From assembly GCF_000519325.1 (NCBI RefSeq), contig NZ_KI912613.1:3268759-3332758 (forward strand): a stretch of 64,000 nucleotides of DNA, read 5' to 3'. The position numbers and the translations under genes were made by a program. Positions 1-64,000 of this stretch are shown piece by piece; position 1 is the first letter of the stretch, and each line of letters opens with the position of its first letter. Source of the stretch: Patulibacter minatonensis DSM 18081. Lineage in GTDB: Bacteria > Actinomycetota > Thermoleophilia > Solirubrobacterales > Solirubrobacteraceae. The notes beneath the pieces were generated by a model that was given only the letters and a program-made list of their open reading frames with translations, ran no database searches and was not told where the DNA came from.

Positions 1-131
1 GCGGGCGTCGGCGTGCCGGACGACCCGATGTCGACCCCGGCGGCGCCGGCGGCGTGGGCGGGGCCCGCTGTCGCGGCGGCGGCGAGGACGGCGGTGAGCG
101 CGGCGGCGCGGAGGGTGAGGGCGATGGACAT
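1..131 (-). CDS. Secreted protein, N-terminal part only
   Basis: The minus strand reads a start ATG at 131 and runs off the left edge after 43 residues. The visible part is a clear Sec signal peptide: MSIALTLR, then an alanine/leucine/valine core, then a GPAHA cleavage-like site, followed by GAAGVDIGSSGTPTP. The mature protein lies outside the window, so no function can be given. A GGAG about ten bases before the start suggests a leadered mRNA, unlike many neighbours. It is divergent from the ABC transporter at 267. Confidence 0.6.
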   Translation of the reverse strand, partial: MSIALTLRAAALTAVLAAAATAGPAHAAGAAGVDIGSSGTPTP

Positions 132-254
132 GGTGATCGGGGCTCCGGGGTTCGGGGTGCTGGACGACCACGACGGTGCCGGAGCATCCATGAAGCCCAC
201 GTGAAGCACCGAGCCCGGTCACGCCCCGGTCCCTCCGTCGACCGGTCGATCCGC

Positions 255-260
255 CATCCT
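255..260 (+). promoter_or_regulatory. Weak -10 element (CATCCT) before ABC transporter start
   Basis: CATCCT ends 6 bases before the GTG at 267. It keeps A2 and T6 of TAnnnT but has C at position 1, so this is a weaker member of the leaderless set. Confidence 0.35.
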
Positions 261-266
261 CGTGGC

Positions 267-1171
<905 letters not shown>

Positions 1172-1172
<1 letters not shown>

Positions 1173-1996
1173 TGGCCACGAGCGAGACCGCACCGCCGAC
1201 CACGCCCGCCGCCGGGCCCCGCCGGCGCCTGGGCCGCCTGGAGCGCCTGGCGATCGAGGGCGTGATGACCCGCGAGGTCATCAACTGGCTGTCGTTCTGG
1301 AAGAGCTCGACGTTCTCGTCGACCGTCGAGCCGACGATCTACCTCGTCGCGTTCGGCTTCGGCTTCGGGTCGATCGTCTCCGAGGTCGGCGGGTACGACT
1401 ACGTGGACTTCGTCGGCACCGGCACCGTCGCGACGTCGGTCCTCTTCGGCAGCGCGTTCTCCGCGATGTTCGGCTCGTACGTCAAGCGCGAGTTCCAGCG
1501 CACCTACGACGCGATCCTCGCCGCACCCGTCGACGTCGAGGAGCTCGTGACCGCCGAGGCGCTCTGGATGGCGACGCGCGCCTCGATCTACGGCTGCTTC
1601 CCGCTGCTCGTCGCCATGATCTTCGGGCTCGACCCGTCGTGGGGGATGCTGCTCGTGCCGTTCCTCTGCTTCCCGTGCGCGTTCGGGTTCGCGTCGTTCG
1701 GCCTGCTGATCAGCGCCCTGGTGAAGTCGATCGACTCGTTCTCGTACTACCAGTCGCTGATCCTCACGCCGCTGTTCCTCGTCGCCGGGACGTTCTTCCC
1801 GCTCGACCGGCTGCCCGAGGGCGTGCAGATCCTCGGCGAGTTCAACCCGCTGCACCACCTCGTCGAGCTCGTCCGCGGCGCCGCGTTCGGCTTCGACGGC
1901 TGGGAGGCGCTCGCCCGGGTCGCCGCGCTCGTGGTCTTCGCCGTCGTCATGTGGCGCCTGGCGATCTGGCGCAGCACGAAGCGCCTGATCACCTGA
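1172..1996 (+). CDS. ABC-2 type permease (NodJ/DrrB-like)
   Basis: Membrane subunit of the exporter, 274 aa, with about six predicted transmembrane segments (for example LVAFGFGFGSIV, PLLVAMIFGL, PFLCFPCAFGFASFGLLI, LILTPLFLVAGTFF, ALVVFAVVMW). The LTPLFLVAGTFFPLDRLP segment followed by NPLHHLVELVR is the conserved ABC-2 family C-terminal signature. Translation starts in a TGATG overlap with the ATPase gene, indicating coupling. A hairpin follows the stop. Substrate unknown. Confidence 0.9.
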
Positions 1997-2006
1997 GCGG
2001 GGCCGC

Positions 2007-2031
2007 ACGAAGCCGTGCAGCGCTCGGCTTC
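2007..2031 (+). terminator. Hairpin terminator after ABC exporter operon
   Basis: Inverted repeat CGAAGCCG / CGGCTTCG with a 9-base loop, 10 bases after the permease stop. There is no T-run. It separates the operon from the TAGCTT promoter at 2047. Confidence 0.5.
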
Positions 2032-2046
2032 GCGTGCGTGCGGGGC

Positions 2047-2052
2047 TAGCTT
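2047..2052 (+). promoter_or_regulatory. Candidate -10 element TAGCTT
   Basis: TAGCTT lies 41 bases before the ATG at 2094, implying an mRNA leader of about 35 bases. This is a leadered exception to the pattern seen at most operon starts here. Confidence 0.4.
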
Positions 2053-2093
2053 CGGAGATCGCGTCCGGCTGCCGCCCCGACGCGACCGCACCC

Positions 2094-3170
2094 ATGTTCG
2101 TACCCTCCGCCCTCCGGGGCCGCACCGGCGTGATCGCCGGCGGCCTGCTCATCGCCCTGCTGCTGTTCGCGGTCGTGCCGCGCGTGGCGCCCGGCGCCCA
2201 GAGCAGCTCCCAGCTGCAGGGCACGATCGACGCGCAGAAGGGCCGCGAGCGCTCGCTGCGCTCCACCGCCCAGCGGCTCGGAGCCCTCGAGGCGTCGGCG
2301 TCGAAGGCCGTCGCCGCGGCGCAGAACCGGCTCGCACAGGTGCAGCAGGAGTACGACGTGGCGCAGGGGAAGCTCGCGACCACGTCGTCGAACCTCCGCG
2401 CCACCCGCGCGAAGCTCGTCCAGCTGCGCCGCAAGCTCGAGCAGGGCCGCGACCAGCTCGCCGCCGTGCTGCGCTCGCACTACACCGCGGACCGCCCCGG
2501 CCTCGTCGACGTCGTCGTCAGCTCGAAGGGCTTCGCCGAGGTCCTCGAGCGGATCAACTTCCTCAAGCGCGTGCAGGCCAGCGACACGAAGATCGTCGAC
2601 CTCGTCCGCGACTCCCGCGACGCGGCGAAGACCGACGAGGGTCGCTACGCGAAGCTCCGCGTCGAGCAGGCGAAGGAGGCCCAGGAGGCCACCAGCCGCC
2701 GCAACGCCATGGCCTCGATGACCGCCGGGCTCGAGCAGCGCCGTGCGTCACTCGCCCAGGCCCGCGCCGCGAAGGTCGCCGCCCTGTCGTCCGCGCGCTC
2801 CAAGCGCAAGGGCGCGGAGAAGACGCTCGCGAAGCTCGAGGCCGCCCAGGCGAAGGCCGCGCGCCAGTACACCGCCCCGTCGTCGAGCCCCCGCGCGGCC
2901 GGCGGCAGCCAGGGCGCCGGGTCGAACTGGGCCATCCCGTGGGCGATCGTCCAGTGCGAGTCCGGCGGCCAGAACTTCACGCCGAACTCCCTCGGCGCCT
3001 CCGGCTACTACCAGTTCATGCCGCAGACCTGGAAGGCCCTCGGCGGCAGCACGCCCAACGCCTACCAGGCGTCCAAGGCCGAGCAGGACCGCCTCGCCGC
3101 GAAGCTCTGGAACGGCGGCGCCGGCGCCCGGAACTGGGACTGCGCCGCGATCGTGGGCATCACCGGGTAG
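2094..3170 (+). CDS. Secreted coiled-coil protein with C-terminal transglycosylase (Rpf/SLT-like) domain
   Basis: Probable exported peptidoglycan-acting enzyme, 358 aa. Residues 1-36 form a signal peptide or anchor (GVIAGGLLIALLLFAVVPRV). Residues ~38-255 are a long charged coiled coil resembling the NlpC/P60-associated or RipA-type N-terminal helix. The C-terminal ~75 residues form a small lysozyme-like fold: an IVQCESGGQNFTPNSLGASG segment with the likely catalytic Glu, then YYQFMPQTWKALGG and NWDCAAI, matching the transglycosylase/resuscitation-promoting domain. ATG 2094 is preferred because it opens the signal peptide. The 3' end overlaps the convergent hydrolase gene by 11 bases. The exact bond cleaved is inferred. 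Confidence 0.8.
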   Translation: MFVPSALRGRTGVIAGGLLIALLLFAVVPRVAPGAQSSSQLQGTIDAQKGRERSLRSTAQRLGALEASASKAVAAAQNRLAQVQQEYDVAQGKLATTSSNLRATRAKLVQLRRKLEQGRDQLAAVLRSHYTADRPGLVDVVVSSKGFAEVLERINFLKRVQASDTKIVDLVRDSRDAAKTDEGRYAKLRVEQAKEAQEATSRRNAMASMTAGLEQRRASLAQARAAKVAALSSARSKRKGAEKTLAKLEAAQAKAARQYTAPSSSPRAAGGSQGAGSNWAIPWAIVQCESGGQNFTPNSLGASGYYQFMPQTWKALGGSTPNAYQASKAEQDRLAAKLWNGGAGARNWDCAAIVGITG

Positions 3171-4020
3171 CGCCGACCCGCTCGAGGTACGCCTCCAGCG
3201 CGCCCGCGAAGACGTCGTTGTCGTCTCCCGCGACCATGTGCCCGGCCTCCGCGACGTCGACGACCTCGGCGCCGGCGATGCGCTCCCGGAGGTCCGCCAC
3301 GCCCTCGTCGTCGACGACGTCGGACTGCACGCCGCGCACGAGGAGCGTCGGGACGGCGATGCGGCGGGCGGCGTCGTCGAGGCGCCCCTCGTCGTCGATC
3401 CGGCCGGGCACCTCGGTCAGCCGGATGAAGGCCGGGTCCCAGTGCCACCGCCACCGGCCGTCGGGACCCTGCCGCACGTTCTTGCGCAGGCCGTCGACGT
3501 TGCGCGGCCGCTCGCGCGTGGGGTTGTGGGCGGCGACCGCGTCGGCGACCTCGTCGAGCGTGGCGAAGCCGTCCGGGTGCGCGGCCATGAAGTCGATGAT
3601 GCGGTCGACGCCGTCCTGCCGCAGCCGGATGACGACGTCGACGAGGACGAGCCCGGCGACGAGCTCCGGATGCTCGCCGGCGACCACAAGCGACGTGAGG
3701 CCGCCCATCGACGCGCCGACGAGCACCGCCGGGCCGGGCAGCTCCTCGAGCACGGCGATCAGGTCGCCCGCGAAGCCGTCCATCGAGTAGTCCCCGTCGG
3801 CGTCCCACTCGCTGTCGCCGTGGCCCCGGGCGTCGAGGGCGACCGTCGCCCAGCCGTCCGCGGCGAGGCGCTCCGTCGTCCGCGACCAGGAGTGCCGGGT
3901 CTGCCCGCCGCCGTGGAGGAACACGACCGTCGGCCGGTCCGCGGACGGTGCGCCGCGGCGCTCGCCCGAGACCCGCAGCTTCCCGGTGTCGAAGGTGACC
4001 GGGTGGGACGGGGCGGGCAT
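3160..4020 (-). CDS. Alpha/beta hydrolase
   Basis: Cytoplasmic alpha/beta-fold hydrolase, 286 aa, of the haloalkane dehalogenase/epoxide hydrolase/carboxylesterase superfamily. Visible motifs are the oxyanion segment HGGG (36-39), DARGHGDS, the nucleophile elbow GASMGG with Ser104, and a C-terminal AEAGHMV with the likely catalytic His. PTLLVRGVQSD probably carries the acid. The substrate is unknown. The start at 4020 is supported by a TAGCGT box 8 bases upstream. Confidence 0.85.
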   Translation of the reverse strand: MPAPSHPVTFDTGKLRVSGERRGAPSADRPTVVFLHGGGQTRHSWSRTTERLAADGWATVALDARGHGDSEWDADGDYSMDGFAGDLIAVLEELPGPAVLVGASMGGLTSLVVAGEHPELVAGLVLVDVVIRLRQDGVDRIIDFMAAHPDGFATLDEVADAVAAHNPTRERPRNVDGLRKNVRQGPDGRWRWHWDPAFIRLTEVPGRIDDEGRLDDAARRIAVPTLLVRGVQSDVVDDEGVADLRERIAGAEVVDVAEAGHMVAGDDNDVFAGALEAYLERVGATR

Positions 4021-4028
4021 CGCCTTCC

Positions 4029-4034
4029 ACGCTA
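4029..4034 (-). promoter_or_regulatory. -10 element TAGCGT, leaderless
   Basis: TAGCGT on the minus strand ends 8 bases before the ATG at 4020, so transcription should begin at or next to the start codon. Confidence 0.5.
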
Positions 4035-4107
4035 TCGCCCGGGGTGCCGGGCTCGACGGCGCGGCGCGTCGGCGCTCCCGGTCCGGCGCGTCAGGTGCCC
4101 CCGCCGC

Positions 4108-5691
4108 TCACGACCGGGCGAAGCGGCTCATCGTCTTGTCCGGCCGCACACCGCCGAGGTGCTTCGCGTAGATCCGGTGGTACGCGAGCTCCTCGCGGGT
4201 GCGCAGCGGCGGGTCGACGATCGTGCGCTCGCGCTCGAACTCCTCCTGGGTGATCGTCGTCTCCAGCGTCTCCTGCAGGACCTCGGCGGCGCCGGAGCCG
4301 TCGCCGAACTGCTCCTTCGGACGCCAGAGGATGTCCTCCGGGATCCACCCGTCGAACGCGTGACGCAGGACGCGCTTCTCGAGCTGCTGCGGCTTCGTGG
4401 TGTCCGACGCCTTCCAGCCCGGTGCGAGCGACAGCGCCTGGGCGATGACCTCGCGGTCGAGGAACGGCACGCGGGCCTCGAGGCCGTGGGCCATCGTCAC
4501 GCGGTCGGCGCGCTGGAGGTTGAGGTCGTGCAGGCCGCGGACGGTGCGGACGAGCTCGCCGTGCAGGGCGGCGGGCTCCGCGAAGTCGTCGTGGTAGTAG
4601 TCGTAGCCGGCGTAGAGCTCGTCGGCGCCCTCGCCGGTCAGGACGACCTTCACGTGCTCCGCGGCCAGGCGGGCGAGGAACCAGTTCGGCACCGACGAGC
4701 GCACGAGCGACGGGTCGAACGACTCGATCGAGCGGATCACGGCGTCCAGTGCGGCCGCGGCGTCCTCCGCGGTGTAGAGCGCCTCGTGGTGCTCGGTCCC
4801 GAGGAACTCCGCGACGACCCGTGCGGCGAGGATGTCGGACGACCCCTCGGTCCCGACGGCGAACGTCTTCAGCGTGCGGCCGCGGGCCTTCAGGAAGTCC
4901 TGCGCGAGCGCGGCGATCAGGCTCGAGTCCAGGCCGCCGGAGAGGAAGACGCCGACGTCGACGTCGGCCATCATGTGCCGGTCGACGGAGTCCGCGAGGA
5001 CCTCGCGGGTCGAGCGCAGGATGTCCTCGGGGATCGGGGCACCGGGCTCCTTCGGCCCGGGCAGCTTCGGCACGTCGATCGCCTCGGGCGGCACGGCGTC
5101 GGCGAAGCGGACGAGCCCGTGCTCCGGGGTCCAGGCGCAGCCCGGGGGGAACGTCTCGACGGCCCAGCGCCAGTCCTCGTCGAACGCCCGGATCTCCGAC
5201 GCGAAGCGGACCTGCCCGTCGCGGCGGGCCCAGTAGAGCGGCTTGATGCCGATCGGGTCGCGCGCGGCGAGGAACGTGATCCAGTCCGGCTTGCCCTCCG
5301 GATCCGGGTTCTCGGGGCCGGCGAGGCAGATCGCCCACATGCCGCGGAGCTCGGCGAGCGCCTCGATGCCGCGGTCGACGACGAGGTGGAGCGCGACCTC
5401 GTTGTCCGACGCCGTGTCGAACAGCGCGCCGTCGAGGGTCTGGCGGACGTCGTCGTGGTTGTAGACCTCGCCGTTGCCGACGAGCCACAGGGTGCGGTCG
5501 CCGAGCGGCTGCCGGCCCCCGGCGAGGTCGACGATCGAGAGGCGGGTGTGGCCGAGCCAGCTCGTCTCGCCGACGGCCACTTGGCCGATGTCGTCGGGCC
5601 CGCGGTGCGTCAGCCGGGAGAGCATCCGGATGCCGGCCTCTGCGTCGACCCGGGAGTCCGTCGGGGCGTAGACGGCGGCGATTCCACACAT
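4108..5691 (-). CDS. asnB: Asparagine synthase (glutamine-hydrolysing)
   Basis: Makes asparagine from aspartate, ATP and glutamine in the cytoplasm. The 527-aa protein begins MCGIAAVY, so Cys2 is the N-terminal nucleophile of the class II glutaminase domain. RLSIVD and GNGEVYNHDDVR are standard glutaminase motifs. The C-terminal synthetase domain has the PP-loop FLSGGLDSSLIAAL and the downstream LTGEGADELYAGYDYY and VPFLDREV motifs. Length is close to AsnB of other bacteria (about 550). It stands alone, with a TAGCGT box 6 bases before the start. The family includes some non-asparagine amidotransferases, but the motif set here is the standard one. Confidence 0.92.
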   Translation of the reverse strand: MCGIAAVYAPTDSRVDAEAGIRMLSRLTHRGPDDIGQVAVGETSWLGHTRLSIVDLAGGRQPLGDRTLWLVGNGEVYNHDDVRQTLDGALFDTASDNEVALHLVVDRGIEALAELRGMWAICLAGPENPDPEGKPDWITFLAARDPIGIKPLYWARRDGQVRFASEIRAFDEDWRWAVETFPPGCAWTPEHGLVRFADAVPPEAIDVPKLPGPKEPGAPIPEDILRSTREVLADSVDRHMMADVDVGVFLSGGLDSSLIAALAQDFLKARGRTLKTFAVGTEGSSDILAARVVAEFLGTEHHEALYTAEDAAAALDAVIRSIESFDPSLVRSSVPNWFLARLAAEHVKVVLTGEGADELYAGYDYYHDDFAEPAALHGELVRTVRGLHDLNLQRADRVTMAHGLEARVPFLDREVIAQALSLAPGWKASDTTKPQQLEKRVLRHAFDGWIPEDILWRPKEQFGDGSGAAEVLQETLETTITQEEFERERTIVDPPLRTREELAYHRIYAKHLGGVRPDKTMSRFARS

Positions 5692-5697
5692 ACGACG

Positions 5698-5703
5698 ACG
5701 CTA
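5698..5703 (-). promoter_or_regulatory. -10 element TAGCGT, leaderless
   Basis: TAGCGT on the minus strand ends exactly 6 bases before the asnB ATG at 5691. Confidence 0.55.
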
Positions 5704-5771
5704 GAGCACCGGGACCGTGTGCCGTTTGGACACGCGGCGAACGCCGGACGCGACGCAGGGTCCCGGAACGA

Positions 5772-5800
5772 CCGAGGCCCGCGTGGAACGCGGGCCTCGG
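5772..5800 (-). terminator. Hairpin terminator after desaturase gene
   Basis: Perfect 13-bp arms (CCGAGGCCCGCGT and complement) around a 3-base loop, 41 bases past the desaturase stop. In the minus direction the hairpin is followed by TCGTTCC, a tail also seen at 58566-58613 and 31975-32039. Confidence 0.7.
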
Positions 5801-5841
5801 GGCGGCAGGGGGACGGCGGTGCGGGCTGGGGCCCGCGGACG

Positions 5842-6807
5842 TCAGTCGGCCGCGACCGCGGAGCGCGTGTCGGCCTTCACGGCGCCCGGGAGCATCGTCG
5901 CCTGCTTCTCGCGGCTGATGTAGACCGGCTTGCTCATCAGGCCCGCCTTGACGAAGCCGCGGATGACGAGCGCGGAGAGGTCGACCTCGTACCAGCGGAA
6001 GCCGTGCGACGCGGCGCGCGGGAAGGCGTGGTGGTTGTGGTGCCAGGACTCGCCGAGCGAGAGGACCGCGAGCACCGGGTTGTTGCGCGAGTGGTCGTCG
6101 ATGTCGAAGCGGCGGTAGCCCGAGAAGTGGCAGATCGAGTTGATCGACCACGTCACGTGGTGGATGAAGAAGACCTTCACGAGCCCGGCCCAGACGAACG
6201 TCTGCAGGCCGCCGGCGAGATCGCCGTGGTAGGCCCACCCGGCGAAGAACGGGATCGCCAGGGCGCCGAGGGCGATGTACGGGAACCAGTTCGAGATGCG
6301 GACGAGGCCCTTGTCGCGGAGCAGGTCCGGCGTGTGCTTCTTGGGCCACCCGCGCTCGATCTCGGTGGACCAGAGCCAGCCGATGTGCGCGTGCCAGAGG
6401 CCGCGGAGCCCCTCGCCGCCGCCGATGTGCGGGGAGTGCGGATCGCCCTCGACGTCGGTGTGCGCGTGGTGCTTGCGGTGGTCGGCGGCCCAGATCAGCG
6501 CCGGGCCCTCGATCGCCGTCGAGCCCGCGACGACGAACATGTAGCGGACCCACGGCTTGGCCTGGACCGCGCCGTGCGTGAGGAGCCGGTGGTAGCCGAT
6601 CGTGATGCCGAACGCGGAGATCAGGTAGAGCCCGACCGTCATCGCGATGTCGAACCCGGTCACCGCCGAGTTCCACAGCAGCACGATCGCGATCAGGACC
6701 CCGATGAACGGGATCGTGACGGCCACGATGTTGATCCACCGCGTGGTGCGGGACATCGTCTTGTGCTCGCGCACCACGTTGTTGTTCGCATCGCGGACTT
6801 CTGCCAT
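5842..6807 (-). CDS. Acyl-CoA/acyl-lipid delta-9 desaturase
   Basis: Integral membrane di-iron fatty acid desaturase, 321 aa, which would introduce a cis double bond into long acyl chains to tune membrane fluidity. All three histidine clusters are visible: HRLLTH near the second membrane helix, HRKHH (in DHRKHHAHTD), and the C-terminal HNHHAFPR. Hydrophobic segments such as WINIVAVTIPFIGVLIAIV and IAMTVGLYLISAFGITIG flank them. The ATG at 6807 is supported by a TACGCT box 6 bases upstream. The gene has its own terminator, so it is a monocistron. Needed electron donors are not encoded nearby. Confidence 0.92.
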   Translation of the reverse strand: MAEVRDANNNVVREHKTMSRTTRWINIVAVTIPFIGVLIAIVLLWNSAVTGFDIAMTVGLYLISAFGITIGYHRLLTHGAVQAKPWVRYMFVVAGSTAIEGPALIWAADHRKHHAHTDVEGDPHSPHIGGGEGLRGLWHAHIGWLWSTEIERGWPKKHTPDLLRDKGLVRISNWFPYIALGALAIPFFAGWAYHGDLAGGLQTFVWAGLVKVFFIHHVTWSINSICHFSGYRRFDIDDHSRNNPVLAVLSLGESWHHNHHAFPRAASHGFRWYEVDLSALVIRGFVKAGLMSKPVYISREKQATMLPGAVKADTRSAVAAD

Positions 6808-6813
6808 GGAGTC

Positions 6814-6819
6814 AGCGTA
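6814..6819 (-). promoter_or_regulatory. -10 element TACGCT, leaderless
   Basis: TACGCT on the minus strand ends 6 bases before the desaturase ATG at 6807. The 6820-7036 stretch beyond it holds nothing else I can support. Confidence 0.55.
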
Positions 6820-7036
6820 TGCGTACGTGCGCCGGGATTCTGTCCCCTGCGGCGAGAACGGGCGGGCCGGTTTTCATCACTTCGTGCGCAAAGCGAGCGT
6901 CGGCGTGCCGGGCGGCCCGCGCCCCGCGCCCGCGAAAACGCGCACCGCGCGTCGCCGGTCGGGGGGTCGGCCGGCCTGCGCAGCGCGTCGCCCGGCCCGG
7001 GCGGCCCGGACCCGACCGTCTCCCCGCGCCCGGGGC

Positions 7037-7798
7037 CTAGCCCTTCGTCGCCCACGACGCGCCCGGGCGCGTCGCGACGCGGTGCGCGGTCACCGCGACC
7101 GCCACGCCGACCGCGAGCGCGAGGGCCAGCGCGGCGGCGGGCGCGACGTGCACGACGAGGAGGCCCCCTGCGAGCGCGCCCGCGCCCATCGCCGCGACGG
7201 CGGCGACGCGCCGCAGGCCGGAGCCCTGCGGCCCGCCGAAGCCGCCCGGTCCACCGAGCAGGCGCGAGTCGGCCGCGAGTCCGGTCAGCGTCATCGTCAG
7301 CACCGCGGTCGTCAGGTCCGGCACGCCGATCCGCCGGGCCACCGCGGCCTGGGCGCCCATCGGGACGGCGAGGACGGCGATCAGCACGTACCGCGGACCG
7401 TCGGCGACGGGATCGCCCGCGACGAGGGCGACGACGAGCGCGACGACCAGGACGGCCGCGACGAACGCGGTGCTCGTCCGCAGCAGGACGCCGCGGTGAT
7501 CGCCGAACCGTCGCGCGAGCACGCCGCCGAGCGCCGCGCCGACGAGGAACAGCCCGATCGCCGTCAGGGACGCCGGGATCGACAGCGACGGCGCCCCGGC
7601 GAGGGCGAACCCGAGCAGCACCACGTTGCCGGTCATGTTCGCGACGAAGACGTGCCCGAGCGCGATGTAGCTGACCGCGTCGACGATCCCCGTGAGGACG
7701 GTCAGCCCGAGCAGGAGGTGGGGGAGCGGGCCGTGGACGTCCCACGAGGCGAGTCGTCCCCGTCGGGGCCCGTGGGTCGTCGGCGGTGCGGCGGTCAC
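7037..7798 (-). CDS. DUF1275 (YoaK-like) membrane protein
   Basis: Six-to-seven-helix membrane protein of about 253 aa. The family hallmark is near the N-terminus: GLTVLTGIVDAVSYIALGHV followed by FVANMTGNVVLLG. VLAVPMGAQAAVARRIGVPD and the LTTAVLTMTLTGLA segment are also conserved in DUF1275. The molecular function of the family is not known. A GTG at 7798 has GACACT 6 bases upstream and is preferred here; the in-frame GTG at 7819 would add seven residues. It is divergent from the DCC-family gene. Confidence 0.85.
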   Translation of the reverse strand: MTAAPPTTHGPRRGRLASWDVHGPLPHLLLGLTVLTGIVDAVSYIALGHVFVANMTGNVVLLGFALAGAPSLSIPASLTAIGLFLVGAALGGVLARRFGDHRGVLLRTSTAFVAAVLVVALVVALVAGDPVADGPRYVLIAVLAVPMGAQAAVARRIGVPDLTTAVLTMTLTGLAADSRLLGGPGGFGGPQGSGLRRVAAVAAMGAGALAGGLLVVHVAPAAALALALAVGVAVAVTAHRVATRPGASWATKG

Positions 7799-7853
7799 CG
7801 ACGCAGTGTCGCGCGACACGGTCGCGGGCCCCGTGGCGGGGTATGAATGAGGG

Positions 7854-8297
7854 GTGTCCGCTCCCGCGCTCCTCTTCTACGACCGCGAGTGCCGGTTCTG
7901 CGTGTGGGGCGTCGTGCACCTCGCGCGCCTCGGCCGGCCGGGCGCGTTCCGCCTCGCCGCGATCCAAGGCCCGCTCGGCGAGGAGCACCTGGGCCACATC
8001 GAGCACACGGCGCGCCTGTCGTCGTGGCACCTCTGGGACGGCACGCGGCTGCGGAGCCAGGCCGACGTCCTCGACGGGCTCGGGCCGATGCTGGCGTCGC
8101 CCGTCGCCCGTGCCGCGATCCTGGCCGTCCGGTCGGTCCCCCGGCCGCTGACGACCGCCGCCTACCGCCTGATGGCCGGCAACCGCGTCGCGATCTCGAA
8201 GCTGATCCCGCCGGGCGCGAAGCAGCGGTCGGCCGACGCGCTCCCCGGGTTCGCGGCGGACACCGGGGCGCCGGGGTCGGGCGTGCGGGACGCCTGA
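7854..8297 (+). CDS. DCC-family (DUF393) thiol-disulfide oxidoreductase-like protein
   Basis: Small 147-aa protein with the YDRECRFC motif near the N-terminus, which is the DxxCxxC signature of the DCC/DUF393 family (predicted thioredoxin-like fold). The partner motif RLAAIQG and the C-terminal YRLMAGNR helix also fit. Its redox partner is unknown. GTG 7854 is chosen because the family motif begins eight residues later. An A/T-rich TATGAAT lies just upstream, consistent with a leaderless or very short-leader message. Confidence 0.8.
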   Translation: MSAPALLFYDRECRFCVWGVVHLARLGRPGAFRLAAIQGPLGEEHLGHIEHTARLSSWHLWDGTRLRSQADVLDGLGPMLASPVARAAILAVRSVPRPLTTAAYRLMAGNRVAISKLIPPGAKQRSADALPGFAADTGAPGSGVRDA

Positions 8298-8316
8298 GGC
8301 GGCGGGCGACGGTCGC

Positions 8317-9327
8317 TCAGAACAGGACGAACTCGCGCGCGAGCGGGCTGAGGCCCGTCTCGAACAGCAGGGCGATCAGGCCGCGCTCGAACTCCTGGGC
8401 GAGCCGGCGGACGTCGCGGAAGACGGCGTCGTCGGCCGCCGCCTCGCGCGTCAGGCCCGTCAGGTGCGCGCGCGACTCCGGATCGTCGAGCATGCCGAGC
8501 CAGCGGTCGTAGGCGCCGAGCGCACGGACGCCCTCGTCGATCGCGTCGTGGCGCAGGAACGCATGGGCGAGCCGGTCGGTCGGCGGCGCCTGCAGCGCAT
8601 CGAGGAGGAACGCCCGCTGCTCGTCGCGGAGGTGGAGGTGGCAGTGCAGCACCGGGATCAGGCCGCCGGCGAACAGGAGCTTGCGGTTCAGGCGGAGCTT
8701 CGCGTTGCGCATGCCCCATTTCTGGTCGTCGGCGCGCGCCTTGCCGGCGAAGTCGACGCAGATCGTCCGCCAATAGCGGATCAGGTCGTTCAGGAGGAAC
8801 CGCGGCGGGCGGTAGTCCTTCGCCTCGCCCGCGAGGTACCCGTCGACGACCTGCTCGAGCGACCGCCGGTAGGCCTCGCGGCCGACGACGGGCACCGACT
8901 CGAGCAGCAGGAGCATCCGCTGGGTGAGGTTCGCGTTGCCGTCCTCCTCCAGCCCGATGTGGCGGACCATCGGTCCGACGAACACCTGCTGGCCGAAGAT
9001 GCCCTGCGTCCCCGGCTTGGCCTCACCGCGGCCGAGCAGGGTCTCGAGGCGGGGGACCTGCGGCTCGACCGGGGGCGCGCCCTCGCCGGGCCGCTCGCCG
9101 TCGACGAGCACGAGGTAGTCGTCGTCGGAGCCGTTCGTGCGCTCCCGGCGGCCCCACGAGCCCATCATCACGACCGAGGACCCCGGGTCGCATGGCCCGT
9201 CGCGCAGCCGGCGGCGGAGGTCGTCGAGGTCGCGCTCCGTCCGGTCGCGGGCGGCGAGCAGCTGCGGGAAGCCGCGGCGCGCATGCGTCGCGAGCTCGTC
9301 CAGCGCGCCCTGCGGGGTGTCCGTCAC
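8317..9327 (-). CDS. Predicted nucleotidyltransferase-superfamily protein
   Basis: Protein of about 336 aa. Near residue 50 it has GSWGRRERTNGSDDDYLVLVDG, read here as the Pol-beta-type nucleotidyltransferase core (G-S, then D-x-D two residues apart; the motif is slightly over 20 residues but is only referred to by its key residues GS and SDDD). The rest is alpha-helical with no recognised domain; RPPRFLLNDLIRYWRTIC and NAKLRLNRKLLFAGG are the best conserved-looking helices. It may be a DUF294-like or minimal nucleotidyltransferase. GTG 9327 is preferred over ATG 9372 because TAGCGT ends 7 bases before it. Role unknown. Confidence 0.65.
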   Translation of the reverse strand: MTDTPQGALDELATHARRGFPQLLAARDRTERDLDDLRRRLRDGPCDPGSSVVMMGSWGRRERTNGSDDDYLVLVDGERPGEGAPPVEPQVPRLETLLGRGEAKPGTQGIFGQQVFVGPMVRHIGLEEDGNANLTQRMLLLLESVPVVGREAYRRSLEQVVDGYLAGEAKDYRPPRFLLNDLIRYWRTICVDFAGKARADDQKWGMRNAKLRLNRKLLFAGGLIPVLHCHLHLRDEQRAFLLDALQAPPTDRLAHAFLRHDAIDEGVRALGAYDRWLGMLDDPESRAHLTGLTREAAADDAVFRDVRRLAQEFERGLIALLFETGLSPLAREFVLF

Positions 9328-9333
9328 GCCGGG

Positions 9334-9340
9334 GACGCTA
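9334..9340 (-). promoter_or_regulatory. -10 element TAGCGT, leaderless
   Basis: TAGCGT on the minus strand ends 7 bases before the GTG at 9327 and lies inside the longer frame from 9372, arguing against the longer start. Confidence 0.5.
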
Positions 9341-9400
9341 CCGGCGGGCGCGGGACGGGCCCCGTGCTGCAACGGGGGCGTCGCCCGGACGGCGGCGCCC

Positions 9401-10102
9401 TCAGCGCCGCGGCAGGTCCGCCTCGAGGATCCACGGCACGTCGCGACAGCGCGAGAGCACCGGCCCGAAGGCCTCCTCGTCGCCGGGCGTCAGCGGCACG
9501 TGGTGGCAGTCGCCGTCGACGGAGGAGAGGTGGACGTGGCGCAGGCGGTCGCCGAACGCGTCGAGCAGGTCGTGCGCGACCCCCATCGTCGGGTCGATCG
9601 ATCCGGCGTGCGGGACGTCGAGGCAGAAGCCGGCGTCGGGCAGGGCGTCGAAGTACGGCTCGAGCTCCGCCGCCGTGCGGCCGTCGCCCTTGCGGAAATC
9701 CATGTTCTCGAGCACGACCAAGCGGCCCAGCGGCCGGAACCGCGCCGGGTCCTGCAGGACGTCGGGGTGGACGACGACGGCGTCGATCGCGGCGGGGAGT
9801 GCCGCGAGCCGGCCGACGAGCTCGTCCTCGGGCATCGCCAGCTGCTTCGTCGGCGCGTGCACCGAGACGAAGCGGAAGGGCAGCCCGCGGCCGGCGTCGC
9901 CGAGCCAGTCGCAGAGCGTCACGAACTCGGGCTCCGACAGCGCGGCGATCTCGACGGCGAGCGTCGAGACGTCCAGCGCGCGCCGCACCAGGAGGTCCCA
10001 CTGGCCGCGCAGCTCGACGAGGTGCCCGGTCGACGTGCCCAGCGGGTGGTGGGCGGTGAACGGCACGCCCGTGCGGGCGTCCCTGGTCGCGGCGGAGACC
10101 AT
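9401..10102 (-). CDS. Xylose-isomerase-like TIM-barrel protein
   Basis: Protein of 233 aa resembling the sugar phosphate isomerase/epimerase (AP endonuclease family 2) barrel. Strand-end metal-ligand candidates are visible: VVVHPD, LVVLENMD, GFCLDVPHA, LRHVHLSS and the C-terminal WILEADLP (Glu). The set His-Glu-Asp/His-His-Glu matches divalent-metal TIM barrels. The substrate is unknown. The open frame extends upstream to 10279, but ATG 10102 is chosen because TAGCGT lies 7 bases before it and the upstream residues look non-coding (Arg/Pro/Thr-rich). Confidence 0.7.
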   Translation of the reverse strand: MVSAATRDARTGVPFTAHHPLGTSTGHLVELRGQWDLLVRRALDVSTLAVEIAALSEPEFVTLCDWLGDAGRGLPFRFVSVHAPTKQLAMPEDELVGRLAALPAAIDAVVVHPDVLQDPARFRPLGRLVVLENMDFRKGDGRTAAELEPYFDALPDAGFCLDVPHAGSIDPTMGVAHDLLDAFGDRLRHVHLSSVDGDCHHVPLTPGDEEAFGPVLSRCRDVPWILEADLPRR

Positions 10103-10109
10103 GGGAGCC

Positions 10110-10115
10110 ACGCTA
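10110..10115 (-). promoter_or_regulatory. -10 element TAGCGT, leaderless
   Basis: TAGCGT on the minus strand ends 7 bases before the ATG at 10102. Confidence 0.55.
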
Positions 10116-10367
10116 GGGGCCCCGCCGGACGCGACGGGCGGGCGCCCGGCAACCCCCTGCAAACGGACGGGTCGGGTCCGGGATCCGGGCCTGCGGGCGG
10201 TCGTTTCGTGGGCGTCGGTGCTCGTCACGGGGCGCGTCGGCGCGGTCGTCCGTCGACCGCGGGTCGCTGAGGGTGCCACACCGCGGAGCCGCGCGGGGGA
10301 GGGTGTCCCGCACGTTGCGGGAAACGGTGCGGTCCGTCGCGCGCGTCGCCGCCCCGGCCGCGCTCAC

Positions 10368-10373
10368 TAGGAT
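10368..10373 (+). promoter_or_regulatory. -10 element TAGGAT, leaderless
   Basis: TAGGAT ends 7 bases before the GTG at 10381 that opens the methyltransferase/glycosyltransferase operon. Confidence 0.6.
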
Positions 10374-10380
10374 CGGCCCC

Positions 10381-11382
10381 GTGCCGACGTCCTCCCAGCA
10401 GGTCGCGGACGCGGTCGCCCGCCCGGCCTCCGCGCCCGACCGCTCCGCCGGTCCCGCCGCGTGCCCGTGGTGCGGTGCCTCGACGGTCGACGCCGTCCCG
10501 ACCGGGACCCGCCGCGTGCGCTGCACCTCGTGCGGGGTGCAGCTGACCTGGCCGTGGCCGGACGCCGCCGAGCTCGACCACGCCTACGCCGACTGGTACC
10601 GGCCCGAGGGCGGTCGGTTCTCGGGGCCCGGCGACGCGATCCTGCGGATCACCCGCGGCAGCACGGCGTGGACGGTCGACCGCATCGCCCCGGACGGCGT
10701 CGTGATCGATGTCGGCGCCGGCGACGGGCACCTGCTCGACGCCCTGCACCGCCGCGGGCGCGACGCGATCGGCCTGGAGCGCGACGCCGACACGACCGCC
10801 CGGCCCGACCTCCGCGACGACGCGCTCGACGAGCTCGAGCGGCCCGACGGCGGCGCGGCGGCCGTGGTCCTCTGGCACGTGATCGAGCACCTGCCCGAGC
10901 CGCGGATCGCGATCCGCGAGGCCGTGCGCCTGCTGAAGCCGGGCGGCGTCCTCGTCCTCGCGTGCCCGAACGCCGACAGCCGCCAGGCCCGGTCCTTCGG
11001 CGACCGCTGGCTCGCGTGGGACCAGCCCCGCCACCTCGTGCACTTCACGCCCGCCGCGCTCGAGGAGGGCCTGCGCGCCGAGGGCTTCGCGGTCCGCACC
11101 CGCGGGCACCTCCGCGCCGGGCAGTCGGTCTTCTGCGCGCTGCACGGCCTGGTGGGCCGCGTCCCCGGCGCGGGCGACCTCTACGATGCGATCCGTCAGC
11201 CGGACGCGCGGCAGGCGCCGCTCTCGGGCGCCCGGCGCGCGTGGACGGCGGCGGTCGCCGCGGCGGTCCTGCCGGTCGCCGCGCTGGCGGCCGCGGGCGA
11301 GGCCCTGGAGGGCCGCGGCGCGAGCATCTACCTCGAGGCCGTCCGCACCGACACCCCGACCAGCGAGCCGCACGGACGATGA
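10381..11382 (+). CDS. Class I SAM-dependent methyltransferase with N-terminal zinc ribbon
   Basis: Cytoplasmic methyltransferase, 333 aa. An N-terminal zinc-ribbon (CPWCG ... CTSCG, residues ~28-48) precedes a Rossmann-fold domain with motif I VVIDVGAGDGHLL, then VVLWHVIEHLPEP and LKPGGVLVLACPN. This order (zinc ribbon, then Methyltransf_23/12) is common in glycan and lipid modification clusters. The C-terminal AVAAAVLPVAALAAAG stretch is hydrophobic and may touch the membrane. It is followed by an ATGA overlap with the GT2 gene. The methyl acceptor is unknown, but a sugar or lipid-linked sugar is plausible from context. Confidence 0.85.
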   Translation: MPTSSQQVADAVARPASAPDRSAGPAACPWCGASTVDAVPTGTRRVRCTSCGVQLTWPWPDAAELDHAYADWYRPEGGRFSGPGDAILRITRGSTAWTVDRIAPDGVVIDVGAGDGHLLDALHRRGRDAIGLERDADTTARPDLRDDALDELERPDGGAAAVVLWHVIEHLPEPRIAIREAVRLLKPGGVLVLACPNADSRQARSFGDRWLAWDQPRHLVHFTPAALEEGLRAEGFAVRTRGHLRAGQSVFCALHGLVGRVPGAGDLYDAIRQPDARQAPLSGARRAWTAAVAAAVLPVAALAAAGEALEGRGASIYLEAVRTDTPTSEPHGR

Positions 11383-12167
11383 GCAAGGCCCACCCGAACC
11401 ACCGGACGATCGTCGTCATGCCGGCGCACAACGCGGCGCTGACGCTCGAGGCGACCGTCGGCGGGATCGCCCGGGACTACGTCGACGAGCTGCTGCTGGT
11501 CGACGACTCCTCGACCGACGACACGCTCGCCGTCGCCGAGCGCCTGAACATCACGACCGTCTGGCACCCGCACAACGCGGGGTACGGTGCGAACCAGAAG
11601 ACGTGCTACCTCCACGCCCTGCAGCGCGGCGCGGACATCGTCGTGATGCTCCACCCCGACGGCCAGTACACGCCGGACCTGATCCCCGACATGGTCGCGC
11701 CGATCGTCGCCGGTGAGGCGGATCTGGTCCTCGGCTCGCGGATGCTGCCCAACCGGCGGAGCGCGTTGCAGGGCGGGATGCCCTGGTACAAGTGGGTCGC
11801 CAACATCGGCCTGACGCGGATCCAGAACACCCTGATGGGCGCGTCGATCACCGACGGCCACACCGGCTACCGCGCCTACAGCCGCCGGCTGCTGCTCGAG
11901 CTGCCGTGGCTGCGCAACTCGCTGGGCTTCAGCTTCGACAGCGAGGTCCTGTACCAGGCGGCGCACCTCGACTTCCGGATCGCCGAGGCCGCCTGCACGA
12001 CGAAGTACTTCGACGACGCGTCGTCGATCCGGCTGAAGCCCGCGACGATCTACGCCCTCTGGACCCTCTGGACCGGCGTGCGCCTCGTGCTGCACCGCGC
12101 CGGGATCAAGAAGGACCGCCGGTTCCTGCCCGCCCCGCGCGTGGTCGACCCGCCCGACGGCTGGTAG
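11379..12167 (+). CDS. Family 2 glycosyltransferase (dolichol-phosphate mannose synthase-like)
   Basis: GT-A fold transferase, 262 aa, acting at the cytoplasmic membrane face. VVMPAHNAALTLEATV opens the fold, VDDSSTDDT is the first nucleotide-sugar motif, and VVMLHPDGQYTPD holds the metal-binding acidic pair. The later DGHTGYRAYSR resembles the acceptor loop of DPM1-like enzymes. There are no C-terminal transmembrane helices. The start overlaps the methyltransferase stop (ATGA) and the GT-C-like gene follows 12 bases on. A polyprenyl-phosphate-sugar product feeding that GT-C enzyme would make sense; this is inference. Confidence 0.88.
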   Translation: MSKAHPNHRTIVVMPAHNAALTLEATVGGIARDYVDELLLVDDSSTDDTLAVAERLNITTVWHPHNAGYGANQKTCYLHALQRGADIVVMLHPDGQYTPDLIPDMVAPIVAGEADLVLGSRMLPNRRSALQGGMPWYKWVANIGLTRIQNTLMGASITDGHTGYRAYSRRLLLELPWLRNSLGFSFDSEVLYQAAHLDFRIAEAACTTKYFDDASSIRLKPATIYALWTLWTGVRLVLHRAGIKKDRRFLPAPRVVDPPDGW

Positions 12168-12179
12168 CGGGGGCCACCG

Positions 12180-14117
12180 GTGTGGGTGCTCCACAGCGTC
12201 GCCGGCCTGGCGGTCGTGGCGCTGGTCGCCGTCGCCGGGTGGCGGCTCGCGACGCGGCTGCGCACGGACGACGTCGTCGTCCGGCTGCTGGCGACCGTCG
12301 TCTGGGGCTGGCTCGGGGTGCAGCTCTCGGGCCTGGCGACGAGCGTGCCGATCGGCCTGGGGCCTGCCCCGGTAGGCGCCGCCGTCGCCGTCGTCCTGGC
12401 CGGCCTGGTCCTCTGGCGCGTGCCCGCCGGCACGCCGACCGCCGCCCCCGACGGTCCGACGCGGACGCTCCTGGTCGGCGTGGGGGTGGGGGTGCTCGCA
12501 CTCGCGGTGATCTCGCTGAACAGCCCGGTGATCGGCTTCGACGGGCTGCTCTACCACCTCGCGATCCCCGCGGCGTGGATCGGCGACGGCCACCTGGCGA
12601 GCCTGCCGCGGGTCGTCGACGGCCTGCCGGTCGAGGCGTACCCCGTCGGGACGGAGCTGACGATCGGGTGGCTGATGAGCGTCACCGGGTCCACCGCGGC
12701 GGCGCTGCTCGTGACGCCCGCGGCGCTCGGGATCGCGGCCCTGGCGGTCTGGACGATGGTCCGGCGACTCGGCGGGACGCCCGCCGCCGGCTGGGGCGCG
12801 ATCGCCTCCACGGCGCTGGCGCTCCCGTTCCTCGCGCAGGCCAGCCAGGTCTCGACCGACCTCGCCGGCGCGGCGGTCATGGCCTGCGGCGCGGCGATCG
12901 TCCTGGACGCCGCGTGGGGACCGGACGGTCGGCTCCCCGGTCCCGAGCGCGACGTCGCCGGCCTCCTGACCGGGCTCGTCGGCCTGCTCCTCGCGCTCGG
13001 GGTCAAGACGACCGCGGCGTGCGGCGGGCTCCTGTTCCTCCTGCTCGCCTGGCCGGCCCGGCGCGAGATCCTCCGTCGCCTCCGGGCGGTGCCGTGGTGG
13101 GGCGTCGGCGTGGTCGTCGCGGGCGGCTGCGGCGTCCTGTGGCTGACGCGGAACCAGATCCTCCACGGCAACCCCGCGTGGCCGCTGTTGTCGAGCCCCG
13201 GCGGCGATCCCGTCCCCGCGATCCTGCAGCCCACCGTCACGAAGTTCGTCGACCACCCCGGCGACGTCCTGCGCGTCGGGGGCACGACGTACCTCGACCT
13301 GGCCTGGGTGATCCTGCCGCTGTTCGCGCTGGGGCTCGTCGCGATCGTCCGCGGCGGCCTCGTCCGGCTGGTCGCGATCTGCGGCGTGCTCGGGATGCTC
13401 GCGTGGTTCGTGGCTCCGGGGACGGGGACGACGGCCGCACCGGAGCTCGCCGCCGGCGCGACCCGCTACCTGATGCCCTGCTGGATCCTGCTGGCGGCCG
13501 CCGGGTGGACGGTGCTGTCGGACCTCGCGGCCGGGCGACGCGGCGCGGACGGTGCGGCACCGCGCGCGTGGCGGTCCGCCGCCGTCCCGGTGCTCGCCGG
13601 GATCGTTCTCGTCGTCCAGCTCGTCGTGGCGTGGCGGTACGGGGAGGACCTCCCCGAGAGCCCGAACGTGGACCTCGACCGGATCCCGATCGAGCACGGC
13701 GTCCTCGCCACGCTGATCGGCGCGGCCGTCCTCGTGGTGCTCCTCGCGCGCCCGGCGATCCCGGCGGCGCTGTCCCGGGTGCGGATCGCTGCGGGCGCGG
13801 CGGTCGTCGCGGCGGTCCTGCTGCTCGTCGCGACCCCCGGGCTGTGGTCGCGCCACGCCTCGACGGTCGACACGGGCGTCCCGCCCGATCCGGACGACGT
13901 CGTCCTCGCGCTCGGCGCCACCCCCGCTTGGGCGCTCGGGGCGCATGGCGGGCCGGGGAGCCGGCTCGTCGCGGATTGCGCCGAGCTGCGCGGGGGCCTC
14001 GCGGCCGGCCGGACCGTCACGATCGGTCCGGGCTTCGGGGACGCGACCCGCTGCGGTCTGCCACCGAACCCGTCGGACGTCGACGCGTTCCTCGTCTGGA
14101 CCCCGCCCGGGCGCTGA
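12180..14117 (+). CDS. Polytopic membrane protein, probable GT-C glycosyltransferase
   Basis: Membrane protein of 645 aa with about 10-12 hydrophobic helices. After three N-terminal helices it has NSPVIGFDGLLYHLAIPAAW, an acidic residue in the first large extracytoplasmic loop as in GT-C (PMT/ArnT-like) enzymes. The long C-terminal region after residue ~520 ends in an extracytoplasmic-looking domain with several Cys. I see no diagnostic subfamily motif, so the family call rests on topology and position after a DPM-like GT2. Start is GTG 12180, preceded by GGGGG. Confidence 0.7.
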   Translation: MWVLHSVAGLAVVALVAVAGWRLATRLRTDDVVVRLLATVVWGWLGVQLSGLATSVPIGLGPAPVGAAVAVVLAGLVLWRVPAGTPTAAPDGPTRTLLVGVGVGVLALAVISLNSPVIGFDGLLYHLAIPAAWIGDGHLASLPRVVDGLPVEAYPVGTELTIGWLMSVTGSTAAALLVTPAALGIAALAVWTMVRRLGGTPAAGWGAIASTALALPFLAQASQVSTDLAGAAVMACGAAIVLDAAWGPDGRLPGPERDVAGLLTGLVGLLLALGVKTTAACGGLLFLLLAWPARREILRRLRAVPWWGVGVVVAGGCGVLWLTRNQILHGNPAWPLLSSPGGDPVPAILQPTVTKFVDHPGDVLRVGGTTYLDLAWVILPLFALGLVAIVRGGLVRLVAICGVLGMLAWFVAPGTGTTAAPELAAGATRYLMPCWILLAAAGWTVLSDLAAGRRGADGAAPRAWRSAAVPVLAGIVLVVQLVVAWRYGEDLPESPNVDLDRIPIEHGVLATLIGAAVLVVLLARPAIPAALSRVRIAAGAAVVAAVLLLVATPGLWSRHASTVDTGVPPDPDDVVLALGATPAWALGAHGGPGSRLVADCAELRGGLAAGRTVTIGPGFGDATRCGLPPNPSDVDAFLVWTPPGR

Positions 14118-14249
14118 GGGACGCGCCGGCGCGACCCGGCAGCGCGAGCCCGTGGCCGACACGGTCGCGCGTGCTCGCCGTGGGGCCGGCCGTCGCCGGC
14201 GTCGACCGGTGGGCGATGAGTCCGGGCCGCGGCGACGGTCCCTGTCCCC

Positions 14250-14579
14250 ATGAGCACCCTCAGCGACCAGCCCGCGGCGGAGGCCGCCCCGGGACCCAGC
14301 ACCGACGGGACGCCCGTCCTCTACGTCTGCCACGGCGACGACGGCGGACCGGGGATCCACCCGTGCAAGCGCGTGCACGAGGCGCTCCGGGCGGCCGGGA
14401 TCCCCTACACCTCCGTGGTCGCCGCGCACGGCAGCCCGATTCCGTTCCTGCGCAAGGGTTCCCGCGACGACCTCGAGGCGGCGACCGGGACCCGCAAGCT
14501 CCCGACGCTGGTGCTCGCCGACGGCACCGTCCTCGTCCACCAGAAGGCGATCCTCGCCTGGGTGGCGGCGCAGGGCTGA
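14250..14579 (+). CDS. Glutaredoxin/GST N-terminal-like small protein
   Basis: Protein of 109 aa with a thioredoxin-like fold. After a 22-residue flexible N-terminus, VLYVCHGD and HPCKRVHEALRAAGIPYTSV match the beta-alpha-beta start of glutaredoxin or GST domains. RKLPTLVLADGTVLVHQKAI carries the cis-Pro and DG turn. A single Cys in HPC could be the active residue. No typical CPYC motif is present, so a GST-type or single-Cys redox role is more likely than classic glutaredoxin. Confidence 0.7.
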   Translation: MSTLSDQPAAEAAPGPSTDGTPVLYVCHGDDGGPGIHPCKRVHEALRAAGIPYTSVVAAHGSPIPFLRKGSRDDLEAATGTRKLPTLVLADGTVLVHQKAILAWVAAQG

Positions 14580-14595
14580 GCGGGGCCCGCGGCGG

Positions 14596-15375
14596 TCAGT
14601 CCTCGCGGGTCGTCCCGTCCTCGTCGTCCGCATCCTCGAGCAGCCCGAGCTCGGCGAACGCGTCGGCGAAGGCCCCGTCGACGCGGATGCTGCGCTCGTC
14701 GCCCTCGCCCGTGGTGATCTGCTCGCGCCGCCCGTCGGGGGCGAGGAAGAAGACCTCCGGGCTGAGCGGCCCGGGCACGTCCTGCGACTCGGCGTCGTCG
14801 GCCTGGAGCACCTGGTGGTGCGGGAGCGGCATGCGGCGGAGGTTCTCCCGCGCGGCCGGCTCCACGATCTCCCAGCCGCCGTAGGGCTCCAGGTGCTCGT
14901 CCTCCAAGAACTGGTGCACCTTCGTGGGCAGGTCCAGCGCCGCGATCGCCGTGATGCCCGGCAGGACCTCGGGGGCTCCGGGCGGCGGCCCGTCGGGGAT
15001 GGCCTCGGTCGGCCAGAGCTGGACGACGAGCGCCTCGAACGCGGCGCTCCCGGTGGGGAGCGGCGAGTCGTCGAGGAGCGCGGAGACGTGGTCGCGGACC
15101 ACGACGTCGCGCTCGGCCGCCCCGAGGCCGGCGACGAGCAGCGACAGGTTGTGGAGTCCGTAGCGGGCACCGTCCTCGGCGTGGACGATTCCCGCGGCGT
15201 AGGTCGCGGGGACCCCCTCCTCGGCGAAGACCGCGACGACCCGGTCGCCCAGCGCGGCGGCCTCGGCCCGGTTGAGGACCGGGAGGTCGGGGTCGGGATC
15301 GGTCGGCGGCAGGCGTTCGCCGGCGTCAGCCGCCGCCCGGCCTGCGTCCTTCGTCTTCTTGCGTCGTCCGAACAT
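14596..15375 (-). CDS. Conserved hypothetical protein, Asp/Glu-rich
   Basis: I do not recognise this 259-aa protein. It begins MFGRRKKTKD and continues with a soluble acidic body, with no signal peptide or membrane segment. ATG 15375 is supported by GGAGG 6 bases upstream, so it is a Shine-Dalgarno-dependent start. It sits inside the last 50 bases of the upstream double-acyltransferase gene, so the two are probably co-transcribed. The C-terminus (LLEDADDEDGTTRED) is strongly acidic. Confidence 0.6.
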   Translation of the reverse strand: MFGRRKKTKDAGRAAADAGERLPPTDPDPDLPVLNRAEAAALGDRVVAVFAEEGVPATYAAGIVHAEDGARYGLHNLSLLVAGLGAAERDVVVRDHVSALLDDSPLPTGSAAFEALVVQLWPTEAIPDGPPPGAPEVLPGITAIAALDLPTKVHQFLEDEHLEPYGGWEIVEPAARENLRRMPLPHHQVLQADDAESQDVPGPLSPEVFFLAPDGRREQITTGEGDERSIRVDGAFADAFAELGLLEDADDEDGTTRED

Positions 15376-18289
15376 CCTGGGCCTCCGGTGGAGGATCCAC
15401 CGTAGCCGGGGTCGGGTCGTCGGCACCACCGCCGGTCGGCCCGGCGCGGTCGGCCGCCAGCTCGCCGCGCCACGCCTGCGTGACCTCCGGCGTCGGTGCC
15501 ACGGACAGCGGACCCGGTGGCCTGCGGCCGGTGAGCCTGGAGGCCAGCAGCATGCCCGGCATCTCGACGAACTTGAACGACACGACGGTCAGCGCGAGCG
15601 AGAGCGCGAATGCGCAGACGCCCAGGGCGAGCAGGCCGGGGTAGCCCGTGTTGCCCGGCGCGACGTGGGGGAGGAGCAGCCCGAGGACCGCGAAGTGGAC
15701 GAGGTAGAAGCTGTAGGACCGCTCCCCGAACCAGCGCGGGATCTTCCGGTCCAGGCCGAGCGGCGGCCGGCCGCCCTGCCACTCCAGGGCGATGAAGCAG
15801 AGCAGCATCCCGGTCGCCCCGACGAACTGCATCGGGATCGCGAGCACGGCGCCCCACCGCAGCGGGCCGATGACCTCCTGCCCGCGGGCCGCGATCTCCG
15901 CCGGCGTGGCGTTGGCGGCCAGCGGCACGAGGCCCTTGGCGTCGACGAGGTGCGTGATCAGGCTGGCCGACGCCGGCTCCGAGCCGCAGAGCAGCAGGAA
16001 CGAGGCGAGCAGCGCCCAGAGCGTCGCCCCCCGGCCCCGTTCGGAGATCCAGCGCCGCAGGGGGTCGTAGGACTCGACGACCGCGACGGTCAGGCCCGGC
16101 AGGAACAACCACTGCAGGAGACCCGGACCAGCGTGCCCGGGGTTGCTGTAGAGGCGGATCCCGAGCGTGATCACGAGCAGGAGCCCGACCCCGCCGACGA
16201 GCCCGCGGAACCCCCACCGTCGCGTCGCGGCGAACCAGCCCCAGGCGACGAGCGGCAGCATCAGGTAGCCGAGGACCTCGACGCGGACGGTCCAGGCCGT
16301 CTCGATCGGGATCGCCCAGCTGTCGTGGAAGCCGGCGTCGGTGAACCCGCCGTCGAGCAGCAGCAGCGTCTTGCCGATGTCCCGGAGCCGCGCGGGGTGG
16401 TCGTCGCTCAGGACGACGAGCCAGAGGACGACGAGCCCGACGACCACGACGTACAGCGGCATGATCCGGAGCACCCGGCGGACGTAGAACTTCGCGGTCC
16501 CCGGGCGTTTGGCGCGCCCGAGCGCCCACGCGATGAACGGGCGGGCCAGCAGGTACGCGGAGAACGCGAAGAAGAGGTTGACGAGGCGCGCGGGCGCGAA
16601 GAACGTCCGCCAGCCGACCTCGCCGCCGAAGAGGTCGTAGAGATCGCGGCCCGGGAGGTGTTGGAAGCCGGCGGTCTTGTACGTCATCTCCGCGGTGGCG
16701 ATGTGCGAGACGAACACCAGGAGCGCGCCGAGCCCGCGGGCGCCGTCGCCACCGAGCCACGGCCGGCGCCACGCGGGACGCTCGGGCGTCGAGCGGAAGC
16801 GCTCGGGCTTCGGACCCGGGCGATCACGAGTCGCCGGCGGGTCCGCGACCGCGCGACTCGTGGACGGCCCCGGGTCAGCCGCACCGCCGTCCTCGGAGGT
16901 GGTGCCTCCGGTCGTCGGGGGTGGAGCGTCGCCGGCCGTGGCGGTGGCGCCTCCTCCGCCCGGCGGTGACGCGGCCACGCCGGGGCTCGGGGCGGGTGGC
17001 GCAGCACCCATCCCGGTGAGCGGCACCGCCGTCGCCATCGCCGCGGTCGGCGTCGTGCCGACGGTCGGGGCGGCCTTGTCGAGCCTTCGGACCGGGCCGT
17101 CACCGAACAGCGGGCGCTCGCCGCGGGCCAGGCGCGTCGCGGGCTGCTCGACGAGGGCGTAGAGGATCGCGCCGAAGAAGATGCAGCACGGGATCGCCGC
17201 GGCGACGAGCAGCAGGAAGTACCGGCCGACGGTCGGCTGGGTCTCGCCGACCGAGTGGAGCTCGAAGAGGACGAGCCCGTGCATCAGGTAGATCGAGAAC
17301 GAGCGCTCGCCGACCCAGCGCGGGAACTTCCACATCATGAACGGCCAGGTCTTCCTGCCCGTCAGCTGCCAGAGGACGAATCCGCCGAGCATCGCGCCGG
17401 CGGCGAGCGTGATGATGTTGCGCTCGCCGACGCTGCCGCCCGCGACGAGGCTCGACTGCTTGATCGCGAGGCCGATGCCGACCAGGACGAGCAGGATCGC
17501 GGCGGGCGGCGCCCACTTCCACCGACCGATCCGCTCACCCCAGCGCACCTCGGCCACGGCGATCAGGACGCCCGGGACGAACGTGAGCAGGCCGCCGATC
17601 GGCGACTGCGACGGCACCGTCCCGCCGGGGCCGGTGGGCAGCCACGTGTTGGAGAACACCCAGGCGAAGATGCCGACGGCGACCATCGGGAGGAGCGCCC
17701 TCCACCCCGCGAACCGCCCGCCGCGCAGGTAGATCCACGCCGACGCCGCCGCCACGATCGGCAGCGCGATGTAGAACAGCATCTCGACGTTCATCGTCCA
17801 CGCCTGGCTGATGTGCTCCCGGAACGGCGCGTTCGTCCACGACTGCCCGAACGCGAACATCGCGAGCATGTCGGAGAGCTTCTCCCTGCTCGCGTCCTCG
17901 TGGAAGTAGACGACGTAGATCAGGAGCGCGGCCCAGAACAGCGGGATCACGCGACCGGCGCGGTGCTTGACGTACGTCTTCAGTCGCGGTGGGCGCTTCG
18001 CCTCGCCGAACATCGCGGCGATGAACGGGCGGGCCAGCAGGTAGGCCGACAGCGCGAAGAAGAGGAAGACGACCAGCTGCGTCGCGAGGATCGCCGCGCC
18101 GACCTGCCGGCTGTCGAAGAGGCGCTGGAAGCCGAGGTCCTGGGTGTCCTTCGCGGCCTGGATGGTCGCTGGGTCCATCTTCAGGAGCGTGTACAGCAGG
18201 ACGGTCGTCCCGCTGTGCCCGATCACGACCAGGAGCACGCCCCAGCCGCGAATGGCGTCCCCCGCCTCCAGATACCGCATGCGCCGCAT
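15326..18289 (-). CDS. Tandem double acyltransferase-3 membrane protein
   Basis: Single 987-aa polypeptide with two complete acyltransferase-3 (OafA/NodX-type, about 10 helices each) domains. Domain 1 spans ~residues 7-395 (AIRGWGVLLVVIGHS, with the likely catalytic His; then FFALSAYLLARPFI). A Pro/Ala/Gly/Thr linker covers ~398-505. Domain 2 spans ~508-920 (GARGLGALLVFVSHI; FFAFSAYLLARPFI). The repeated FALSAYLLARPFIA-type motif is nearly identical in both halves. The family O-acylates surface sugars using cytoplasmic acyl-CoA. Each domain usually occurs alone. Start is ATG 18289 (CATGCT 6 bases upstream); ATG 18280 is the alternative. Confidence 0.85.
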   Translation of the reverse strand: MRRMRYLEAGDAIRGWGVLLVVIGHSGTTVLLYTLLKMDPATIQAAKDTQDLGFQRLFDSRQVGAAILATQLVVFLFFALSAYLLARPFIAAMFGEAKRPPRLKTYVKHRAGRVIPLFWAALLIYVVYFHEDASREKLSDMLAMFAFGQSWTNAPFREHISQAWTMNVEMLFYIALPIVAAASAWIYLRGGRFAGWRALLPMVAVGIFAWVFSNTWLPTGPGGTVPSQSPIGGLLTFVPGVLIAVAEVRWGERIGRWKWAPPAAILLVLVGIGLAIKQSSLVAGGSVGERNIITLAAGAMLGGFVLWQLTGRKTWPFMMWKFPRWVGERSFSIYLMHGLVLFELHSVGETQPTVGRYFLLLVAAAIPCCIFFGAILYALVEQPATRLARGERPLFGDGPVRRLDKAAPTVGTTPTAAMATAVPLTGMGAAPPAPSPGVAASPPGGGGATATAGDAPPPTTGGTTSEDGGAADPGPSTSRAVADPPATRDRPGPKPERFRSTPERPAWRRPWLGGDGARGLGALLVFVSHIATAEMTYKTAGFQHLPGRDLYDLFGGEVGWRTFFAPARLVNLFFAFSAYLLARPFIAWALGRAKRPGTAKFYVRRVLRIMPLYVVVVGLVVLWLVVLSDDHPARLRDIGKTLLLLDGGFTDAGFHDSWAIPIETAWTVRVEVLGYLMLPLVAWGWFAATRRWGFRGLVGGVGLLLVITLGIRLYSNPGHAGPGLLQWLFLPGLTVAVVESYDPLRRWISERGRGATLWALLASFLLLCGSEPASASLITHLVDAKGLVPLAANATPAEIAARGQEVIGPLRWGAVLAIPMQFVGATGMLLCFIALEWQGGRPPLGLDRKIPRWFGERSYSFYLVHFAVLGLLLPHVAPGNTGYPGLLALGVCAFALSLALTVVSFKFVEMPGMLLASRLTGRRPPGPLSVAPTPEVTQAWRGELAADRAGPTGGGADDPTPATVDPPPEAQDVRTTQEDEGRRPGGG

Positions 18290-18295
18290 CGGCGA

Positions 18296-18301
18296 AGCAT
18301 G
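18296..18301 (-). promoter_or_regulatory. Weak -10 element CATGCT
   Basis: CATGCT on the minus strand ends 6 bases before the ATG at 18289. C replaces T at position 1, so this is a weak member of the set. Confidence 0.3.
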
Positions 18302-18432
18302 CCCGTTCGGGTGCCTGCGGCGTGCCGTCGCCCGTTCGGGGGGTGTGGCCCGGGCGGCCCCCTCCGGGTGCCCCGGGCCTCGTCGCGGTGCGGTCGGGCC
18401 CGCGACGCTCGGGTCGCGGCCCGGCGTCTCGC

Positions 18433-19725
18433 TCAGCCCACCGCCACGAGCCGCCAGGGGTCTTCGGCGTCGTCGGTCAGGGCGAACGTCCACGCGTCGG
18501 TGCGGACGCGCTCGTCGTCCTTCGAGCCCTCGAGCACGGCGGCGGTGTCGCGGTCCTCGCGGTACCAGCGGGCGCGGTAGCGGAGGTCGACCGACATCGT
18601 GCCGCGCTCGCCCTCGTCGGTCACGCGGGTGATCGTCGCCTGCTCGAGGCGCGGCCCGCGGACGACCGTGCGGGTCTTCCCGCTCGTGTCGGATCCGTGG
18701 AGGAGGCGCTGCACGGCCGCGGGCTCGGCGAGGCGCTCGAGGTCCTCGTCGGGACCGTCGACGGCGGTCGCCCACGCGGCGATCGCACGGTCGACCGCGA
18801 TCTCGAGGACGTCGGGGCTCCAGCGGTCGTCGACGAGCGAGAGGTCCAGGGCGGCCGCGCGGGCGTCGTCGGCGAAGCCCGTCGCGACGAGGCCGGCCAC
18901 GGAACCCGCGGCGGCGTCGCCGGTCGCGAGCTCGGTGCGGGTCGCCGCCGCCAGGTCGGGGTCGTCGGAGGGTTCGAGGATCATCTTCGACGTCAGGTGG
19001 TGGCCGCCCTCCTCCTCGCCCTCGATCGAGATCAGCTGCCAGGTGCCGTCGTGCTTGGCGAGCGTCCAGTACTCGGACAGCGTGATGCGGGGGCCGTCCT
19101 TCCCGTCCGGGTACTTCTTGCCCTGCGGGGTGTTCACCCAGCTGTCCATCGGGACCTCCAGGTGGACGACGACGCGGTCGTCGGCGTCGTCGCGGCGGTT
19201 CTCGATCGTGATCAGCCGGACCTCCGGATCCCCCTTGACCTGCACGCGGTTGTGCCACTTCTTCTCGTCGAAGTCGTCGAGCCGGCGGATCCACTCGGTC
19301 AGGAGGTCGCCGCCGATGAACGTGCGCAGGGCGGTGCGATCACGGCGGTCCCACGCGCGCTGGACCTCACGGACGAGCTGCTTGGCGTGGACGACGAGGG
19401 CGTCGGCGTCGAAGGCCGCGTCGTCCTCGACGGCCTGGGCGGCGCCCGTCCGGACCTCGGCGTCGCGGCGGTCGCGGGCCTCGCGGCGCTGCTTCGCCTT
19501 CCACGCGCCCCAGGCCGCGCCACCGCCGATGACGAGCACGACGAGCACGATGACCAGCACGCCACCGAACCCGAGGCTGCCGGAGCCCGATCCGGACGAG
19601 CCGCCGCCCGAGAAGCCGCCTCCGCCGCCGCCCCCGCCACCCCCGGAGAAGCCGGACGAGCCGGACCCGGCCTGGGCGAGGACCGGATGGGTGAGCACGG
19701 CGGCGAGGACGGACACGCCGGGCAT
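18433..19725 (-). CDS. Membrane protein with Tim44-like domain
   Basis: Probable membrane-anchored protein, 430 aa. A short signal-like N-terminus (MPGVSVLAAVLTHPVLA) is followed by a glycine/serine-rich segment with ten consecutive Gly, then one transmembrane helix at ~52-74. VQRAWDRRDRTALRTFIGG begins the Tim44/NTF2-like fold; WTLAKHDGTWQLISIEG is its usual final strand pair. Such proteins are common in high-GC Actinomycetota and their role is unknown. The ~160-residue C-terminal part looks like a second NTF2-like domain (RYRARWYREDRDT ... WTFALTDDAEDPWRLVAVG). ATG 19725 is chosen because upstream residues overlap the divergent AKR promoter. Confidence 0.7.
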   Translation of the reverse strand: MPGVSVLAAVLTHPVLAQAGSGSSGFSGGGGGGGGGGFSGGGSSGSGSGSLGFGGVLVIVLVVLVIGGGAAWGAWKAKQRREARDRRDAEVRTGAAQAVEDDAAFDADALVVHAKQLVREVQRAWDRRDRTALRTFIGGDLLTEWIRRLDDFDEKKWHNRVQVKGDPEVRLITIENRRDDADDRVVVHLEVPMDSWVNTPQGKKYPDGKDGPRITLSEYWTLAKHDGTWQLISIEGEEEGGHHLTSKMILEPSDDPDLAAATRTELATGDAAAGSVAGLVATGFADDARAAALDLSLVDDRWSPDVLEIAVDRAIAAWATAVDGPDEDLERLAEPAAVQRLLHGSDTSGKTRTVVRGPRLEQATITRVTDEGERGTMSVDLRYRARWYREDRDTAAVLEGSKDDERVRTDAWTFALTDDAEDPWRLVAVG

Positions 19726-19783
19726 TCTGCTCGGTCGGGCGGCGGCCGTGGGTGCCGGGCGGACGACGGTTCCACCGGCGTCG

Positions 19784-19789
19784 TACGCT
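19784..19789 (+). promoter_or_regulatory. -10 element TACGCT, leaderless
   Basis: TACGCT ends 6 bases before the ATG at 19796. Confidence 0.55.
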
Positions 19790-19795
19790 GGGTGC

Positions 19796-20944
19796 ATGGT
19801 CGACTTGGGACACGCGGCGCTCGGCGCCTGGAGCGGTGGCCGGTTCATGCACTACGGGCAGGAGCTCTCCGAGGACGAGCTCGTCGAGCTGCTGCGCCCG
19901 GAGGGCCGGCTGCGCACGATCGTGACGGCCGACGTCTACGGGACGGGAGAGGGCGACCGGCTCGTCGCCCGCGCGATCGAGGGCGAGCGGCGCTCCGACG
20001 TCCGGATCGTCGGCGCCGTCGGGCACGACTTCGTCGACGGCGAGCGTCGCGGGGCCAAGGGCTTTCCCCGGTTCACCGACCCGGCGCTCCGCGGCGAGGA
20101 CGGCTACGCCGACTACCTGCGCCGCGCGACCGAGGCCAGCCTGGAGCGCTGCGGCACCGACCGCTTCGACCTCCTGATGCTCCACAACCCCGACCGCATC
20201 GGCTACACGTCGGAGGTCGTCTGGGACGCGATGCAGGTCCTGAAGGACGACGGTCTCGCGGACGCGATCGGCATCGCGCCCGGCCCCGCCAACGGCTTCA
20301 CGCTGGACATCCTGAACTGCCTCGAGCGCTTCGGCGACCGCATCGACTGGGCGATGGTGATCCTCGGGCCGCTCGAGCCGTGGCCCGGCCGGCTGGTGCT
20401 CGAGGCGTGCGAGCAGCACGAGGTGCAGGTGCTCACGCGCGTCGTCGACTACGGCGGCATCTTCTGGGGCGACCTGCGCGCCGACACCCCGATGGGCGAC
20501 CAGGACCACCGGCGCTACCGGCCCGACGGCTGGGTGCAGCGCGGCCTGAAGATCGTCGACCAGGTCGCGGCGATCGGCAAGGCCCGAGGCCTCACGCCGA
20601 TGCAGACCGCCGCCCAGTGGGCGCTCGCGCAGCCGGCCGTCTCGTGCGTCGTGCCGACGCTGATCCAGGAGCTGCCGGGCAGCCTCGACGTCGCGCCGAA
20701 GCCGATCGGCGGCAAGAAGCTCGAGCTCGCCGCGCTGCCCGCCGAGATCCGCCTGGCCCCGACCGAGATCGAGCGGATCACGCACCTGGGGGACAACTCC
20801 GGGTCGATGGCGCTGAAGGGCGCCTCGCCGGTCTTCGAGGGCGACGAGCAGCCCGACGCCTGGGCGATCGGGACGCCGGAGCTGCAGGCCGCGCGGCGCT
20901 GGGGCATCGACCCCGACCAGCAGCTCGTCAAGACGACGGCCTGA
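19796..20944 (+). CDS. Aldo/keto reductase-like protein with altered active site
   Basis: A TIM-barrel aldo/keto reductase homologue, 382 aa. The equivalent of the DTAxxYG signature reads VTADVYGTG, so the usual catalytic Asp is Val while Tyr is kept. The strand that normally carries the catalytic Lys reads VRIVGAVGHDF, apparently without Lys. The His motif LLMLHNPDR is present, as are TPMQTAAQWALAQPAV and the C-terminal barrel. Two of four catalytic residues therefore look changed, so oxidoreductase activity is uncertain. ATG 19796 fits a TACGCT box 6 bases upstream. DUF1653 follows after 4 bases. Confidence 0.8.
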   Translation: MVDLGHAALGAWSGGRFMHYGQELSEDELVELLRPEGRLRTIVTADVYGTGEGDRLVARAIEGERRSDVRIVGAVGHDFVDGERRGAKGFPRFTDPALRGEDGYADYLRRATEASLERCGTDRFDLLMLHNPDRIGYTSEVVWDAMQVLKDDGLADAIGIAPGPANGFTLDILNCLERFGDRIDWAMVILGPLEPWPGRLVLEACEQHEVQVLTRVVDYGGIFWGDLRADTPMGDQDHRRYRPDGWVQRGLKIVDQVAAIGKARGLTPMQTAAQWALAQPAVSCVVPTLIQELPGSLDVAPKPIGGKKLELAALPAEIRLAPTEIERITHLGDNSGSMALKGASPVFEGDEQPDAWAIGTPELQAARRWGIDPDQQLVKTTA

Positions 20945-20948
20945 GCCG

Positions 20949-21173
20949 ATGGACGACGCGCCGGTCGCCCCCGGCCGCTACCGCCACTACAAGGGCCCCG
21001 AGTACGAGGTCCTGTTCGAGGCGCGCCACAGCGAGACCGAGGAGGTCCTCGTCGTCTACCGCCAGCTCTACGGCGAGCACGGCCTCTGGGTCCGCCCGAA
21101 GGCCATGTTCGTGGAGACGGTGACGGTCGACGGCGAGGTGCTGCCGCGGTTCGCGCGGGTCGGGGACGCCTGA
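20949..21173 (+). CDS. DUF1653 protein
   Basis: 74-aa protein matching DUF1653: a PGRYRHYKGPEYEVLFEARH core, then EVLVVYRQLYGEHGLWVRP and MFVETVTVDG. The family is small, soluble and of unknown function. It starts 4 bases after the AKR stop, so the two are co-transcribed. Confidence 0.85.
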   Translation: MDDAPVAPGRYRHYKGPEYEVLFEARHSETEEVLVVYRQLYGEHGLWVRPKAMFVETVTVDGEVLPRFARVGDA

Positions 21174-21267
21174 CCCGGCGGTCGAGCCGGCGGCCCGGCG
21201 GTCGACGCTCGCGGTGGCCGTCGATTGAGTGGTGCAACTTCCGGGCGTGCCGCCGGTTCCTATCGGC

Positions 21268-22305
21268 ATGTCCCCCACCAGCAGCACCCCGTCACCTCGT
21301 CCCACGCGTCGCCGCGTCATCCCGGCCGCCGTCGCGAGCACCACCCTCCTCGCGCTCGCCGGCGCCGCGTCGGCCGGCGCCGCGGCCGCGCCGCCCACGG
21401 TGCAGCAGCCGCTGCAGACCATCATCGGCACCACGAACGTCCTGGCGTCCGTCGGCAACCGCCAGACCGTCTGGGTCACCCAGCAGCCCGGCGCCACCGA
21501 CGGCTCGGTCGTGCTGTCGACGCTCAGGGTGGGCGCCGCGGTCCCCGTCGCGACGCTCCCCGGCCCGCCCGAGTCCGGCGTGGTCCAGCTCGAGGTCGGC
21601 ACCGCGAAGGACGGGACGCCCGTCGCCGCCGTCGTCGCGGTCCCGCGCGAAGGGAGCCCCACGATCCGCCTCGTGCGGCTCGACACCGGCGCGGTCCGCA
21701 CGATCTCGAGCACCCGCCAGGGCCTGCCGGTCGGCGGCGTCGCCCTCGACAACGGCCGCTGGTACTACACCGTGCACCCGAAGAGGACGACGTCGCGGAG
21801 CACCGCGAGCCTCTGGAGCGCCACGCTCACGGGCACCTCGATCGGGCCCGCGAAGAAGGTCCGCACGTCGCGCCGCGGCGAGTCGTGGGAGGCCGTGGTG
21901 GCCGACCGCAACCGCGTCGCGGTGCAGACGGTGCGTCCGGTGCACGACGGCTCCGGCGTGTTCGCGCGCGACGAGTGGGCGTTCGGCACCCCGCGCGGCA
22001 CCTGGAAGCGCGCCGGTCTGACGTACGCGTCGGACGGCGGCTACTCGCCGACCTACGGCGCCGGTTTCACGCAGGACCGCAGCGCGTTCGTCACCTACCA
22101 GGGCGGCTTCCCGACCGGCCCGCGCGCGACCCGCACGCCGATCGCGGGCGGCAAGGCGCGGGTCGTCACCGCAGGCGCGGACGCCGACGACGACGGCTTC
22201 CTCCTCGCACCGGCCTACGACCCGGCGACCGGGCGCCTCCTGACCCGCGGCAAGGACGCCACCGGCGCCAACACCCTGGGCTGGACCGCGCCGCTCTACC
22301 CGTAG
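21268..22305 (+). CDS. Secreted beta-propeller-like hypothetical protein
   Basis: 345-aa exported protein I cannot assign to a family. After a charged N-region (RPTRRR), VIPAAVASTTLLALAGAASAGAAAA forms a signal peptide. The mature part has repeated short beta-strand patterns ending in Gly/Asp turns (VVLSTLRVGAAVPVATLPG, TIRLVRLDTGAVRTIS, SLWSATLTG), which resemble blades of a propeller. No enzymatic motif is seen. A GTG at 21229 is in frame but would place 13 extra residues before the signal peptide. Confidence 0.55.
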   Translation: MSPTSSTPSPRPTRRRVIPAAVASTTLLALAGAASAGAAAAPPTVQQPLQTIIGTTNVLASVGNRQTVWVTQQPGATDGSVVLSTLRVGAAVPVATLPGPPESGVVQLEVGTAKDGTPVAAVVAVPREGSPTIRLVRLDTGAVRTISSTRQGLPVGGVALDNGRWYYTVHPKRTTSRSTASLWSATLTGTSIGPAKKVRTSRRGESWEAVVADRNRVAVQTVRPVHDGSGVFARDEWAFGTPRGTWKRAGLTYASDGGYSPTYGAGFTQDRSAFVTYQGGFPTGPRATRTPIAGGKARVVTAGADADDDGFLLAPAYDPATGRLLTRGKDATGANTLGWTAPLYP

Positions 22306-22355
22306 GACCGCGCGGTCGGCCGTCCGTCCGCCCGCCGGCGCCCGGCCGTGGGCGG

Positions 22356-22648
22356 TCAGCGCGGCCCGGTGCCGTGCGCCAGCCGATCGGCGATCTCCGA
22401 GATCTCCTCCAGCTCGCCCGTGGCCACCGCGACGATCAGGTCGTAGGCCTCGTCGTTGCTCAGCGTCAGGCGCCGGCCGTTGACGCCGAGGAACGCGAAG
22501 GTGCCGGCGAGCGCCAGCCGCTCGTTCCCGTCGACGAGCGCGCGCGGATCGCCTGACGCGCGACCTCCTGCATCGAACGCGACTCGCGCTCGGCGCGCCG
22601 GCGCAGGGCCTCCGTCTCGTCGTCCGTGAGGCGCAGGGTCACGGCCAT
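22356..22648 (-). pseudogene. Collapsed toxin-antitoxin module: RHH antitoxin head joined to Doc toxin tail
   Basis: The ATG at 22648 opens MAVTLRLTDDETEALRRRAE and ESRSMQEVARQAIRAR, a ribbon-helix-helix antitoxin N-terminus. About 35 codons later the reading switches frame: in the frame ending at the TGA at 22356 the sequence is VDGNERLALAGTFAFLGVNG, RRLTLSNDEAYDLIVAVATG and ELEEISEIADRL, the C-terminal third of a Doc/Fic death-on-curing toxin. The antitoxin C-terminus and the first ~70 Doc residues, including the Fic His, are missing. A single out-of-frame internal deletion of roughly 300 bases near 22540 explains this. A TACCAT promoter still precedes it. Confidence 0.75.
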
Positions 22649-22655
22649 GAGGACG

Positions 22656-22661
22656 ATGGTA
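22656..22661 (-). promoter_or_regulatory. -10 element TACCAT of the decayed TA module
   Basis: TACCAT on the minus strand ends 7 bases before the ATG at 22648, so the promoter of the remnant is intact. Confidence 0.5.
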
Positions 22662-22692
22662 TCGCCGGTGGTGTCACCGGGCCAGTCGCCCG

Positions 22693-23037
22693 TCAGTCGA
22701 GGTCCCAGCCGAAGTAGACCTCGATGCGGTCGACCTGCTCGCCGACCACGTGGTGGATCTCGGTGTTGCGGAACCGGGTGCCGTCGGCGCGGGTGGCCTC
22801 GTAGGTCGTGACGACCTCGCCGCCGCCGATCTCGGCCTGCCGGACGTACGAGAACGTCGACACCCCGCCGGCGCCCGGCCAGCAACGCTCGAAGTACCCG
22901 GCGCGGTCGATGCCGACGTCCGGCGGGGCGGAGAAGACGAGGTCGTCGGCGAGGCGGCGCTCGACGAGGTCGCGGTCGGCGGTCGAGAACGCGGTGAAGC
23001 AGTCGCGGACGACCTGGAGGGGATCGGGCGTGGTCAT
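22693..23037 (-). CDS. SnoaL-like/NTF2-fold protein
   Basis: 114-aa single-domain NTF2-like protein. VVRDCFTAFSTADRDLVERRLADDLVFSAPP is the family start, and RFRNTEIHHVVGEQVDRIEVYFG its C-terminal strands. Members include polyketide cyclases, small isomerases and inert scaffolds, so no reaction is assigned. The start has GGGAG at Shine-Dalgarno distance rather than a leaderless box. Confidence 0.8.
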   Translation of the reverse strand: MTTPDPLQVVRDCFTAFSTADRDLVERRLADDLVFSAPPDVGIDRAGYFERCWPGAGGVSTFSYVRQAEIGGGEVVTTYEATRADGTRFRNTEIHHVVGEQVDRIEVYFGWDLD

Positions 23038-23163
23038 GGTGCTCCCGGGTCGGGGGTCTGTGGTCTCCGACCCCGCGGGGCGCCCGGACTCATCGGTCCG
23101 GCCCGGCGCGGCCTTCGCGGACGCTCGTCCGCGGGCGTTCCACCGGGCCTCGCGCCGCGCCGT

Positions 23164-23460
23164 TCAGCGCCGCACGGCCCACCGCGGCCCGGCGACGAGC
23201 CGGACCTCGACGCGCGCCGGACGGACCGGGGCGGCCATCGAGAGGAAGTCGCGGATGCGCCCGGCGTGGTCGCACACGGGGCACGCCAGCGCGTCGGAGG
23301 GCGAGCGTGGGCCGGGACCGGGGGAGACCGGGGCGTCGCAGGAGGGGCACGCGAGCGTCCCGTACCCCATCGCCCCGACGTGGCTGTCCCGCCGGTCCGC
23401 GCGCGCCCGGGCCTGGCGGCCGACAGGCTCGGAATCGGAGAATCCGCGCTTAATGCTCAC
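23164..23460 (-). CDS. Small zinc-ribbon protein
   Basis: 98-aa protein starting at GTG 23460 (VSIKRGFSDSEPVGRQARAR). Two CxxC knuckles, CPSC and CPVC, are separated by about 21 residues, a zinc-ribbon geometry. A basic, hydrophobic C-terminus follows. It was identified from the TACACT box 6 bases before its GTG and from its in-frame stop at 23164. It lies 65 bases downstream of the CASTOR-like channel on the same strand but has its own promoter. Function unknown. Confidence 0.65.
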   Translation of the reverse strand: MSIKRGFSDSEPVGRQARARADRRDSHVGAMGYGTLACPSCDAPVSPGPGPRSPSDALACPVCDHAGRIRDFLSMAAPVRPARVEVRLVAGPRWAVRR

Positions 23461-23466
23461 GTGGCG

Positions 23467-23472
23467 AGTGTA
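23467..23472 (-). promoter_or_regulatory. -10 element TACACT, leaderless
   Basis: TACACT on the minus strand ends 6 bases before the GTG at 23460. Confidence 0.55.
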
Positions 23473-23525
23473 GGCAGACGCCCGCCCCGGCCCGCCAGGG
23501 AGGGGCTCCGGGGCCGCGTCGCGGC

Positions 23526-25529
23526 TCAGTCCTCGGCCAGCACCACGACGCGGTCGGCCTGGTCCGGGGTCAGGACGGTCGCCTTCGGCGGGTTGACCCG
23601 GACGCCATAGGCCGCGACGGGGTTGCGGACCTCGCTCGCGTCGCGGTAGCCGATCGCGGTCTCGCCGCGCCTGCGGGCCGCGTCGACGACGGTCGCGTAG
23701 GTCACCTCGCGACCGATCGCCACGTACTCGGCGGCGGGGCGCAGGTAGATCTCGGAGCCGTCGGCGTCCAGGAGGTCGGTGAAGACCGCGTCGAGGCGGA
23801 CCTCCTCGGAGATCTGGGCGAGGATCAGGCTGAGGATCTCGTCCGACACGATGACGTCGTCGACCTCCGCCACCTGCGCGAGCGCGCGGTTGCGGTCGTC
23901 GAGCATCTCGCTGACGATCGCCGGCTTGCGCCCCTGCGGGTCCAGCGCCGCGATCTCCCGCAGGTGGAGCAGCGTCACCAGGGTGCGCGAGTCCGCGCGC
24001 TGGATCTCGAGGTCGTCGGAGTAGCAGAGCACGATCACCTGGTCGTGCTCCTGGACCTCGAGGCCGTCGAGCGTCGCGCGGTCGGTCGTGCGGCCGTGCG
24101 CCACGTCGACCGCGAGGTTCCTGACGGCGGGGATCGCGGGCTCGCCGAACTCGGACACGACCGACAGCCGCGAACCGGGGGAGGCGTACTCGTCGAGCTC
24201 GGTGATGACGCTCGCCGCGCGCTCGTTCCACCCGAGCACGAGGATGCGCGACGGCGGCTCGGGCCGCGGCGGGATGGCGACGACCGCCTGCTCGTCGACG
24301 ACGCCGACGGCTCCGCGGGCCCCGACCAGCGCCGAGTCGTCCTCCGCGATGACGACGAGCTCGCGGCCGTCCAGCGGCGTGTCCATCGGCGGATTCAGGC
24401 GCACCGCACCGTCGGCGTCGGCGTACCCGATCACCGAGCAGTCCTCGTACCCCATGAGCGCGTCGCCGTAGGTGCCCTGCGACAGCCGTGGCTCGTCGTG
24501 GAAGTAGATCTCGTCGCCGTCGAAGTCGAAGAGCTCGGTGTAGACCATCGCGGCGCCGGACTGGCGGGACGTCTGCACGATCAGGCGCGCGACCGTCTCG
24601 CGCTTGTTGACGATGACGACGCCCTGGCCGGCCACCATCCGCGCGGCCTCGAGGTAGGCCGGGTCCTCGATCTCGACGACGACGTGCAGCGGGCGGTCGC
24701 CGGTGCGCGGGACGTGCGTGAGCGCCAGCAGGGTCTTGATCGCCTCGCTGTCGGGCTCGTCGCCGTCGGGGGCCAGGACGATGATCGAGCGCGCCTGCTC
24801 GTGGCTGCCGATCTTCAGGTCGGTGACGTCGATCGGCGAGCCGGTGCGGCAGATCACGCGGGTGCCGCGCAGGTCGCCCGCGCGCTCGCGGATCTCCTCC
24901 TCCATCTCGACCTTGTCGCGGGGGGCGAGGATCACGACGCACGGCTTCTTCCGGCTCTCGTTCGCGATCGACAGCTCGCGCAGGATCGTCATCACCGCGT
25001 CGGACCAGCCGAGGATCAGCGTGTGGTCCTCCTCGAGCACCCGTGAGCGGCCGCGGCGCAGCTCCATCAGGCGGGTGTCGATGGCGGTCGCGATGACGCC
25101 GATCAGGGCCGACACGACGAACAGCCCGGCGATCGTCAGCGCGAGCATCGTCAGGAGGAACCGCCACGAGCCCGAGTCGCCGGCGACCGTGCCGGGATCG
25201 AGCGCGTGCATCAGGCTGTTGAAGAGCTGCTGCCGGACGCCGGGGCGCTCGCCGTCGTCGGTCGACGGCGCGACCTGCGTCAGCAGGACGAGCAGGCTGA
25301 AGACGACGATCAGGACGAGCGTCGCGACCGCCAGCCAGCCGACGAGCGCCGACGGCCCCCGGGACATGCTGTTGTCGAACCGGTACCGCAGGCGCTCCTT
25401 CAGGGACGCGGCGCCCTGTGGTTGTGGTCGGCGCCGCGCCGCTGAGCGGGCGTCCGCCGCAGGCGGTCCCGGGTCCTTGGCGGAGCGCGTCGTGAGGCGC
25501 TCCCGTGTCTGACGGCCGGTGCGCGACAT
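23526..25529 (-). CDS. CASTOR/POLLUX-like putative ion channel with NAD-binding (RCK/TrkA-N) domains
   Basis: 667-aa membrane protein. Helices at ~60-85 (ALVGWLAVATLVLIVVFSLL) and ~125-145 (FLLTMLALTIAGLFVVSALI) flank a pore-loop-like segment. DHTLILGWSDAVMTILREL starts a first Rossmann/RCK domain and ILVLGWNERAASVITELDEY a second one. This domain order matches bacterial homologues of the plant CASTOR/POLLUX cation channels. The C-terminus (RVNPPKATVLTPDQADRVVVLAED) is the usual RCK tail. It would gate cations in response to a cytoplasmic ligand such as Ca2+ or nucleotides; selectivity is not predictable. Start 25529 fits TAGGGT 6 bases upstream. Confidence 0.85.
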   Translation of the reverse strand: MSRTGRQTRERLTTRSAKDPGPPAADARSAARRRPQPQGAASLKERLRYRFDNSMSRGPSALVGWLAVATLVLIVVFSLLVLLTQVAPSTDDGERPGVRQQLFNSLMHALDPGTVAGDSGSWRFLLTMLALTIAGLFVVSALIGVIATAIDTRLMELRRGRSRVLEEDHTLILGWSDAVMTILRELSIANESRKKPCVVILAPRDKVEMEEEIRERAGDLRGTRVICRTGSPIDVTDLKIGSHEQARSIIVLAPDGDEPDSEAIKTLLALTHVPRTGDRPLHVVVEIEDPAYLEAARMVAGQGVVIVNKRETVARLIVQTSRQSGAAMVYTELFDFDGDEIYFHDEPRLSQGTYGDALMGYEDCSVIGYADADGAVRLNPPMDTPLDGRELVVIAEDDSALVGARGAVGVVDEQAVVAIPPRPEPPSRILVLGWNERAASVITELDEYASPGSRLSVVSEFGEPAIPAVRNLAVDVAHGRTTDRATLDGLEVQEHDQVIVLCYSDDLEIQRADSRTLVTLLHLREIAALDPQGRKPAIVSEMLDDRNRALAQVAEVDDVIVSDEILSLILAQISEEVRLDAVFTDLLDADGSEIYLRPAAEYVAIGREVTYATVVDAARRRGETAIGYRDASEVRNPVAAYGVRVNPPKATVLTPDQADRVVVLAED

Positions 25530-25535
25530 CGGCGC

Positions 25536-25541
25536 ACCCTA
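25536..25541 (-). promoter_or_regulatory. -10 element TAGGGT, leaderless
   Basis: TAGGGT on the minus strand ends 6 bases before the ATG at 25529. Confidence 0.55.
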
Positions 25542-25686
25542 CTCGCGGTCGGGGACGGTGGTCGGCCGGAGGCGCCCGCGATGGACGGAGGGTCGATCGG
25601 GCCGGTTCGGGGCGGACGCGGGGCGTGGCGGGCGGGGCGGACGCGGTGTGGCGGCGGGGCGCGGGCACGTCGCGCCGGAGGTCTTG

Positions 25687-25717
25687 CACGTGTGCCACCT
25701 CTGCGGTGGCAGACGTG
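25687..25717. promoter_or_regulatory. Imperfect inverted repeat upstream of hydrolase genes
   Basis: CACGT-g-TGCCACC, a 5-base loop (TCTGC), GGTGGCA-g-ACGTG: two matched arm segments with one mismatch, 31 bases in all. It lies about 70 bases before the first hydrolase ATG (25785), so it could be an operator or an RNA hairpin. No equivalent is seen before the second copy. Confidence 0.4.
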
Positions 25718-25784
25718 CCGGACCGCGGTCGGGACGGCGCCTCGGACGTGCATCCCGGCCGTCCGATCTGCGACCGTCCCGAGG

Positions 25785-26573
25785 ATGGAGGTCCGGCGCA
25801 CCACGGTCGGGGCGTTCCCGGCGCTTCGCACGGGGGCGGGGCGACCGCTGGTCGTCCTCGCCGGCCTGTCCCCGGACGTCGGCGTCGACGGCCGCGCCAT
25901 GCGCTCGACCCACCGGGCCGCGATGCGACCGTTCGCGGCGGGGGCCGACGTCCACTACGTCAACCGCCGCCGCGGTCTCCCGCGCGGCAGCACCATGGCC
26001 GACCTCGCCGCCGAGCACGCCGACGCGATCCGGTCCGCGTTCGAGGAGCCGGTCGACCTCGCGGGCCTGTCGACCGGCGGGAGCCTCGCGCAGCAGCTCG
26101 CCGCGGACCACCCCGACGTGGTGCGGCGCCTCGTCCTCCTGTGCACCGCGTGCCGGCTCAGCCCGCGGGCCCGCGCCGAACAGGCCCGCGCCGCCGCGGC
26201 CGTCCGGGCGGGCCGGCCCCGGCGGGCGTTCGCCGAGCTGGGACGCGACCTCGCCCCGGGACCGGTCGGTCGGCTGACCGCCGCGGCGGCCTGGCTCGCC
26301 GGCCCGCGGCTCTTCCCGGACCCGTCGGACCTCGCCGACATGGCGACGACGATCGAGGCGGAGGACGCGTTCGACCTGGCGCCGCTCGCGACGATCACCG
26401 CGCCGACCCTGCTGGTCGCCGGCGGCCGCGACGTCTTCTACCCGCGTCCCCTGGTCGACGAGACGCTGGCGTTGATCCCGGACAGCCGGCTGGACCTCCA
26501 CCCGCGCCGGGGACACGTGGGCGTCCTCTCGGCGCCGTCGCTGCCGGCGACGGTCGCGACCTTCCTCGCCTGA
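25785..26573 (+). CDS. Alpha/beta hydrolase, copy 1 of tandem pair
   Basis: 262-aa alpha/beta hydrolase. MEVRRTTVGAFPALRTG opens it, LVVLAGLSPDVGVDG forms the oxyanion region, and LAGLSTGGSLAQQL carries the nucleophile Ser in G-L-S-T-G-G. ITAPTLLVAGGRDVFYP places the acid and PRRGHVGVL the His. It is closely related to the next gene along its whole length, indicating a local duplication. ATG 25785 is preferred because homology with copy 2 begins exactly there. GACCGT ends 7 bases upstream. Substrate unknown; no pathway genes sit alongside. Confidence 0.82.
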   Translation: MEVRRTTVGAFPALRTGAGRPLVVLAGLSPDVGVDGRAMRSTHRAAMRPFAAGADVHYVNRRRGLPRGSTMADLAAEHADAIRSAFEEPVDLAGLSTGGSLAQQLAADHPDVVRRLVLLCTACRLSPRARAEQARAAAAVRAGRPRRAFAELGRDLAPGPVGRLTAAAAWLAGPRLFPDPSDLADMATTIEAEDAFDLAPLATITAPTLLVAGGRDVFYPRPLVDETLALIPDSRLDLHPRRGHVGVLSAPSLPATVATFLA

Positions 26574-26684
26574 GGGCGCGCCGCCGCTGCCGCCGCCTGG
26601 TCCGCCCCGTGCGGCCCGGTGCCGGTCGCGTCGTGCGTCCCCGGTGTCGTCCGCGCCGCGTCCGCGTGTGCGAGGGTCCCGCGG

Positions 26685-27470
26685 ATGCGGGTGCAGCGCA
26701 CGACCCTCGGAGCGTTCCCGGCCCTGACCGCGGGGGACGGCCCGCCGCTGGTGCTGCTCGGCGGGCTCTCCACGCAGGTCGGCGTCGACGGCCCGACCCG
26801 GCGTGGGCACCTGCCGCCGATCGCGCGGTTCGCCACGGTCGGCACCGTCCACTTCGTCAACCGCAGGCCGGGCCTGCCGCGCGGGATGACGATGGCCGAC
26901 CTCGCCGCCGAGCTGGCCGCCGCAATGGACGACGCGTTCGGCGGCCCCGTCGACCTCGCGGGGTTCTCGACCGGCGGCACCATCGCGCAGCAGGTCGCCG
27001 CCGAGCACCCCGACGTCGTGCGGCGGCTGGTGCTCGTCTCCACGGGCTGTCGACTCAGCCCGTACACGCGGGAGACCCAGGCGCGGACCGCCCGCGTGGT
27101 GCGGGCCGGCGGGCCGGCGCGGTCCTACGGCGACGTCGCCGCCGGCCTCGTCCCGCGGGGCGGTCGCCGGCTCACGGCCGCCGCCGCCGCGCTGCTCGGG
27201 CCCGGGCGCTTCCCCCGCCACGCGGCCCTCGAGGACCTCGCGACCACGATCGAGGCCGAGGACGCGTTCGACCTGGCCGCGCTGCCGACGATCACCGCGC
27301 CGACGCTCCTGGTCGCCGGGGGCCGGGACGAGCACTACCCGGTGCCCCTCCTCGAGGAGACCGCGGCGCTGATCCCGAACTGCCGGTTCGTGCTGCTCCC
27401 CGAGAACGACCACGGCTCGGTGGCCGTGGCCCCCGCGCTCGGCGAGGCCCTGCGTTCGTTCCTGGACTGA
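26685..27470 (+). CDS. Alpha/beta hydrolase, copy 2 of tandem pair
   Basis: 261-aa paralogue of the preceding hydrolase. Matching elements are MRVQRTTLGAFPALTAG, LVLLGGLSTQVGVDG, LAGFSTGGTIAQQVAAEHPD (nucleophile Ser), ITAPTLLVAGGRDEHYP and LPENDHGSVAV (His). The nucleophile Ser and C-terminal His are kept in both copies, so both may be active. GAGGGT ends 7 bases before the ATG, mirroring copy 1, which suggests that promoter and gene were duplicated together. 111 bases separate it from copy 1. Confidence 0.82.
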   Translation: MRVQRTTLGAFPALTAGDGPPLVLLGGLSTQVGVDGPTRRGHLPPIARFATVGTVHFVNRRPGLPRGMTMADLAAELAAAMDDAFGGPVDLAGFSTGGTIAQQVAAEHPDVVRRLVLVSTGCRLSPYTRETQARTARVVRAGGPARSYGDVAAGLVPRGGRRLTAAAAALLGPGRFPRHAALEDLATTIEAEDAFDLAALPTITAPTLLVAGGRDEHYPVPLLEETAALIPNCRFVLLPENDHGSVAVAPALGEALRSFLD

Positions 27471-27556
27471 CCTGAGGTCCGCGCGACCCCGGGGCTCGAA
27501 CCGGACGCCCGATCCGCAGGGCCGCTCGACCCGCGAACCGGCGGCAGGGCGCGCGG

Positions 27557-27562
27557 TAGCCT
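27557..27562 (+). promoter_or_regulatory. -10 element TAGCCT, leaderless
   Basis: TAGCCT ends 9 bases before the GTG at 27572, which opens the hen1-pnkp operon. Confidence 0.5.
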
Positions 27563-27571
27563 CGGCCGCGC

Positions 27572-29002
27572 GTGCTGCTGACCCTGACGACCACCCACCG
27601 CCCGGCGACCGACCTCGGGTTCCTCCTCCACAAGCACCCCGACCGCCATCAGCGGTTCTCGGTGCCGTTCGGCGAGGTCCACGTCGCCTACCCCGAGGCG
27701 ACCGAGGAGCGCTGCACCGCCGCGCTGGTCCTCGACGTCGACCCCGTCGGTCTGGTCCGGCGCGGACAGGGCGGGTTCGCGCTGGCGGAGTACGTCAACG
27801 ACCGGCCGTACGTCGCGTCGTCGTTCCTCGCGGTCGCGCTCGTGACCGTGTTCAAGAGCGCGATGGCGGGGACCTGCCGCGGCCACGAGGAGCTCGCCGC
27901 CACCGCGATCCCGCTCGTCGCGGAGCTGCCCGCCGTGCCCGCCCGCGGCGGCGAGCGCCTGGTCCGCCGGCTCTTCGAGCCCCTTGGCTACGCGGTCGAG
28001 GTGACGCCGGTCCCGCTCGACGACGCGCACCCGGAGTGGGGTGCAGCGCCGCACGTCGGCCTGCGGCTGACTGCGACGACGCGGCTGTCGCAGCTCCTCA
28101 CGCACCTCTACGTCCTGCTGCCGGTGCTCGACGGCGAGAAGCACTACTGGGTCGACGACACCGAGATCGAGAAGCTCCTGCGCCGCGGCGAGGGCTGGCT
28201 GGGCGACCACCCCGAGCGCGACCTGATCGTCCGCCGCTCGCTGAAGCACCAGGCGCGGCTCGTCCACCCGGCGCTGGCCACGCTGGCGGAGGACGACCCG
28301 GACCCGGAGGCTGGCGCGACTGGTGACGAGGCCATCCCAACGCAGGCGCGCAGGACGGCGCTGCGCGAGCACCGCCTCGAGGCCGTCCAGGGGGCGCTGA
28401 AGGCGTCGGGTGCCCGACGCGTCCTGGACCTCGGCTGCGGGCCCGGCGCGCTGCTCCGACGCCTGCTGAAGGACGACTACGACCTCGTGGTCGGCGCCGA
28501 TGTCTCGCACCGCACGCTGGAGATCGCGCACCGCAGGCTCCGCCTCGACGAGCTCCACGAGGCCCAGCGGGCGCGGATCGCGCTCTGGCAGACCGCGCTG
28601 ACCTACCGCGACCGGCGCCTGCAGGGCTTCGACGCCGCCGCGCTCGTCGAGGTGATCGAGCACCTCGACGCCGACCGCCTGGGCGCGCTGACGGCGAACG
28701 TCTTCGGCGTCGCGCGGCCGGGCACGGTCGTCGTAACGACGCCGAACGCCGAGTACAACGTCCGGTGGGAGTCCCTGCCCGCCGGCGCGATGCGGCACCC
28801 CGACCACCGCTTCGAGTGGACCCGCGCCGAGTTCGCGACGTGGACGACGGCCGTCTGCGCCGAGCACGGATACGCCGTCGTCCACCACCCCGTGGGAGAG
28901 GTCGACGACGAGGTCGGCGCGCCGACGCAGATGGCGGTGTTCACGCGGGCCGGCCGCTCCGGCGCCGCGGGCGTCGGCGGGGCGACGGGGGCGACCCGAT
29001 GA
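27572..29002 (+). CDS. hen1: Bacterial Hen1, 3'-terminal RNA ribose 2'-O-methyltransferase
   Basis: 476-aa two-domain RNA-repair protein. The N-terminal half (LLTLTTTHRPATDLGFLLHK, FAVALVTVFKSAMAGTCRG-like segment, THLYVLLPVLDGEKHYWVDD) is the bacterial Hen1 domain that activates the Pnkp ligase. The C-terminal half is a Rossmann methyltransferase: RVLDLGCGPGALLRRLL binds SAM, and EVIEHLD plus HPDHRFEW supply the metal-binding Glu/His set. Together with Pnkp it repairs ribotoxin-cleaved RNA and caps the repaired 2'-OH to prevent recutting. The gene overlaps pnkp by 4 bases (ATGA). Start is the GTG at 27572. Confidence 0.93.
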   Translation: MLLTLTTTHRPATDLGFLLHKHPDRHQRFSVPFGEVHVAYPEATEERCTAALVLDVDPVGLVRRGQGGFALAEYVNDRPYVASSFLAVALVTVFKSAMAGTCRGHEELAATAIPLVAELPAVPARGGERLVRRLFEPLGYAVEVTPVPLDDAHPEWGAAPHVGLRLTATTRLSQLLTHLYVLLPVLDGEKHYWVDDTEIEKLLRRGEGWLGDHPERDLIVRRSLKHQARLVHPALATLAEDDPDPEAGATGDEAIPTQARRTALREHRLEAVQGALKASGARRVLDLGCGPGALLRRLLKDDYDLVVGADVSHRTLEIAHRRLRLDELHEAQRARIALWQTALTYRDRRLQGFDAAALVEVIEHLDADRLGALTANVFGVARPGTVVVTTPNAEYNVRWESLPAGAMRHPDHRFEWTRAEFATWTTAVCAEHGYAVVHHPVGEVDDEVGAPTQMAVFTRAGRSGAAGVGGATGATR

Positions 29003-31653
29003 GGATCGAGCTGCCCGACCCCTCCCTCGTCGTCCTGATCGGCGCCTCCGGCTCCGGCAAGAGCACGTTCGCGCGCCGCCACTTCCTGCCGACGGAGACG
29101 GTCTCCTCCGACGTCTGCCGCGGGCTCGTCGCCGACGACGAGAACGACCAGGCCGCGTCGGAGGACGCGTTCGCCGTCCTGCGGTACATCGCCGAACGAC
29201 GCCTCGCGCAGCCGCGCCTGACCGTCGTCGACGCCACGAACGTCCAACGGGAGTCGCGGAAGCCGCTGCTCGAGCTGGCCCGCCGGCACGACCTGTTCGC
29301 CGTCGCGGTCGTCCTGGACCCGCCCGCGTCGGTCTGCCACGAGCGCAACGCCCTGCGGCCCGATCGCGACTTCGGGCGCCACGTCGTCGGCCGACAGCGC
29401 GCGCAGCTCGAGCGGTCGATGAAGCGCCTGCGCAAGGAGGGCTTCCACCGGGTCTTCACGCTGCGGACGCCGGAGGAGGTCGACGCCTGCGAGATCGTCC
29501 GCACGCCGCTGTGGACGGACCGCCGCACCGAGACCGGGCCGTTCGACGTCGTCGGCGACGTGCACGGCTGCTTCGACGAGCTCGTCCTGCTGCTGCGCGA
29601 GCTCGGCTACGCCGTCGATCCCGGGGCGCGGACCGCGGTGCCGCCGGAGGGGCGCCGCGCGATCTTCGTCGGCGACCTCGTCGATCGCGGCCCCGCGTCG
29701 CCGGCGGTGCTCGCCCTCGCGATGTCGATGACGGAGGCCGGGCACGCGCTGTGCGTGCCGGGCAACCACGACGAGAAGCTCGCCCGCAAGCTCGGGGGCC
29801 GCAACGTCCGGATCGCCCACGGCCTGGCGGAGACGCTGGAGCAGCTCGCGGGGGAGTCCGCGGCGTTCCGCGAGCGCGCCCGGGAGTTCCTCGCCGGGCT
29901 CGTCAGCCACGTCGTCCTCGACGGCGGCGAGCTCGTCGTCGCCCACGCCGGGATGAAGCAGGCGTACCAGGGCCGCTCGTCCTCCCGCGTCCGCGACTTC
30001 GCGCTCTACGGCGAGACGACGGGCGGCACCGACGAGCTCGGGCTGCCGATCCGCCTGGACTGGGCCGCCGACTACCGCGGATCCGCCACGGTGGTCTACG
30101 GCCACACCCCGGTGGCCGACCCGGTCTGGGTCAACCGCACGATCAACATCGACACCGGCTGCGTCTTCGGCGGCCGGCTGACCGCGCTGCGCTGGCCGGA
30201 GCGCGAGCTCGTGAGCGTCCCTGCGGCACGGACGTGGGCGGAGCCGGCGCGGCCGCTGGGGGAGACGTACGCGCCGTCCGGCCACGGCACGGACGGCGAA
30301 GCCGCGTCCGCCGGCGCGGCGGCGACCGGGACCACGCAGGACGGCGCGGCGCCGTCCCCGGCCTCGGCCTCGGCCGGCGCCTTCGCCACGGCCGCCGTGC
30401 CCCGGTCGGCGTTCGCGCTCGACATGGCCGACGTCGCCGGGCGGCGGATCGTCGAGACCCGCCTGGCGCGGAACGTCACGGTCCGCGAGGAGCAGGCCGC
30501 GGCCGCGCTCGAGGTCATGGGCCGTTTCGCGATCGATCCGCGGTGGCTGATCCACCTGCCGCCGACGATGGCCCCGCCCGCGACCTCGCGGCGCCCGGAC
30601 CTGCTCGAGCACCCCGACCAGGCGTTCGACGAGTACCGGGCCGCCGGCGTCGCCGAGGTCGTCTGCGAGGAGAAGCACATGGGCTCCCGCGCGATCGTGG
30701 TCGTCTGCCGCGACGCCGACGTCGCGCGCGAGCGGTTCGGGATCACGGACGGCAGCACGGGCACGATCCACACCCGCACCGGCCGGGCGTTCCTCGAGGA
30801 CGCCGCGGCCACCGAGGAGGCCCTCGCGCGCGTCCGGGCCGCCGTCGGCGCGGCGGGTCTGTGGGACGAGCTCGACACCGGCTGGCTGCTGCTGGACGCC
30901 GAGATCCTCCCGTGGTCGGCGAAGGCCGGGGACCTGATCCGCCGCCAGTACGCGGCGGTCGGGTCGGCCGGGCGCGCCGGGCTCGGCGCAACGATCGCGA
31001 CCCTGGAGCGGGTCGCCGCCCGCGGGATCGACGTGGGCGACCTCCTGGCCGCCGAGCGGACGCGCCTCGACCACGTCGAGCGGTACGTCGCCGCCTACTC
31101 GCGTTACGTCGGCGACGTGGCGGGCGTCGAGGACCTGCGGCTCGCGCCGTTCCACCTGCTCGCCGCCGAGTCGGGCGTCTTCGTCGACCGGCCGCACGAC
31201 TGGCACCTCGAGCGCTGCGACCGGCTCGCCGCGGCCGATCCGGACTGGATCGCGCCGACGGGTCGGCGGATCGTGGACGTCGCCGACGACGAGAGCCGCG
31301 GGGTCGCGATCGCCTGGTGGGAGGAGCTGACCGCGTCCGGGGGCGAGGGGATGGTCGTCAAACCGCGTGGCTTCCTGTCCCCGACGGCGAAGGGCTTCGC
31401 CCAGGTCGGCATCAAGTGTCGCGGCCGCGAGTACCTGCGGATCGTCTACGGGCCCGAGTACGCCGACCCAGGCCAGATCGACCGGCTGCGCTCGCGCGGC
31501 CTGGGACGCAAACGGTCGCTGGCCTCCCGCGAGTTCGCCCTGGGCGTCGAGGCTCTGGAGCGGTTCGTCCGCCGCGAGCCGCTGCACCGCGTCCACGAGT
31601 GCGTGTTCGCGGTCCTCGCCCTCGAGAGCGACCCGGTCGACCCGCGGCTGTAG
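28999..31653 (+). CDS. pnkp: Polynucleotide kinase-phosphatase-ligase (bacterial Pnkp)
   Basis: 884-aa three-domain RNA end-healing and sealing enzyme. The 5'-kinase domain has the P-loop GASGSGKST (residues 15-23). The metallophosphatase domain has GDVHGC, GDLVDRGP, PGNHDEK and GHTPV. The ligase-like nucleotidyltransferase domain has CEEKHMGSRAIVV with the adenylated Lys559, then LLDAEILPWS and GEGMVVKPRG. A ~60-residue Ala/Ser/Thr linker separates phosphatase and ligase. Bacterial Pnkp needs the Hen1 N-domain for sealing, which the overlapping upstream gene supplies. Confidence 0.95.
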   Translation: MRIELPDPSLVVLIGASGSGKSTFARRHFLPTETVSSDVCRGLVADDENDQAASEDAFAVLRYIAERRLAQPRLTVVDATNVQRESRKPLLELARRHDLFAVAVVLDPPASVCHERNALRPDRDFGRHVVGRQRAQLERSMKRLRKEGFHRVFTLRTPEEVDACEIVRTPLWTDRRTETGPFDVVGDVHGCFDELVLLLRELGYAVDPGARTAVPPEGRRAIFVGDLVDRGPASPAVLALAMSMTEAGHALCVPGNHDEKLARKLGGRNVRIAHGLAETLEQLAGESAAFRERAREFLAGLVSHVVLDGGELVVAHAGMKQAYQGRSSSRVRDFALYGETTGGTDELGLPIRLDWAADYRGSATVVYGHTPVADPVWVNRTINIDTGCVFGGRLTALRWPERELVSVPAARTWAEPARPLGETYAPSGHGTDGEAASAGAAATGTTQDGAAPSPASASAGAFATAAVPRSAFALDMADVAGRRIVETRLARNVTVREEQAAAALEVMGRFAIDPRWLIHLPPTMAPPATSRRPDLLEHPDQAFDEYRAAGVAEVVCEEKHMGSRAIVVVCRDADVARERFGITDGSTGTIHTRTGRAFLEDAAATEEALARVRAAVGAAGLWDELDTGWLLLDAEILPWSAKAGDLIRRQYAAVGSAGRAGLGATIATLERVAARGIDVGDLLAAERTRLDHVERYVAAYSRYVGDVAGVEDLRLAPFHLLAAESGVFVDRPHDWHLERCDRLAAADPDWIAPTGRRIVDVADDESRGVAIAWWEELTASGGEGMVVKPRGFLSPTAKGFAQVGIKCRGREYLRIVYGPEYADPGQIDRLRSRGLGRKRSLASREFALGVEALERFVRREPLHRVHECVFAVLALESDPVDPRL

Positions 31654-31697
31654 GGGACCTTGCTCGAGGCGACGGGTTCTCGCTGAACGAACGCCTC

Positions 31698-31734
31698 CCG
31701 ACCCGTCGGTGAGCCACCCGACCCGCCGGTGAGC
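31698..31734 (+). repeat. Two 17-base direct repeats (CCCGACCCGyCGGTGAGC)
   Basis: CCCGACCCGTCGGTGAGC and CCCGACCCGCCGGTGAGC, 20 bases apart, with one difference. They lie just after pnkp, at the start of the repeat-rich intergenic region. Confidence 0.6.
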
Positions 31735-31737
31735 GTC

Positions 31738-31905
31738 GGCGCCCGTCCCCGTGACGTGACCGCAGGAACGCACGCCACCAGGTCCGGACGTGAGGGCCGG
31801 CGTCCGTTCCTGCGCTGGGAGCGCAGGAATGCACGCCACCCCGGCCGCCGGTCGGTGTGCGCCGGCGCCCGTTCCTGCGCTGTGACCGCAGGAATGCACG
31901 CCACC
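31738..31905 (+). repeat. Three 42-base near-identical repeats with an internal palindrome
   Basis: Copies at 31738-31779, 31799-31840 and 31864-31905. Shared ends are GGCGyCCGT and CGCAGGAAyGCACGCCACC. Copies 2 and 3 contain TTCCTGCG and CGCAGGAA as hairpin arms; copy 1 keeps only the right arm. Spacers are 19 and 23 unrelated bases. The 427-base gap 31654-32080 otherwise holds no supportable gene. The elements look like palindromic REP-type units or small structured RNAs. Confidence 0.75.
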
Positions 31906-31974
31906 CGCGCCGCCGCGGTGAGCCCGGCGCGCATTTCAGCACCCCGCGCGCCGGCCCCTACGCGCGTCCCGGCA

Positions 31975-32016
31975 GAACGACGAACCCCCGGAACGACGAA
32001 CCCCGGAACGACGAAC
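31975..32016. repeat. Three tandem GAACGACGAAC repeats
   Basis: GAACGACGAACCCC-type units start at 31975, 31991 and 32006 (periods 16 and 15). Read on the minus strand they form a GTTCGTCGTTC tail right after the bS18 terminator hairpin. Confidence 0.65.
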
Positions 32017-32039
32017 GCCCGGCACGAGGTGCCGGGCGT
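32015..32039 (-). terminator. Hairpin terminator after bS18 gene
   Basis: 11-bp perfect arms (ACGCCCGGCAC / GTGCCGGGCGT) around GAG, 41 bases beyond the bS18 stop. In that direction it is followed by GTTCGTCGTTCC repeats. Confidence 0.7.
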
Positions 32040-32080
32040 CGGGTCCTGCGTGGCCGCCGGAGCGGCCGAAGGGCGTCGGA

Positions 32081-32419
32081 CTAGCGGTCGTCGCGACGGC
32101 CGCGGCCGCCACGCTCGGGCTTGTCCTCGCCGCGGTCCTCGCGGCCCGGCATGGAGATCATGCGGGGGTGCGGGTAGGGCAGCAGCGCGAGCTCGCGGGC
32201 CTGCTTGACGGCGCGAGCGGCGTGGGCCTGGTCGCGGGCATTCAGACCGGTCGCGCGACGCGAGCGGATCTTGCCCTTCTCCGTGACGAGCGCGCGGAGC
32301 GCGTCGACGTGCAGGTGATCGATCTGCGCGACCTGCTCCTTGGTGAGCTTGGGGGTCCGACGGGGACCGCCCTTCGGGGAGCGCCGGCCACGGGCCGGCT
32401 TCGTGGAGGGTCGAGCCAT
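32081..32419 (-). CDS. rpsR: Ribosomal protein bS18, cysteine-free orphan copy
   Basis: 112-aa protein whose centre (LHVDALRALVTEKGKIRSRR, then ATGLNARDQAHAARAVKQAR and ELALLPYP) is bS18. It binds 16S rRNA in the platform of the 30S subunit. The N-terminus (MARPSTKPARGRRSPKGG) is basic and the C-terminus (PGREDRGEDKPERGGRGRRDDR) is long, charged and flexible. It has no Cys, so it is the non-zinc (C-) type. The usual neighbours rpsF, ssb and rplI are absent, so this is probably a second, stress-induced copy. CACAAT ends 9 bases before the ATG. Confidence 0.8.
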   Translation of the reverse strand: MARPSTKPARGRRSPKGGPRRTPKLTKEQVAQIDHLHVDALRALVTEKGKIRSRRATGLNARDQAHAARAVKQARELALLPYPHPRMISMPGREDRGEDKPERGGRGRRDDR

Positions 32420-32511
32420 AGACGCGGCATTGTGGCACAGGCCCCGCGGGCGGTGCCCTGCGGTCCGGCGGGTGCCTCGCGCGCCCGCGGGCGCCCCGGA
32501 CCGGCGAGGGC

Positions 32512-33060
32512 CTAGGCCAGGGTGGGCACGTCCGGCCAGCCGGCGGGCATCGGGAAGACCTCGTCGCCGATCCCGAGGACGATCGGCTCGCCGGCGTCCT
32601 TGGCGCGCGCGGTCACGGAGAACTGGACCCCCGGGCGGGTCGTGTCCCACGCGAGCTGCAGGACGGTGCCGTCCGGGAGCTGGGCGGCGGTCTCGGCGAC
32701 ACCGATCGCGCGGTGCTCGACCCCGCCGAGCGGCGCGGCGATGTCCCCGGTCTCGGGGTCGGCGTCGAACATCGGCAGGTCCTTGAACGCGAACAGCGGC
32801 GGGACCTCCGCGTCCATCGGGCCGGAGTGCGGCAGGTGGACGACGTGCTCGCCCCGCGCGACCTCGATCGGCGAGAGGCGCGCGACGTCGACGACGGCCG
32901 GCTCCTCGTCGCCCTCCGGCGGGACGACGGCGGTCGCGCGCACGGCGGACGCGACGTGCAGCAGCTCGCGGAGGATCACCACGACCGCGTCGAGCGGGCC
33001 GACGGTGGTGACGAGCGCGATGCGGTCGTCGGTCTCGGGGTCGTCGGGCGGCGTGCTCAT
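32512..33060 (-). CDS. Hypothetical protein, beta-rich
   Basis: 182-aa soluble protein I do not recognise. No membrane segment or catalytic motif is evident; VVVILRELLHVASAV is the only long helix, and VVHLPHSGPMDAEVPPLFAFKDLP a loop-rich centre. It starts in an ATGA overlap with the phosphoesterase gene, so the two are translated together and may act on one task. Confidence 0.6.
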   Translation of the reverse strand: MSTPPDDPETDDRIALVTTVGPLDAVVVILRELLHVASAVRATAVVPPEGDEEPAVVDVARLSPIEVARGEHVVHLPHSGPMDAEVPPLFAFKDLPMFDADPETGDIAAPLGGVEHRAIGVAETAAQLPDGTVLQLAWDTTRPGVQFSVTARAKDAGEPIVLGIGDEVFPMPAGWPDVPTLA

Positions 33061-33788
33061 GCGCGGGGTCCGGTCTGCGGTGGGATGGAGGCGGGTCGGC
33101 CGGTGCGGTAGGTCTCTGCGACGGCCCGTGCCCAGCCGGCGTCGCCCCAGCGGGCGGCCTGTTCGGCGACGGTCCGCTCGACGTCGTAGTCGACCCGGCG
33201 CAGGTGCACCGCGCCGTCGTCGCCGACGAGGCCGTAGGCGGCGCGCGGGTCGCCGTCGAACGGGAGCCCGACGCTGCCGGGGTTCACCACGGTCGTCGTC
33301 CCGCCGTCGGGGCGGACGACGTCGCGACGCATCTGGAGGTGGGTGTGCCCGACGACGAGGAGCCCGGGCGTCCGGCCCTCCAGCAGCGCTGCGTCGTCGC
33401 CGGCGGGCTCGAGCCCGAACCCGTCGACGTCGGAGCGCGGGGAGGCGTGCCACGCCTCGCCGCCCGGGATCCGCTGCCAGCGCGGCAGGGCGTAGAGCTC
33501 GGCGACCACGGCGGGCCCGAGCGCGTCGCGTCCCGCGGCCACGCCGCCGCGGGCGAGGGGGACGTCGGGGACGTCGGCGGTCTCGACCGCCCACCGCTCG
33601 TGGTTGCCCCGGATCCAGCGCGCGTCGTCGAGGGCGCGCAGCCGCCGCAGGGCGTCGACGGGCCACGGGCCGAACGCGCTCACGTCGCCGCCGACCAGCC
33701 AGGACGTCGCCCCGGCCTCGGTGGCGTCCTGGAGCACGGCCTCGAGCGCGGCGAGGTTGCCGTGCACGTCGTAGAGGAGGGCGAGCAC
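33057..33788 (-). CDS. Calcineurin-like metallophosphoesterase (YfcE/MJ0936-like)
   Basis: 243-aa metal-dependent phosphodiesterase/phosphatase. YDVHGNLAALEAVL, GGDVSAFGPWP, WIRGNHERW, and VVGHTHLQ give the complete DxH-GD-GNHE-GHTH metal-binding set; VVNPGSVGLP closes the fold. The substrate could be a phosphodiester or small phosphomonoester. The GTG start at 33788 is supported by TACGGT 6 bases upstream. Confidence 0.88.
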   Translation of the reverse strand: MLALLYDVHGNLAALEAVLQDATEAGATSWLVGGDVSAFGPWPVDALRRLRALDDARWIRGNHERWAVETADVPDVPLARGGVAAGRDALGPAVVAELYALPRWQRIPGGEAWHASPRSDVDGFGLEPAGDDAALLEGRTPGLLVVGHTHLQMRRDVVRPDGGTTTVVNPGSVGLPFDGDPRAAYGLVGDDGAVHLRRVDYDVERTVAEQAARWGDAGWARAVAETYRTGRPASIPPQTGPRA

Positions 33789-33794
33789 CGGGCC

Positions 33795-33800
33795 ACCGTA
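33795..33800 (-). promoter_or_regulatory. -10 element TACGGT, leaderless
   Basis: TACGGT on the minus strand ends 6 bases before the GTG at 33788. Confidence 0.55.
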
Positions 33801-33967
33801 CCGACGCGCCGGAGGAAGGGCGGTGGGGCGGCGGTCGTGGCGGCCGGGCGGGCGGGGCCCGGAGCCGGAGGACGCGCGTGCGGAGCCGTCGGGGCGGCGC
33901 CGTCGAGGGCCCGACGGCGACAGCCGCCGCGATCCGCGGTGCGACGGGGTTCGTCGAGACGACCGAC

Positions 33968-33973
33968 TAGGAT
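33968..33973 (+). promoter_or_regulatory. -10 element TAGGAT, leaderless
   Basis: TAGGAT ends 6 bases before the GTG at 33980. Confidence 0.6.
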
Positions 33974-33979
33974 GGACGG

Positions 33980-34666
33980 GTGACCACCGAGGCTCCCGAG
34001 TCCGGCGTCCGGCCCATGCGGGCCGACGCGCTCCGCAACCGCGAGCGCGTGCTCTGCGCGGCGCGCGAGGCGTTCGCCGAGGGCGGCCCCGAGGTCGCGG
34101 TGGCCGAGATCGCGCGCCGCGCGGGCGTCGGTGCGGGCACGCTGTTCCGGCACTTCCCGACCAAGCGCGACCTGCTGGTCGCGGTCCTCGACGTGACGTT
34201 CGAGAGCATGGCCGGCATGGTCGAGGAGGCCACGGCCCTCGACGACCCGTGGGAGAGCGTCGTCCGCGTGCTGACGGTGACGGCCGAGATCCAGGCCCGC
34301 GACCGGACGTTCCTGCAGTCGGTCGGCCCCGAGCTCTACGGCGACGAGCACTTCGTCCGGCGCAACGAGGCGATGATGAACGCGATCGCCGCCCTCATCG
34401 CCCGCGCCCAGGCGGCCGGGGTCGTCCGGGCGGACCTGGCGCCCGAGGACGTGCCGTTCCTCGTCTCGGCGGTCGGCGGGACGACGGAGCACTGCGGCGG
34501 CGGCGTCATCGGCGGGGTCTCCCCGGAGCTCTGGCGGCGGTACCTCGGGTTGATCCTCGACGGCCTGCGCCCCGAGGGCGCCCACGAGCTCGCCGAGTCC
34601 GCCCCGACGCGCGAGCAGCTGCTGGCGCTGAAGGCCGCGGCGCACACGCCCTGCGCCAACGGCTGA
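33980..34666 (+). CDS. TetR-family transcriptional regulator
   Basis: 228-aa one-component repressor. The N-terminal HTH (VAEIARRAGVGAGTLFRHFPTKRDLL) is standard TetR/AcrR. The ligand domain contains TVTAEIQARDRTFLQS and matches the SbtR/TetR_C_33-like group loosely. It starts at GTG 33980 with TAGGAT 6 bases upstream. The two-component pair follows after 57 bases but has its own promoter. Target genes are unknown. Confidence 0.88.
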   Translation: MTTEAPESGVRPMRADALRNRERVLCAAREAFAEGGPEVAVAEIARRAGVGAGTLFRHFPTKRDLLVAVLDVTFESMAGMVEEATALDDPWESVVRVLTVTAEIQARDRTFLQSVGPELYGDEHFVRRNEAMMNAIAALIARAQAAGVVRADLAPEDVPFLVSAVGGTTEHCGGGVIGGVSPELWRRYLGLILDGLRPEGAHELAESAPTREQLLALKAAAHTPCANG

Positions 34667-34711
34667 GGGTAGGTCGACCGAACTCCCGACGGGCCCGACG
34701 GCCCGCGGGGG

Positions 34712-34717
34712 TACAGT
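34712..34717 (+). promoter_or_regulatory. -10 element TACAGT, leaderless
   Basis: TACAGT ends 6 bases before the GTG at 34724, which opens the sensor kinase/response regulator operon. Confidence 0.6.
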
Positions 34718-34723
34718 CGTGCC

Positions 34724-36202
34724 GTGCCGGAACCGGTCCACGGCGTCGCCGTCCGCAACCCGTGGGTCGAGGGGCTCTGGGCCGTCCTCGGCGTCGTCCT
34801 GGCGACCGTCGTCGTGGGGATCCTCAAGGGGGAGGCCCCGGTCGTCTCGCTCGGCGTCCTCTACGTCGTGCCGGTCCTGCTCGTCGCGACGCGGGCGGGG
34901 GTCGGGCTGGGGATCGCCACCGCGGTGCTGTCGATGGCCGCCTTCAACTGGTGGGAGCTGCCGCCGGTCCACCGGTTCACGCTGAACGACAACCGCCACT
35001 GGGCCGCGATGGCGGTGCTGCTCGTGGTCGCGGTCGTCTCCGCTCGGATCGCGGAGGCCGGCCGCCGCGAGGCGCTGCGGGCCGACCGCGCGCGTCGCGA
35101 GGCCGACCTCGTCGCGGACCTCACGACGCTCGTGCTCTCGCCGCGGGCGGTCGCCGACGCGCTCCCCGACGTCGGCGCGCGGATCGCCGAGCACGTCGGG
35201 CGGCCCGTCGTGGTCGTCCCGTGGGACCCGCAGCACGAGGCCGTCGTCACGGCCGACGGCGGTGCGGTCGCCCTCGACGGTCCGGGCGGCCCGGTCGGGC
35301 TGCTGCGCTGGACCGGCGCGCTGTCCGCGCCGGCGCAGGACGCGCTGACCTCCCGGGTGGCGCCGTCGCTCGGGGCGGTCGTGGCGGCGGGGCTCGAGCG
35401 CGAGCGCCTCGCGGGGGAGGCCGTGGAGGCCGCGGCGCTCCGCCGCTCCAACGAGGTCGCCACGACGCTCCTGCGCACCGTCGGGCACGACCTCCGGACC
35501 CCGATCACCCAGATCGCGGTCGCGGCCGAGGCGCTCGGGTCGGCCTCGGCGTCCGACGAGGAGCGCGCGGAGCTCGCCGCGGGCGTCCTCGAGGGCAGCG
35601 ACCGGCTCGCGGGCCTGATCGACAAGCTGCTCGACCTCTCGCGCCTGGAGGCCGGCGCGTCGGCACCCCGTCCGGACGACGTGCCGCTCGACGACCTCGT
35701 GCGCGACGCCCTGCAGGAGATGGAGGCCACACACCCGGAGGCCGGTCGCGTGCGGATCGAGAGCGAGGACCCGCCGCCCCGCGCGCGCGTCGATCCGGTA
35801 CAGATCGGCCGCATCGTGGTGAACCTCGTCGAGAACGCCCTGCTCCACGGCCGGGACCGGGAGACCGGCCGCGCCGACGTCCTCGTCCGCGTGGCGAGCC
35901 GCCGCGGGCGCTCCGTCGTCCGGGTCGTCGACGGCGGTCCGGGCCTGGCGCCGTCCGGGCGCGACGAGCTGTTCCTGCCGTTCCGCCGCGGCGGGGCGGC
36001 CGCGGGGCCGGGCAGCGGCCTGGGGCTGGCGATCGCGCGGGGGTTCGCAGAGGCCAACGGCGGCACGCTCCGCGCCGAGAGCTACCCGGGCAAGGGCACC
36101 GCGTTCGTGCTCGAGCTGCCTCCCGCGGCCGGCGACGACGCGTCCGCCGGCCCGCCGGCGATCGCGCCGTTGCCGCCGGCCGATCCCCGGGACGACGCGT
36201 GA
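34724..36202 (+). CDS. Sensor histidine kinase with DUF4118 (KdpD C-terminal type)
   Basis: 492-aa membrane kinase. A DUF4118 module of about four helices (AVLGVVLATVVVGILKG, LGVLYVVPVLLVATRAGVGLG, WAAMAVLLVVAVVSARIAEAG) is followed by a GAF-like region and a HisKA domain (TVGHDLRTPITQIAV, phospho-His) and HATPase (VNLVENALLHG; GSGLGLAIARGFAEANGG). It corresponds to the C-terminal half of KdpD; the N-terminal KdpD/USP sensor domains are absent. Its stop overlaps the regulator start (GTGA). Confidence 0.9.
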   Translation: MPEPVHGVAVRNPWVEGLWAVLGVVLATVVVGILKGEAPVVSLGVLYVVPVLLVATRAGVGLGIATAVLSMAAFNWWELPPVHRFTLNDNRHWAAMAVLLVVAVVSARIAEAGRREALRADRARREADLVADLTTLVLSPRAVADALPDVGARIAEHVGRPVVVVPWDPQHEAVVTADGGAVALDGPGGPVGLLRWTGALSAPAQDALTSRVAPSLGAVVAAGLERERLAGEAVEAAALRRSNEVATTLLRTVGHDLRTPITQIAVAAEALGSASASDEERAELAAGVLEGSDRLAGLIDKLLDLSRLEAGASAPRPDDVPLDDLVRDALQEMEATHPEAGRVRIESEDPPPRARVDPVQIGRIVVNLVENALLHGRDRETGRADVLVRVASRRGRSVVRVVDGGPGLAPSGRDELFLPFRRGGAAAGPGSGLGLAIARGFAEANGGTLRAESYPGKGTAFVLELPPAAGDDASAGPPAIAPLPPADPRDDA

Positions 36203-36897
36203 GCGCCGGTGGCCGCACCGTCCTCGTCGTCGACGACGAGCGGCAGATCGTCCGTGCGCTGAAGGTGCTGCTGCGCGACGCCGGCTTCGAGGCCCTGCCC
36301 GCCGGGGGCGTCGAGGAGGCGCTGGACCTCGCAGCCCTCCACGGTCCGGAGGCCGCGATCGTCGACCTGATGCTGCCCGACGGCAGCGGCGTCGACGTCT
36401 GCCGCGGCCTGCGCGAATGGACGCAGATCCCGATCCTCGTGCTCTCCGCCGTCGACGAGGAGGCCGAGAAGGTCCGCGCCCTGGAGGCCGGCGCGGACGA
36501 CTACGTGACGAAGCCGTTCGGGCCCGGCGAGCTGCTGGCCCGCCTGCGCGCTGCGCTGCGACGTGCGGCGCCCGTCGCGGAGGAGGCCGTCGTCCGCGTC
36601 GGCGACCTGGAGATCGACCTCGCCGACCACCGGGTCCTGCGCGGGGGCGAGGAGCTCCACCTGACCCCGATCGAGTTCGGCCTGCTCCGCACCCTCGTCC
36701 GCCACCGGGGCCGACTGCTGACCCACGCGGCGCTCCTGCTCGAGGTCTGGGGCGCGGCCTACGCCGACGACACCGCGACCCTGCGCACCCACATCGCGAA
36801 CCTGCGCCGCAAGCTCGAGGCCCCGGGCGAGGACGGCGCCCGGGGCGAGCGGCTGATCCGCACCGAGACGGGCGTCGGGTACCGGCTCGTGGGATGA
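36199..36897 (+). CDS. OmpR/PhoB-type response regulator (KdpE-like)
   Basis: 232-aa partner of the overlapping kinase. The receiver domain has VDDERQIVR, the phospho-Asp in AIVDLMLPDGSG, ILVLSA and the Lys in DDYVTKPFG. The C-terminal winged helix (LTPIEFGLLRTLVRHRGRLL; YADDTATLRTHIANLRRKLE) is the DNA-binding Trans_reg_C. KdpE is the closest match in layout, but no kdpFABC is in the window, so its regulon is unknown. GTG 36199 overlaps the kinase stop. Confidence 0.9.
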   Translation: MSAGGRTVLVVDDERQIVRALKVLLRDAGFEALPAGGVEEALDLAALHGPEAAIVDLMLPDGSGVDVCRGLREWTQIPILVLSAVDEEAEKVRALEAGADDYVTKPFGPGELLARLRAALRRAAPVAEEAVVRVGDLEIDLADHRVLRGGEELHLTPIEFGLLRTLVRHRGRLLTHAALLLEVWGAAYADDTATLRTHIANLRRKLEAPGEDGARGERLIRTETGVGYRLVG

Positions 36898-36908
36898 GGC
36901 GGACGGAC

Positions 36909-36928
36909 CCGGGGCACCCGCGCCCCGG
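36909..36928. terminator. Bidirectional hairpin between convergent genes
   Basis: CCGGGGC / GCCCCGG arms with a 6-base loop, placed between the response regulator stop (36897) and the CNNM stop (36943). Confidence 0.5.
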
Positions 36929-36942
36929 CCCGCCCGCCGCCC

Positions 36943-37985
36943 TCAGGTCTGCGTGCGGCGCGTCTCGTCGCGGATCTCGCCGACGAGCTCCTCGAGCACG
37001 TCCTCGAGCGCGACGACGCCGAGCACGGCCCCGTCGTCGTCGCGGACCCGCGCCAGGTGGGCGCGGGAGCGCTGCATCGTCTGCAGCACCGTCCGCAGGC
37101 GGTCACCCGAGTCGACCGTCGGCAGCATCCGGCGGTCGCGGGCCGGGACGGGGCGGTCGCGGTCGGCGTCGTCCTCGCCGAGCAGGTCCTTCAGGTGCAG
37201 GTAGCCCGACAGCGAGCCGTCGGGGTGCTGGACGGGGAACCGCGAGTAGCCGGTGGTGCCCGCGAGGAGCTCGACCTCGGCCGGCGTCGCCTGCGGGCCC
37301 ACGGTCTCGAGCTCCGCGGTCGGGAGCAGCACGGCCAGGGCGGTGCGGTCCTCGAACTGCAGGGCGTCGAGCAGCAGGCGCCCCTCGTCGTCGTCGAGCA
37401 GGCCCTCGCGGTGGGACTCCTCGACGAGGTCCGCGACCTCGTCGCGGGTGAACGCGCTGGTGACCTCGTCCTTCGGCTCGACGCCGACGGTGCGGAGCGT
37501 GACGTTCGCCACCCAGTTCAGGGCCGCGATGAACGGGCGCAGGCCTCGGACGATGAGGACCAGCAGCGGCGCGAGCACGAGCGCGGAGCGGTCCGGGCCC
37601 GCCAGCGCGATGTTCTTCGGCACCATCTCGCCGATCACGACGTGCAGGAACACGACGAGCAGCAGCGCGATGGCGAACGCGATCGGGTGCAGCAGCGACT
37701 CGCCGATCCCGACGTCGTGGAGCAGCGGCTCGATCAGGTGCGCGACCGCGGGCTCGCCGATGTAGCCGAGACCGAGCGAGCAGATCGTGATGCCGAGCTG
37801 CGCGCCCGCCATCATCAGGGAGACGTTCTCCATCGCGCCCAGCGTGATCTTCGCGACGCGCGAACCGCCCTCCGCGCGCGGCTCGATCTCGGTGCGGCGG
37901 GCGGAGATCAGCGCGAACTCCGCGCCGACGAAGAAGGCGTTCAGGCCGAGCAGGACGACCGCGAGGAGGATGCCGACGCCGTCGC

Positions 37986-37989
<4 letters not shown>
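36943..37989 (-). CDS. CNNM/CorC-type transporter with DUF21 and CBS domains, gene 2
   Basis: 348-aa membrane protein. The DUF21 core (LNAFFVGAEFALISARRTEI, LMMAGAQLGITICSLGLGYI, VVFLHVVIGEMVPKNIAL) is the divalent-cation transport domain of the CNNM/MpfA family. A CBS pair follows (GTTGYSRFPVQHPDG; AHLARVRDDDGAVLGVVALE, DVLEELVGEI). No CorC-HlyC C-terminal domain is present, so it is shorter than its partner. The start overlaps the partner stop (ATGA). The pair probably works together in Mg2+ handling. Confidence 0.9.
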
Positions 37990-39340
<1,351 letters not shown>

Positions 39341-39344
<4 letters not shown>

Positions 39345-39487
39345 CGGATGCGCCCCCGGGCGGAGAGGTCCTCAGCTGACGTGCGTGCGCGTGCCAGGAC
39401 GCGCTCGACACCTCGAGGAGGATCGTCGTCGGCGTGCGCTGACGCACGCTCGGGACTGGAGGACTCGTCGTCCAGCGGGGTCGTCAT
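39341..39487 (-). CDS. Small acidic leader ORF coupled to CNNM transporter
   Basis: 48-aa ORF starting at ATG 39487, with TACCAT 8 bases upstream. Its stop TGA shares bases with the CNNM ATG (ATGA). The N-terminal half is Asp/Glu/Ser/Pro-rich: LDDESSSPERAS, then AHADDDPPRG. Five successive codons for D-P-P-R-G (GAT CCT CCT CGA GGT) all end in A or T, unusual here. Overall about 13 of 47 codons end in A/T. A 7-bp hairpin lies inside (39432-39449). It could be a real small protein or a regulatory leader peptide; the coupling and promoter are directly visible. Confidence 0.6.
39432..39449 (-). promoter_or_regulatory. Hairpin within the CNNM leader ORF
   Basis: GCGTGCG / CGCACGC arms around a four-base loop, located mid-ORF just before the Asp-Asp-Asp-Pro-Pro codons in the direction of transcription. 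Confidence 0.45.
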
Positions 39488-39495
39488 TCACGACC

Positions 39496-39501
39496 ATGGT
39501 A
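39496..39501 (-). promoter_or_regulatory. -10 element TACCAT of the leader ORF-CNNM operon
   Basis: TACCAT on the minus strand ends 8 bases before the ATG at 39487, but 152 bases before the CNNM start. This makes the small ORF the first gene of the operon. Confidence 0.55.
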
Positions 39502-39545
39502 CGGACGTGGCCGACGGATGCGAGCCGGGTGGGCGGTCCTCGGGG

Positions 39546-40724
39546 TCAGGCGCGATCGGACCCGCGCGCCTCGAGGGCCCGGAGATCGAGCTCGCTCGCC
39601 GAGCGCAGGTACCGCGAGACCGCCTCCGAGCGGTTCGCCGCCCCGAGCTTGCGCAGGATGTGCTTGACGTGCGCCTTGACCGTCCCGACCGTGACGACGA
39701 GCTCGTCCGCGATCGCCTTGTTCGTCCCGCCGGTCGCCATCAGGCGGATCACCTCGACCTCGCGCCGGGTCAGCAGCGCCTCGATCGGCGCGGCGGGCGT
39801 GAGCAGGCGTCCGGCCGCCGCACGGGACTCCGCGTCGCTGAGGGCCTCGGCGTGCGTGAGCCGCAGGTCGTCCTCGGCGGCGTCGTCGAGGAGCTCCACG
39901 GTCTCGAGCAGCGCGGCGCGCGTCCGGTCGCGCTGCCGGCGCAGGCGCTCGGCCATCACGGTGCGCTCGAACGCGTAGCCGAAGCCCTCGGCGAACGCCC
40001 AGACGAGGTCGCGGTCGAGCTCGTCGCAGACCCGCCCGGAGTAGAGGCAGTCGGCGTGGACGAAGCCGATCACCTTGCCCGACGGCATGATCGGGGCGGC
40101 GACGTACGAGCGGGTGCGGGCGAAGTCGGCGAGCCCCCGCGGGACGCGCGGGTCCGACGGGGCGTCGACGACGAGGCACGGCGCACGCCGGCGGATCATC
40201 TCGGTCTCCAGCAGCATGTGGTCCAGGCGCGGCGCGGCCGACCGCGCGTACGCGAGCATCTCCTCCGCGCCGCGCGGGTCGCCCTCCCAGTACGCGGCCT
40301 CCATCACCATCCGGCCGTCGTGGACCCGGAAGAGGTTCGCCCGGTCGACGTCGCAGGCGCGCACGAGCTCCTTCGGCGCGACCTCCAGGATCGACGAGGA
40401 CGAGGTCGCGCGGCGCAGTCCGCCGAGTGCGTCCTGGAGCCCGACGAGCGCCGCCAGGCGGCGGCGCATCGCGTGGGACGCGCGCTCCTCCGCGAGGACC
40501 TTCGCCTCGAGCGCCTCCTCCAGCTGCGCGACGACGTCGAGGTCGCCGTGACGCTCCAGCGCGTCCTGGACCGCGCGCATCCGGGTCTCGAAGACGTCCG
40601 CGAGCTCGTCGGCGCCGGGCTCCGCGGACGTCGCACCGGCCGGCCGTCGGGAGCCCCAGCCCGGCAGGTCGGCGGACGGTGCGGCCGGCACGTCGCCGAC
40701 CACGTCCTGGCTGCTCGTGCCCAT
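39546..40724 (-). CDS. LuxR-family regulator with GAF-like sensory domain
   Basis: 392-aa regulator. Residues ~100-260 resemble a GAF domain (LGGLRRATSSSSILEVAPKE, LFRVHDGRMVMEAAYWEGD, SYVAAPIMPSGKVIGFVHAD). The C-terminal LuxR HTH is clear: LLTRREVEVIRLMATGGTNK, then AIADELVVTVGTVKAHVKHI. It is divergent from the P450 gene, whose transcription it may control. CATCCT ends 6 bases before the ATG. Confidence 0.87.
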   Translation of the reverse strand: MGTSSQDVVGDVPAAPSADLPGWGSRRPAGATSAEPGADELADVFETRMRAVQDALERHGDLDVVAQLEEALEAKVLAEERASHAMRRRLAALVGLQDALGGLRRATSSSSILEVAPKELVRACDVDRANLFRVHDGRMVMEAAYWEGDPRGAEEMLAYARSAAPRLDHMLLETEMIRRRAPCLVVDAPSDPRVPRGLADFARTRSYVAAPIMPSGKVIGFVHADCLYSGRVCDELDRDLVWAFAEGFGYAFERTVMAERLRRQRDRTRAALLETVELLDDAAEDDLRLTHAEALSDAESRAAAGRLLTPAAPIEALLTRREVEVIRLMATGGTNKAIADELVVTVGTVKAHVKHILRKLGAANRSEAVSRYLRSASELDLRALEARGSDRA

Positions 40725-40730
40725 GGGCGC

Positions 40731-40736
40731 AGGATG
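40731..40736 (-). promoter_or_regulatory. Weak -10 element CATCCT, leaderless
   Basis: CATCCT on the minus strand ends 6 bases before the ATG at 40724. Confidence 0.4.
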
Positions 40737-40826
40737 ACGCGCGGTCCCGCGCCGCGGGGCGAACGTTCTCCGTAGGGGGCGCAGGTTCGCTCCTTTCGAC
40801 CACTGGTCGCCGCTCCGGGACGACGG

Positions 40827-40832
40827 CAGGCT
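40827..40832 (+). promoter_or_regulatory. Weak -10 element CAGGCT
   Basis: CAGGCT ends 8 bases before the P450 ATG at 40841. Confidence 0.35.
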
Positions 40833-40840
40833 GGCCCCCC

Positions 40841-42076
40841 ATGCCGACGTCCAGCAGCACCACCGTGACGATCGACCGGCTGGCCACCGCCGCGGTCATC
40901 GCCGATCCGTACCCCGTCTACGAGCGGTTCCGCCGGGACTCCCCGGTGGCGGGCTACCGCGACTGGCCGCCCGGCACGATCCCGGGGGCCGACGAGCCCG
41001 TCGAGGCGTGGGCGCTCCTCAGCCACGCGGACGTCCTCGCGGCGTCGAAGGACGCGGCCGCGTTCTCGTCCCGCGACCCCGTCCAGGAGGCCTCGTCCGC
41101 GCCGAGCCTGATGCTCGTCAACCACGACGCGCCGGACCACACGGGCCTCCGGCGCCTCGTCGGCCTGGCGTTCTCGCCGCGGCGCATCAAGGGGCTGGAG
41201 ACCTGGCTGGCCGGCCTGATGCCGTCGCTCCTCGACGACCTGGGCGACGGCGAGGTCGACGTCATGCGGATGGCGCCGGAGGTCCCGGCCCGCGCGATGG
41301 TGCGGCTGCTCGGGCTGCCGGACGGCGACCACGTCCGGTTCCAGCGCTGGGCCAACGCGTTCATGCTCTCGTCGGACATGACGCCGGAGGAGCGGATGGC
41401 GTCCAACGCGGAGCTGTTCCAGGCGTTCGGGGCGCGGGTCGCCGAGCACGCGCGGCGGGAGACGGCGGGCGACGACGTCGAGGCCGCGGACGACCTGATC
41501 GCCGCCCTGCTCCGGGCCGAGGTCGACGGCGAGCGGCTCACGACCGAGGAGATCGTCCGCTTCTGCGTGACGCTCGTCGTCGCCGGGACGGAGACCACGA
41601 CCTACCTCATCGGCAACGTCCTCGACGCGCTGGCGCGCCACCCGGAGGCGACGGCCGAGATCCGCGCCGACCGCGGCCTGGTCCCGGCGTTCATCGAGGA
41701 GACGATGCGGCTCTACGGGCCGCCGCAGCGGCTGTTCCGGATCGCCACGCGGGACGTCGAGGTCGGGGGCACGACGATCCCGGCGGGCGACTGGGTCGCG
41801 CTCTTCTTCGCCGCCGCCAACCGGGACCCCGCCGTCTTCCCGGAGCCGGCGAGCTTCGACCTCCACCGTCCGAACGTCCGCAAGCAGCTGTCGCTCGGGC
41901 ACGGCCTGCACTTCTGCCTCGGCGCGGCGCTGGCGCGGCTGGAGGTCGTCTGCGTGCTGGACGCCGTCCTCGACCGGTACCCGGTCGTCCGGCACGGGGT
42001 CCGTCCGCCGGTCAAGCAGACCGCCACCCTCCTGCAGCACGGCTTCGTCGAGCTGCCCCTGGTCCTCGGGCGATGA
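40841..42076 (+). CDS. Cytochrome P450
   Basis: 411-aa soluble bacterial P450 monooxygenase. The I-helix has VAGTETTTYLIGN (oxygen-binding Thr), the K-helix EETMR supplies ExxR, and LSLGHGLHFCLGAALAR holds the heme-ligand Cys. VNHDAPDHTGLRRLV is the usual C-helix region. Substrate is unknown; electron-transfer partners are not encoded here. The stop overlaps the SnoaL-like gene (ATGA), so the two are linked in function or expression. Confidence 0.93.
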   Translation: MPTSSSTTVTIDRLATAAVIADPYPVYERFRRDSPVAGYRDWPPGTIPGADEPVEAWALLSHADVLAASKDAAAFSSRDPVQEASSAPSLMLVNHDAPDHTGLRRLVGLAFSPRRIKGLETWLAGLMPSLLDDLGDGEVDVMRMAPEVPARAMVRLLGLPDGDHVRFQRWANAFMLSSDMTPEERMASNAELFQAFGARVAEHARRETAGDDVEAADDLIAALLRAEVDGERLTTEEIVRFCVTLVVAGTETTTYLIGNVLDALARHPEATAEIRADRGLVPAFIEETMRLYGPPQRLFRIATRDVEVGGTTIPAGDWVALFFAAANRDPAVFPEPASFDLHRPNVRKQLSLGHGLHFCLGAALARLEVVCVLDAVLDRYPVVRHGVRPPVKQTATLLQHGFVELPLVLGR

Positions 42077-42474
42077 GCACCGGGCGCAACATCGAGCACA
42101 CGAAGCGGATCTACGACGCCGTCCCCGCGGGCGACGTCGAGACCGTCTTCGCGCTCCTCGACCCCGACGTGGTGATCCGCTACTACGGGGTCGAGGGGAT
42201 CCCGTACTCCGGCGTCTTCACCGGGACGGCGGGTGCCACGGAGTTCTTCACCCGCGTGGCCGCGCACATCGAGATCGTCGCGATGGAGGCCTGGACCTTC
42301 ATCGCCGACGGCGACGAGCTCGCCGTCTGGGGCCACCAGAACTTCCGCCGCCTGAGCACGGGGCAGGAGTTCGAGTCCGACTTTGCCCACATCATCACCA
42401 TGCGCGACGGCCGGTGGCTGCACTTCCGGGATTTCATGAACTCCGCGGTCACCGCCCGCGTGTTCGGCGTCTGA
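42073..42474 (+). CDS. SnoaL-like/NTF2-fold protein coupled to P450
   Basis: 133-aa SnoaL-like protein. NIEHTKRIYDAVPAGDVETV and FALLDPDVVIRYYGVEG begin the fold and VWGHQNFRRLSTGQEFESDF, then HIITMRDGRWLHFRDFMNS end it. Relatives include ketosteroid isomerase-like hydratases and cyclases, which sometimes follow oxidation steps. It starts inside the P450 stop codon, so it likely acts in the same pathway. Confidence 0.82.
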   Translation: MSTGRNIEHTKRIYDAVPAGDVETVFALLDPDVVIRYYGVEGIPYSGVFTGTAGATEFFTRVAAHIEIVAMEAWTFIADGDELAVWGHQNFRRLSTGQEFESDFAHIITMRDGRWLHFRDFMNSAVTARVFGV

Positions 42475-42478
42475 CCGA

Positions 42479-42503
42479 CCGGGGCGCCGGCCGGGCGCCC
42501 CGG
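42479..42503. terminator. Bidirectional hairpin terminator
   Basis: Perfect 10-bp arms (CCGGGGCGCC / GGCGCCCCGG) with a 5-base loop, between the convergent SnoaL-like and MFS genes. Confidence 0.65.
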
Positions 42504-42510
42504 CGGCCCC

Positions 42511-44004
42511 TCAGGCGGCGCCCTCGGCCGCCGGGGTCTGCTGCACCGGCTGCTGCTGCGGCGTGATCCGCCGGGGGAGGACGACCGCCGCGATGACGAA
42601 GCCGATCGCGAAGAGCACCGTCGCGAACGTGAAGGCGACGGTGTAGCCGTGGATGGCCGCGTCGCCCGCGACGGTCGCGGTCCGGGCGTGGGATTCCAGG
42701 TACGAGTCCGACGCCTGGGTGAAGACCGTCGAGAGGATGGCGGTGCCGACCGCGCCGCCGACCTGCTGGGAGGTGTTGACCATCGCCGAGGCGACGCCGG
42801 CGTCCTGCCGGTCGACGCCGAGGGTCGCCGTCGCGAACGACGGGGCGAACACGCAGGGCATGCCGATGCCGAGCAGCACGAGGCCCGGCAGCACGTCCCC
42901 GGCGTACGTCGACGAGGGGTCCAGCTGGGTGAAGAAGAGCATCGACAGGAACCCGAGCGTCATGCCCGTCATCACGATCGGGCGGACGCCGAGGCGCGGC
43001 AGGATCTTCGTCTGGATCGTCGGCGCCATGATGAAGATCGCGGCCGTCATCGGGAGGAACGCGATGCCGGTCTTCAGCGGCGAGAACTCGAGGTTCTTCT
43101 GCATGAAGTACGTGAGGAACAGGAAGACCGCGAACATCCCGGACGCCGCGACGACGATCGACAGGTACGCGCCGCCGCGCGCCCGGTGCAGCACGATGTG
43201 GAGCGGCAGGAGCGGCCCCTTCACCCGGCGCTGCGTGAGCACGAAGGCGGTGAGGATCACGACCGCGGCGACCAGGAAGGCGATCGTCGACGTCGCGTCC
43301 CACGACTTGCGCTCCGCCTCGGAGAACCCGAACACGAGGCAGAACAGGCCGAGGCAGGCCAGCGCCGTGCCGATCCAGTCGATCCGCGGACGGTGCGACG
43401 GGCGCTCGGCCGAGATCAGCCGCAGCGCGACGACCGCCGCCGGGATGGCGATCACGAGGTTCACGTAGAGGCACCAGCGCCACGAGAGCGCGTCGGTCAG
43501 GACCCCGCCGAGGATCAGGCCGACCGACGCCCCGGCGGTCGCGACCGCCGCGAAGATGCCGAACGCCTTGGGGCGGTCGGGCGAGTCCGCGAAGGTCACC
43601 GTCAGGAGTCCGAGCGCCGCCGGGGCGAGCAGCGCGCCGAAGACGCCCTGCAGCGCCCGGGCGGCCACCAGCACGCCGAACGACGGCGCGAGCCCGCCGA
43701 TGAAGGACGCGATCGAGAAGCCGATCAGCCCGCCGACGAAGGTCCACTTGCGGCCGAAGAGGTCGCCGAGGCGCCCGCCGATCAGGAGGAGGCTGCCGAA
43801 GGCCAGGGCGTAGGCGGTCACGACCCACTGGCGGTTCTCGGGCGAGAAGCCCAGGTCGGTCTGCGCGGAGGGCAGCGCGATGTTCACGATCGTCGCGTCG
43901 AGGACGACCATCAGCTGTGCGACGCCGATCAGCGCGAGGACGGCCCAGCGGTTCGACTCGCCCGCCGGGGAGGATGCGCCCGTGGGCGCCGGAGGTGTTC
44001 CCAT
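42511..44004 (-). CDS. MFS transporter, DHA2 (EmrB/QacA) drug-efflux family
   Basis: 497-aa membrane protein with about 14 hydrophobic helices, the DHA2 topology. IGGRLGDLFGRKWTFVG is motif A, GVFGALLAPAALGLLTVTF motif C, and DATIVNIALPSAQTDLG is the family N-terminal motif. It would export drugs or metabolites using proton-motive force. Substrate unknown; the nearby P450 cassette is convergent, so a role as its exporter is only possible. Start fits TAGGCT 6 bases upstream. Confidence 0.92.
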   Translation of the reverse strand: MGTPPAPTGASSPAGESNRWAVLALIGVAQLMVVLDATIVNIALPSAQTDLGFSPENRQWVVTAYALAFGSLLLIGGRLGDLFGRKWTFVGGLIGFSIASFIGGLAPSFGVLVAARALQGVFGALLAPAALGLLTVTFADSPDRPKAFGIFAAVATAGASVGLILGGVLTDALSWRWCLYVNLVIAIPAAVVALRLISAERPSHRPRIDWIGTALACLGLFCLVFGFSEAERKSWDATSTIAFLVAAVVILTAFVLTQRRVKGPLLPLHIVLHRARGGAYLSIVVAASGMFAVFLFLTYFMQKNLEFSPLKTGIAFLPMTAAIFIMAPTIQTKILPRLGVRPIVMTGMTLGFLSMLFFTQLDPSSTYAGDVLPGLVLLGIGMPCVFAPSFATATLGVDRQDAGVASAMVNTSQQVGGAVGTAILSTVFTQASDSYLESHARTATVAGDAAIHGYTVAFTFATVLFAIGFVIAAVVLPRRITPQQQPVQQTPAAEGAA

Positions 44005-44010
44005 GGTGGC

Positions 44011-44016
44011 AGCCTA
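44011..44016 (-). promoter_or_regulatory. -10 element TAGGCT, leaderless
   Basis: TAGGCT on the minus strand ends 6 bases before the MFS ATG at 44004. Confidence 0.55.
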
Positions 44017-44091
44017 CAAACGGAGCGCGGACTCCCCTTCGCGACGGGGGTTTCGCGGTCGCGCCGTCGGGTTCGAGCCTGTGGCGCGGCG

Positions 44092-44970
44092 TCACCGGCG
44101 CTCGGCGGCCACCTCGATCGTGAAGCTCGACGACGTCGTCGCACCCGGCGCCACGAACTCCAGGCCGTCGCCGGTGACGAGCGCGTTGGTCGGTGCCGTC
44201 ATCGGCTCCCACGCCACGAACGACTCGCCCTGAGGCGCCCACGCGTGACCGACCGGGTACTCGGGCGAGCCGAAGCGCACCGTCAGCCGGCGCCCGCCCC
44301 CGCGCAGGACGAACGCGCCGTCGATCACCGGGTACTCGGCGTCGACCGTCCGGTCCCCGAGCGGCCCGTCGGTCCAGTGCGGCACGTGCACCCGCCCGGT
44401 CGGGAGCCCGCGGTCGTCGAGCGTGCTCTCGCGCTGCACGGGCAGCGTCACGTCGAGGTCCTCGCGCGCGACGCCCGGGAGCGTGAACAGCGGGTGCCAG
44501 CCGAAGCAGCGGGGCACGGCGACGTCGCCGGTGGCGGTCAGGGACGTCGTGACCTCCATCCCGTCGGGCGCGAGCCGGACGGAGACCCGCAGGGTGTGCG
44601 GGAAGGGGAAGACGGCGAGGACCGGCTCGTCGGCGTCGAACGACGCGACGACCCAGTCCCGCGACTCGTGCTCGACGACCCATTCGCGTCCGGCCATCGC
44701 GCCGTCCTTCGGGAGGCCGTTCCCGTCGAGCTTCACCCGCGCCGGGTCGATCGACACCTGGCCGTGCGAGCTCGGGTACGTCAGGCCCGAGAGCCGGTTG
44801 GCCCACGGCGCCAGCAGCGGGATGCCGAACGCCGAGCCGCGCTCCCGGTAGGCGTCGAGGCCGCCGCGCTGGCCGAGCAGCTCCTCGCCCTCGTGCGTGA
44901 GCGAGGCACCGACCATGCCGACGTCGGGGCGCCAGACGGCGGTGAGGGGTCCGGCGCGCAGCTCGGTCAT
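44092..44970 (-). CDS. Aldose 1-epimerase-like (galactose mutarotase family) protein
   Basis: 292-aa beta-sandwich protein. GIPLLAPWANRLSGLTYPS matches the family NRI/NR sugar-binding strand. PRCFGWHPLFTLPG carries the catalytic His, and EYPVGHAWAPQGESFVAWEP the C-terminal Glu (WEP). It would interconvert alpha and beta anomers of a hexose or act on a hexose-6-phosphate. The start at 44970 is preceded by CATCCT 7 bases upstream. It is divergent from the LAL regulator. Confidence 0.85.
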   Translation of the reverse strand: MTELRAGPLTAVWRPDVGMVGASLTHEGEELLGQRGGLDAYRERGSAFGIPLLAPWANRLSGLTYPSSHGQVSIDPARVKLDGNGLPKDGAMAGREWVVEHESRDWVVASFDADEPVLAVFPFPHTLRVSVRLAPDGMEVTTSLTATGDVAVPRCFGWHPLFTLPGVAREDLDVTLPVQRESTLDDRGLPTGRVHVPHWTDGPLGDRTVDAEYPVIDGAFVLRGGGRRLTVRFGSPEYPVGHAWAPQGESFVAWEPMTAPTNALVTGDGLEFVAPGATTSSSFTIEVAAERR

Positions 44971-45050
44971 GCCCCACAGGATGACGGGCCACGGCCCGGG
45001 CAGGATGCGGGGCGGGCCCGGATCACCCCGGCGGTGCGGACGGCGTGCGC

Positions 45051-45056
45051 TACCTT
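45051..45056 (+). promoter_or_regulatory. -10 element TACCTT, leaderless
   Basis: TACCTT ends 9 bases before the ATG at 45066 and lies inside the longer frame from 45045, excluding that start. Confidence 0.5.
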
Positions 45057-45065
45057 CCCGTCGCG

Positions 45066-47864
45066 ATGGCGCCATCCCTCCCGGCAGGCGAGGACCTGAT
45101 CGAGCGCGCCGACGCCCTGGCCGACGTCGACGCGGCGCTCGATGCCGCGTCGGCGGGTCGCGGGAGCGTGCTGGTCGTCGAGGGCGAGGCGGGCGTCGGG
45201 AAGACGCGCGTCCTGCACGCCCTCCGCGACCGGGCCGGCGGCCGTGGGCTGCGGGTCCTCGGAGCGCGGGGGACGGAGCTCGAGCAGGCGTTCGCGTTCG
45301 GGACCGTCGCGATGCTGCTCGGCGCCGCACTCCGCGGTGACCCGCGTCTGGAGGCCGCGACGCCGGTCGCCGTCCGGGCGCTGCTCGCCCGGGGTGGAGG
45401 CGTCGCGGCCCCGGGTGACCAGTCGCAGCAGCTGCTCGACGGCGTCTTCCGCGTCGTCGAGCTCCTGGGGGAGTCCCCGCTCGTGCTCGTCGTCGACGAC
45501 GCGCACTGGGCGGACGGAGTCTCGCGGCGCGCCCTCGCCTACGTCGCCAACCGGCTGGACGACCTCCCGGTGGTGCTCGCCATCGGACGCCGGACGGCCT
45601 CCGCCGACCCGGCCGTCGAGGCGGTGCTCGGGCTCCCGCACACCACGCGGATCGGGCTGGCGGCACTGACCCCCGCCGGGACGGCGCGGCTCGCGCACCG
45701 GCAGGGCGCGGAGGACCTGAGCCCCGCCGACCTCGCGGCCGTCCACACGCTGACGCGGGGCATCCCGCTGCTCGTGGGCGCGATCGCCGACGACGTCGTC
45801 CGCGAGGGCACCGGCGGCCTCGGCGCGCCCCGGGCGCTCACGCCGTCGGCCGTGGACGGCCTCGTCCTCAGCCGCCTGCTGACGACCTCCGCGGACGCGG
45901 GCGCGGTCGCCAAGGCCGTCGCGGTCCTCGGCGACGGTGCGCCGGTCACGCAGATCGCGGCGATGGCGTCGCTCGCACCGGCCGCGGTGCTGCGCGCGGC
46001 GACGGAGCTCGAGGACGTCGGGCTGTTCGGGGCCGCCGAGCCGCTGAGCTTCGCCCATCCGCTGCTGGCCGCCGCGGTCCGCGAGGACGACGGCGCCAAC
46101 GCCCGCGCCCTCGCGCACCTCCGGGCCGCGGAGGTCCTGCGGGAGGCCGGTGCGCCCGCGACCCAGATCGCGGGGCACCTCGTGCTCGGGCCGGGTGTCG
46201 GCGACCCCGCCGCGGTGGCCGACCTCCGCACCGCCGCGGCGCTGGAGCGCTCGCGTGCCGCACCCGGGACGGCGGTCCCGTTCCTGGAGCGCGCCCTCGC
46301 CGAGCCGCCCGACGCCGACCGGCTCGCGGCGGTCCGCACCGAGCTCGGGCTCGCCCACCACGCCCTGGGCGACGTCGAGCGCGCGTGGGAGCACCTGGGG
46401 GCGAGCATCACCGACCCGGCCGCGGACGTCGACGTCGTCGTCGCCGCGTGCCAGGCCCGGGTCCTGACCGCCGGGATCGCCGCGGGCATCGACGCCGCGG
46501 TGCAGGCGGCGGACGTCCGGGCCGCGGACTCCGACGACGCGCTGCGCCTGCGCGCCGTCGCGTCGTACTACGACTGGTGGCTCCCCGAGCTCGAGCGCCG
46601 GAGGCCGGAGCTGCCCGCCGGGCCACCGGGGCCGGACACGACGCCGGGTGCGCGGCTGGCGTGCGTCGGCGGGGCGATCCGGCTCGGCCTCGGTCCGGGG
46701 ACCCACCACGCCGACCGCGTCGCGCTGGCGCTGGCGGCGCTCGGCGGCGGCGCGCTGGCCCGCGACTCGCCGATGACCCTCGTCTACGTCAACAGCCCGA
46801 TCCTGCTGCTGCTCTACGCGGAGCGGCTCGACGAGGCAGAGCGCGAGCTGCGGGAGGTGCAGGCCGTCGAGCACCTCGAGGGCTGGCCCGGGTCCCGGTT
46901 GACGGCGGCCTTCCCGCTGATCCACCTGCTGCTGCTCCGCGGCGAGGTCGCCGCGTCGGTGGCCGAGGGTCGGCGGCTGCTCGAGCTCGCGACCACCGTC
47001 TCGGGGCCCCTGCGGGCGACGCTCGAGGGGATGACGACGGGCATGGTGCTCTCGGCGCTGCTGGAGCACGACGGGCCGGCGGCGGCCGACGCGCTGCTCG
47101 CCGAGCAGGGGCTCGACGGTGCGCTCGGTCCGGAGTGGTTCCTGCTCCTCGGGCACCGGTCCCTCGTGCACCTCGCGGCGGGCCGGACGGACGCCGCGCT
47201 CGCCGACGCGGCCGCGTGGAGGTCGGCGATGGCGGGCGTCGGCGACCCCGTCCAGCCGGTCGAGCTGCACGCGGCGGAGGCCCTGGCGCTCGCGGCCGCC
47301 GGCCGGACCGCGGAGGCCCTGGACCGCGCCGACGCCGAGCTCCGGCGCGCACGGGACTGGGGCGTCCCGGGCCGGATCGCGGCCCAGCTGCGGCTGCGCG
47401 CCCGCCTGCGGCCGGACGTCGCGGAGACCGCCCTGACCGAGGCGCTCGCGCTCGTCGAGCCCACGCCGCTGCGTCTCGAGCGGGCCCGGGTCCTGCTCGA
47501 CCTCGGCCGGGTCCAGCGCCGCTCGGGGCAGCGGACCGTGGCCCGCGAGACCCTCCAGCGCGCGGTGCAGCTCGGCAGCGAGTGTCAGGCGCACCTGCTC
47601 GCCGAGGCAGGGCTGGCCGAGCTCCACGTCCTGGGCGCGCGACCCCGGCGCCGGGCCTTCAGCGGCGTCGACGCCCTCACCGCCAGCGAGCGCCGCGTCG
47701 CCGACCTCGCCGTCGAGGGTCGCACGACCCGCGAGATCGCCGAGCACCTCTTCGTCACGAAGAAGACCGTCGAGAGCCACCTGACGACGACGTACCGCAA
47801 GCTCGGGATCAGCTCCCGGACGGCGCTCCGGGACGCGCTGGCCGGGCCCGACGACGCGCGCTGA
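45066..47864 (+). CDS. LAL-type LuxR regulator (AAA ATPase plus HTH)
   Basis: 932-aa large ATP-binding LuxR regulator. VVEGEAGVGKTRVLHAL is Walker A and PLVLVVDDAHWADGVS Walker B. A helical TPR-like middle follows. The C-terminal HTH is LTASERRVADLAVEGRTTRE with IAEHLFVTKKTVESHLTTTY. Such STAND-type regulators switch on transcription, often of sugar or secondary-metabolism genes, after ligand and ATP binding. It is divergent from the aldose epimerase gene, a plausible target. ATG 45066 fits TACCTT 9 bases upstream. Confidence 0.92.
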   Translation: MAPSLPAGEDLIERADALADVDAALDAASAGRGSVLVVEGEAGVGKTRVLHALRDRAGGRGLRVLGARGTELEQAFAFGTVAMLLGAALRGDPRLEAATPVAVRALLARGGGVAAPGDQSQQLLDGVFRVVELLGESPLVLVVDDAHWADGVSRRALAYVANRLDDLPVVLAIGRRTASADPAVEAVLGLPHTTRIGLAALTPAGTARLAHRQGAEDLSPADLAAVHTLTRGIPLLVGAIADDVVREGTGGLGAPRALTPSAVDGLVLSRLLTTSADAGAVAKAVAVLGDGAPVTQIAAMASLAPAAVLRAATELEDVGLFGAAEPLSFAHPLLAAAVREDDGANARALAHLRAAEVLREAGAPATQIAGHLVLGPGVGDPAAVADLRTAAALERSRAAPGTAVPFLERALAEPPDADRLAAVRTELGLAHHALGDVERAWEHLGASITDPAADVDVVVAACQARVLTAGIAAGIDAAVQAADVRAADSDDALRLRAVASYYDWWLPELERRRPELPAGPPGPDTTPGARLACVGGAIRLGLGPGTHHADRVALALAALGGGALARDSPMTLVYVNSPILLLLYAERLDEAERELREVQAVEHLEGWPGSRLTAAFPLIHLLLLRGEVAASVAEGRRLLELATTVSGPLRATLEGMTTGMVLSALLEHDGPAAADALLAEQGLDGALGPEWFLLLGHRSLVHLAAGRTDAALADAAAWRSAMAGVGDPVQPVELHAAEALALAAAGRTAEALDRADAELRRARDWGVPGRIAAQLRLRARLRPDVAETALTEALALVEPTPLRLERARVLLDLGRVQRRSGQRTVARETLQRAVQLGSECQAHLLAEAGLAELHVLGARPRRRAFSGVDALTASERRVADLAVEGRTTREIAEHLFVTKKTVESHLTTTYRKLGISSRTALRDALAGPDDAR

Positions 47865-47964
47865 CGGTGCCCGGGCCGTGCGCCGTGGGGCTGTCCGCGT
47901 GGTTCCCACCCGGGCGGACAATGATCAGTACCCCGACCCCGATGACCCCCGGGCGGCGACGCGC

Positions 47965-47970
47965 CAGCCT
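47965..47970 (+). promoter_or_regulatory. Weak -10 element CAGCCT
   Basis: CAGCCT ends 6 bases before the GTG at 47977. Confidence 0.35.
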
Positions 47971-47976
47971 GGGGTC

Positions 47977-48144
47977 GTGCTCGCGAACGTGCAGGTCCGG
48001 ATCGAGGACACCACGCCCCCGCGAGGGCAGGTCGTCACGTCCGACGGGGTCACGCGGCCGTTCGTCGGCTGGCTCGCGCTGATCCGCCTGCTGGACGCGG
48101 AGGCGGCGGGGGAGGCGACGGCACCCCCGGCGATGGACGGCTGA
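47977..48144 (+). CDS. Small conserved hypothetical protein
   Basis: 55-aa protein, VLANVQVRIEDTTPPRGQVV followed by TRPFVGWLALIRLLDAE. The pattern of two strands then an F-x-GW-LxL helix resembles small actinobacterial hypothetical proteins of similar length. It is probably coding because the frame has consistent G/C third positions and a -10-like box precedes the GTG. An open frame reaches upstream to 47878, but that part is Arg/Pro/Asp-rich and unlike a protein start. Confidence 0.45.
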   Translation: MLANVQVRIEDTTPPRGQVVTSDGVTRPFVGWLALIRLLDAEAAGEATAPPAMDG

Positions 48145-48267
48145 ACGGCCGCGGCGAGCACCACCCGGGACGTGCCCGCCGCGGCTCCGGCGTGGGGTGG
48201 GCCCCGTCCGAAGATCAGGGTGGCCGCACCGATGCCGGAACGGGGCGCGCCGACGAGCATCGCCGCC

Positions 48268-50082
48268 ATGCCCAGCATCCGACCAGGACGCCTCGTGCGC
48301 CCCGCGCTCGCCACCACCATCGGCACCGGGGCGCTCCTCCTCGCCGCGCCCGTCGCCGGAGCGACGACGTTCGACGTCTCCCGCACCGACGACCCGGCGG
48401 GCGCCTGCGCGACGCCCCCGACCGGCTGCTCGCTGCGTCAGGCGCTCGCGATCGTCAACGCGACCCCGAGCGCCCCGGACGTGATCAACCTCGCCGCGGG
48501 GACGTACCAGAACGACCAGGCCGCGCAGTTCCCGATCGCCAAGAGCGTGTCGATCGTGGGTGCGGGGTCGAGGTCGACCACCGTCCTCGGGTCGGCCGGG
48601 TCGCGCGTGTTCAACGTGACGAGCGGGACGGTGCGGTTCACGGGCATCACGATCACGGGGGGCCACGCGGGCACCGGCTTCGGCGGGGGGATCGACGCCG
48701 AGAACGGCAACATCCTCCTGACCCTCGACCGCGTCGCCCTGATCGGCAACTCCGCCGCCGGCGGGGGTGGGCTGAACACGGCCGGGACGTCGGGCACCCC
48801 CACCACGGTGATCGACAGCCTGATCACCGGCAACACGGCCGGCAAGTACGGCGGCGCCGGCGTCCTCTTCTACTTCAACCAGGGGGTCGGCACCTTCCGG
48901 AACGTCACGGTCACCGGCAACACCGCGACGAACGTCGTCAACGGGGGGCTGATCGGCGCCGGGGGCATCGCGGGCGCCAACGGCACGGTGACGCTGGTCG
49001 GCTCGACGGTGACCGGCAACGGCGCGACCGGTGCCGACGGCGCCGGCAACCTCTCCGGGGTCTTCGCGCTGCGCGACTCGATCGTCTCCGGCGGCACGTC
49101 GACCGTCGCCGGCCGAGAGAACTGCACGGGGACCTCCGGCGGCGCGACCATCAACGTCAGCCAGGGGTACAACCTCGACAGTCGCGACCAGTGCTTCCCC
49201 ACCAAGGGCCCCGGCGACCTCGTCGGCACCGACCCGAAGCTCGGCACGCTCGCCGCCGCCCCGGACGCGACGAGCACCCTCGCCCTGCTCCCGGGGAGCC
49301 CGGCGATCAACGCCGGCAACCCCGGACTGTGCAACGACACCGGACTGCTGCACGACCAGCGCCTGCTCCCACGCCCGCAGGGCCGGTGCGACATCGGGGC
49401 CTTCGAGTTCCAGCTCCCGACGCTGGACGGGAGCCCGACGGCGTCGGGCACTCCGGCGGTCGGCAGCACGCTGAGCTGCGCGTCTCCCGGGGCCACGAGC
49501 CCGGACGGCCCGGCGACCTCCGTCGCCACCTGGCTGCGCGACGGCGGGACCGTCGCGACCGGGGACACCTACGTCGTGACGACGGCGGACGTCGGGCACG
49601 CGGTCGCCTGCCGGACGACGGCGACGAACGCCGCGGGTGCCGTCGACGCGACGAGCGCGGCCCTCACGGGTGTCGCGGCGAGCATCGTGCCGACGCCGAC
49701 GCCGGGGCCCGGCCCCGGGCCGGGCCCCGGCCCCGGCACGCCGAAGCCCCCGGTGGCGGCCAGGGCGCCGAAGCTCGTCCTGTCGCCCCGGAATCGCACC
49801 CTGCGCACGATCCTCGGGTCGGGCGGGCTCCTGGTCTCCACGAAGTGCGACCTCGCCTGCGGCGTCCGGATCACCGTGAAGTACGGGAGGAGGACCGTCG
49901 CCACGGGCACGCGCAGCGTCGCGGCCGGGAAGGCCACGCTCGTCCGGGTGAAGGTCACGAAGGCGGGGAAGAAGGTGCTGCGCGGGAAGAAGCGCGTGCG
50001 GCTGAAGGTCACGGTCGTCGCCACGGCGGGGAAGAAGGCGACGACGCGGACGGTCTCGTTCACGACCGCGAAGTCGTCCTGA
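48268..50082 (+). CDS. Secreted CSLREA-domain parallel beta-helix protein
   Basis: 604-aa exported protein. RPALATTIGTGALLLAAPVAG is the signal peptide. TTFDVSRTDDPAGAC with GCSLRQALAIVNA is the CSLREA N-terminal domain. Right-handed beta-helix repeats follow (ITITGGHAGTGFGGGI, LITGNTAGKYGGAGV, VTVTGNTATN, STVTGNGATGADG), ending in SPAINAGNPGLC and CDIGAFEF (choice-of-anchor Q-like). An Ig-like region, a GPGPGPG spacer and a basic C-terminal strand-rich domain complete it. It probably sits on or near the cell surface. ATG 48268 opens the signal peptide. Confidence 0.82.
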   Translation: MPSIRPGRLVRPALATTIGTGALLLAAPVAGATTFDVSRTDDPAGACATPPTGCSLRQALAIVNATPSAPDVINLAAGTYQNDQAAQFPIAKSVSIVGAGSRSTTVLGSAGSRVFNVTSGTVRFTGITITGGHAGTGFGGGIDAENGNILLTLDRVALIGNSAAGGGGLNTAGTSGTPTTVIDSLITGNTAGKYGGAGVLFYFNQGVGTFRNVTVTGNTATNVVNGGLIGAGGIAGANGTVTLVGSTVTGNGATGADGAGNLSGVFALRDSIVSGGTSTVAGRENCTGTSGGATINVSQGYNLDSRDQCFPTKGPGDLVGTDPKLGTLAAAPDATSTLALLPGSPAINAGNPGLCNDTGLLHDQRLLPRPQGRCDIGAFEFQLPTLDGSPTASGTPAVGSTLSCASPGATSPDGPATSVATWLRDGGTVATGDTYVVTTADVGHAVACRTTATNAAGAVDATSAALTGVAASIVPTPTPGPGPGPGPGPGTPKPPVAARAPKLVLSPRNRTLRTILGSGGLLVSTKCDLACGVRITVKYGRRTVATGTRSVAAGKATLVRVKVTKAGKKVLRGKKRVRLKVTVVATAGKKATTRTVSFTTAKSS

Positions 50083-50093
50083 CGGACGCCGCC

Positions 50094-50120
50094 GCGCGCC
50101 GGGCCCGGAGCCCGGCGCGC
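50094..50120. terminator. Bidirectional hairpin terminator
   Basis: 11-bp perfect arms (GCGCGCCGGGC / GCCCGGCGCGC) with a CCGGA loop between two convergent secreted-protein genes. Confidence 0.65.
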
Positions 50121-50152
50121 AGGTCGGTCGTGCGCCGCGTGACGCGCGGTGG

Positions 50153-51211
50153 TCAGTCGCGGATGTCGAAGTACCCGTCGCCGTCCAGCACGATGCCGGC
50201 GCTGGGGTTCGCGGGGTACGCGTCGGCCTTGTCCGGGAAGACCCCGAGCGTCTCGACGCGCTCCTTGCCGTCCGCGAACGCGAGCCGCAGGGTGCCGTCG
50301 GCGCGGACCTCGTAGGTGCCCTTCTGGTCGGCGGGCACGACGGCGTAGTCGGCGGCCGGTCCGCTGCCCGACGCCACGGCGCTGCGGATGAACGTGCCGT
50401 CGGGACGGAACGTCAGGTACTCCGTGAAGGAGGAGCAGTAGAGCGGGCAGACGCCGCTGCTGTTCGAGTACGTGAGGACCGTGTCCCACCTGGCCCCGGC
50501 GGTGGCGGTGCCGAGGGCGAAGTACGCCTGACCGTCGAGCTCGAGCTTCGTCCCGGTGATCGTGGCCGGCTTGCCGTCGATCGTGAGCGCCTTGGTCCTC
50601 GGGTCGTACGTGTACGGCCGGCAGTCCTCGGTGACCGCGGTGCAGACCGGGAACGTGCCCTCGGCGTCGCCGGTGAAGACGAGGCCCGGGCTCGAGAACA
50701 GCAGCGTGTACTGCTGGATGCCGTTCAGCGTGTACTTCGATCCCCAGTAGTACCGCCCGACCACCGTGTCCTCGACGGGCGTCGCCTTCGGGCCGAACGC
50801 GATGCGGCCGGACGCGACGACCTTGCCCTTCTGCCGTACCCGCAGGCCGTAGGCGCCGGACGTCGGGCCGCCCTTCGTGCGTCGCAGGGTCACCGACACG
50901 CGGACCTTCGCGCCGGCCTTCAGCGGCTTCAGCGCCCGGACGCCGCGCTTCGCCCCGGCGATCGTGCCCTGGACGCCCTTGGCGCCGGCGGCGCGGAGCG
51001 TCAGCCCTGAGAGCTTCGCCCTGCCGGTGTTGGCGACGGTCACGGTCGTCTTCGTGCGCTTGGAGGAGAGGGCCTTCGTGATCGCGGTGGCGGTGAGCGT
51101 CACCGACGGCGACGTGGTCGCGGGAGCCGATGACGCGGCGGGGGCCGCCGGGGCGGCGACGAGGAGCGCGGAGGTCGCGAGGACGGCCGGGCCGTGGGGG
51201 ATCTTGGGCAT
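50153..51211 (-). CDS. Secreted hypothetical protein with adhesion-like N-domain
   Basis: 352-aa exported protein. HGPAVLATSALLVAAPAAPA is the signal peptide. Residues ~35-140 form a CARDB-like beta domain (TKTTVTVANTGRAKLSGLTL; VRVSVTLRRTKGGPTSGAYG). The remainder has paired Cys (CTAVTEDC; CPLYCSS) and a strand-rich fold (YLTFRPDGTFIRSAV; GTYEVRADGTLRLAF) that I cannot assign. It may be an extracellular binding protein. Convergent with the beta-helix protein gene. Confidence 0.6.
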   Translation of the reverse strand: MPKIPHGPAVLATSALLVAAPAAPAASSAPATTSPSVTLTATAITKALSSKRTKTTVTVANTGRAKLSGLTLRAAGAKGVQGTIAGAKRGVRALKPLKAGAKVRVSVTLRRTKGGPTSGAYGLRVRQKGKVVASGRIAFGPKATPVEDTVVGRYYWGSKYTLNGIQQYTLLFSSPGLVFTGDAEGTFPVCTAVTEDCRPYTYDPRTKALTIDGKPATITGTKLELDGQAYFALGTATAGARWDTVLTYSNSSGVCPLYCSSFTEYLTFRPDGTFIRSAVASGSGPAADYAVVPADQKGTYEVRADGTLRLAFADGKERVETLGVFPDKADAYPANPSAGIVLDGDGYFDIRD

Positions 51212-51324
51212 GCGGGGGAGGTGGATCGGGGGATCTGACCCTCCGGCCGACGCCCGGGCCGGAGTCCGGGGCGACCGTCGGTCGGCCGAGCATATCCGCG
51301 GGATCGGCCCCGTCCGCAGCCGGA

Positions 51325-51330
51325 TAGGCT
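51325..51330 (+). promoter_or_regulatory. -10 element TAGGCT, leaderless
   Basis: TAGGCT ends 9 bases before the ATG at 51340. Confidence 0.5.
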
Positions 51331-51339
51331 CGGCGCCCG

Positions 51340-51951
51340 ATGCCCTTCGCGCTGCACGGCCCGACCCTGTCCCTGCGGATCCCGACCGAGGACGACGCCG
51401 AGGAGCTGCTGCGCCTGGCCTCCGACCCGGAGGTCACGCGCTGGTTCTCCTGGGGCCCGTACACCGACGTCGCCCAGCCGCGCCGGTTCCTCGCGGGGCT
51501 CCCCGAGGAGCGTCTCCTGGGCTTCAAGCTCGACCTCCTCGCCGTCCACCACGAGCACGGGCCCGCCGGCATCACGGGCCTCTACGAGTTCTCCGTCCGC
51601 GACCGCCGCTGCGTCTGCGGCACGTGGTTCGGCCGGGACTTCTGGGGGACGGGCGCCAACCGCGAGTCCAAGGCGCTGCTCCAGCACCTGGCCTTCGAGC
51701 TCCTCGGCATGCAGCGCTTCGGGTCGTACTCGAACCCCGTCAACGAGCGCTCGACGAAGGCGCTCCTGGGCGTCGGGCTCCGCCACGAGGGGATCCTCCG
51801 CGGCTACCACCGCCACGGCGACGACTTCCTCGACGTCAACATCTTCGGCCTGCTCCGCGAGCAGTGGGAGCGGTCGCCGCTCCGGGCCGAGTTCGCGGGC
51901 GCCATCACCGTCGACGGCTCGCCGCCGCCGACGTTCGTGGCGGATCAGTGA
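51340..51951 (+). CDS. GNAT acetyltransferase (RimJ/RimL type)
   Basis: 203-aa N-acetyltransferase. LRIPTEDDAEELLRLASDPE and VTRWFSWGPY open the fold. RDFWGTGANRESKALLQHLA takes the place of the acetyl-CoA pyrophosphate loop, and SYSNPVNERSTKALLGVGLR, then HEGILRG match the RimJ/RimL C-terminus. The acceptor amine (protein N-terminus or small molecule) is unknown. Confidence 0.82.
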   Translation: MPFALHGPTLSLRIPTEDDAEELLRLASDPEVTRWFSWGPYTDVAQPRRFLAGLPEERLLGFKLDLLAVHHEHGPAGITGLYEFSVRDRRCVCGTWFGRDFWGTGANRESKALLQHLAFELLGMQRFGSYSNPVNERSTKALLGVGLRHEGILRGYHRHGDDFLDVNIFGLLREQWERSPLRAEFAGAITVDGSPPPTFVADQ

Positions 51952-52026
51952 CCCGCTGCACACGCCGCCGGATGAGGGATCCCTCACCCGCGGGCGGCCG
52001 TCGCCGGACCCGGGCGATCGGGCATC

Positions 52027-53037
52027 ATGGTCGGGTTGCGCCTGACCCACGCCCGAGCCCTGGAAGCTGACGCCGACGTGGCCGTGACGCCCGCGCCGGT
52101 CGCCGCACGCCCCGCCGCCGAGCCCGCCCTCGTGATCGACGGGCTCGTGAAGCGCTACGGCGACCGCACCGCGGTCGACGGCGTGTCGCTGCGCGTGGAG
52201 CGCGCCCGGGTCCTGGCGCTGCTCGGCCCGAACGGCGCCGGGAAGACCACGACGATCGAGACCTGCATCGGCTTCCGCCGGGCGGACCGCGGCACCGTCC
52301 GCGTCCTCGGGCTCGACCCGCGGGCCGACAACGACGAGCTGCGCCCCCGGATCGGCGTGATGCTCCAGCAGGGCGGCGTCTACCAGTCCGCCCGCTGCGG
52401 CGAGATGCTGCGCCTCGTCGCGTCGTACGCCGCCGACCCGATGGACCCCGACGCGCTGCTCGAGCGCCTCGGCCTCGCGACGGTCCAGAACACCCCGTAC
52501 CGCCGGCTCTCGGGCGGCCAGCAGCAGCGCCTGTCGCTCGCGATGGCGCTCGTCGGCCGGCCCGAGATGGTCTTCCTCGACGAGCCGACGACCGGGCTGG
52601 ATCCGCAGGCCCGTCACGAGACCTGGCGGATCGTCGAGGCCCTGCGCCGCGACGGCGTCTCGATCGTGCTGACGACGCACGACATGGAGGAGGCCGAGCG
52701 CCTCGCCGACGACGTCGTGATCGTCGACCACGGCAAGGTCATCGCGACCGGTACCTGCGACGAGCTGATCCGCGGCCAGGCCGAGCGGGAGGTCCGCTTC
52801 CAGGCCGTCCCCGGGCTCGACGTCGCCGCGCTGCAGCGCGATCTCGGCGGCGAGCAGCTCGTCCACGAGCCCGCCCCGGGCACCTACCTCGTCGTCGGCC
52901 CCGTCACGCCGCAGCTCGTGGCGGGCGTCGCCGCCTGGTGCGCGAAGCACGAGGTCCTCCTCGGCGGGCTGCAGGTCAAGCAGCGCACCCTCGAGGACGT
53001 CTTCCTCGAGCTCACCGGGCGGGAGCTCCGCGCGTGA
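52027..53037 (+). CDS. ABC transporter ATP-binding protein
   Basis: 336-aa ATPase of a second ABC-2 exporter. Walker A GPNGAGKTTTI, Q-loop VMLQQGG, signature RLSGGQQQRLSLAMAL, Walker B MVFLDEPTTGLDP and switch TTHDMEEAERLADD are all intact. NEDVFLELTG-like ending (TLEDVFLELTGRELRA) is typical of DrrA-like exporters. GTG 52078 or 52084 are alternatives: the first ~20 residues are poorly conserved-looking. The stop overlaps the permease GTG (GTGA). Confidence 0.9.
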   Translation: MVGLRLTHARALEADADVAVTPAPVAARPAAEPALVIDGLVKRYGDRTAVDGVSLRVERARVLALLGPNGAGKTTTIETCIGFRRADRGTVRVLGLDPRADNDELRPRIGVMLQQGGVYQSARCGEMLRLVASYAADPMDPDALLERLGLATVQNTPYRRLSGGQQQRLSLAMALVGRPEMVFLDEPTTGLDPQARHETWRIVEALRRDGVSIVLTTHDMEEAERLADDVVIVDHGKVIATGTCDELIRGQAEREVRFQAVPGLDVAALQRDLGGEQLVHEPAPGTYLVVGPVTPQLVAGVAAWCAKHEVLLGGLQVKQRTLEDVFLELTGRELRA

Positions 53038-53822
53038 GCGCCGTCACCCCGACCTCCGACTCCGACGTCGGCGAGTTCACGCCGCGGCCGGGACGCGCGT
53101 CGCTGGGCCGCATGGCGCGCGCGCAGGTCTGGATGGAGCTGAAGCTGATGCTTCGCAACGGCGAGCAGCTCCTGCTCTCGCTGATCGTGCCGATCGGTCT
53201 CCTGGTCGTCTGCACGAAGCTCACCTTCATCCAGGTCGACGGCCGCCGCGCCGACTTCTTCGTGCCCGGCGTCCTGGCGCTCGCGATCATGTCCGCGGCC
53301 TTCGCGGGCCAGGCGATCGCGACGGGCTTCGACCGCCAGTACGGGGTCCTGAAGCGCCTGGGCGCGACCGCGCTCCCGCGCACGGTGCTGCTGCTCGGCA
53401 AGACCGGAGCGGTCCTCGTCGTCGAGCTGCTGCAGCTCGTGCTCCTGATCGGTGTCGGGCTGCTGCTCGGCTGGCGCCCGGACGGCGACCCGATCTCGGT
53501 GCTCCTCCTGCTCGCGTTCGGCACCGCCGCCTTCTGCGGGCTCGCCTTCCTGCTGGCCGGCGCGCTGCGGGCGATGACGACGCTGGCCCTGGCGAACATC
53601 CTCTGGTTCGTCCTGCTCGTCTTCGGCGGCATCATGTACCCGCTCTCGGAGCTCGGCGGCGCGCAGGGCGTCATCGAGGTCCTCCCCAGCGCGGCGCTCT
53701 CCAGCGGCCTGCGCGAGGTCCTGCAGGACGGCCACCACGTGCCGTTCGAGCACCTCACCGTGCTCGGGCTGTGGGCGGTCGTCTCCATGACGGCGGCCGC
53801 CGCCACGTTCCGCTGGGAGTAG
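53034..53822 (+). CDS. ABC-2 type permease
   Basis: 262-aa membrane subunit, about six helices: QLLLSLIVPIGLLVVCTKL, FFVPGVLALAIMSAAFAGQA, LLQLVLLIGVGLLLGW, LLAFGTAAFCGLAFLLAGAL, LANILWFVLLVFGGIMYPLS. The GIMYPLSELGG loop and following LPSAALSSGLREVL are the family signature. It is coupled to the ATPase by a GTGA overlap. Substrate unknown. Confidence 0.9.
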   Translation: MSAVTPTSDSDVGEFTPRPGRASLGRMARAQVWMELKLMLRNGEQLLLSLIVPIGLLVVCTKLTFIQVDGRRADFFVPGVLALAIMSAAFAGQAIATGFDRQYGVLKRLGATALPRTVLLLGKTGAVLVVELLQLVLLIGVGLLLGWRPDGDPISVLLLLAFGTAAFCGLAFLLAGALRAMTTLALANILWFVLLVFGGIMYPLSELGGAQGVIEVLPSAALSSGLREVLQDGHHVPFEHLTVLGLWAVVSMTAAAATFRWE

Positions 53823-53823
53823 A

Positions 53824-53838
53824 GGGGGCCGGGCCCCG
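53824..53838 (+). terminator. Short hairpin after ABC exporter operon
   Basis: GGGGC / GCCCC arms with a 3-base loop directly after the permease stop. Weak candidate. Confidence 0.3.
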
Positions 53839-53945
53839 CCCCGTGCGTTCCGGGTCGATGACGTGCCGGACGGCGACGTGGCACGGGGCACCCGGAGGGG
53901 GTCCGCACGTTCACCGGACGGTCGCATCCCCCCGCGTGCGCCGGA

Positions 53946-53951
53946 TACGCT
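53946..53951 (+). promoter_or_regulatory. -10 element TACGCT, leaderless
   Basis: TACGCT ends 6 bases before the GTG at 53958. Confidence 0.6.
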
Positions 53952-53957
53952 CCCTCT

Positions 53958-54692
53958 GTGGTCAAGGCCCTGCCGATCCCCGGCCTCCGGGCCGACCTGC
54001 CCTACGGCCTCGCCGCCGCCGAGACCGTCCGCGTCCGCGCCGACGAGCTCGTCGCCCAGGCCGAGGGCGTCCTCGACACCGGGCGCATCGAGCGCGTCCA
54101 CGGCATGCGGGTCGCCACGCGCCGGCTGCGCGCCGTGCTCGAGATCTACGCCCCGTGCTTCCCTCCGCAGGAGCTGAAGGCGACGCTGCGCGAGGTCAAG
54201 GCCCTGGCCGACGCCCTCGGGGCCCGGCGCGACCCCGACGTCCAGCTCGAGGGCCTCGACCGCTTCGCCGCGACGCTGCCGGAAGCCGACCGGCCGGGCA
54301 TCGAGGGCTTCGCCGCGGTCGTGCGGGAGGACCAGGAGGCCGGCAACCGGGTCCTGGCCGAGGCCCTGGACCGGCTCGACCCCGCGACGCTCCGGGAGCG
54401 GATCGAGCTCCTCGTCCGCGCCGCCGAGGACGCCGTGCCGGCGGAGCTGCGGTCCGCTGCCCGCGCCGACGGGCGGTCCGGCGTCGGGAGCGACGCCGCC
54501 GGCGACGAGATCGACGACGACGGCTCGGTGGACCACCCCGGCGGCCTCCCGCGGGCGGTCGACGTCGACGCGGTCGCCGGCGCCGCCGACGAGGACGCGG
54601 CGATCGGCGGGCACCCTCCGGCCGACGATGCCGGCAGGACCGCGGCGGAGGACGGCGACCGGTCCGACGCCTCCCGCGAGGAGGCCGCGTGA
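53958..54692 (+). CDS. CHAD-domain protein, half-size, first
   Basis: 244-aa helical protein. ERVHGMRVATRRLRAVLEIY is the H-x-x-R/K...RR.R signature of a CHAD helix bundle. LGARRDPDVQLEGLDRF follows. The normal CHAD domain has two such bundles; only one is here. The last ~80 residues are Asp/Ala-rich and look disordered. CHAD proteins bind polyphosphate through basic helices. The GTGA overlap with the next CHAD gene and the downstream ppk fit that role. Confidence 0.85.
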   Translation: MVKALPIPGLRADLPYGLAAAETVRVRADELVAQAEGVLDTGRIERVHGMRVATRRLRAVLEIYAPCFPPQELKATLREVKALADALGARRDPDVQLEGLDRFAATLPEADRPGIEGFAAVVREDQEAGNRVLAEALDRLDPATLRERIELLVRAAEDAVPAELRSAARADGRSGVGSDAAGDEIDDDGSVDHPGGLPRAVDVDAVAGAADEDAAIGGHPPADDAGRTAAEDGDRSDASREEAA

Positions 54693-55333
54693 AGGCCGGG
54701 CGCGTCAAGGGCCTCGACGCCGCGGCCCCGCTGGCCGACAACGCGGAGCGGATCGTCCGCCTGCGCCTCGAGGAGCTCTGCGCGTTCATCCCCGACGCCC
54801 TGGACGAGCGCGAGGTCGAGGCGCTGCACGACATGCGGATCGCCGCCAAGCGCCTCCGGTACGTCCTCGAGGTCACCTCCGCCTCGTGCTTCGGGCCGTA
54901 CGCCCGCACCGCCGCCAAACGGGCGCGCGACCTCCAGGGCCTGATCGGCGAGATCCACGACTGCGACGTCGCGCTGCCCCGGGTCCAGGAGGTCGCGCGC
55001 GAGCGGCGCGAGGCCGACGTCGCGGCGCTGCTCTCCCGTGCGGACGCCGCGGCGGTCGACCTGATGCCCGACCTCGCCCCGGACCTCCCGCACGCGGACG
55101 AGCACCGCGGGCTGGCGACGCTCGCCACGTACCTCGAGTCGCGCCGGCGGCTGCTCTACGGTCGCTTCCTCGTCCTCTGGCAGGAGCTCGAGCGCGAGGG
55201 GTTCCGGCCGCGCCTGGAGTACGCCCTCGCCGAGCGGCCGGGGGAGGGCCCCGGGGACGGCATCCCGGACGGCGTCGCGCCGTTCACGCCGCGTTCACCG
55301 GACGTTGACGACGGCGCCCCGGTGCCGTCGTAG
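54689..55333 (+). CDS. CHAD-domain protein, half-size, second
   Basis: 214-aa helical protein with a second CHAD bundle: EALHDMRIAAKRLRYVLEVT, then KRARDLQGLIGEIHDCDVAL and YLESRRRLLYGRFLVLWQEL. Conserved His, Arg and Lys line the presumed polyphosphate groove. It overlaps the first CHAD gene and ends 15 bases before ppk. The two probably assemble into one two-bundle CHAD unit that binds the PPK product. Confidence 0.87.
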   Translation: MKAGRVKGLDAAAPLADNAERIVRLRLEELCAFIPDALDEREVEALHDMRIAAKRLRYVLEVTSASCFGPYARTAAKRARDLQGLIGEIHDCDVALPRVQEVARERREADVAALLSRADAAAVDLMPDLAPDLPHADEHRGLATLATYLESRRRLLYGRFLVLWQELEREGFRPRLEYALAERPGEGPGDGIPDGVAPFTPRSPDVDDGAPVPS

Positions 55334-55336
55334 TCT
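55331..55336 (+). promoter_or_regulatory. Candidate -10 element TAGTCT before ppk
   Basis: TAGTCT ends 12 bases before the ppk ATG at 55349 and overlaps the CHAD stop codon, so ppk may have its own promoter with a ~5-base leader. Confidence 0.4.
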
Positions 55337-55348
55337 GCGAGGCCCTCC

Positions 55349-57541
55349 ATGCTCGACGACGACGCCATCTCCGACCACCCCGACGCCGCACCCACCGACG
55401 CCGGCGGCGTGGCGGTCCTCCCGGCGGTCGATCCGACCGCCCCGGAGCACTTCGTCAACCGCGAGCTCTCCTGGGTCGACTTCGACCGCCGGGTCCTCGA
55501 GCTCGCGCAGGACCCGCACACGCGCCTGCTGGAGCGCGCGAAGTTCGCGGCGATCTTCGCCTCGAACCTCGACGAGTTCTTCATGATCCGCGTCGCCGGA
55601 CTGCACGCGAAGGTGTGGGCCGAGAACCGCCGTCGCGGCCCCGACGGCCGCACCGCCGACCAGGTCCTCGACGAGCTGCGCGAGAAGCTCGAGCCGCTCG
55701 TCCAGGAGCACGCGGCGACGGTCGACCACGACATCCTCCCGGCGCTGCGCGAGCACGGCATCCGCCTGGCGCGCCACGACGAGCTCGACCCCGAGCAGCA
55801 GGCGGTGCTCAAGGAGCGCTTCCAGAACCGGATCTACCCGGTCCTGACGCCGCTGGCCGTCGGCCTCGGCCGCCCGTTCCCCTACATCTCGAACCTCTCG
55901 CTGAACCTCGGCGTGCTGGTCCGCGACCCGGACACCCGCCAGACGGTGTTCGCGCGCATCAAGCTCCCGACGGAGGTCGTCGACCGGCTCGAGGAGGTCG
56001 TCGTCGAGGGCACCCAGACCGCCGAGCCCGGGGCGACCCGCGAGCACGTCTTCGTCCCGCTGGAGGAGATCGTCGAGGCCCACCTCGACCAGCTCTTCCC
56101 CGGCATGGAGATCCTCGACCGCGGCATGTTCCGGGTCACCCGCGACGCCGACTTCGAGATCTCCGACGACGCCGACGACGTCAAGCGCGCGCTCGAGGCC
56201 GAGCTCCGCAACCGCCGCTTCGGCGAGATCGTCCGCGTCGAGATCGACGGCAGCGTCTCGGGTGCCCTGCGCACCGAGATCGTCGAGCAGCTCGGCGTCG
56301 AGGAGCGCCAGGTCTACGACCTCCCGGGACTCCTCGACCTCACCGCGCTCTGGCAGGTCGTCAAGGTGCCGGGCCACAACGAGCTCCTCGAGGCACCGTG
56401 GCGCGCGGTCACCCACCCGCGGCTGCGGGAGGGCGACGACCAGCAGGCCGACGTCTTCGCCGCCATGCGTCGTGGCGACGTCCTCGTCCACCACCCGTAC
56501 GACAGCTTCCACACCTCGGTCGAGCGCTTCCTCGACCAGGCGGCGGCCGATCGCGACGTCCTTGCGATCAAGATGACCGTGTACCGCACGAACGCGGACT
56601 CGACGCTCCTGCCGGCGCTCGTCCGCGCGTCGGAGAAGGGCAAGCAGACCGTCGCCCTGGTGGAGCTGAAGGCCCGCTTCGACGAGCAGGCGAACATCAA
56701 GTGGGCGCAGGTCCTCGAGGACACCGGCGTCCACGTGGTCTACGGCCACCCCGCGCTGAAGACGCACGCGAAGGTGATCCTCGTCGTCCGCCGCGAGGGC
56801 GAGAAGGTCCGGCACTACCTGCACATCGGCACGGGCAACTACCACGCCAAGACGGCGAACCTCTACACCGACTTCGGCCTCTTCACCCGCGACCAGGTGC
56901 TCGGCGCCGACGTGGCGGACCTCTTCAACCAGCTGACCGGCTTCGCGAAGCCCGGTGCCTTCCGGAAGGCGCTCGTCGCCCCGAACGGCCTGCGCGACGG
57001 GCTGCTGGAGCAGATCGAGCGGACGGTGGAGGCCCACCGCGCCGGGCAGCCGACCAGGATCCGCCTGAAGATGAACTCGATCGTCGACCGGGCGTCGATC
57101 CACGCGCTCTACCGCGCCTCGCAGGCCGGCGTGCCGATCGACATCAACGTCCGCGGCATCTGCTGCCTCCGCGCCGGCGTCCCGGGCCTGTCGGAGACGA
57201 TCCGGGTCCGCTCGGTGCTCGGCCGCTTCCTCGAGCACTCGCGCATCTACGCGTTCGAGCGCGGCGACGAGAAGATCGCGTTGATGGGCTCCGCCGACAT
57301 CATGGAGCGCAACCTGGACAACCGCGTCGAGCTCGTGGTCCCGGTCAGCGACCCCGCGGCCCGTGACGAGCTGCTCGACGCGCTGGATCGCGCCTTCACC
57401 GACGAGGACGGCTCCTGGGAGCTCGGCGCCGACGACCGGTGGCACCGCGTCGCGCCGCAGGACCCGGAGAACCCGCGCGGGCTCCAGCGCGGCCTGATGG
57501 AGCTCCACGCCTCCCGGGCCCGCGAGGCCGACCAGGAGTAG
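55349..57541 (+). CDS. ppk: Polyphosphate kinase 1
   Basis: 730-aa enzyme that reversibly makes polyphosphate from ATP. The N-domain opens with FVNRELSWVDFDRRVLELAQ. ASNLDEFFMIRVAGL is the H-domain start. The catalytic core has HHPYDSF, KMTVYRT, ALVELKARFDEQANIKWAQ, and LKTHAKVILVVRR, which holds the phosphorylated His. HIGTGNYHAKTA and RGICCLRAGVPGLSETI complete the phospholipase-D-like fold. Length is standard. It follows two CHAD genes, indicating a polyphosphate metabolism operon. Confidence 0.96.
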   Translation: MLDDDAISDHPDAAPTDAGGVAVLPAVDPTAPEHFVNRELSWVDFDRRVLELAQDPHTRLLERAKFAAIFASNLDEFFMIRVAGLHAKVWAENRRRGPDGRTADQVLDELREKLEPLVQEHAATVDHDILPALREHGIRLARHDELDPEQQAVLKERFQNRIYPVLTPLAVGLGRPFPYISNLSLNLGVLVRDPDTRQTVFARIKLPTEVVDRLEEVVVEGTQTAEPGATREHVFVPLEEIVEAHLDQLFPGMEILDRGMFRVTRDADFEISDDADDVKRALEAELRNRRFGEIVRVEIDGSVSGALRTEIVEQLGVEERQVYDLPGLLDLTALWQVVKVPGHNELLEAPWRAVTHPRLREGDDQQADVFAAMRRGDVLVHHPYDSFHTSVERFLDQAAADRDVLAIKMTVYRTNADSTLLPALVRASEKGKQTVALVELKARFDEQANIKWAQVLEDTGVHVVYGHPALKTHAKVILVVRREGEKVRHYLHIGTGNYHAKTANLYTDFGLFTRDQVLGADVADLFNQLTGFAKPGAFRKALVAPNGLRDGLLEQIERTVEAHRAGQPTRIRLKMNSIVDRASIHALYRASQAGVPIDINVRGICCLRAGVPGLSETIRVRSVLGRFLEHSRIYAFERGDEKIALMGSADIMERNLDNRVELVVPVSDPAARDELLDALDRAFTDEDGSWELGADDRWHRVAPQDPENPRGLQRGLMELHASRAREADQE

Positions 57542-57654
57542 CGCCGGCCGGCCGTCGCGCCGGCCACGACGAGGTCCCTTCCCCGCCGCGGCTCGTCCGC
57601 GGCGGTCGTCGTCGTGCCCGCAGCGTCGGGTGGGCGGAGCGTGTCGCGAAGCAC

Positions 57655-57674
57655 GTCCGAACCGGTCCGAACCG
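57655..57674 (+). repeat. Exact 10-base tandem direct repeat GTCCGAACCG
   Basis: Two adjacent identical copies. They begin the operator-like region 57655-57884 before the TetR gene. Confidence 0.55.
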
Positions 57675-57683
57675 AAGAATCGT

Positions 57684-57824
57684 GTACGAATCAGTACGAC
57701 TTTCGGCCACTCGTGATCGAACGCGCGCACGTTCGATCACGCCATGGATCACGCGGATCGCCAGCTACTCCGGGTACGAAGGGCGTCCAGAACGCCTGGT
57801 CGACACGCTGTCGACATCGTACGA
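57684..57824 (+). promoter_or_regulatory. Four GTACGA motifs upstream of TetR gene
   Basis: GTACGA occurs at 57684, 57694, 57774 and 57819. The last lies within TCGTACGA, an 8-base palindrome. The stretch 57542-57884 (343 bases) has no convincing gene and is visibly less GC-rich than the surroundings. Confidence 0.5.
57712..57741. promoter_or_regulatory. Perfect 12-bp inverted repeat, probable operator
   Basis: Arms CGTGATCGAACG and CGTTCGATCACG around 6 bases (CGCGCA). Size and symmetry suit a dimeric TetR-type repressor. It lies 144 bases before the TetR GTG. Confidence 0.55.
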
Positions 57825-57871
57825 ACGTCTGCCGACAGCCTGTGTACGGCGAATGGCACACGCCGGATCGT

Positions 57872-57877
57872 TAAGCT
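57872..57877 (+). promoter_or_regulatory. -10 element TAAGCT, leaderless
   Basis: TAAGCT ends 7 bases before the GTG at 57885. This fixes the TetR start downstream of the open frame at 57744. Confidence 0.55.
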
Positions 57878-57884
57878 GCATCAG

Positions 57885-58550
57885 GTGCACGACGATTCGG
57901 TTTCCCAGGCAACCACCTCTTCGCCGCGCGCGCCCCAGGCCGAGCGCCTGAGCCGCGCGCTCGTCGTCGACGCAGCGATCACGATCGCCCGTCGCGACGG
58001 ACTCGACGCCCTCTCGATGCGCCGTCTCGCCGAGGAGCTCGGCGTCTCCACGATGGCCGCCTACCGGCACGTCGCCGGGAAGGACACCCTGGTGGACGAC
58101 GTCCTCGAGGCCGTGCTGGGCGGGATGGACCACGACAGCACCGAGGACACCTGGCAGGAGCAGGTCGCCGAGATCGCCATGCGCAGCTACGAGGTCTTCC
58201 TCAGCGTCCCGGGCCTCGCCGACCACCTGCACGGCCGTGCGCTCAGCCGCCCGGGCATCGTCCAGTGGCTCGAGGCCCTCAGCCGGCCGCTCGCCGAGGC
58301 CGACATCCCGGACGACGAGCTGATCGGCTTCGTCCCGGCGCTGATCTGGCAGCTCCGCGGCGCCGCGCGCCTGGAGGCCGAGTGGTCGGAGACGCTCCAC
58401 TCCCTCGAGCAGGTCTCGGCCCTCGAGCCGTCGGACGCCCCGAACCTCCGCAGCGGCCACGACGAGATGCAGACCCGCGACGCCGCGGAGTACTTCCGCG
58501 CCTCGGTCCAGCTCCTCACCGACGGCCTGGCCGTCCGCGTCCGCGCGTAG
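57885..58550 (+). CDS. TetR-family transcriptional regulator
   Basis: 221-aa repressor. LSRALVVDAAITIARRDGLD begins the DNA-binding domain and LAEELGVSTMAAYRHVAGKD is the HTH. The C-terminal part (YEVFLSVPGLADHLHGRALS; LIGFVPALIWQLRGAARLEA) fits the TetR_C ligand-binding fold. It starts at GTG 57885, fixed by TAAGCT 7 bases upstream. It is convergent with the fatty acyl-CoA reductase gene; both share one terminator. The inverted repeat at 57712 is a likely self-operator. Confidence 0.88.
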   Translation: MHDDSVSQATTSSPRAPQAERLSRALVVDAAITIARRDGLDALSMRRLAEELGVSTMAAYRHVAGKDTLVDDVLEAVLGGMDHDSTEDTWQEQVAEIAMRSYEVFLSVPGLADHLHGRALSRPGIVQWLEALSRPLAEADIPDDELIGFVPALIWQLRGAARLEAEWSETLHSLEQVSALEPSDAPNLRSGHDEMQTRDAAEYFRASVQLLTDGLAVRVRA

Positions 58551-58565
58551 AGCAGCTCCGCCTCG

Positions 58566-58613
58566 CCTGGAACGACGAAGGGCCGCCCTCGGGCGGCCCT
58601 TCGTCGTTCCAGG
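58566..58613. terminator. Strong bidirectional hairpin terminator
   Basis: Perfect 23-bp arms running from 58566 and ending at 58613 with a 2-base centre (practically a four-base loop). The arms contain GGAACGACGAAGGGCCGCCC and its complement. Located between convergent TetR and acyl-CoA reductase genes. Confidence 0.85.
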
Positions 58614-58623
58614 GGCGGGGGCT

Positions 58624-60606
58624 TTACCAGTGCATGCCGCGCGTCAGCGCGGCGAGGACCCGCATCTCGACGCCGGTGCGCTCGTCCGGGTTCTCCGAGC
58701 CGCGGGCGGCGGCGGAGTCGGGGAACACGCGGTAGCCCATGTTCAGGATCACGTCGGACACGCGCGGTGCGACGGCGTAGAGGACCTCGCCGGCGGTCCC
58801 GAGCAGCGTGTTGATCTGCTTCGGGCGGTCCACCATCGCCTTCGACACGAGGTCGGCGGCCTCGACCGGGGTGATCGTCGGGACGCGGTCGTAGAGCTTC
58901 GTCGGGGCGATCATCGGCGTGCGCACGAGCGGCATGTGGATCGTCGTGAACGTGACGTTCGCGCCGAGCATCTCGGCGGCCACGATGCGGGTCCACGCGT
59001 CGAGCGCCGTCTTCGACGCGACGTAGGCGGAGAACCGCGGCGGCCAGGTCTGCGCGCCGATCGAGCTGATGTTCACGACGTGCCCGCCGCCGTGCTCGAC
59101 CATGTGGGGGACGACGCCCATGATCAGGCGGATGCAGCCGAAGTAGTTCAGCTGCATCGTCCGCTCGAAGTCGTGGAAGCGGTTGAGGCTGAGCTTCAGC
59201 GACCGGCGGATGGAACGACCCGCGTTGTTGATGACGATGTCGACGCGGTGCTCGCGCGTGACCGTCTTGGCCAGCTCGTCGATCGCCTCCAGGTCGTTGA
59301 GGTCGCACGGGTAGACGTACGCCGTCCCGCCGTGCGCCTCGATCTGGCGCTTCAGGGCCTCGAGCTTCGACCGCGTCCTGGCGACCAGGAGCGGCGTGCC
59401 GCCGGCGAGCGCGACCTTCAGGGCCGTCGCCTCGCCGATACCCGACGACGCGCCGGTGATCAGCACCGTGCGGCCGACCATGGCCTCGCGGAGCTTCGTG
59501 TCGTTGTGGAGCGCCGGGTCGAGGTTGCGCTCCCAGAAGTCCCAGAGGACCGCGGCGTAGTCCTTGAACCGCGGCAGCGTGACGCCGCTGCCGACGAGCG
59601 CCTGCTCGGCCCGGCGGGCGTCGAAGACCGGGACGAAGCTCAGGTGCGGGAGGACCTCGTCCGGGATCCCGGTGGGGGACAGGAGGATCCGTCGGAGCGG
59701 TGCCAGGCCGGGGGCCTTCAGCGCCGCGCCGAGCACGCCCTTGTGGACGTCGATCGGCGGCATGCCCGGCGGGCGCAGCGACAGGCGGGGCGCGCGGGCC
59801 GCCTTCGCGACGAGGTTGAGGACCTCGACCAGCGGCTGGGGCCGCGGGGCGGTCAGGTGGAACGCCTGCTGGTCCAGGCCGGGCTCGTGGGCGATGTGGT
59901 CCATCGCGCCGACGACGTAGTCGACCGGGACGAAGTTCGTGGCGCCCATGTCGGGGGCCATCAGCGGGATGAAGCCGGGCAGCTTCCGCATCGCCTTGAT
60001 CAGGCCGAACGTGTAGTACGGCCCGTCGATCTTGTCCATCTCGCCGGTCTCGGAGTGCCCGACGACGATGGCGGGGCGGTACACGCGCCACGGGACGAGC
60101 GTCTCGCCGCGGGCGATGCGCTCGGACTCGAACTTCGTCCGGTGGTACGGCGCGGGCAGCGGCTGGCCCTCGTCGAACATGTCCTCGCGGAACACGCCCT
60201 CGAAGTCGCCGGCAACGGCGACGGAGGAGACGTGGTGGAAGCAGCCGGTCTCGACGACGTTCGCCAGCTCGACCGCGTGGCGCGTGCCCTCGACGTTCAG
60301 CGCGTCGTTGCGCTCCGCCGACGCGGTCATGTCGTAGATCGCCGCGAGGTGGAAGACGTGGTCGATCTGCCCGCGGTGCTCGTCGATCCAGGCGGGGTCG
60401 ACGCCCATCGCCGGGCTCTCGAGATCGCCGACGACGACCTTCACGCGCTCGGCGGCGCCCTCCGGCCAGCCCGCGATCAGGCGGTCGACCTTCGGCTGGG
60501 AGGCGTCGCGGACGACGAGGTGCACGTCGCCCTCCCGCTTCTCCAGCAGCGTGGCCACCAGATGGCGGCCGATGAACCCCGTTGCTCCCGTGACCAGGTA
60601 GGCCAT
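58624..60606 (-). CDS. Bifunctional fatty acyl-CoA reductase (AcrA1-like, two SDR domains)
   Basis: 660-aa fusion of two short-chain dehydrogenase domains. The N-terminal extended-SDR (VTGATGFIGRHLVATLLEKR; YHRTKFESERIA with Tyr and Lys) resembles male-sterility/NAD_binding_4 acyl-CoA reductases. The C-terminal classical SDR has LITGASSGIGEATAL, NNAGRSIRRS, and YVASKTALDAW. Mycobacterial AcrA1 has the same order and is annotated as acyl-CoA reductase. It would reduce acyl-CoA to aldehyde or alcohol for wax esters. AGAAGGGA lies at Shine-Dalgarno distance, so the start is leadered. Confidence 0.85.
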   Translation of the reverse strand: MAYLVTGATGFIGRHLVATLLEKREGDVHLVVRDASQPKVDRLIAGWPEGAAERVKVVVGDLESPAMGVDPAWIDEHRGQIDHVFHLAAIYDMTASAERNDALNVEGTRHAVELANVVETGCFHHVSSVAVAGDFEGVFREDMFDEGQPLPAPYHRTKFESERIARGETLVPWRVYRPAIVVGHSETGEMDKIDGPYYTFGLIKAMRKLPGFIPLMAPDMGATNFVPVDYVVGAMDHIAHEPGLDQQAFHLTAPRPQPLVEVLNLVAKAARAPRLSLRPPGMPPIDVHKGVLGAALKAPGLAPLRRILLSPTGIPDEVLPHLSFVPVFDARRAEQALVGSGVTLPRFKDYAAVLWDFWERNLDPALHNDTKLREAMVGRTVLITGASSGIGEATALKVALAGGTPLLVARTRSKLEALKRQIEAHGGTAYVYPCDLNDLEAIDELAKTVTREHRVDIVINNAGRSIRRSLKLSLNRFHDFERTMQLNYFGCIRLIMGVVPHMVEHGGGHVVNISSIGAQTWPPRFSAYVASKTALDAWTRIVAAEMLGANVTFTTIHMPLVRTPMIAPTKLYDRVPTITPVEAADLVSKAMVDRPKQINTLLGTAGEVLYAVAPRVSDVILNMGYRVFPDSAAARGSENPDERTGVEMRVLAALTRGMHW

Positions 60607-60651
60607 GAGTCGTCCCTTCTGCGCGGGTGCCCTGCGCGATCGATCGGCGCG

Positions 60652-60657
60652 AGCGTA
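60652..60657 (-). promoter_or_regulatory. Candidate -10 element TACGCT, leadered gene
   Basis: TACGCT on the minus strand lies 45 bases before the reductase ATG at 60606, implying a ~38-base leader with a Shine-Dalgarno sequence. Confidence 0.45.
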
Positions 60658-60685
60658 CCCCACGAACGGGGGAGGCGTGGGACGT

Positions 60686-60699
60686 TGACGTGTCCGTCA
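60686..60699. promoter_or_regulatory. Small inverted repeat upstream of reductase promoter
   Basis: TGACG-TGTC-CGTCA, 14 bases, 28 bases beyond the TACGCT box. Possible repressor site. Confidence 0.3.
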
Positions 60700-60845
60700 G
60701 CGACCGTTCGGCGGCGCGTTCCGTCCCGCGGTAGGACCGGTGGACGGACGGCACTCGCGCCGCCCGCGGCCGTTCGGCGGGTTGGACGACGGCTGGACCC
60801 GCCGGGACGACGGGCCGGGGGCGCGCCCGGCGGGGCGCGCGGGCC

Positions 60846-61118
60846 CTACCAGCCGAGGCGCTTGTCGCCCGTGGCCTTGCGGTTGCGTGCCGCGGCGAGG
60901 CGGGCGTACTTGCGCTTGTCGAGGCGCCACTGCAGCAGGCTGGCGAGCCCGACGAAGGCGGGGATGCCCAGCAGGATGGCGAAGCCGAAGAGCGTGACCA
61001 TGAGGTCGTTGTTCTCGCCGACGAGGCCCTGACCGCTGTCGATCTTGGCGGAGGCTGGAACGACGAAGGCCGAGAGCGCAGCGAGCGTGGTCGCGGCGAG
61101 GACGATGAGGCGGCGCAT
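60846..61118 (-). CDS. Small exported membrane protein
   Basis: 90-aa protein. MRRLIVLAATTLAALSAFVV with PASA is a signal peptide; LMVTLFGFAILLGIPAFVGL is one transmembrane helix, followed by a basic tail (WRLDKRKYARLAAARNRKATGDKRLGW has many Lys/Arg). No known family is recognised. ATG 61118 is preferred over an upstream TTG because TACGAT lies 8 bases before it. The start is only 27 bases from the divergent enoyl-CoA hydratase start. Confidence 0.65.
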   Translation of the reverse strand: MRRLIVLAATTLAALSAFVVPASAKIDSGQGLVGENNDLMVTLFGFAILLGIPAFVGLASLLQWRLDKRKYARLAAARNRKATGDKRLGW

Positions 61119-61126
61119 GGGTGCCA

Positions 61127-61136
61127 ATCGTATAGA
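61127..61136. promoter_or_regulatory. Overlapping divergent -10 elements
   Basis: The minus -10 TACGAT (61127-61132) and a plus -10-like TATAGA (61131-61136) share two bases inside a 27-base divergent gap. Confidence 0.45.
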
Positions 61137-61145
61137 ACCCCGCCG

Positions 61146-61880
61146 ATGACGGGACTGCAGCGAGCACGCGTGGCCGACGGGGTCGAGGTCCTGCGCCTGG
61201 ACCGGCCCGATCGGCGCAACGCGATGGACACCGCGACGCTCGACGAGCTGCTGACCGCGTTCGCGGAGCTCGCGGCCGACGAGACCCTCCGGGTGGCCGT
61301 CCTCTCGACCACCTCGACCCGCGCGCTGTGCGCCGGCGCCGACGTCGCGGAGGCGCTCGACCGCGCCGGCGGGATCGCCCGGATGGAGCGCTTCGCCCAG
61401 GTCTACCAGGCGCTGACGGATCTCCCGGTGCCCACCGTCGCGGTCTGCGTCGGCAACGTCGTCGGCGCGGGCGCGGAGTTCGCGGCGGCGTGCGACCTCC
61501 GCGTGGCCGGGGACAACCTGAAGCTCGCGTGGGCGGGGGCGAAGCTCGGCGTCCCCGTCGGGCCGGCGCGCCTGGTCCCGCTCGTCGGCCTGTCCCGGGC
61601 GAAGGAGCTGATCTACAGCGGTCGCACGGTCGGCGCCGAGGAGGCCGGGCGGATCGGGCTGGCCGAGCGGGTCGTCCGCGCCGACGAGGCGGAGGCGGCC
61701 GCCGTCGAGCTCGCGAACGAGCTGGCGACGCGCCCCGGAGAGGGTCTGCGGCGCCTCAAGACGATGTTCCGCGACTACGAGGACCTCTCCGGTCGCACGG
61801 CCCGGGAGAACGCGACGCTCCTGGACTGGCAGCGCTACGGCGCGGGGCTGCCCCAGGGCGGCATGCGCGGGGGCCGCTGA
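61146..61880 (+). CDS. Enoyl-CoA hydratase/isomerase family protein
   Basis: 244-aa crotonase-fold protein. LDRPDRRNAMDTATLDELL and ALCAGADVAEA form the first CoA-binding half; GNVVGAGAEFAAACDLRVAG is the oxyanion/active-site loop with one Glu. The second catalytic position, usually PE in F..PE..LG, reads WAGAKLGV here, so it is changed. It may be an isomerase, hydrolase or a variant hydratase in fatty acid or aromatic catabolism. Confidence 0.85.
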   Translation: MTGLQRARVADGVEVLRLDRPDRRNAMDTATLDELLTAFAELAADETLRVAVLSTTSTRALCAGADVAEALDRAGGIARMERFAQVYQALTDLPVPTVAVCVGNVVGAGAEFAAACDLRVAGDNLKLAWAGAKLGVPVGPARLVPLVGLSRAKELIYSGRTVGAEEAGRIGLAERVVRADEAEAAAVELANELATRPGEGLRRLKTMFRDYEDLSGRTARENATLLDWQRYGAGLPQGGMRGGR

Positions 61881-61901
61881 CCCCGGGGGTGACGCGGCGG
61901 G

Positions 61902-62720
61902 TCAGACGACGGCGTCGCGGTGCGCCTGCGTCGTCTTGCCGATCCGGCGGAACCCGAGGCGCTCGTACCACCCGGCGGCGTAGGAGTTCGGGTCGGCGAG
62001 CAGCGTGACCCGCGCGACGTCCCGGTCGATCGCCAGCCCGCCGACGGCGCGCATGACCGCGGTGCCGACCCCCGAGCGCTCGTGCGCGGGGTGGGTCAGC
62101 ACGTCGTCGACCTCCACGTGCAGGCTGCCGCGGTGGACGACGGCGACCCCGACGCCCTCGCCGGTGTCCGAGCGCGCGACGAGATGGGCTGCGCCCTCCG
62201 CGGGCGCGACGCTCCACTGCGTGGCGACCTCCTCGCGCTCGCGCTCGCTGCGCGAGGTCTCCATGGACCCGGCGGCCCGGCGGATGTCCTGGCCGGCCCC
62301 GGGGCCGTACGGCGCGACCGTCCAGCGACGACCGGGCCGCGGCCGCGCGCGCTCGACGAGCACCTCCGGGGCGACCGCCAGGACCGCGAGGTCGACGACG
62401 ACGTAGCCGGCGGCGCGCAGCACGGCGGTCAGGCGGCTCGCGTCCGCGTGCGAGCGCAGGTCGATCGCCCGGTGGGCGAGTCCCGCGGCGTCGTGCGCGG
62501 CCTCGACCGCCGTCACCGTGTCGGCCGGGTCGAGCCCGCCGGCGCCGGGCACGACCTGGGCCCGGTTGACCGCCCAGACGTGCGGGGCGGCGGGGGTCGT
62601 CAGCATCCAGCCGAACGTCGTCCGACGGGCGTCGGCGGCCCGGGCGCGGGCGACCCCGGCCGCGTGGCCGACGGTGAGCTCGGCCCACCACGTGTCGCTG
62701 CGGTCCGCGATCGGCTGCAC
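61902..62720 (-). CDS. GNAT-family acetyltransferase with N-terminal extension
   Basis: 272-aa protein. The C-terminal ~110 residues form the GNAT domain: VDDVLTHPAHERSGVGTAVM is the acetyl-CoA pyrophosphate loop and AAGWYERLGFRRIGKT the final strand. The N-terminal half (AGLAHRAIDLRSHADASRLT, YVVVDLAVLAVAPEVL) looks like a degenerate GNAT fold, so the protein may be a two-domain GNAT. GTG 62720 fits TAGCGT 7 bases upstream. Confidence 0.78.
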   Translation of the reverse strand: MQPIADRSDTWWAELTVGHAAGVARARAADARRTTFGWMLTTPAAPHVWAVNRAQVVPGAGGLDPADTVTAVEAAHDAAGLAHRAIDLRSHADASRLTAVLRAAGYVVVDLAVLAVAPEVLVERARPRPGRRWTVAPYGPGAGQDIRRAAGSMETSRSEREREEVATQWSVAPAEGAAHLVARSDTGEGVGVAVVHRGSLHVEVDDVLTHPAHERSGVGTAVMRAVGGLAIDRDVARVTLLADPNSYAAGWYERLGFRRIGKTTQAHRDAVV

Positions 62721-62727
62721 CGCGGGA

Positions 62728-62733
62728 ACGCTA
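62728..62733 (-). promoter_or_regulatory. -10 element TAGCGT, leaderless
   Basis: TAGCGT on the minus strand ends 7 bases before the GTG at 62720. Confidence 0.55.
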
Positions 62734-62805
62734 GTGCAGGCCGGCCGGGAGCCGTCCGGCGGGGCGGGCGGTCGCGGTGCGGGCGGACAAGGCTGCGTGC
62801 CGGGC

Positions 62806-63447
62806 CTACAGGGCGTCGACAGGGGTGCGGCCCGGGGCGCGCACGTCGCGCTCCTCGCTGCGGTCCTTCGTCAGCAGGCGTGCGGCGATCACGCCGGCGA
62901 CGCCGCCGCACAGGTGCGCCTGCCACGACACGTGGTCGTGCGGGATCAGGCTGCCGAGCAGCATGCCGCCCCAGAGGACCGCGACGACGCCGCCGAGCAC
63001 GAGCTCGATCAGGCGCCGGCTGAAGATGCCGCGGGCGATCAGGTAGGTCGCGTACCCCATGACGATGCCGCTGGCGCCGATGGTGATCGAGTTGTCGGGG
63101 GCGATCAGCCAGGTGCCGAGCCCGCCGAGGACGGCGACGATCAGGGTCACGAGCCCGACGCGGGCGGCGCCGTTGAACGCGATCAGCGCGCCGAGCATCA
63201 GGAACGGCACCGTGTTGCCGATGAGGTGGCCGAAGCCGGCGTGGAGGAACGGGCTGAAGACCACGCCGTCCAGGCCGTCGACCTGACGGGCGACGATGCC
63301 GTACTTGTCGAGCCGGTGGTCGGCGATCGTGTCGATCACCTCGGCGACCCACATGATCGCCACCATCGCGCCGACGAGGAGGAAGCCGTCGGCGCGGCCG
63401 TCGCGCTCCTTCGTGCTGCCGGAACCGGACGACCCGCTCGTGCTCAT
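62806..63447 (-). CDS. Rhomboid-family intramembrane serine protease
   Basis: 213-aa six-helix membrane protein. FLHAGFGHLIGNTVPFLMLG is the conserved helix-2 His/Asn motif, ITIGASGIVMGYATYL holds the catalytic Ser in G-A-S-G, and VSWQAHLCGGVAGVIAARLL supplies the catalytic His. It would cleave membrane proteins within the bilayer. Start is ATG 63447 after GATCAT 6 bases upstream. Confidence 0.9.
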   Translation of the reverse strand: MSTSGSSGSGSTKERDGRADGFLLVGAMVAIMWVAEVIDTIADHRLDKYGIVARQVDGLDGVVFSPFLHAGFGHLIGNTVPFLMLGALIAFNGAARVGLVTLIVAVLGGLGTWLIAPDNSITIGASGIVMGYATYLIARGIFSRRLIELVLGGVVAVLWGGMLLGSLIPHDHVSWQAHLCGGVAGVIAARLLTKDRSEERDVRAPGRTPVDAL

Positions 63448-63558
63448 GGACGGATGATCCCGCAAACGGCTTGCTCGTGCATAAGGTCTTGATGAGCGGC
63501 ACCGCGCCAGGACGGCTGTCGTGCGCCACCGTGGACGGCGGTCCCCGGTCGTCCCCGA

Positions 63559-64000
63559 CTAGGGCGAGCCCGGAACGGTGAGCGCGGTCATCTCGGCCAT
63601 CACCTCGGTGAGGTCCGAGTTCGCGTCGTAGACGAGCACCTGGCGGTCGCCGCCGGTGCCGCGGTCCAGCAGGTCGGTGATGCCCTCCAGGGCGTCCTCG
63701 GACCCGAGCTCCTGCGCGTGCTCGCGGAGCCGGTCGACGAGGCGGCGGCCGAGGTCCTTCGTGCGGACGCGATCGCTGGAGGGCAGGTCGACGAGCTCGC
63801 CCTCGAGCCCGTGGATGGCCGCGAGGTACTTGTTCTCGTCGAGGATCTGCCACGGCACGTCGCCGAGGGCCGTGCCGTCGTCGAAGTGCGACGCGAGCTC
63901 ATGGACCATCGCCTGGATCAGGGCCGTGAGCGCGAGGGTGTGCTCGACGCGGGTCTGGCCGTCGCAGACCCGGACCTCGACGGTGCCGAAGCGCGTGTTC
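63559..64000 (-). CDS. Carboxylate-amine ligase (GCS2/YbdK family), C-terminal part
   Basis: Only the last ~146 residues lie in the window; the gene continues past 64000. NTRFGTVEVRVCDGQTRVEH and LALTALIQAMVHELASHF match the C-terminal half of the GCS2 family, ATP-dependent ligases related to glutamate-cysteine ligase. ENKYLAAIHGLEGELVDLPS and LVYDANSDLTEVMAEMT close the protein. Members make gamma-glutamyl or related amide bonds, sometimes in ergothioneine or mycothiol-type pathways. Confidence 0.85.
   Translation of the reverse strand, partial: NTRFGTVEVRVCDGQTRVEHTLALTALIQAMVHELASHFDDGTALGDVPWQILDENKYLAAIHGLEGELVDLPSSDRVRTKDLGRRLVDRLREHAQELGSEDALEGITDLLDRGTGGDRQVLVYDANSDLTEVMAEMTALTVPGSP

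Follow-up and report, generated by a model that had tools for sequence, protein, structure and literature searches.

Only for a handful of enterobacterial genes is Mg2+ known to be sensed through the nascent chain, and in most phyla Mg2+ efflux has no known regulator. In the window, that is, the whole 64,000-nucleotide stretch of Patulibacter minatonensis DSM 18081 DNA that was analysed, a short acidic ORF runs into the start of a gene for a CNNM Mg2+ transporter. This locus raises the question of whether the short ORF is a genuine leader of the CNNM gene and, if so, whether its nascent peptide may set CNNM translation according to Mg2+, as an original prediction made from the window alone had proposed.

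Locus, promoter and start of the leader

The host genome comprises 5.52 Mb in one contig, and the features of the locus are collected in Table 1. In the CNNM search, the closest named relatives are from Patulibacter (79–89% identity); the solved relatives of the first CNNM protein in the PDB are CorC (4hg0) and CNNM-family structures (7m1t/7m1u). The predicted 48-aa ORF was confirmed; its TGA shares bases with the CNNM start as ATGA, the CNNM ATG being at 39344. The ORF alone is no evidence, since a 48-codon open frame is cheap in a genome this G+C-rich, and it is the comparative data that carry the case. BLAST of the leader against plasmid sequences gave no match. A shadow ORF at 39372–39497 (MVVNDDPAGRR...) was also considered and rejected, as its NDDP is not retained among relatives.

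Table 1. Coordinates of the leader, its neighbouring genes and its internal elements in the window
Feature	Position	Strand	Description
Second CNNM protein	36943–37989	minus	Start overlaps stop of first CNNM gene; same operon
CNNM/CorC Mg2+ transporter	37986–39344	minus	452 aa; CNNM, CBS pair and CorC_HlyC domains (Pfam)
Leader ORF	39341–39487	minus	ATG, 48 codons and TGA; peptide MTTPLDDESSSPERASAHADDDPPRGVERVLARARTSAEDLSARGRIR; genus Patulibacter
Hairpin H2 (GCGCGT ... ACGCGC)	39387–39404	minus	First paired base 17 nt past GAT, the final acidic codon in motif 2
Acidic motif 2, DDDPPRG	39410–39430	minus	Holds rare-codon run GAT CCT CCT CGA GGT
Hairpin H1 (GCGTGC ... GCACGC)	39432–39449	minus	First paired base 14 nt past GAG, the final acidic codon in motif 1
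Acidic motif 1, DDE-SSSP	39452–39472	minus	Codons 6–12; equivalents MDDDPGSSPRR, MTDDPSCSPKR, VDDPPNSSSP, MGEPPSSS
TACCAT, likely -10 box	39496–39501	minus	8 nt 5' of leader ATG
GAF-LuxR family regulator	39546–40724	minus	Directly 5' of leader, same direction

The leader promoter is placed in the short gap between the GAF-LuxR gene and the leader ORF. The TACCAT promoter that had been assigned to the leader held up as a real box, likely acting as the -10: a TANNNT box lies 7–8 nt 5' of the ATG in all seven Patulibacter leaders checked, and at 20 of 55 motif starts vs. 54 of 855 control starts. A simple sigma-70 consensus scan at the leader promoter found nothing, and a -35 match is absent. With TACCAT only 8 nt from the ATG, the leader mRNA is probably leaderless, as judged from this spacing.

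Conservation of the leader peptide and its motif

The leader ORF is present in 8/8 genomes of the genus Patulibacter, and an overlapping ORF in the same frame precedes CNNM in other Solirubrobacterales, Curtobacterium, Brevibacterium, Frankia, a family with genomes of 7–11 Mb (f26) and others. Each of these ORFs terminates on the CNNM start, as ATGA or TGATG, and has an acidic start-proximal part with Pro, Ser or Cys; the leaders of relatives begin with MDDDPGSSPRR, MTDDPSCSPKR, MSEPALDEPPGSSPKR, VDDPPNSSSP, MDDPPSCS, MGEPPSSS, MHSDSPGRREAG or MKDSDDAGCSSG. The acidic/Pro/Ser start is kept, while the remainder of the leader, including its C-terminal part, diverges. The conservation in relatives on which the original prediction depended was therefore found: the ORF, the acidic/Pro/Ser motif and the CNNM overlap are all kept well beyond the genus, in numerous families of Actinomycetota.

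Of 135 dereplicated CNNM loci, 49 carry a strict acidic-Pro motif, vs. 74 of 3,827 random ATGA/GTGA sites and 4 of 149 in the window, such sites in the loci and the window serving as the control. Within the groups, the strict motif is found in 4/8 loci of the own genus (loose motif, 8/8), 33/38 in the other genera of the order Solirubrobacterales, 16/16 in Curtobacterium, 7/8 in family f59 (loose, 8/8) and 11/15 in family f26 (loose, 12/15); Brevibacterium, which carries only SDSP, has the strict motif in 1/18 and the loose one in 17/18; in family f31 (strict, 0/19), the overlapping ORF is present with the motif about 30 codons in; and more distant CNNM genes are mostly without it (2/12). Of 59 motif-bearing starts, 50 are in the +1 frame with respect to CNNM, and 53 of the 59 ORFs overlap the CNNM start. 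A count independent of the motif gave ATG-started ORFs reaching the CNNM start at 86 dereplicated loci in frame +1, whereas the two remaining frames gave 5 and 19, an excess that arises in part because CNNM genes starting ATGA or GTGA supply a stop in frame +1.

Several variant arrangements were also observed. Eight f31 loci (L147, L149, L176, L182, L183, L186, L189 and L192) have a different leader, VPQAPVEA..., before CNNM, with (D)AEPSSSRPG about 30 codons in, followed immediately by a strong GCCGGGC/GCCCGGC hairpin; this leader may work as the others do, its acidic motif having shifted downstream. At L153, L163 and L165–L167, the TGA of a short ORF (MSRRxxGR*) overlaps the ATG of the MTDDPSCSPKR leader, so that three ORFs up to CNNM are chained by ATGA overlaps. 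In one Solirubrobacterales genus (L265, L267, L268, L273–L278, L283, L284, L287 and L289–L291), a second AUG keeps a fixed position just past the likely -10 box and some 22 nt 5' of the MDDDP ATG. It starts an ORF of 14 codons, MxxxGxxDGRRPR[L/F]*, which overlaps the MDDDP ORF in another frame and whose stop is retained even where TAG has changed to TAA.

Selection appears to act on the peptide, since DDPP, DDDP and GEPP are kept with differing synonymous codons between species while the rest diverges, and since the frame is maintained (14 of 15 in one genus) although leader lengths vary. Codon-position substitution counts gave a mild third-position skew, in some groups none, and the argument therefore rests on the motif, the frame and the synonymous codons; some synonymous sites at the motif are themselves conserved. 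The leader is also restricted to its target gene. When 232 genomes of the order were scanned with a sequence model built on the Solirubrobacterales leader, 30 matches were strong (E ≤ 1.2e-7), after which the scores fall off towards chance, and 30/30 of the strong ones lie at CNNM genes. CorA leaders lack the motif, one weak match being found among the 18 that could be scored, so the leader does not come with every Mg2+ gene; MgtE, which would have served as a second Mg2+ control gene, is absent from the genus Patulibacter. We therefore regard the ORF as almost certainly a real, conserved leader peptide dedicated to CNNM.

The two acidic runs first noticed, LDDES and ADDDPPRG, are both present, the leader containing DDE-SSSP and ADDDPPRG. 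The DDDPP motif singled out by the original prediction fared unevenly: DDDPPRG is kept only at genus level, whereas the start-proximal acidic/Pro/Ser motif is widespread. By sequence comparison, then, the widely conserved motif is the first, start-proximal DDE/DDxP-SSP, of which Patulibacter has a weaker form (DDESSSP rather than DDPP), and DDDPPRG is a second, genus-level copy. The five rare codons noticed at DPPRG (GAT CCT CCT CGA GGT, 39410–39424) are a real run, with relative synonymous use of 0.03–0.06 in neighbouring genes and a chance of about 1e-5 for at least five consecutive A/T-ending codons. However, DDDPPR in a congener (G005) is spelled with common, different synonymous codons, so the run is not required; these rare codons, which are not conserved in all species, are probably not the sensor.

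Conserved rare codons (AGT/TGT/TCT and CCT) do occur at the motif, though not universally, and with the hairpin just 3' of the motif they would suit an arrest-type attenuator for another signal. Here the ribosome would pause at DDxPxSSP or DPP through Pro, rare Ser/Pro codons and a hairpin roadblock, and the signal would be polyamines, another cation or the state of EF-P/EttA rather than Mg2+ as such; CorC-domain proteins do handle polyamines and other cations too (PMC12421838). We consider such an attenuator quite unlikely, as drop-off that Mg2+ suppresses is known to be marked by acidic residues early in the chain (PMC9718836), the target gene is from a Mg2+ transporter family and the rare codons are not universal.

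Hairpins behind the acidic codons

The internal hairpin noticed at the outset is real and conserved in six Patulibacter species, but there are two of them rather than one. H1 and H2, both 6-bp GC hairpins, are 100% paired in these six species, and 3 of their 12 pairs are changed on both sides, comprising a UA-to-CG compensation in H1 in two of the six species and two pairs in H2. The fold of the whole leader is unremarkable (z -0.96). In the f31 and Brevibacterium groups, hairpins stand at similar distances after the acidic codon. In Solirubrobacterales, one hairpin lies right against the start of CNNM, whose SD it masks above shuffles, with four Watson–Crick pair types at one position; it was recovered by a register-anchored count, in which the four GCGC pairs are the anchor and not evidence. 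When the Solirubrobacterales leaders were aligned with MAFFT, RNAalifold found no consensus pairs, the 3' arms being out of register.

The covariation in Patulibacter and Solirubrobacterales, together with the conserved synonymous sites at the motif, would also fit an RNA element, in which the hairpins are a riboswitch or a protein-binding site and the ORF is incidental. We hold this to be very unlikely: hairpin position and sequence change between groups while the peptide motif and frame persist, the Solirubrobacterales stretch is without a consensus fold of its own, and no Rfam family, the M-box model included, matched at the leader. An Rfam match to the sRNA Ms_IGR-5 (L029, 914–1089), which lies some 0.9 kb 5' of the CNNM gene in a Brachybacterium, is unrelated to the leader.

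General SD masking as the coupling device found no support in Patulibacter, where the CNNM SD is not masked beyond the level of shuffled sequences (7.1 vs. 7.8 kcal/mol); the genus is therefore not expected to show tight coupling. Another reading is plain translational coupling, in which the leader does no more than pass ribosomes from a leaderless transcript to CNNM, at an unvarying rate and whatever its amino acids. A leaderless start and an ATGA overlap would suffice for that by themselves, and the lack of excess SD masking in Patulibacter and the unconserved C-terminal part of the peptide speak for it. Yet the start-proximal amino acids are precisely the conserved part, with synonymous changes, across families, and the hairpins following the acidic codons are conserved as well, which makes plain coupling an unlikely account.

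Proposed Mg2+ sensing and comparison with known leaders

Mg2+ sensing by ribosome destabilisation, acting in cis and dedicated to the CNNM exporter, is the best mechanism we can offer for the leader, and we give it about an even chance of being right. It has been reported that acidic residues early in the chain, aided by proline, cause bacterial ribosomes to drop off and that Mg2+ suppresses this IRD (PMC9718836), that EPDP in MgtL causes ribosome drop-off at low Mg2+ (PMC11282234) and that the acidic codons of mgtQ act on mgtB (PMC8092293), and in sequence comparison the leader motif resembles E. coli MgtL. However, di-acidic motifs alone may be insufficient for IRD (PMC11282234), and the two to three acidic residues of the leader are modest for it. 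In the proposed mechanism, transcription would start at, or probably no more than 2 nt from, the leader ATG, so that 70S ribosomes could load directly on the leader. The acidic residues of the short nascent chain, with Pro/Ser (DDE-SSSP, then DDDPP), would weaken the ribosome, and the GC hairpin shortly 3' of each acidic cluster is placed where it could slow the ribosome, the hairpins thus possibly acting as amplifiers. At low cytoplasmic Mg2+, many ribosomes would abort before the overlapping ATGA and CNNM would stay untranslated, whereas at high Mg2+ the ribosomes would stay intact, finish at the TGA and start anew on the ATG that overlaps it, and the exporter would be made. The translation of the leader, its coupling to CNNM, the abortion and the Mg2+ dependence with its sign are what we infer from this arrangement.

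Given the overlap of the leader stop with the CNNM start, efficient CNNM translation would require the leader to be read to its end, which points to positive coupling with CNNM ON at high Mg2+; this suits an exporter and is opposite in sign to mgtL. The same sensor could in principle work with the opposite sign, CNNM being switched on, after the manner of mgtL-mgtA or mgtQ-mgtB, by the RNA fold that drop-off at low Mg2+ leaves behind, and both characterised acidic leaders do give low-Mg2+ induction (PMC11282234, PMC8092293). Even so, full translation would be the ON state, given that the overlap of stop and start is conserved and that hairpins mask the SD in Solirubrobacterales, and bacterial CNNM/CorC relatives are linked to efflux: in Salmonella, high Mg2+ induces corC and mgpA, for which a part in Mg2+ efflux is suggested (PMC12421838). 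The opposite sign is accordingly the least probable of the readings considered. The general idea that the leader may set CNNM translation thus survives as a peptide-level, CNNM-dedicated leader that conservation supports, with its sign, its sensor motif and the role of its rare codons revised.

The known systems share parts of this arrangement. In mgtL-mgtA of E. coli and Salmonella, a short ORF likewise precedes a Mg2+ transporter gene, has acidic residues and Pro after the start and then Arg (compare MDDDPGSSPRR), and drop-off at low Mg2+ is proposed for both. However, 140 nt separate the end of mgtL from mgtA, and its mechanism is transcription attenuation, by which an importer is induced at low Mg2+, whereas the Patulibacter leader, from another phylum and probably leaderless, overlaps the start of an exporter-type gene; in place of a separate ORF with a long attenuating leader, an overlapping ORF was found, with no intrinsic terminator-like site within 39300–39650. 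In Salmonella mgtQ-mgtB, the acidic codons of a short ORF also control translation of the next Mg2+ transporter via ribosome abortion (PMC8092293), but mgtQ sits inside an operon, between mgtC and mgtB, and abortion raises mgtB translation, where abortion on the Patulibacter leader should lower CNNM.

For the coupling, the closest likeness is E. coli yoaL-yoaE (mgpA), in which the leader ORF extends over the start codon of a gene for a CorC-domain transporter and, when translated, raises the downstream protein (PMC12421838); YoaL, however, is not acidic (MDRHRRHFSIRPF...), and YoaE is a TerC-CorC protein and not a CNNM. CorC itself carries an IRD sequence (PMC12421838). For the N-terminal IRD of E. 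coli CorC/YbeX, an acidic early nascent chain is proposed to give CorC-family expression ON at high Mg2+ (Chadani 2021, as cited in PMC12421838); there, going by that citation, the motif lies inside CorC itself, while in Patulibacter it is on a separate leader peptide. The M-box of M. tuberculosis, with its small conserved uORF, is likewise an actinobacterial Mg2+ control (PMC12810186), but its sensor is the M-box aptamer, and the Patulibacter leader is without an M-box. The leader is thus mgtL-like in its proposed sensor and yoaL-like in its coupling, and a member of neither; a non-exhaustive search of the open-access literature found no earlier description of such a CNNM leader.

Taken across the phylum, the leaders may represent an Actinomycetota switch in which an acidic-proline leader on a leaderless mRNA gauges free Mg2+ via ribosome stability and turns the CNNM exporter ON at high Mg2+ by stop-start coupling, with hairpins timed to the acidic codons amplifying, the logic of mgtL inverted, an origin outside the enterobacteria and a tandem duplicate in Patulibacter; we put this fuller picture forward tentatively, as somewhat short of an even chance. 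With 20–30 codons, the leaders are compact natural constructs in which the contributions of acidic residues, proline and an mRNA hairpin to ribosome ejection can be tested. If the proposal is true, ribosome stability would be a general gauge of intracellular Mg2+, and it would explain how bacteria turn on Mg2+ efflux.
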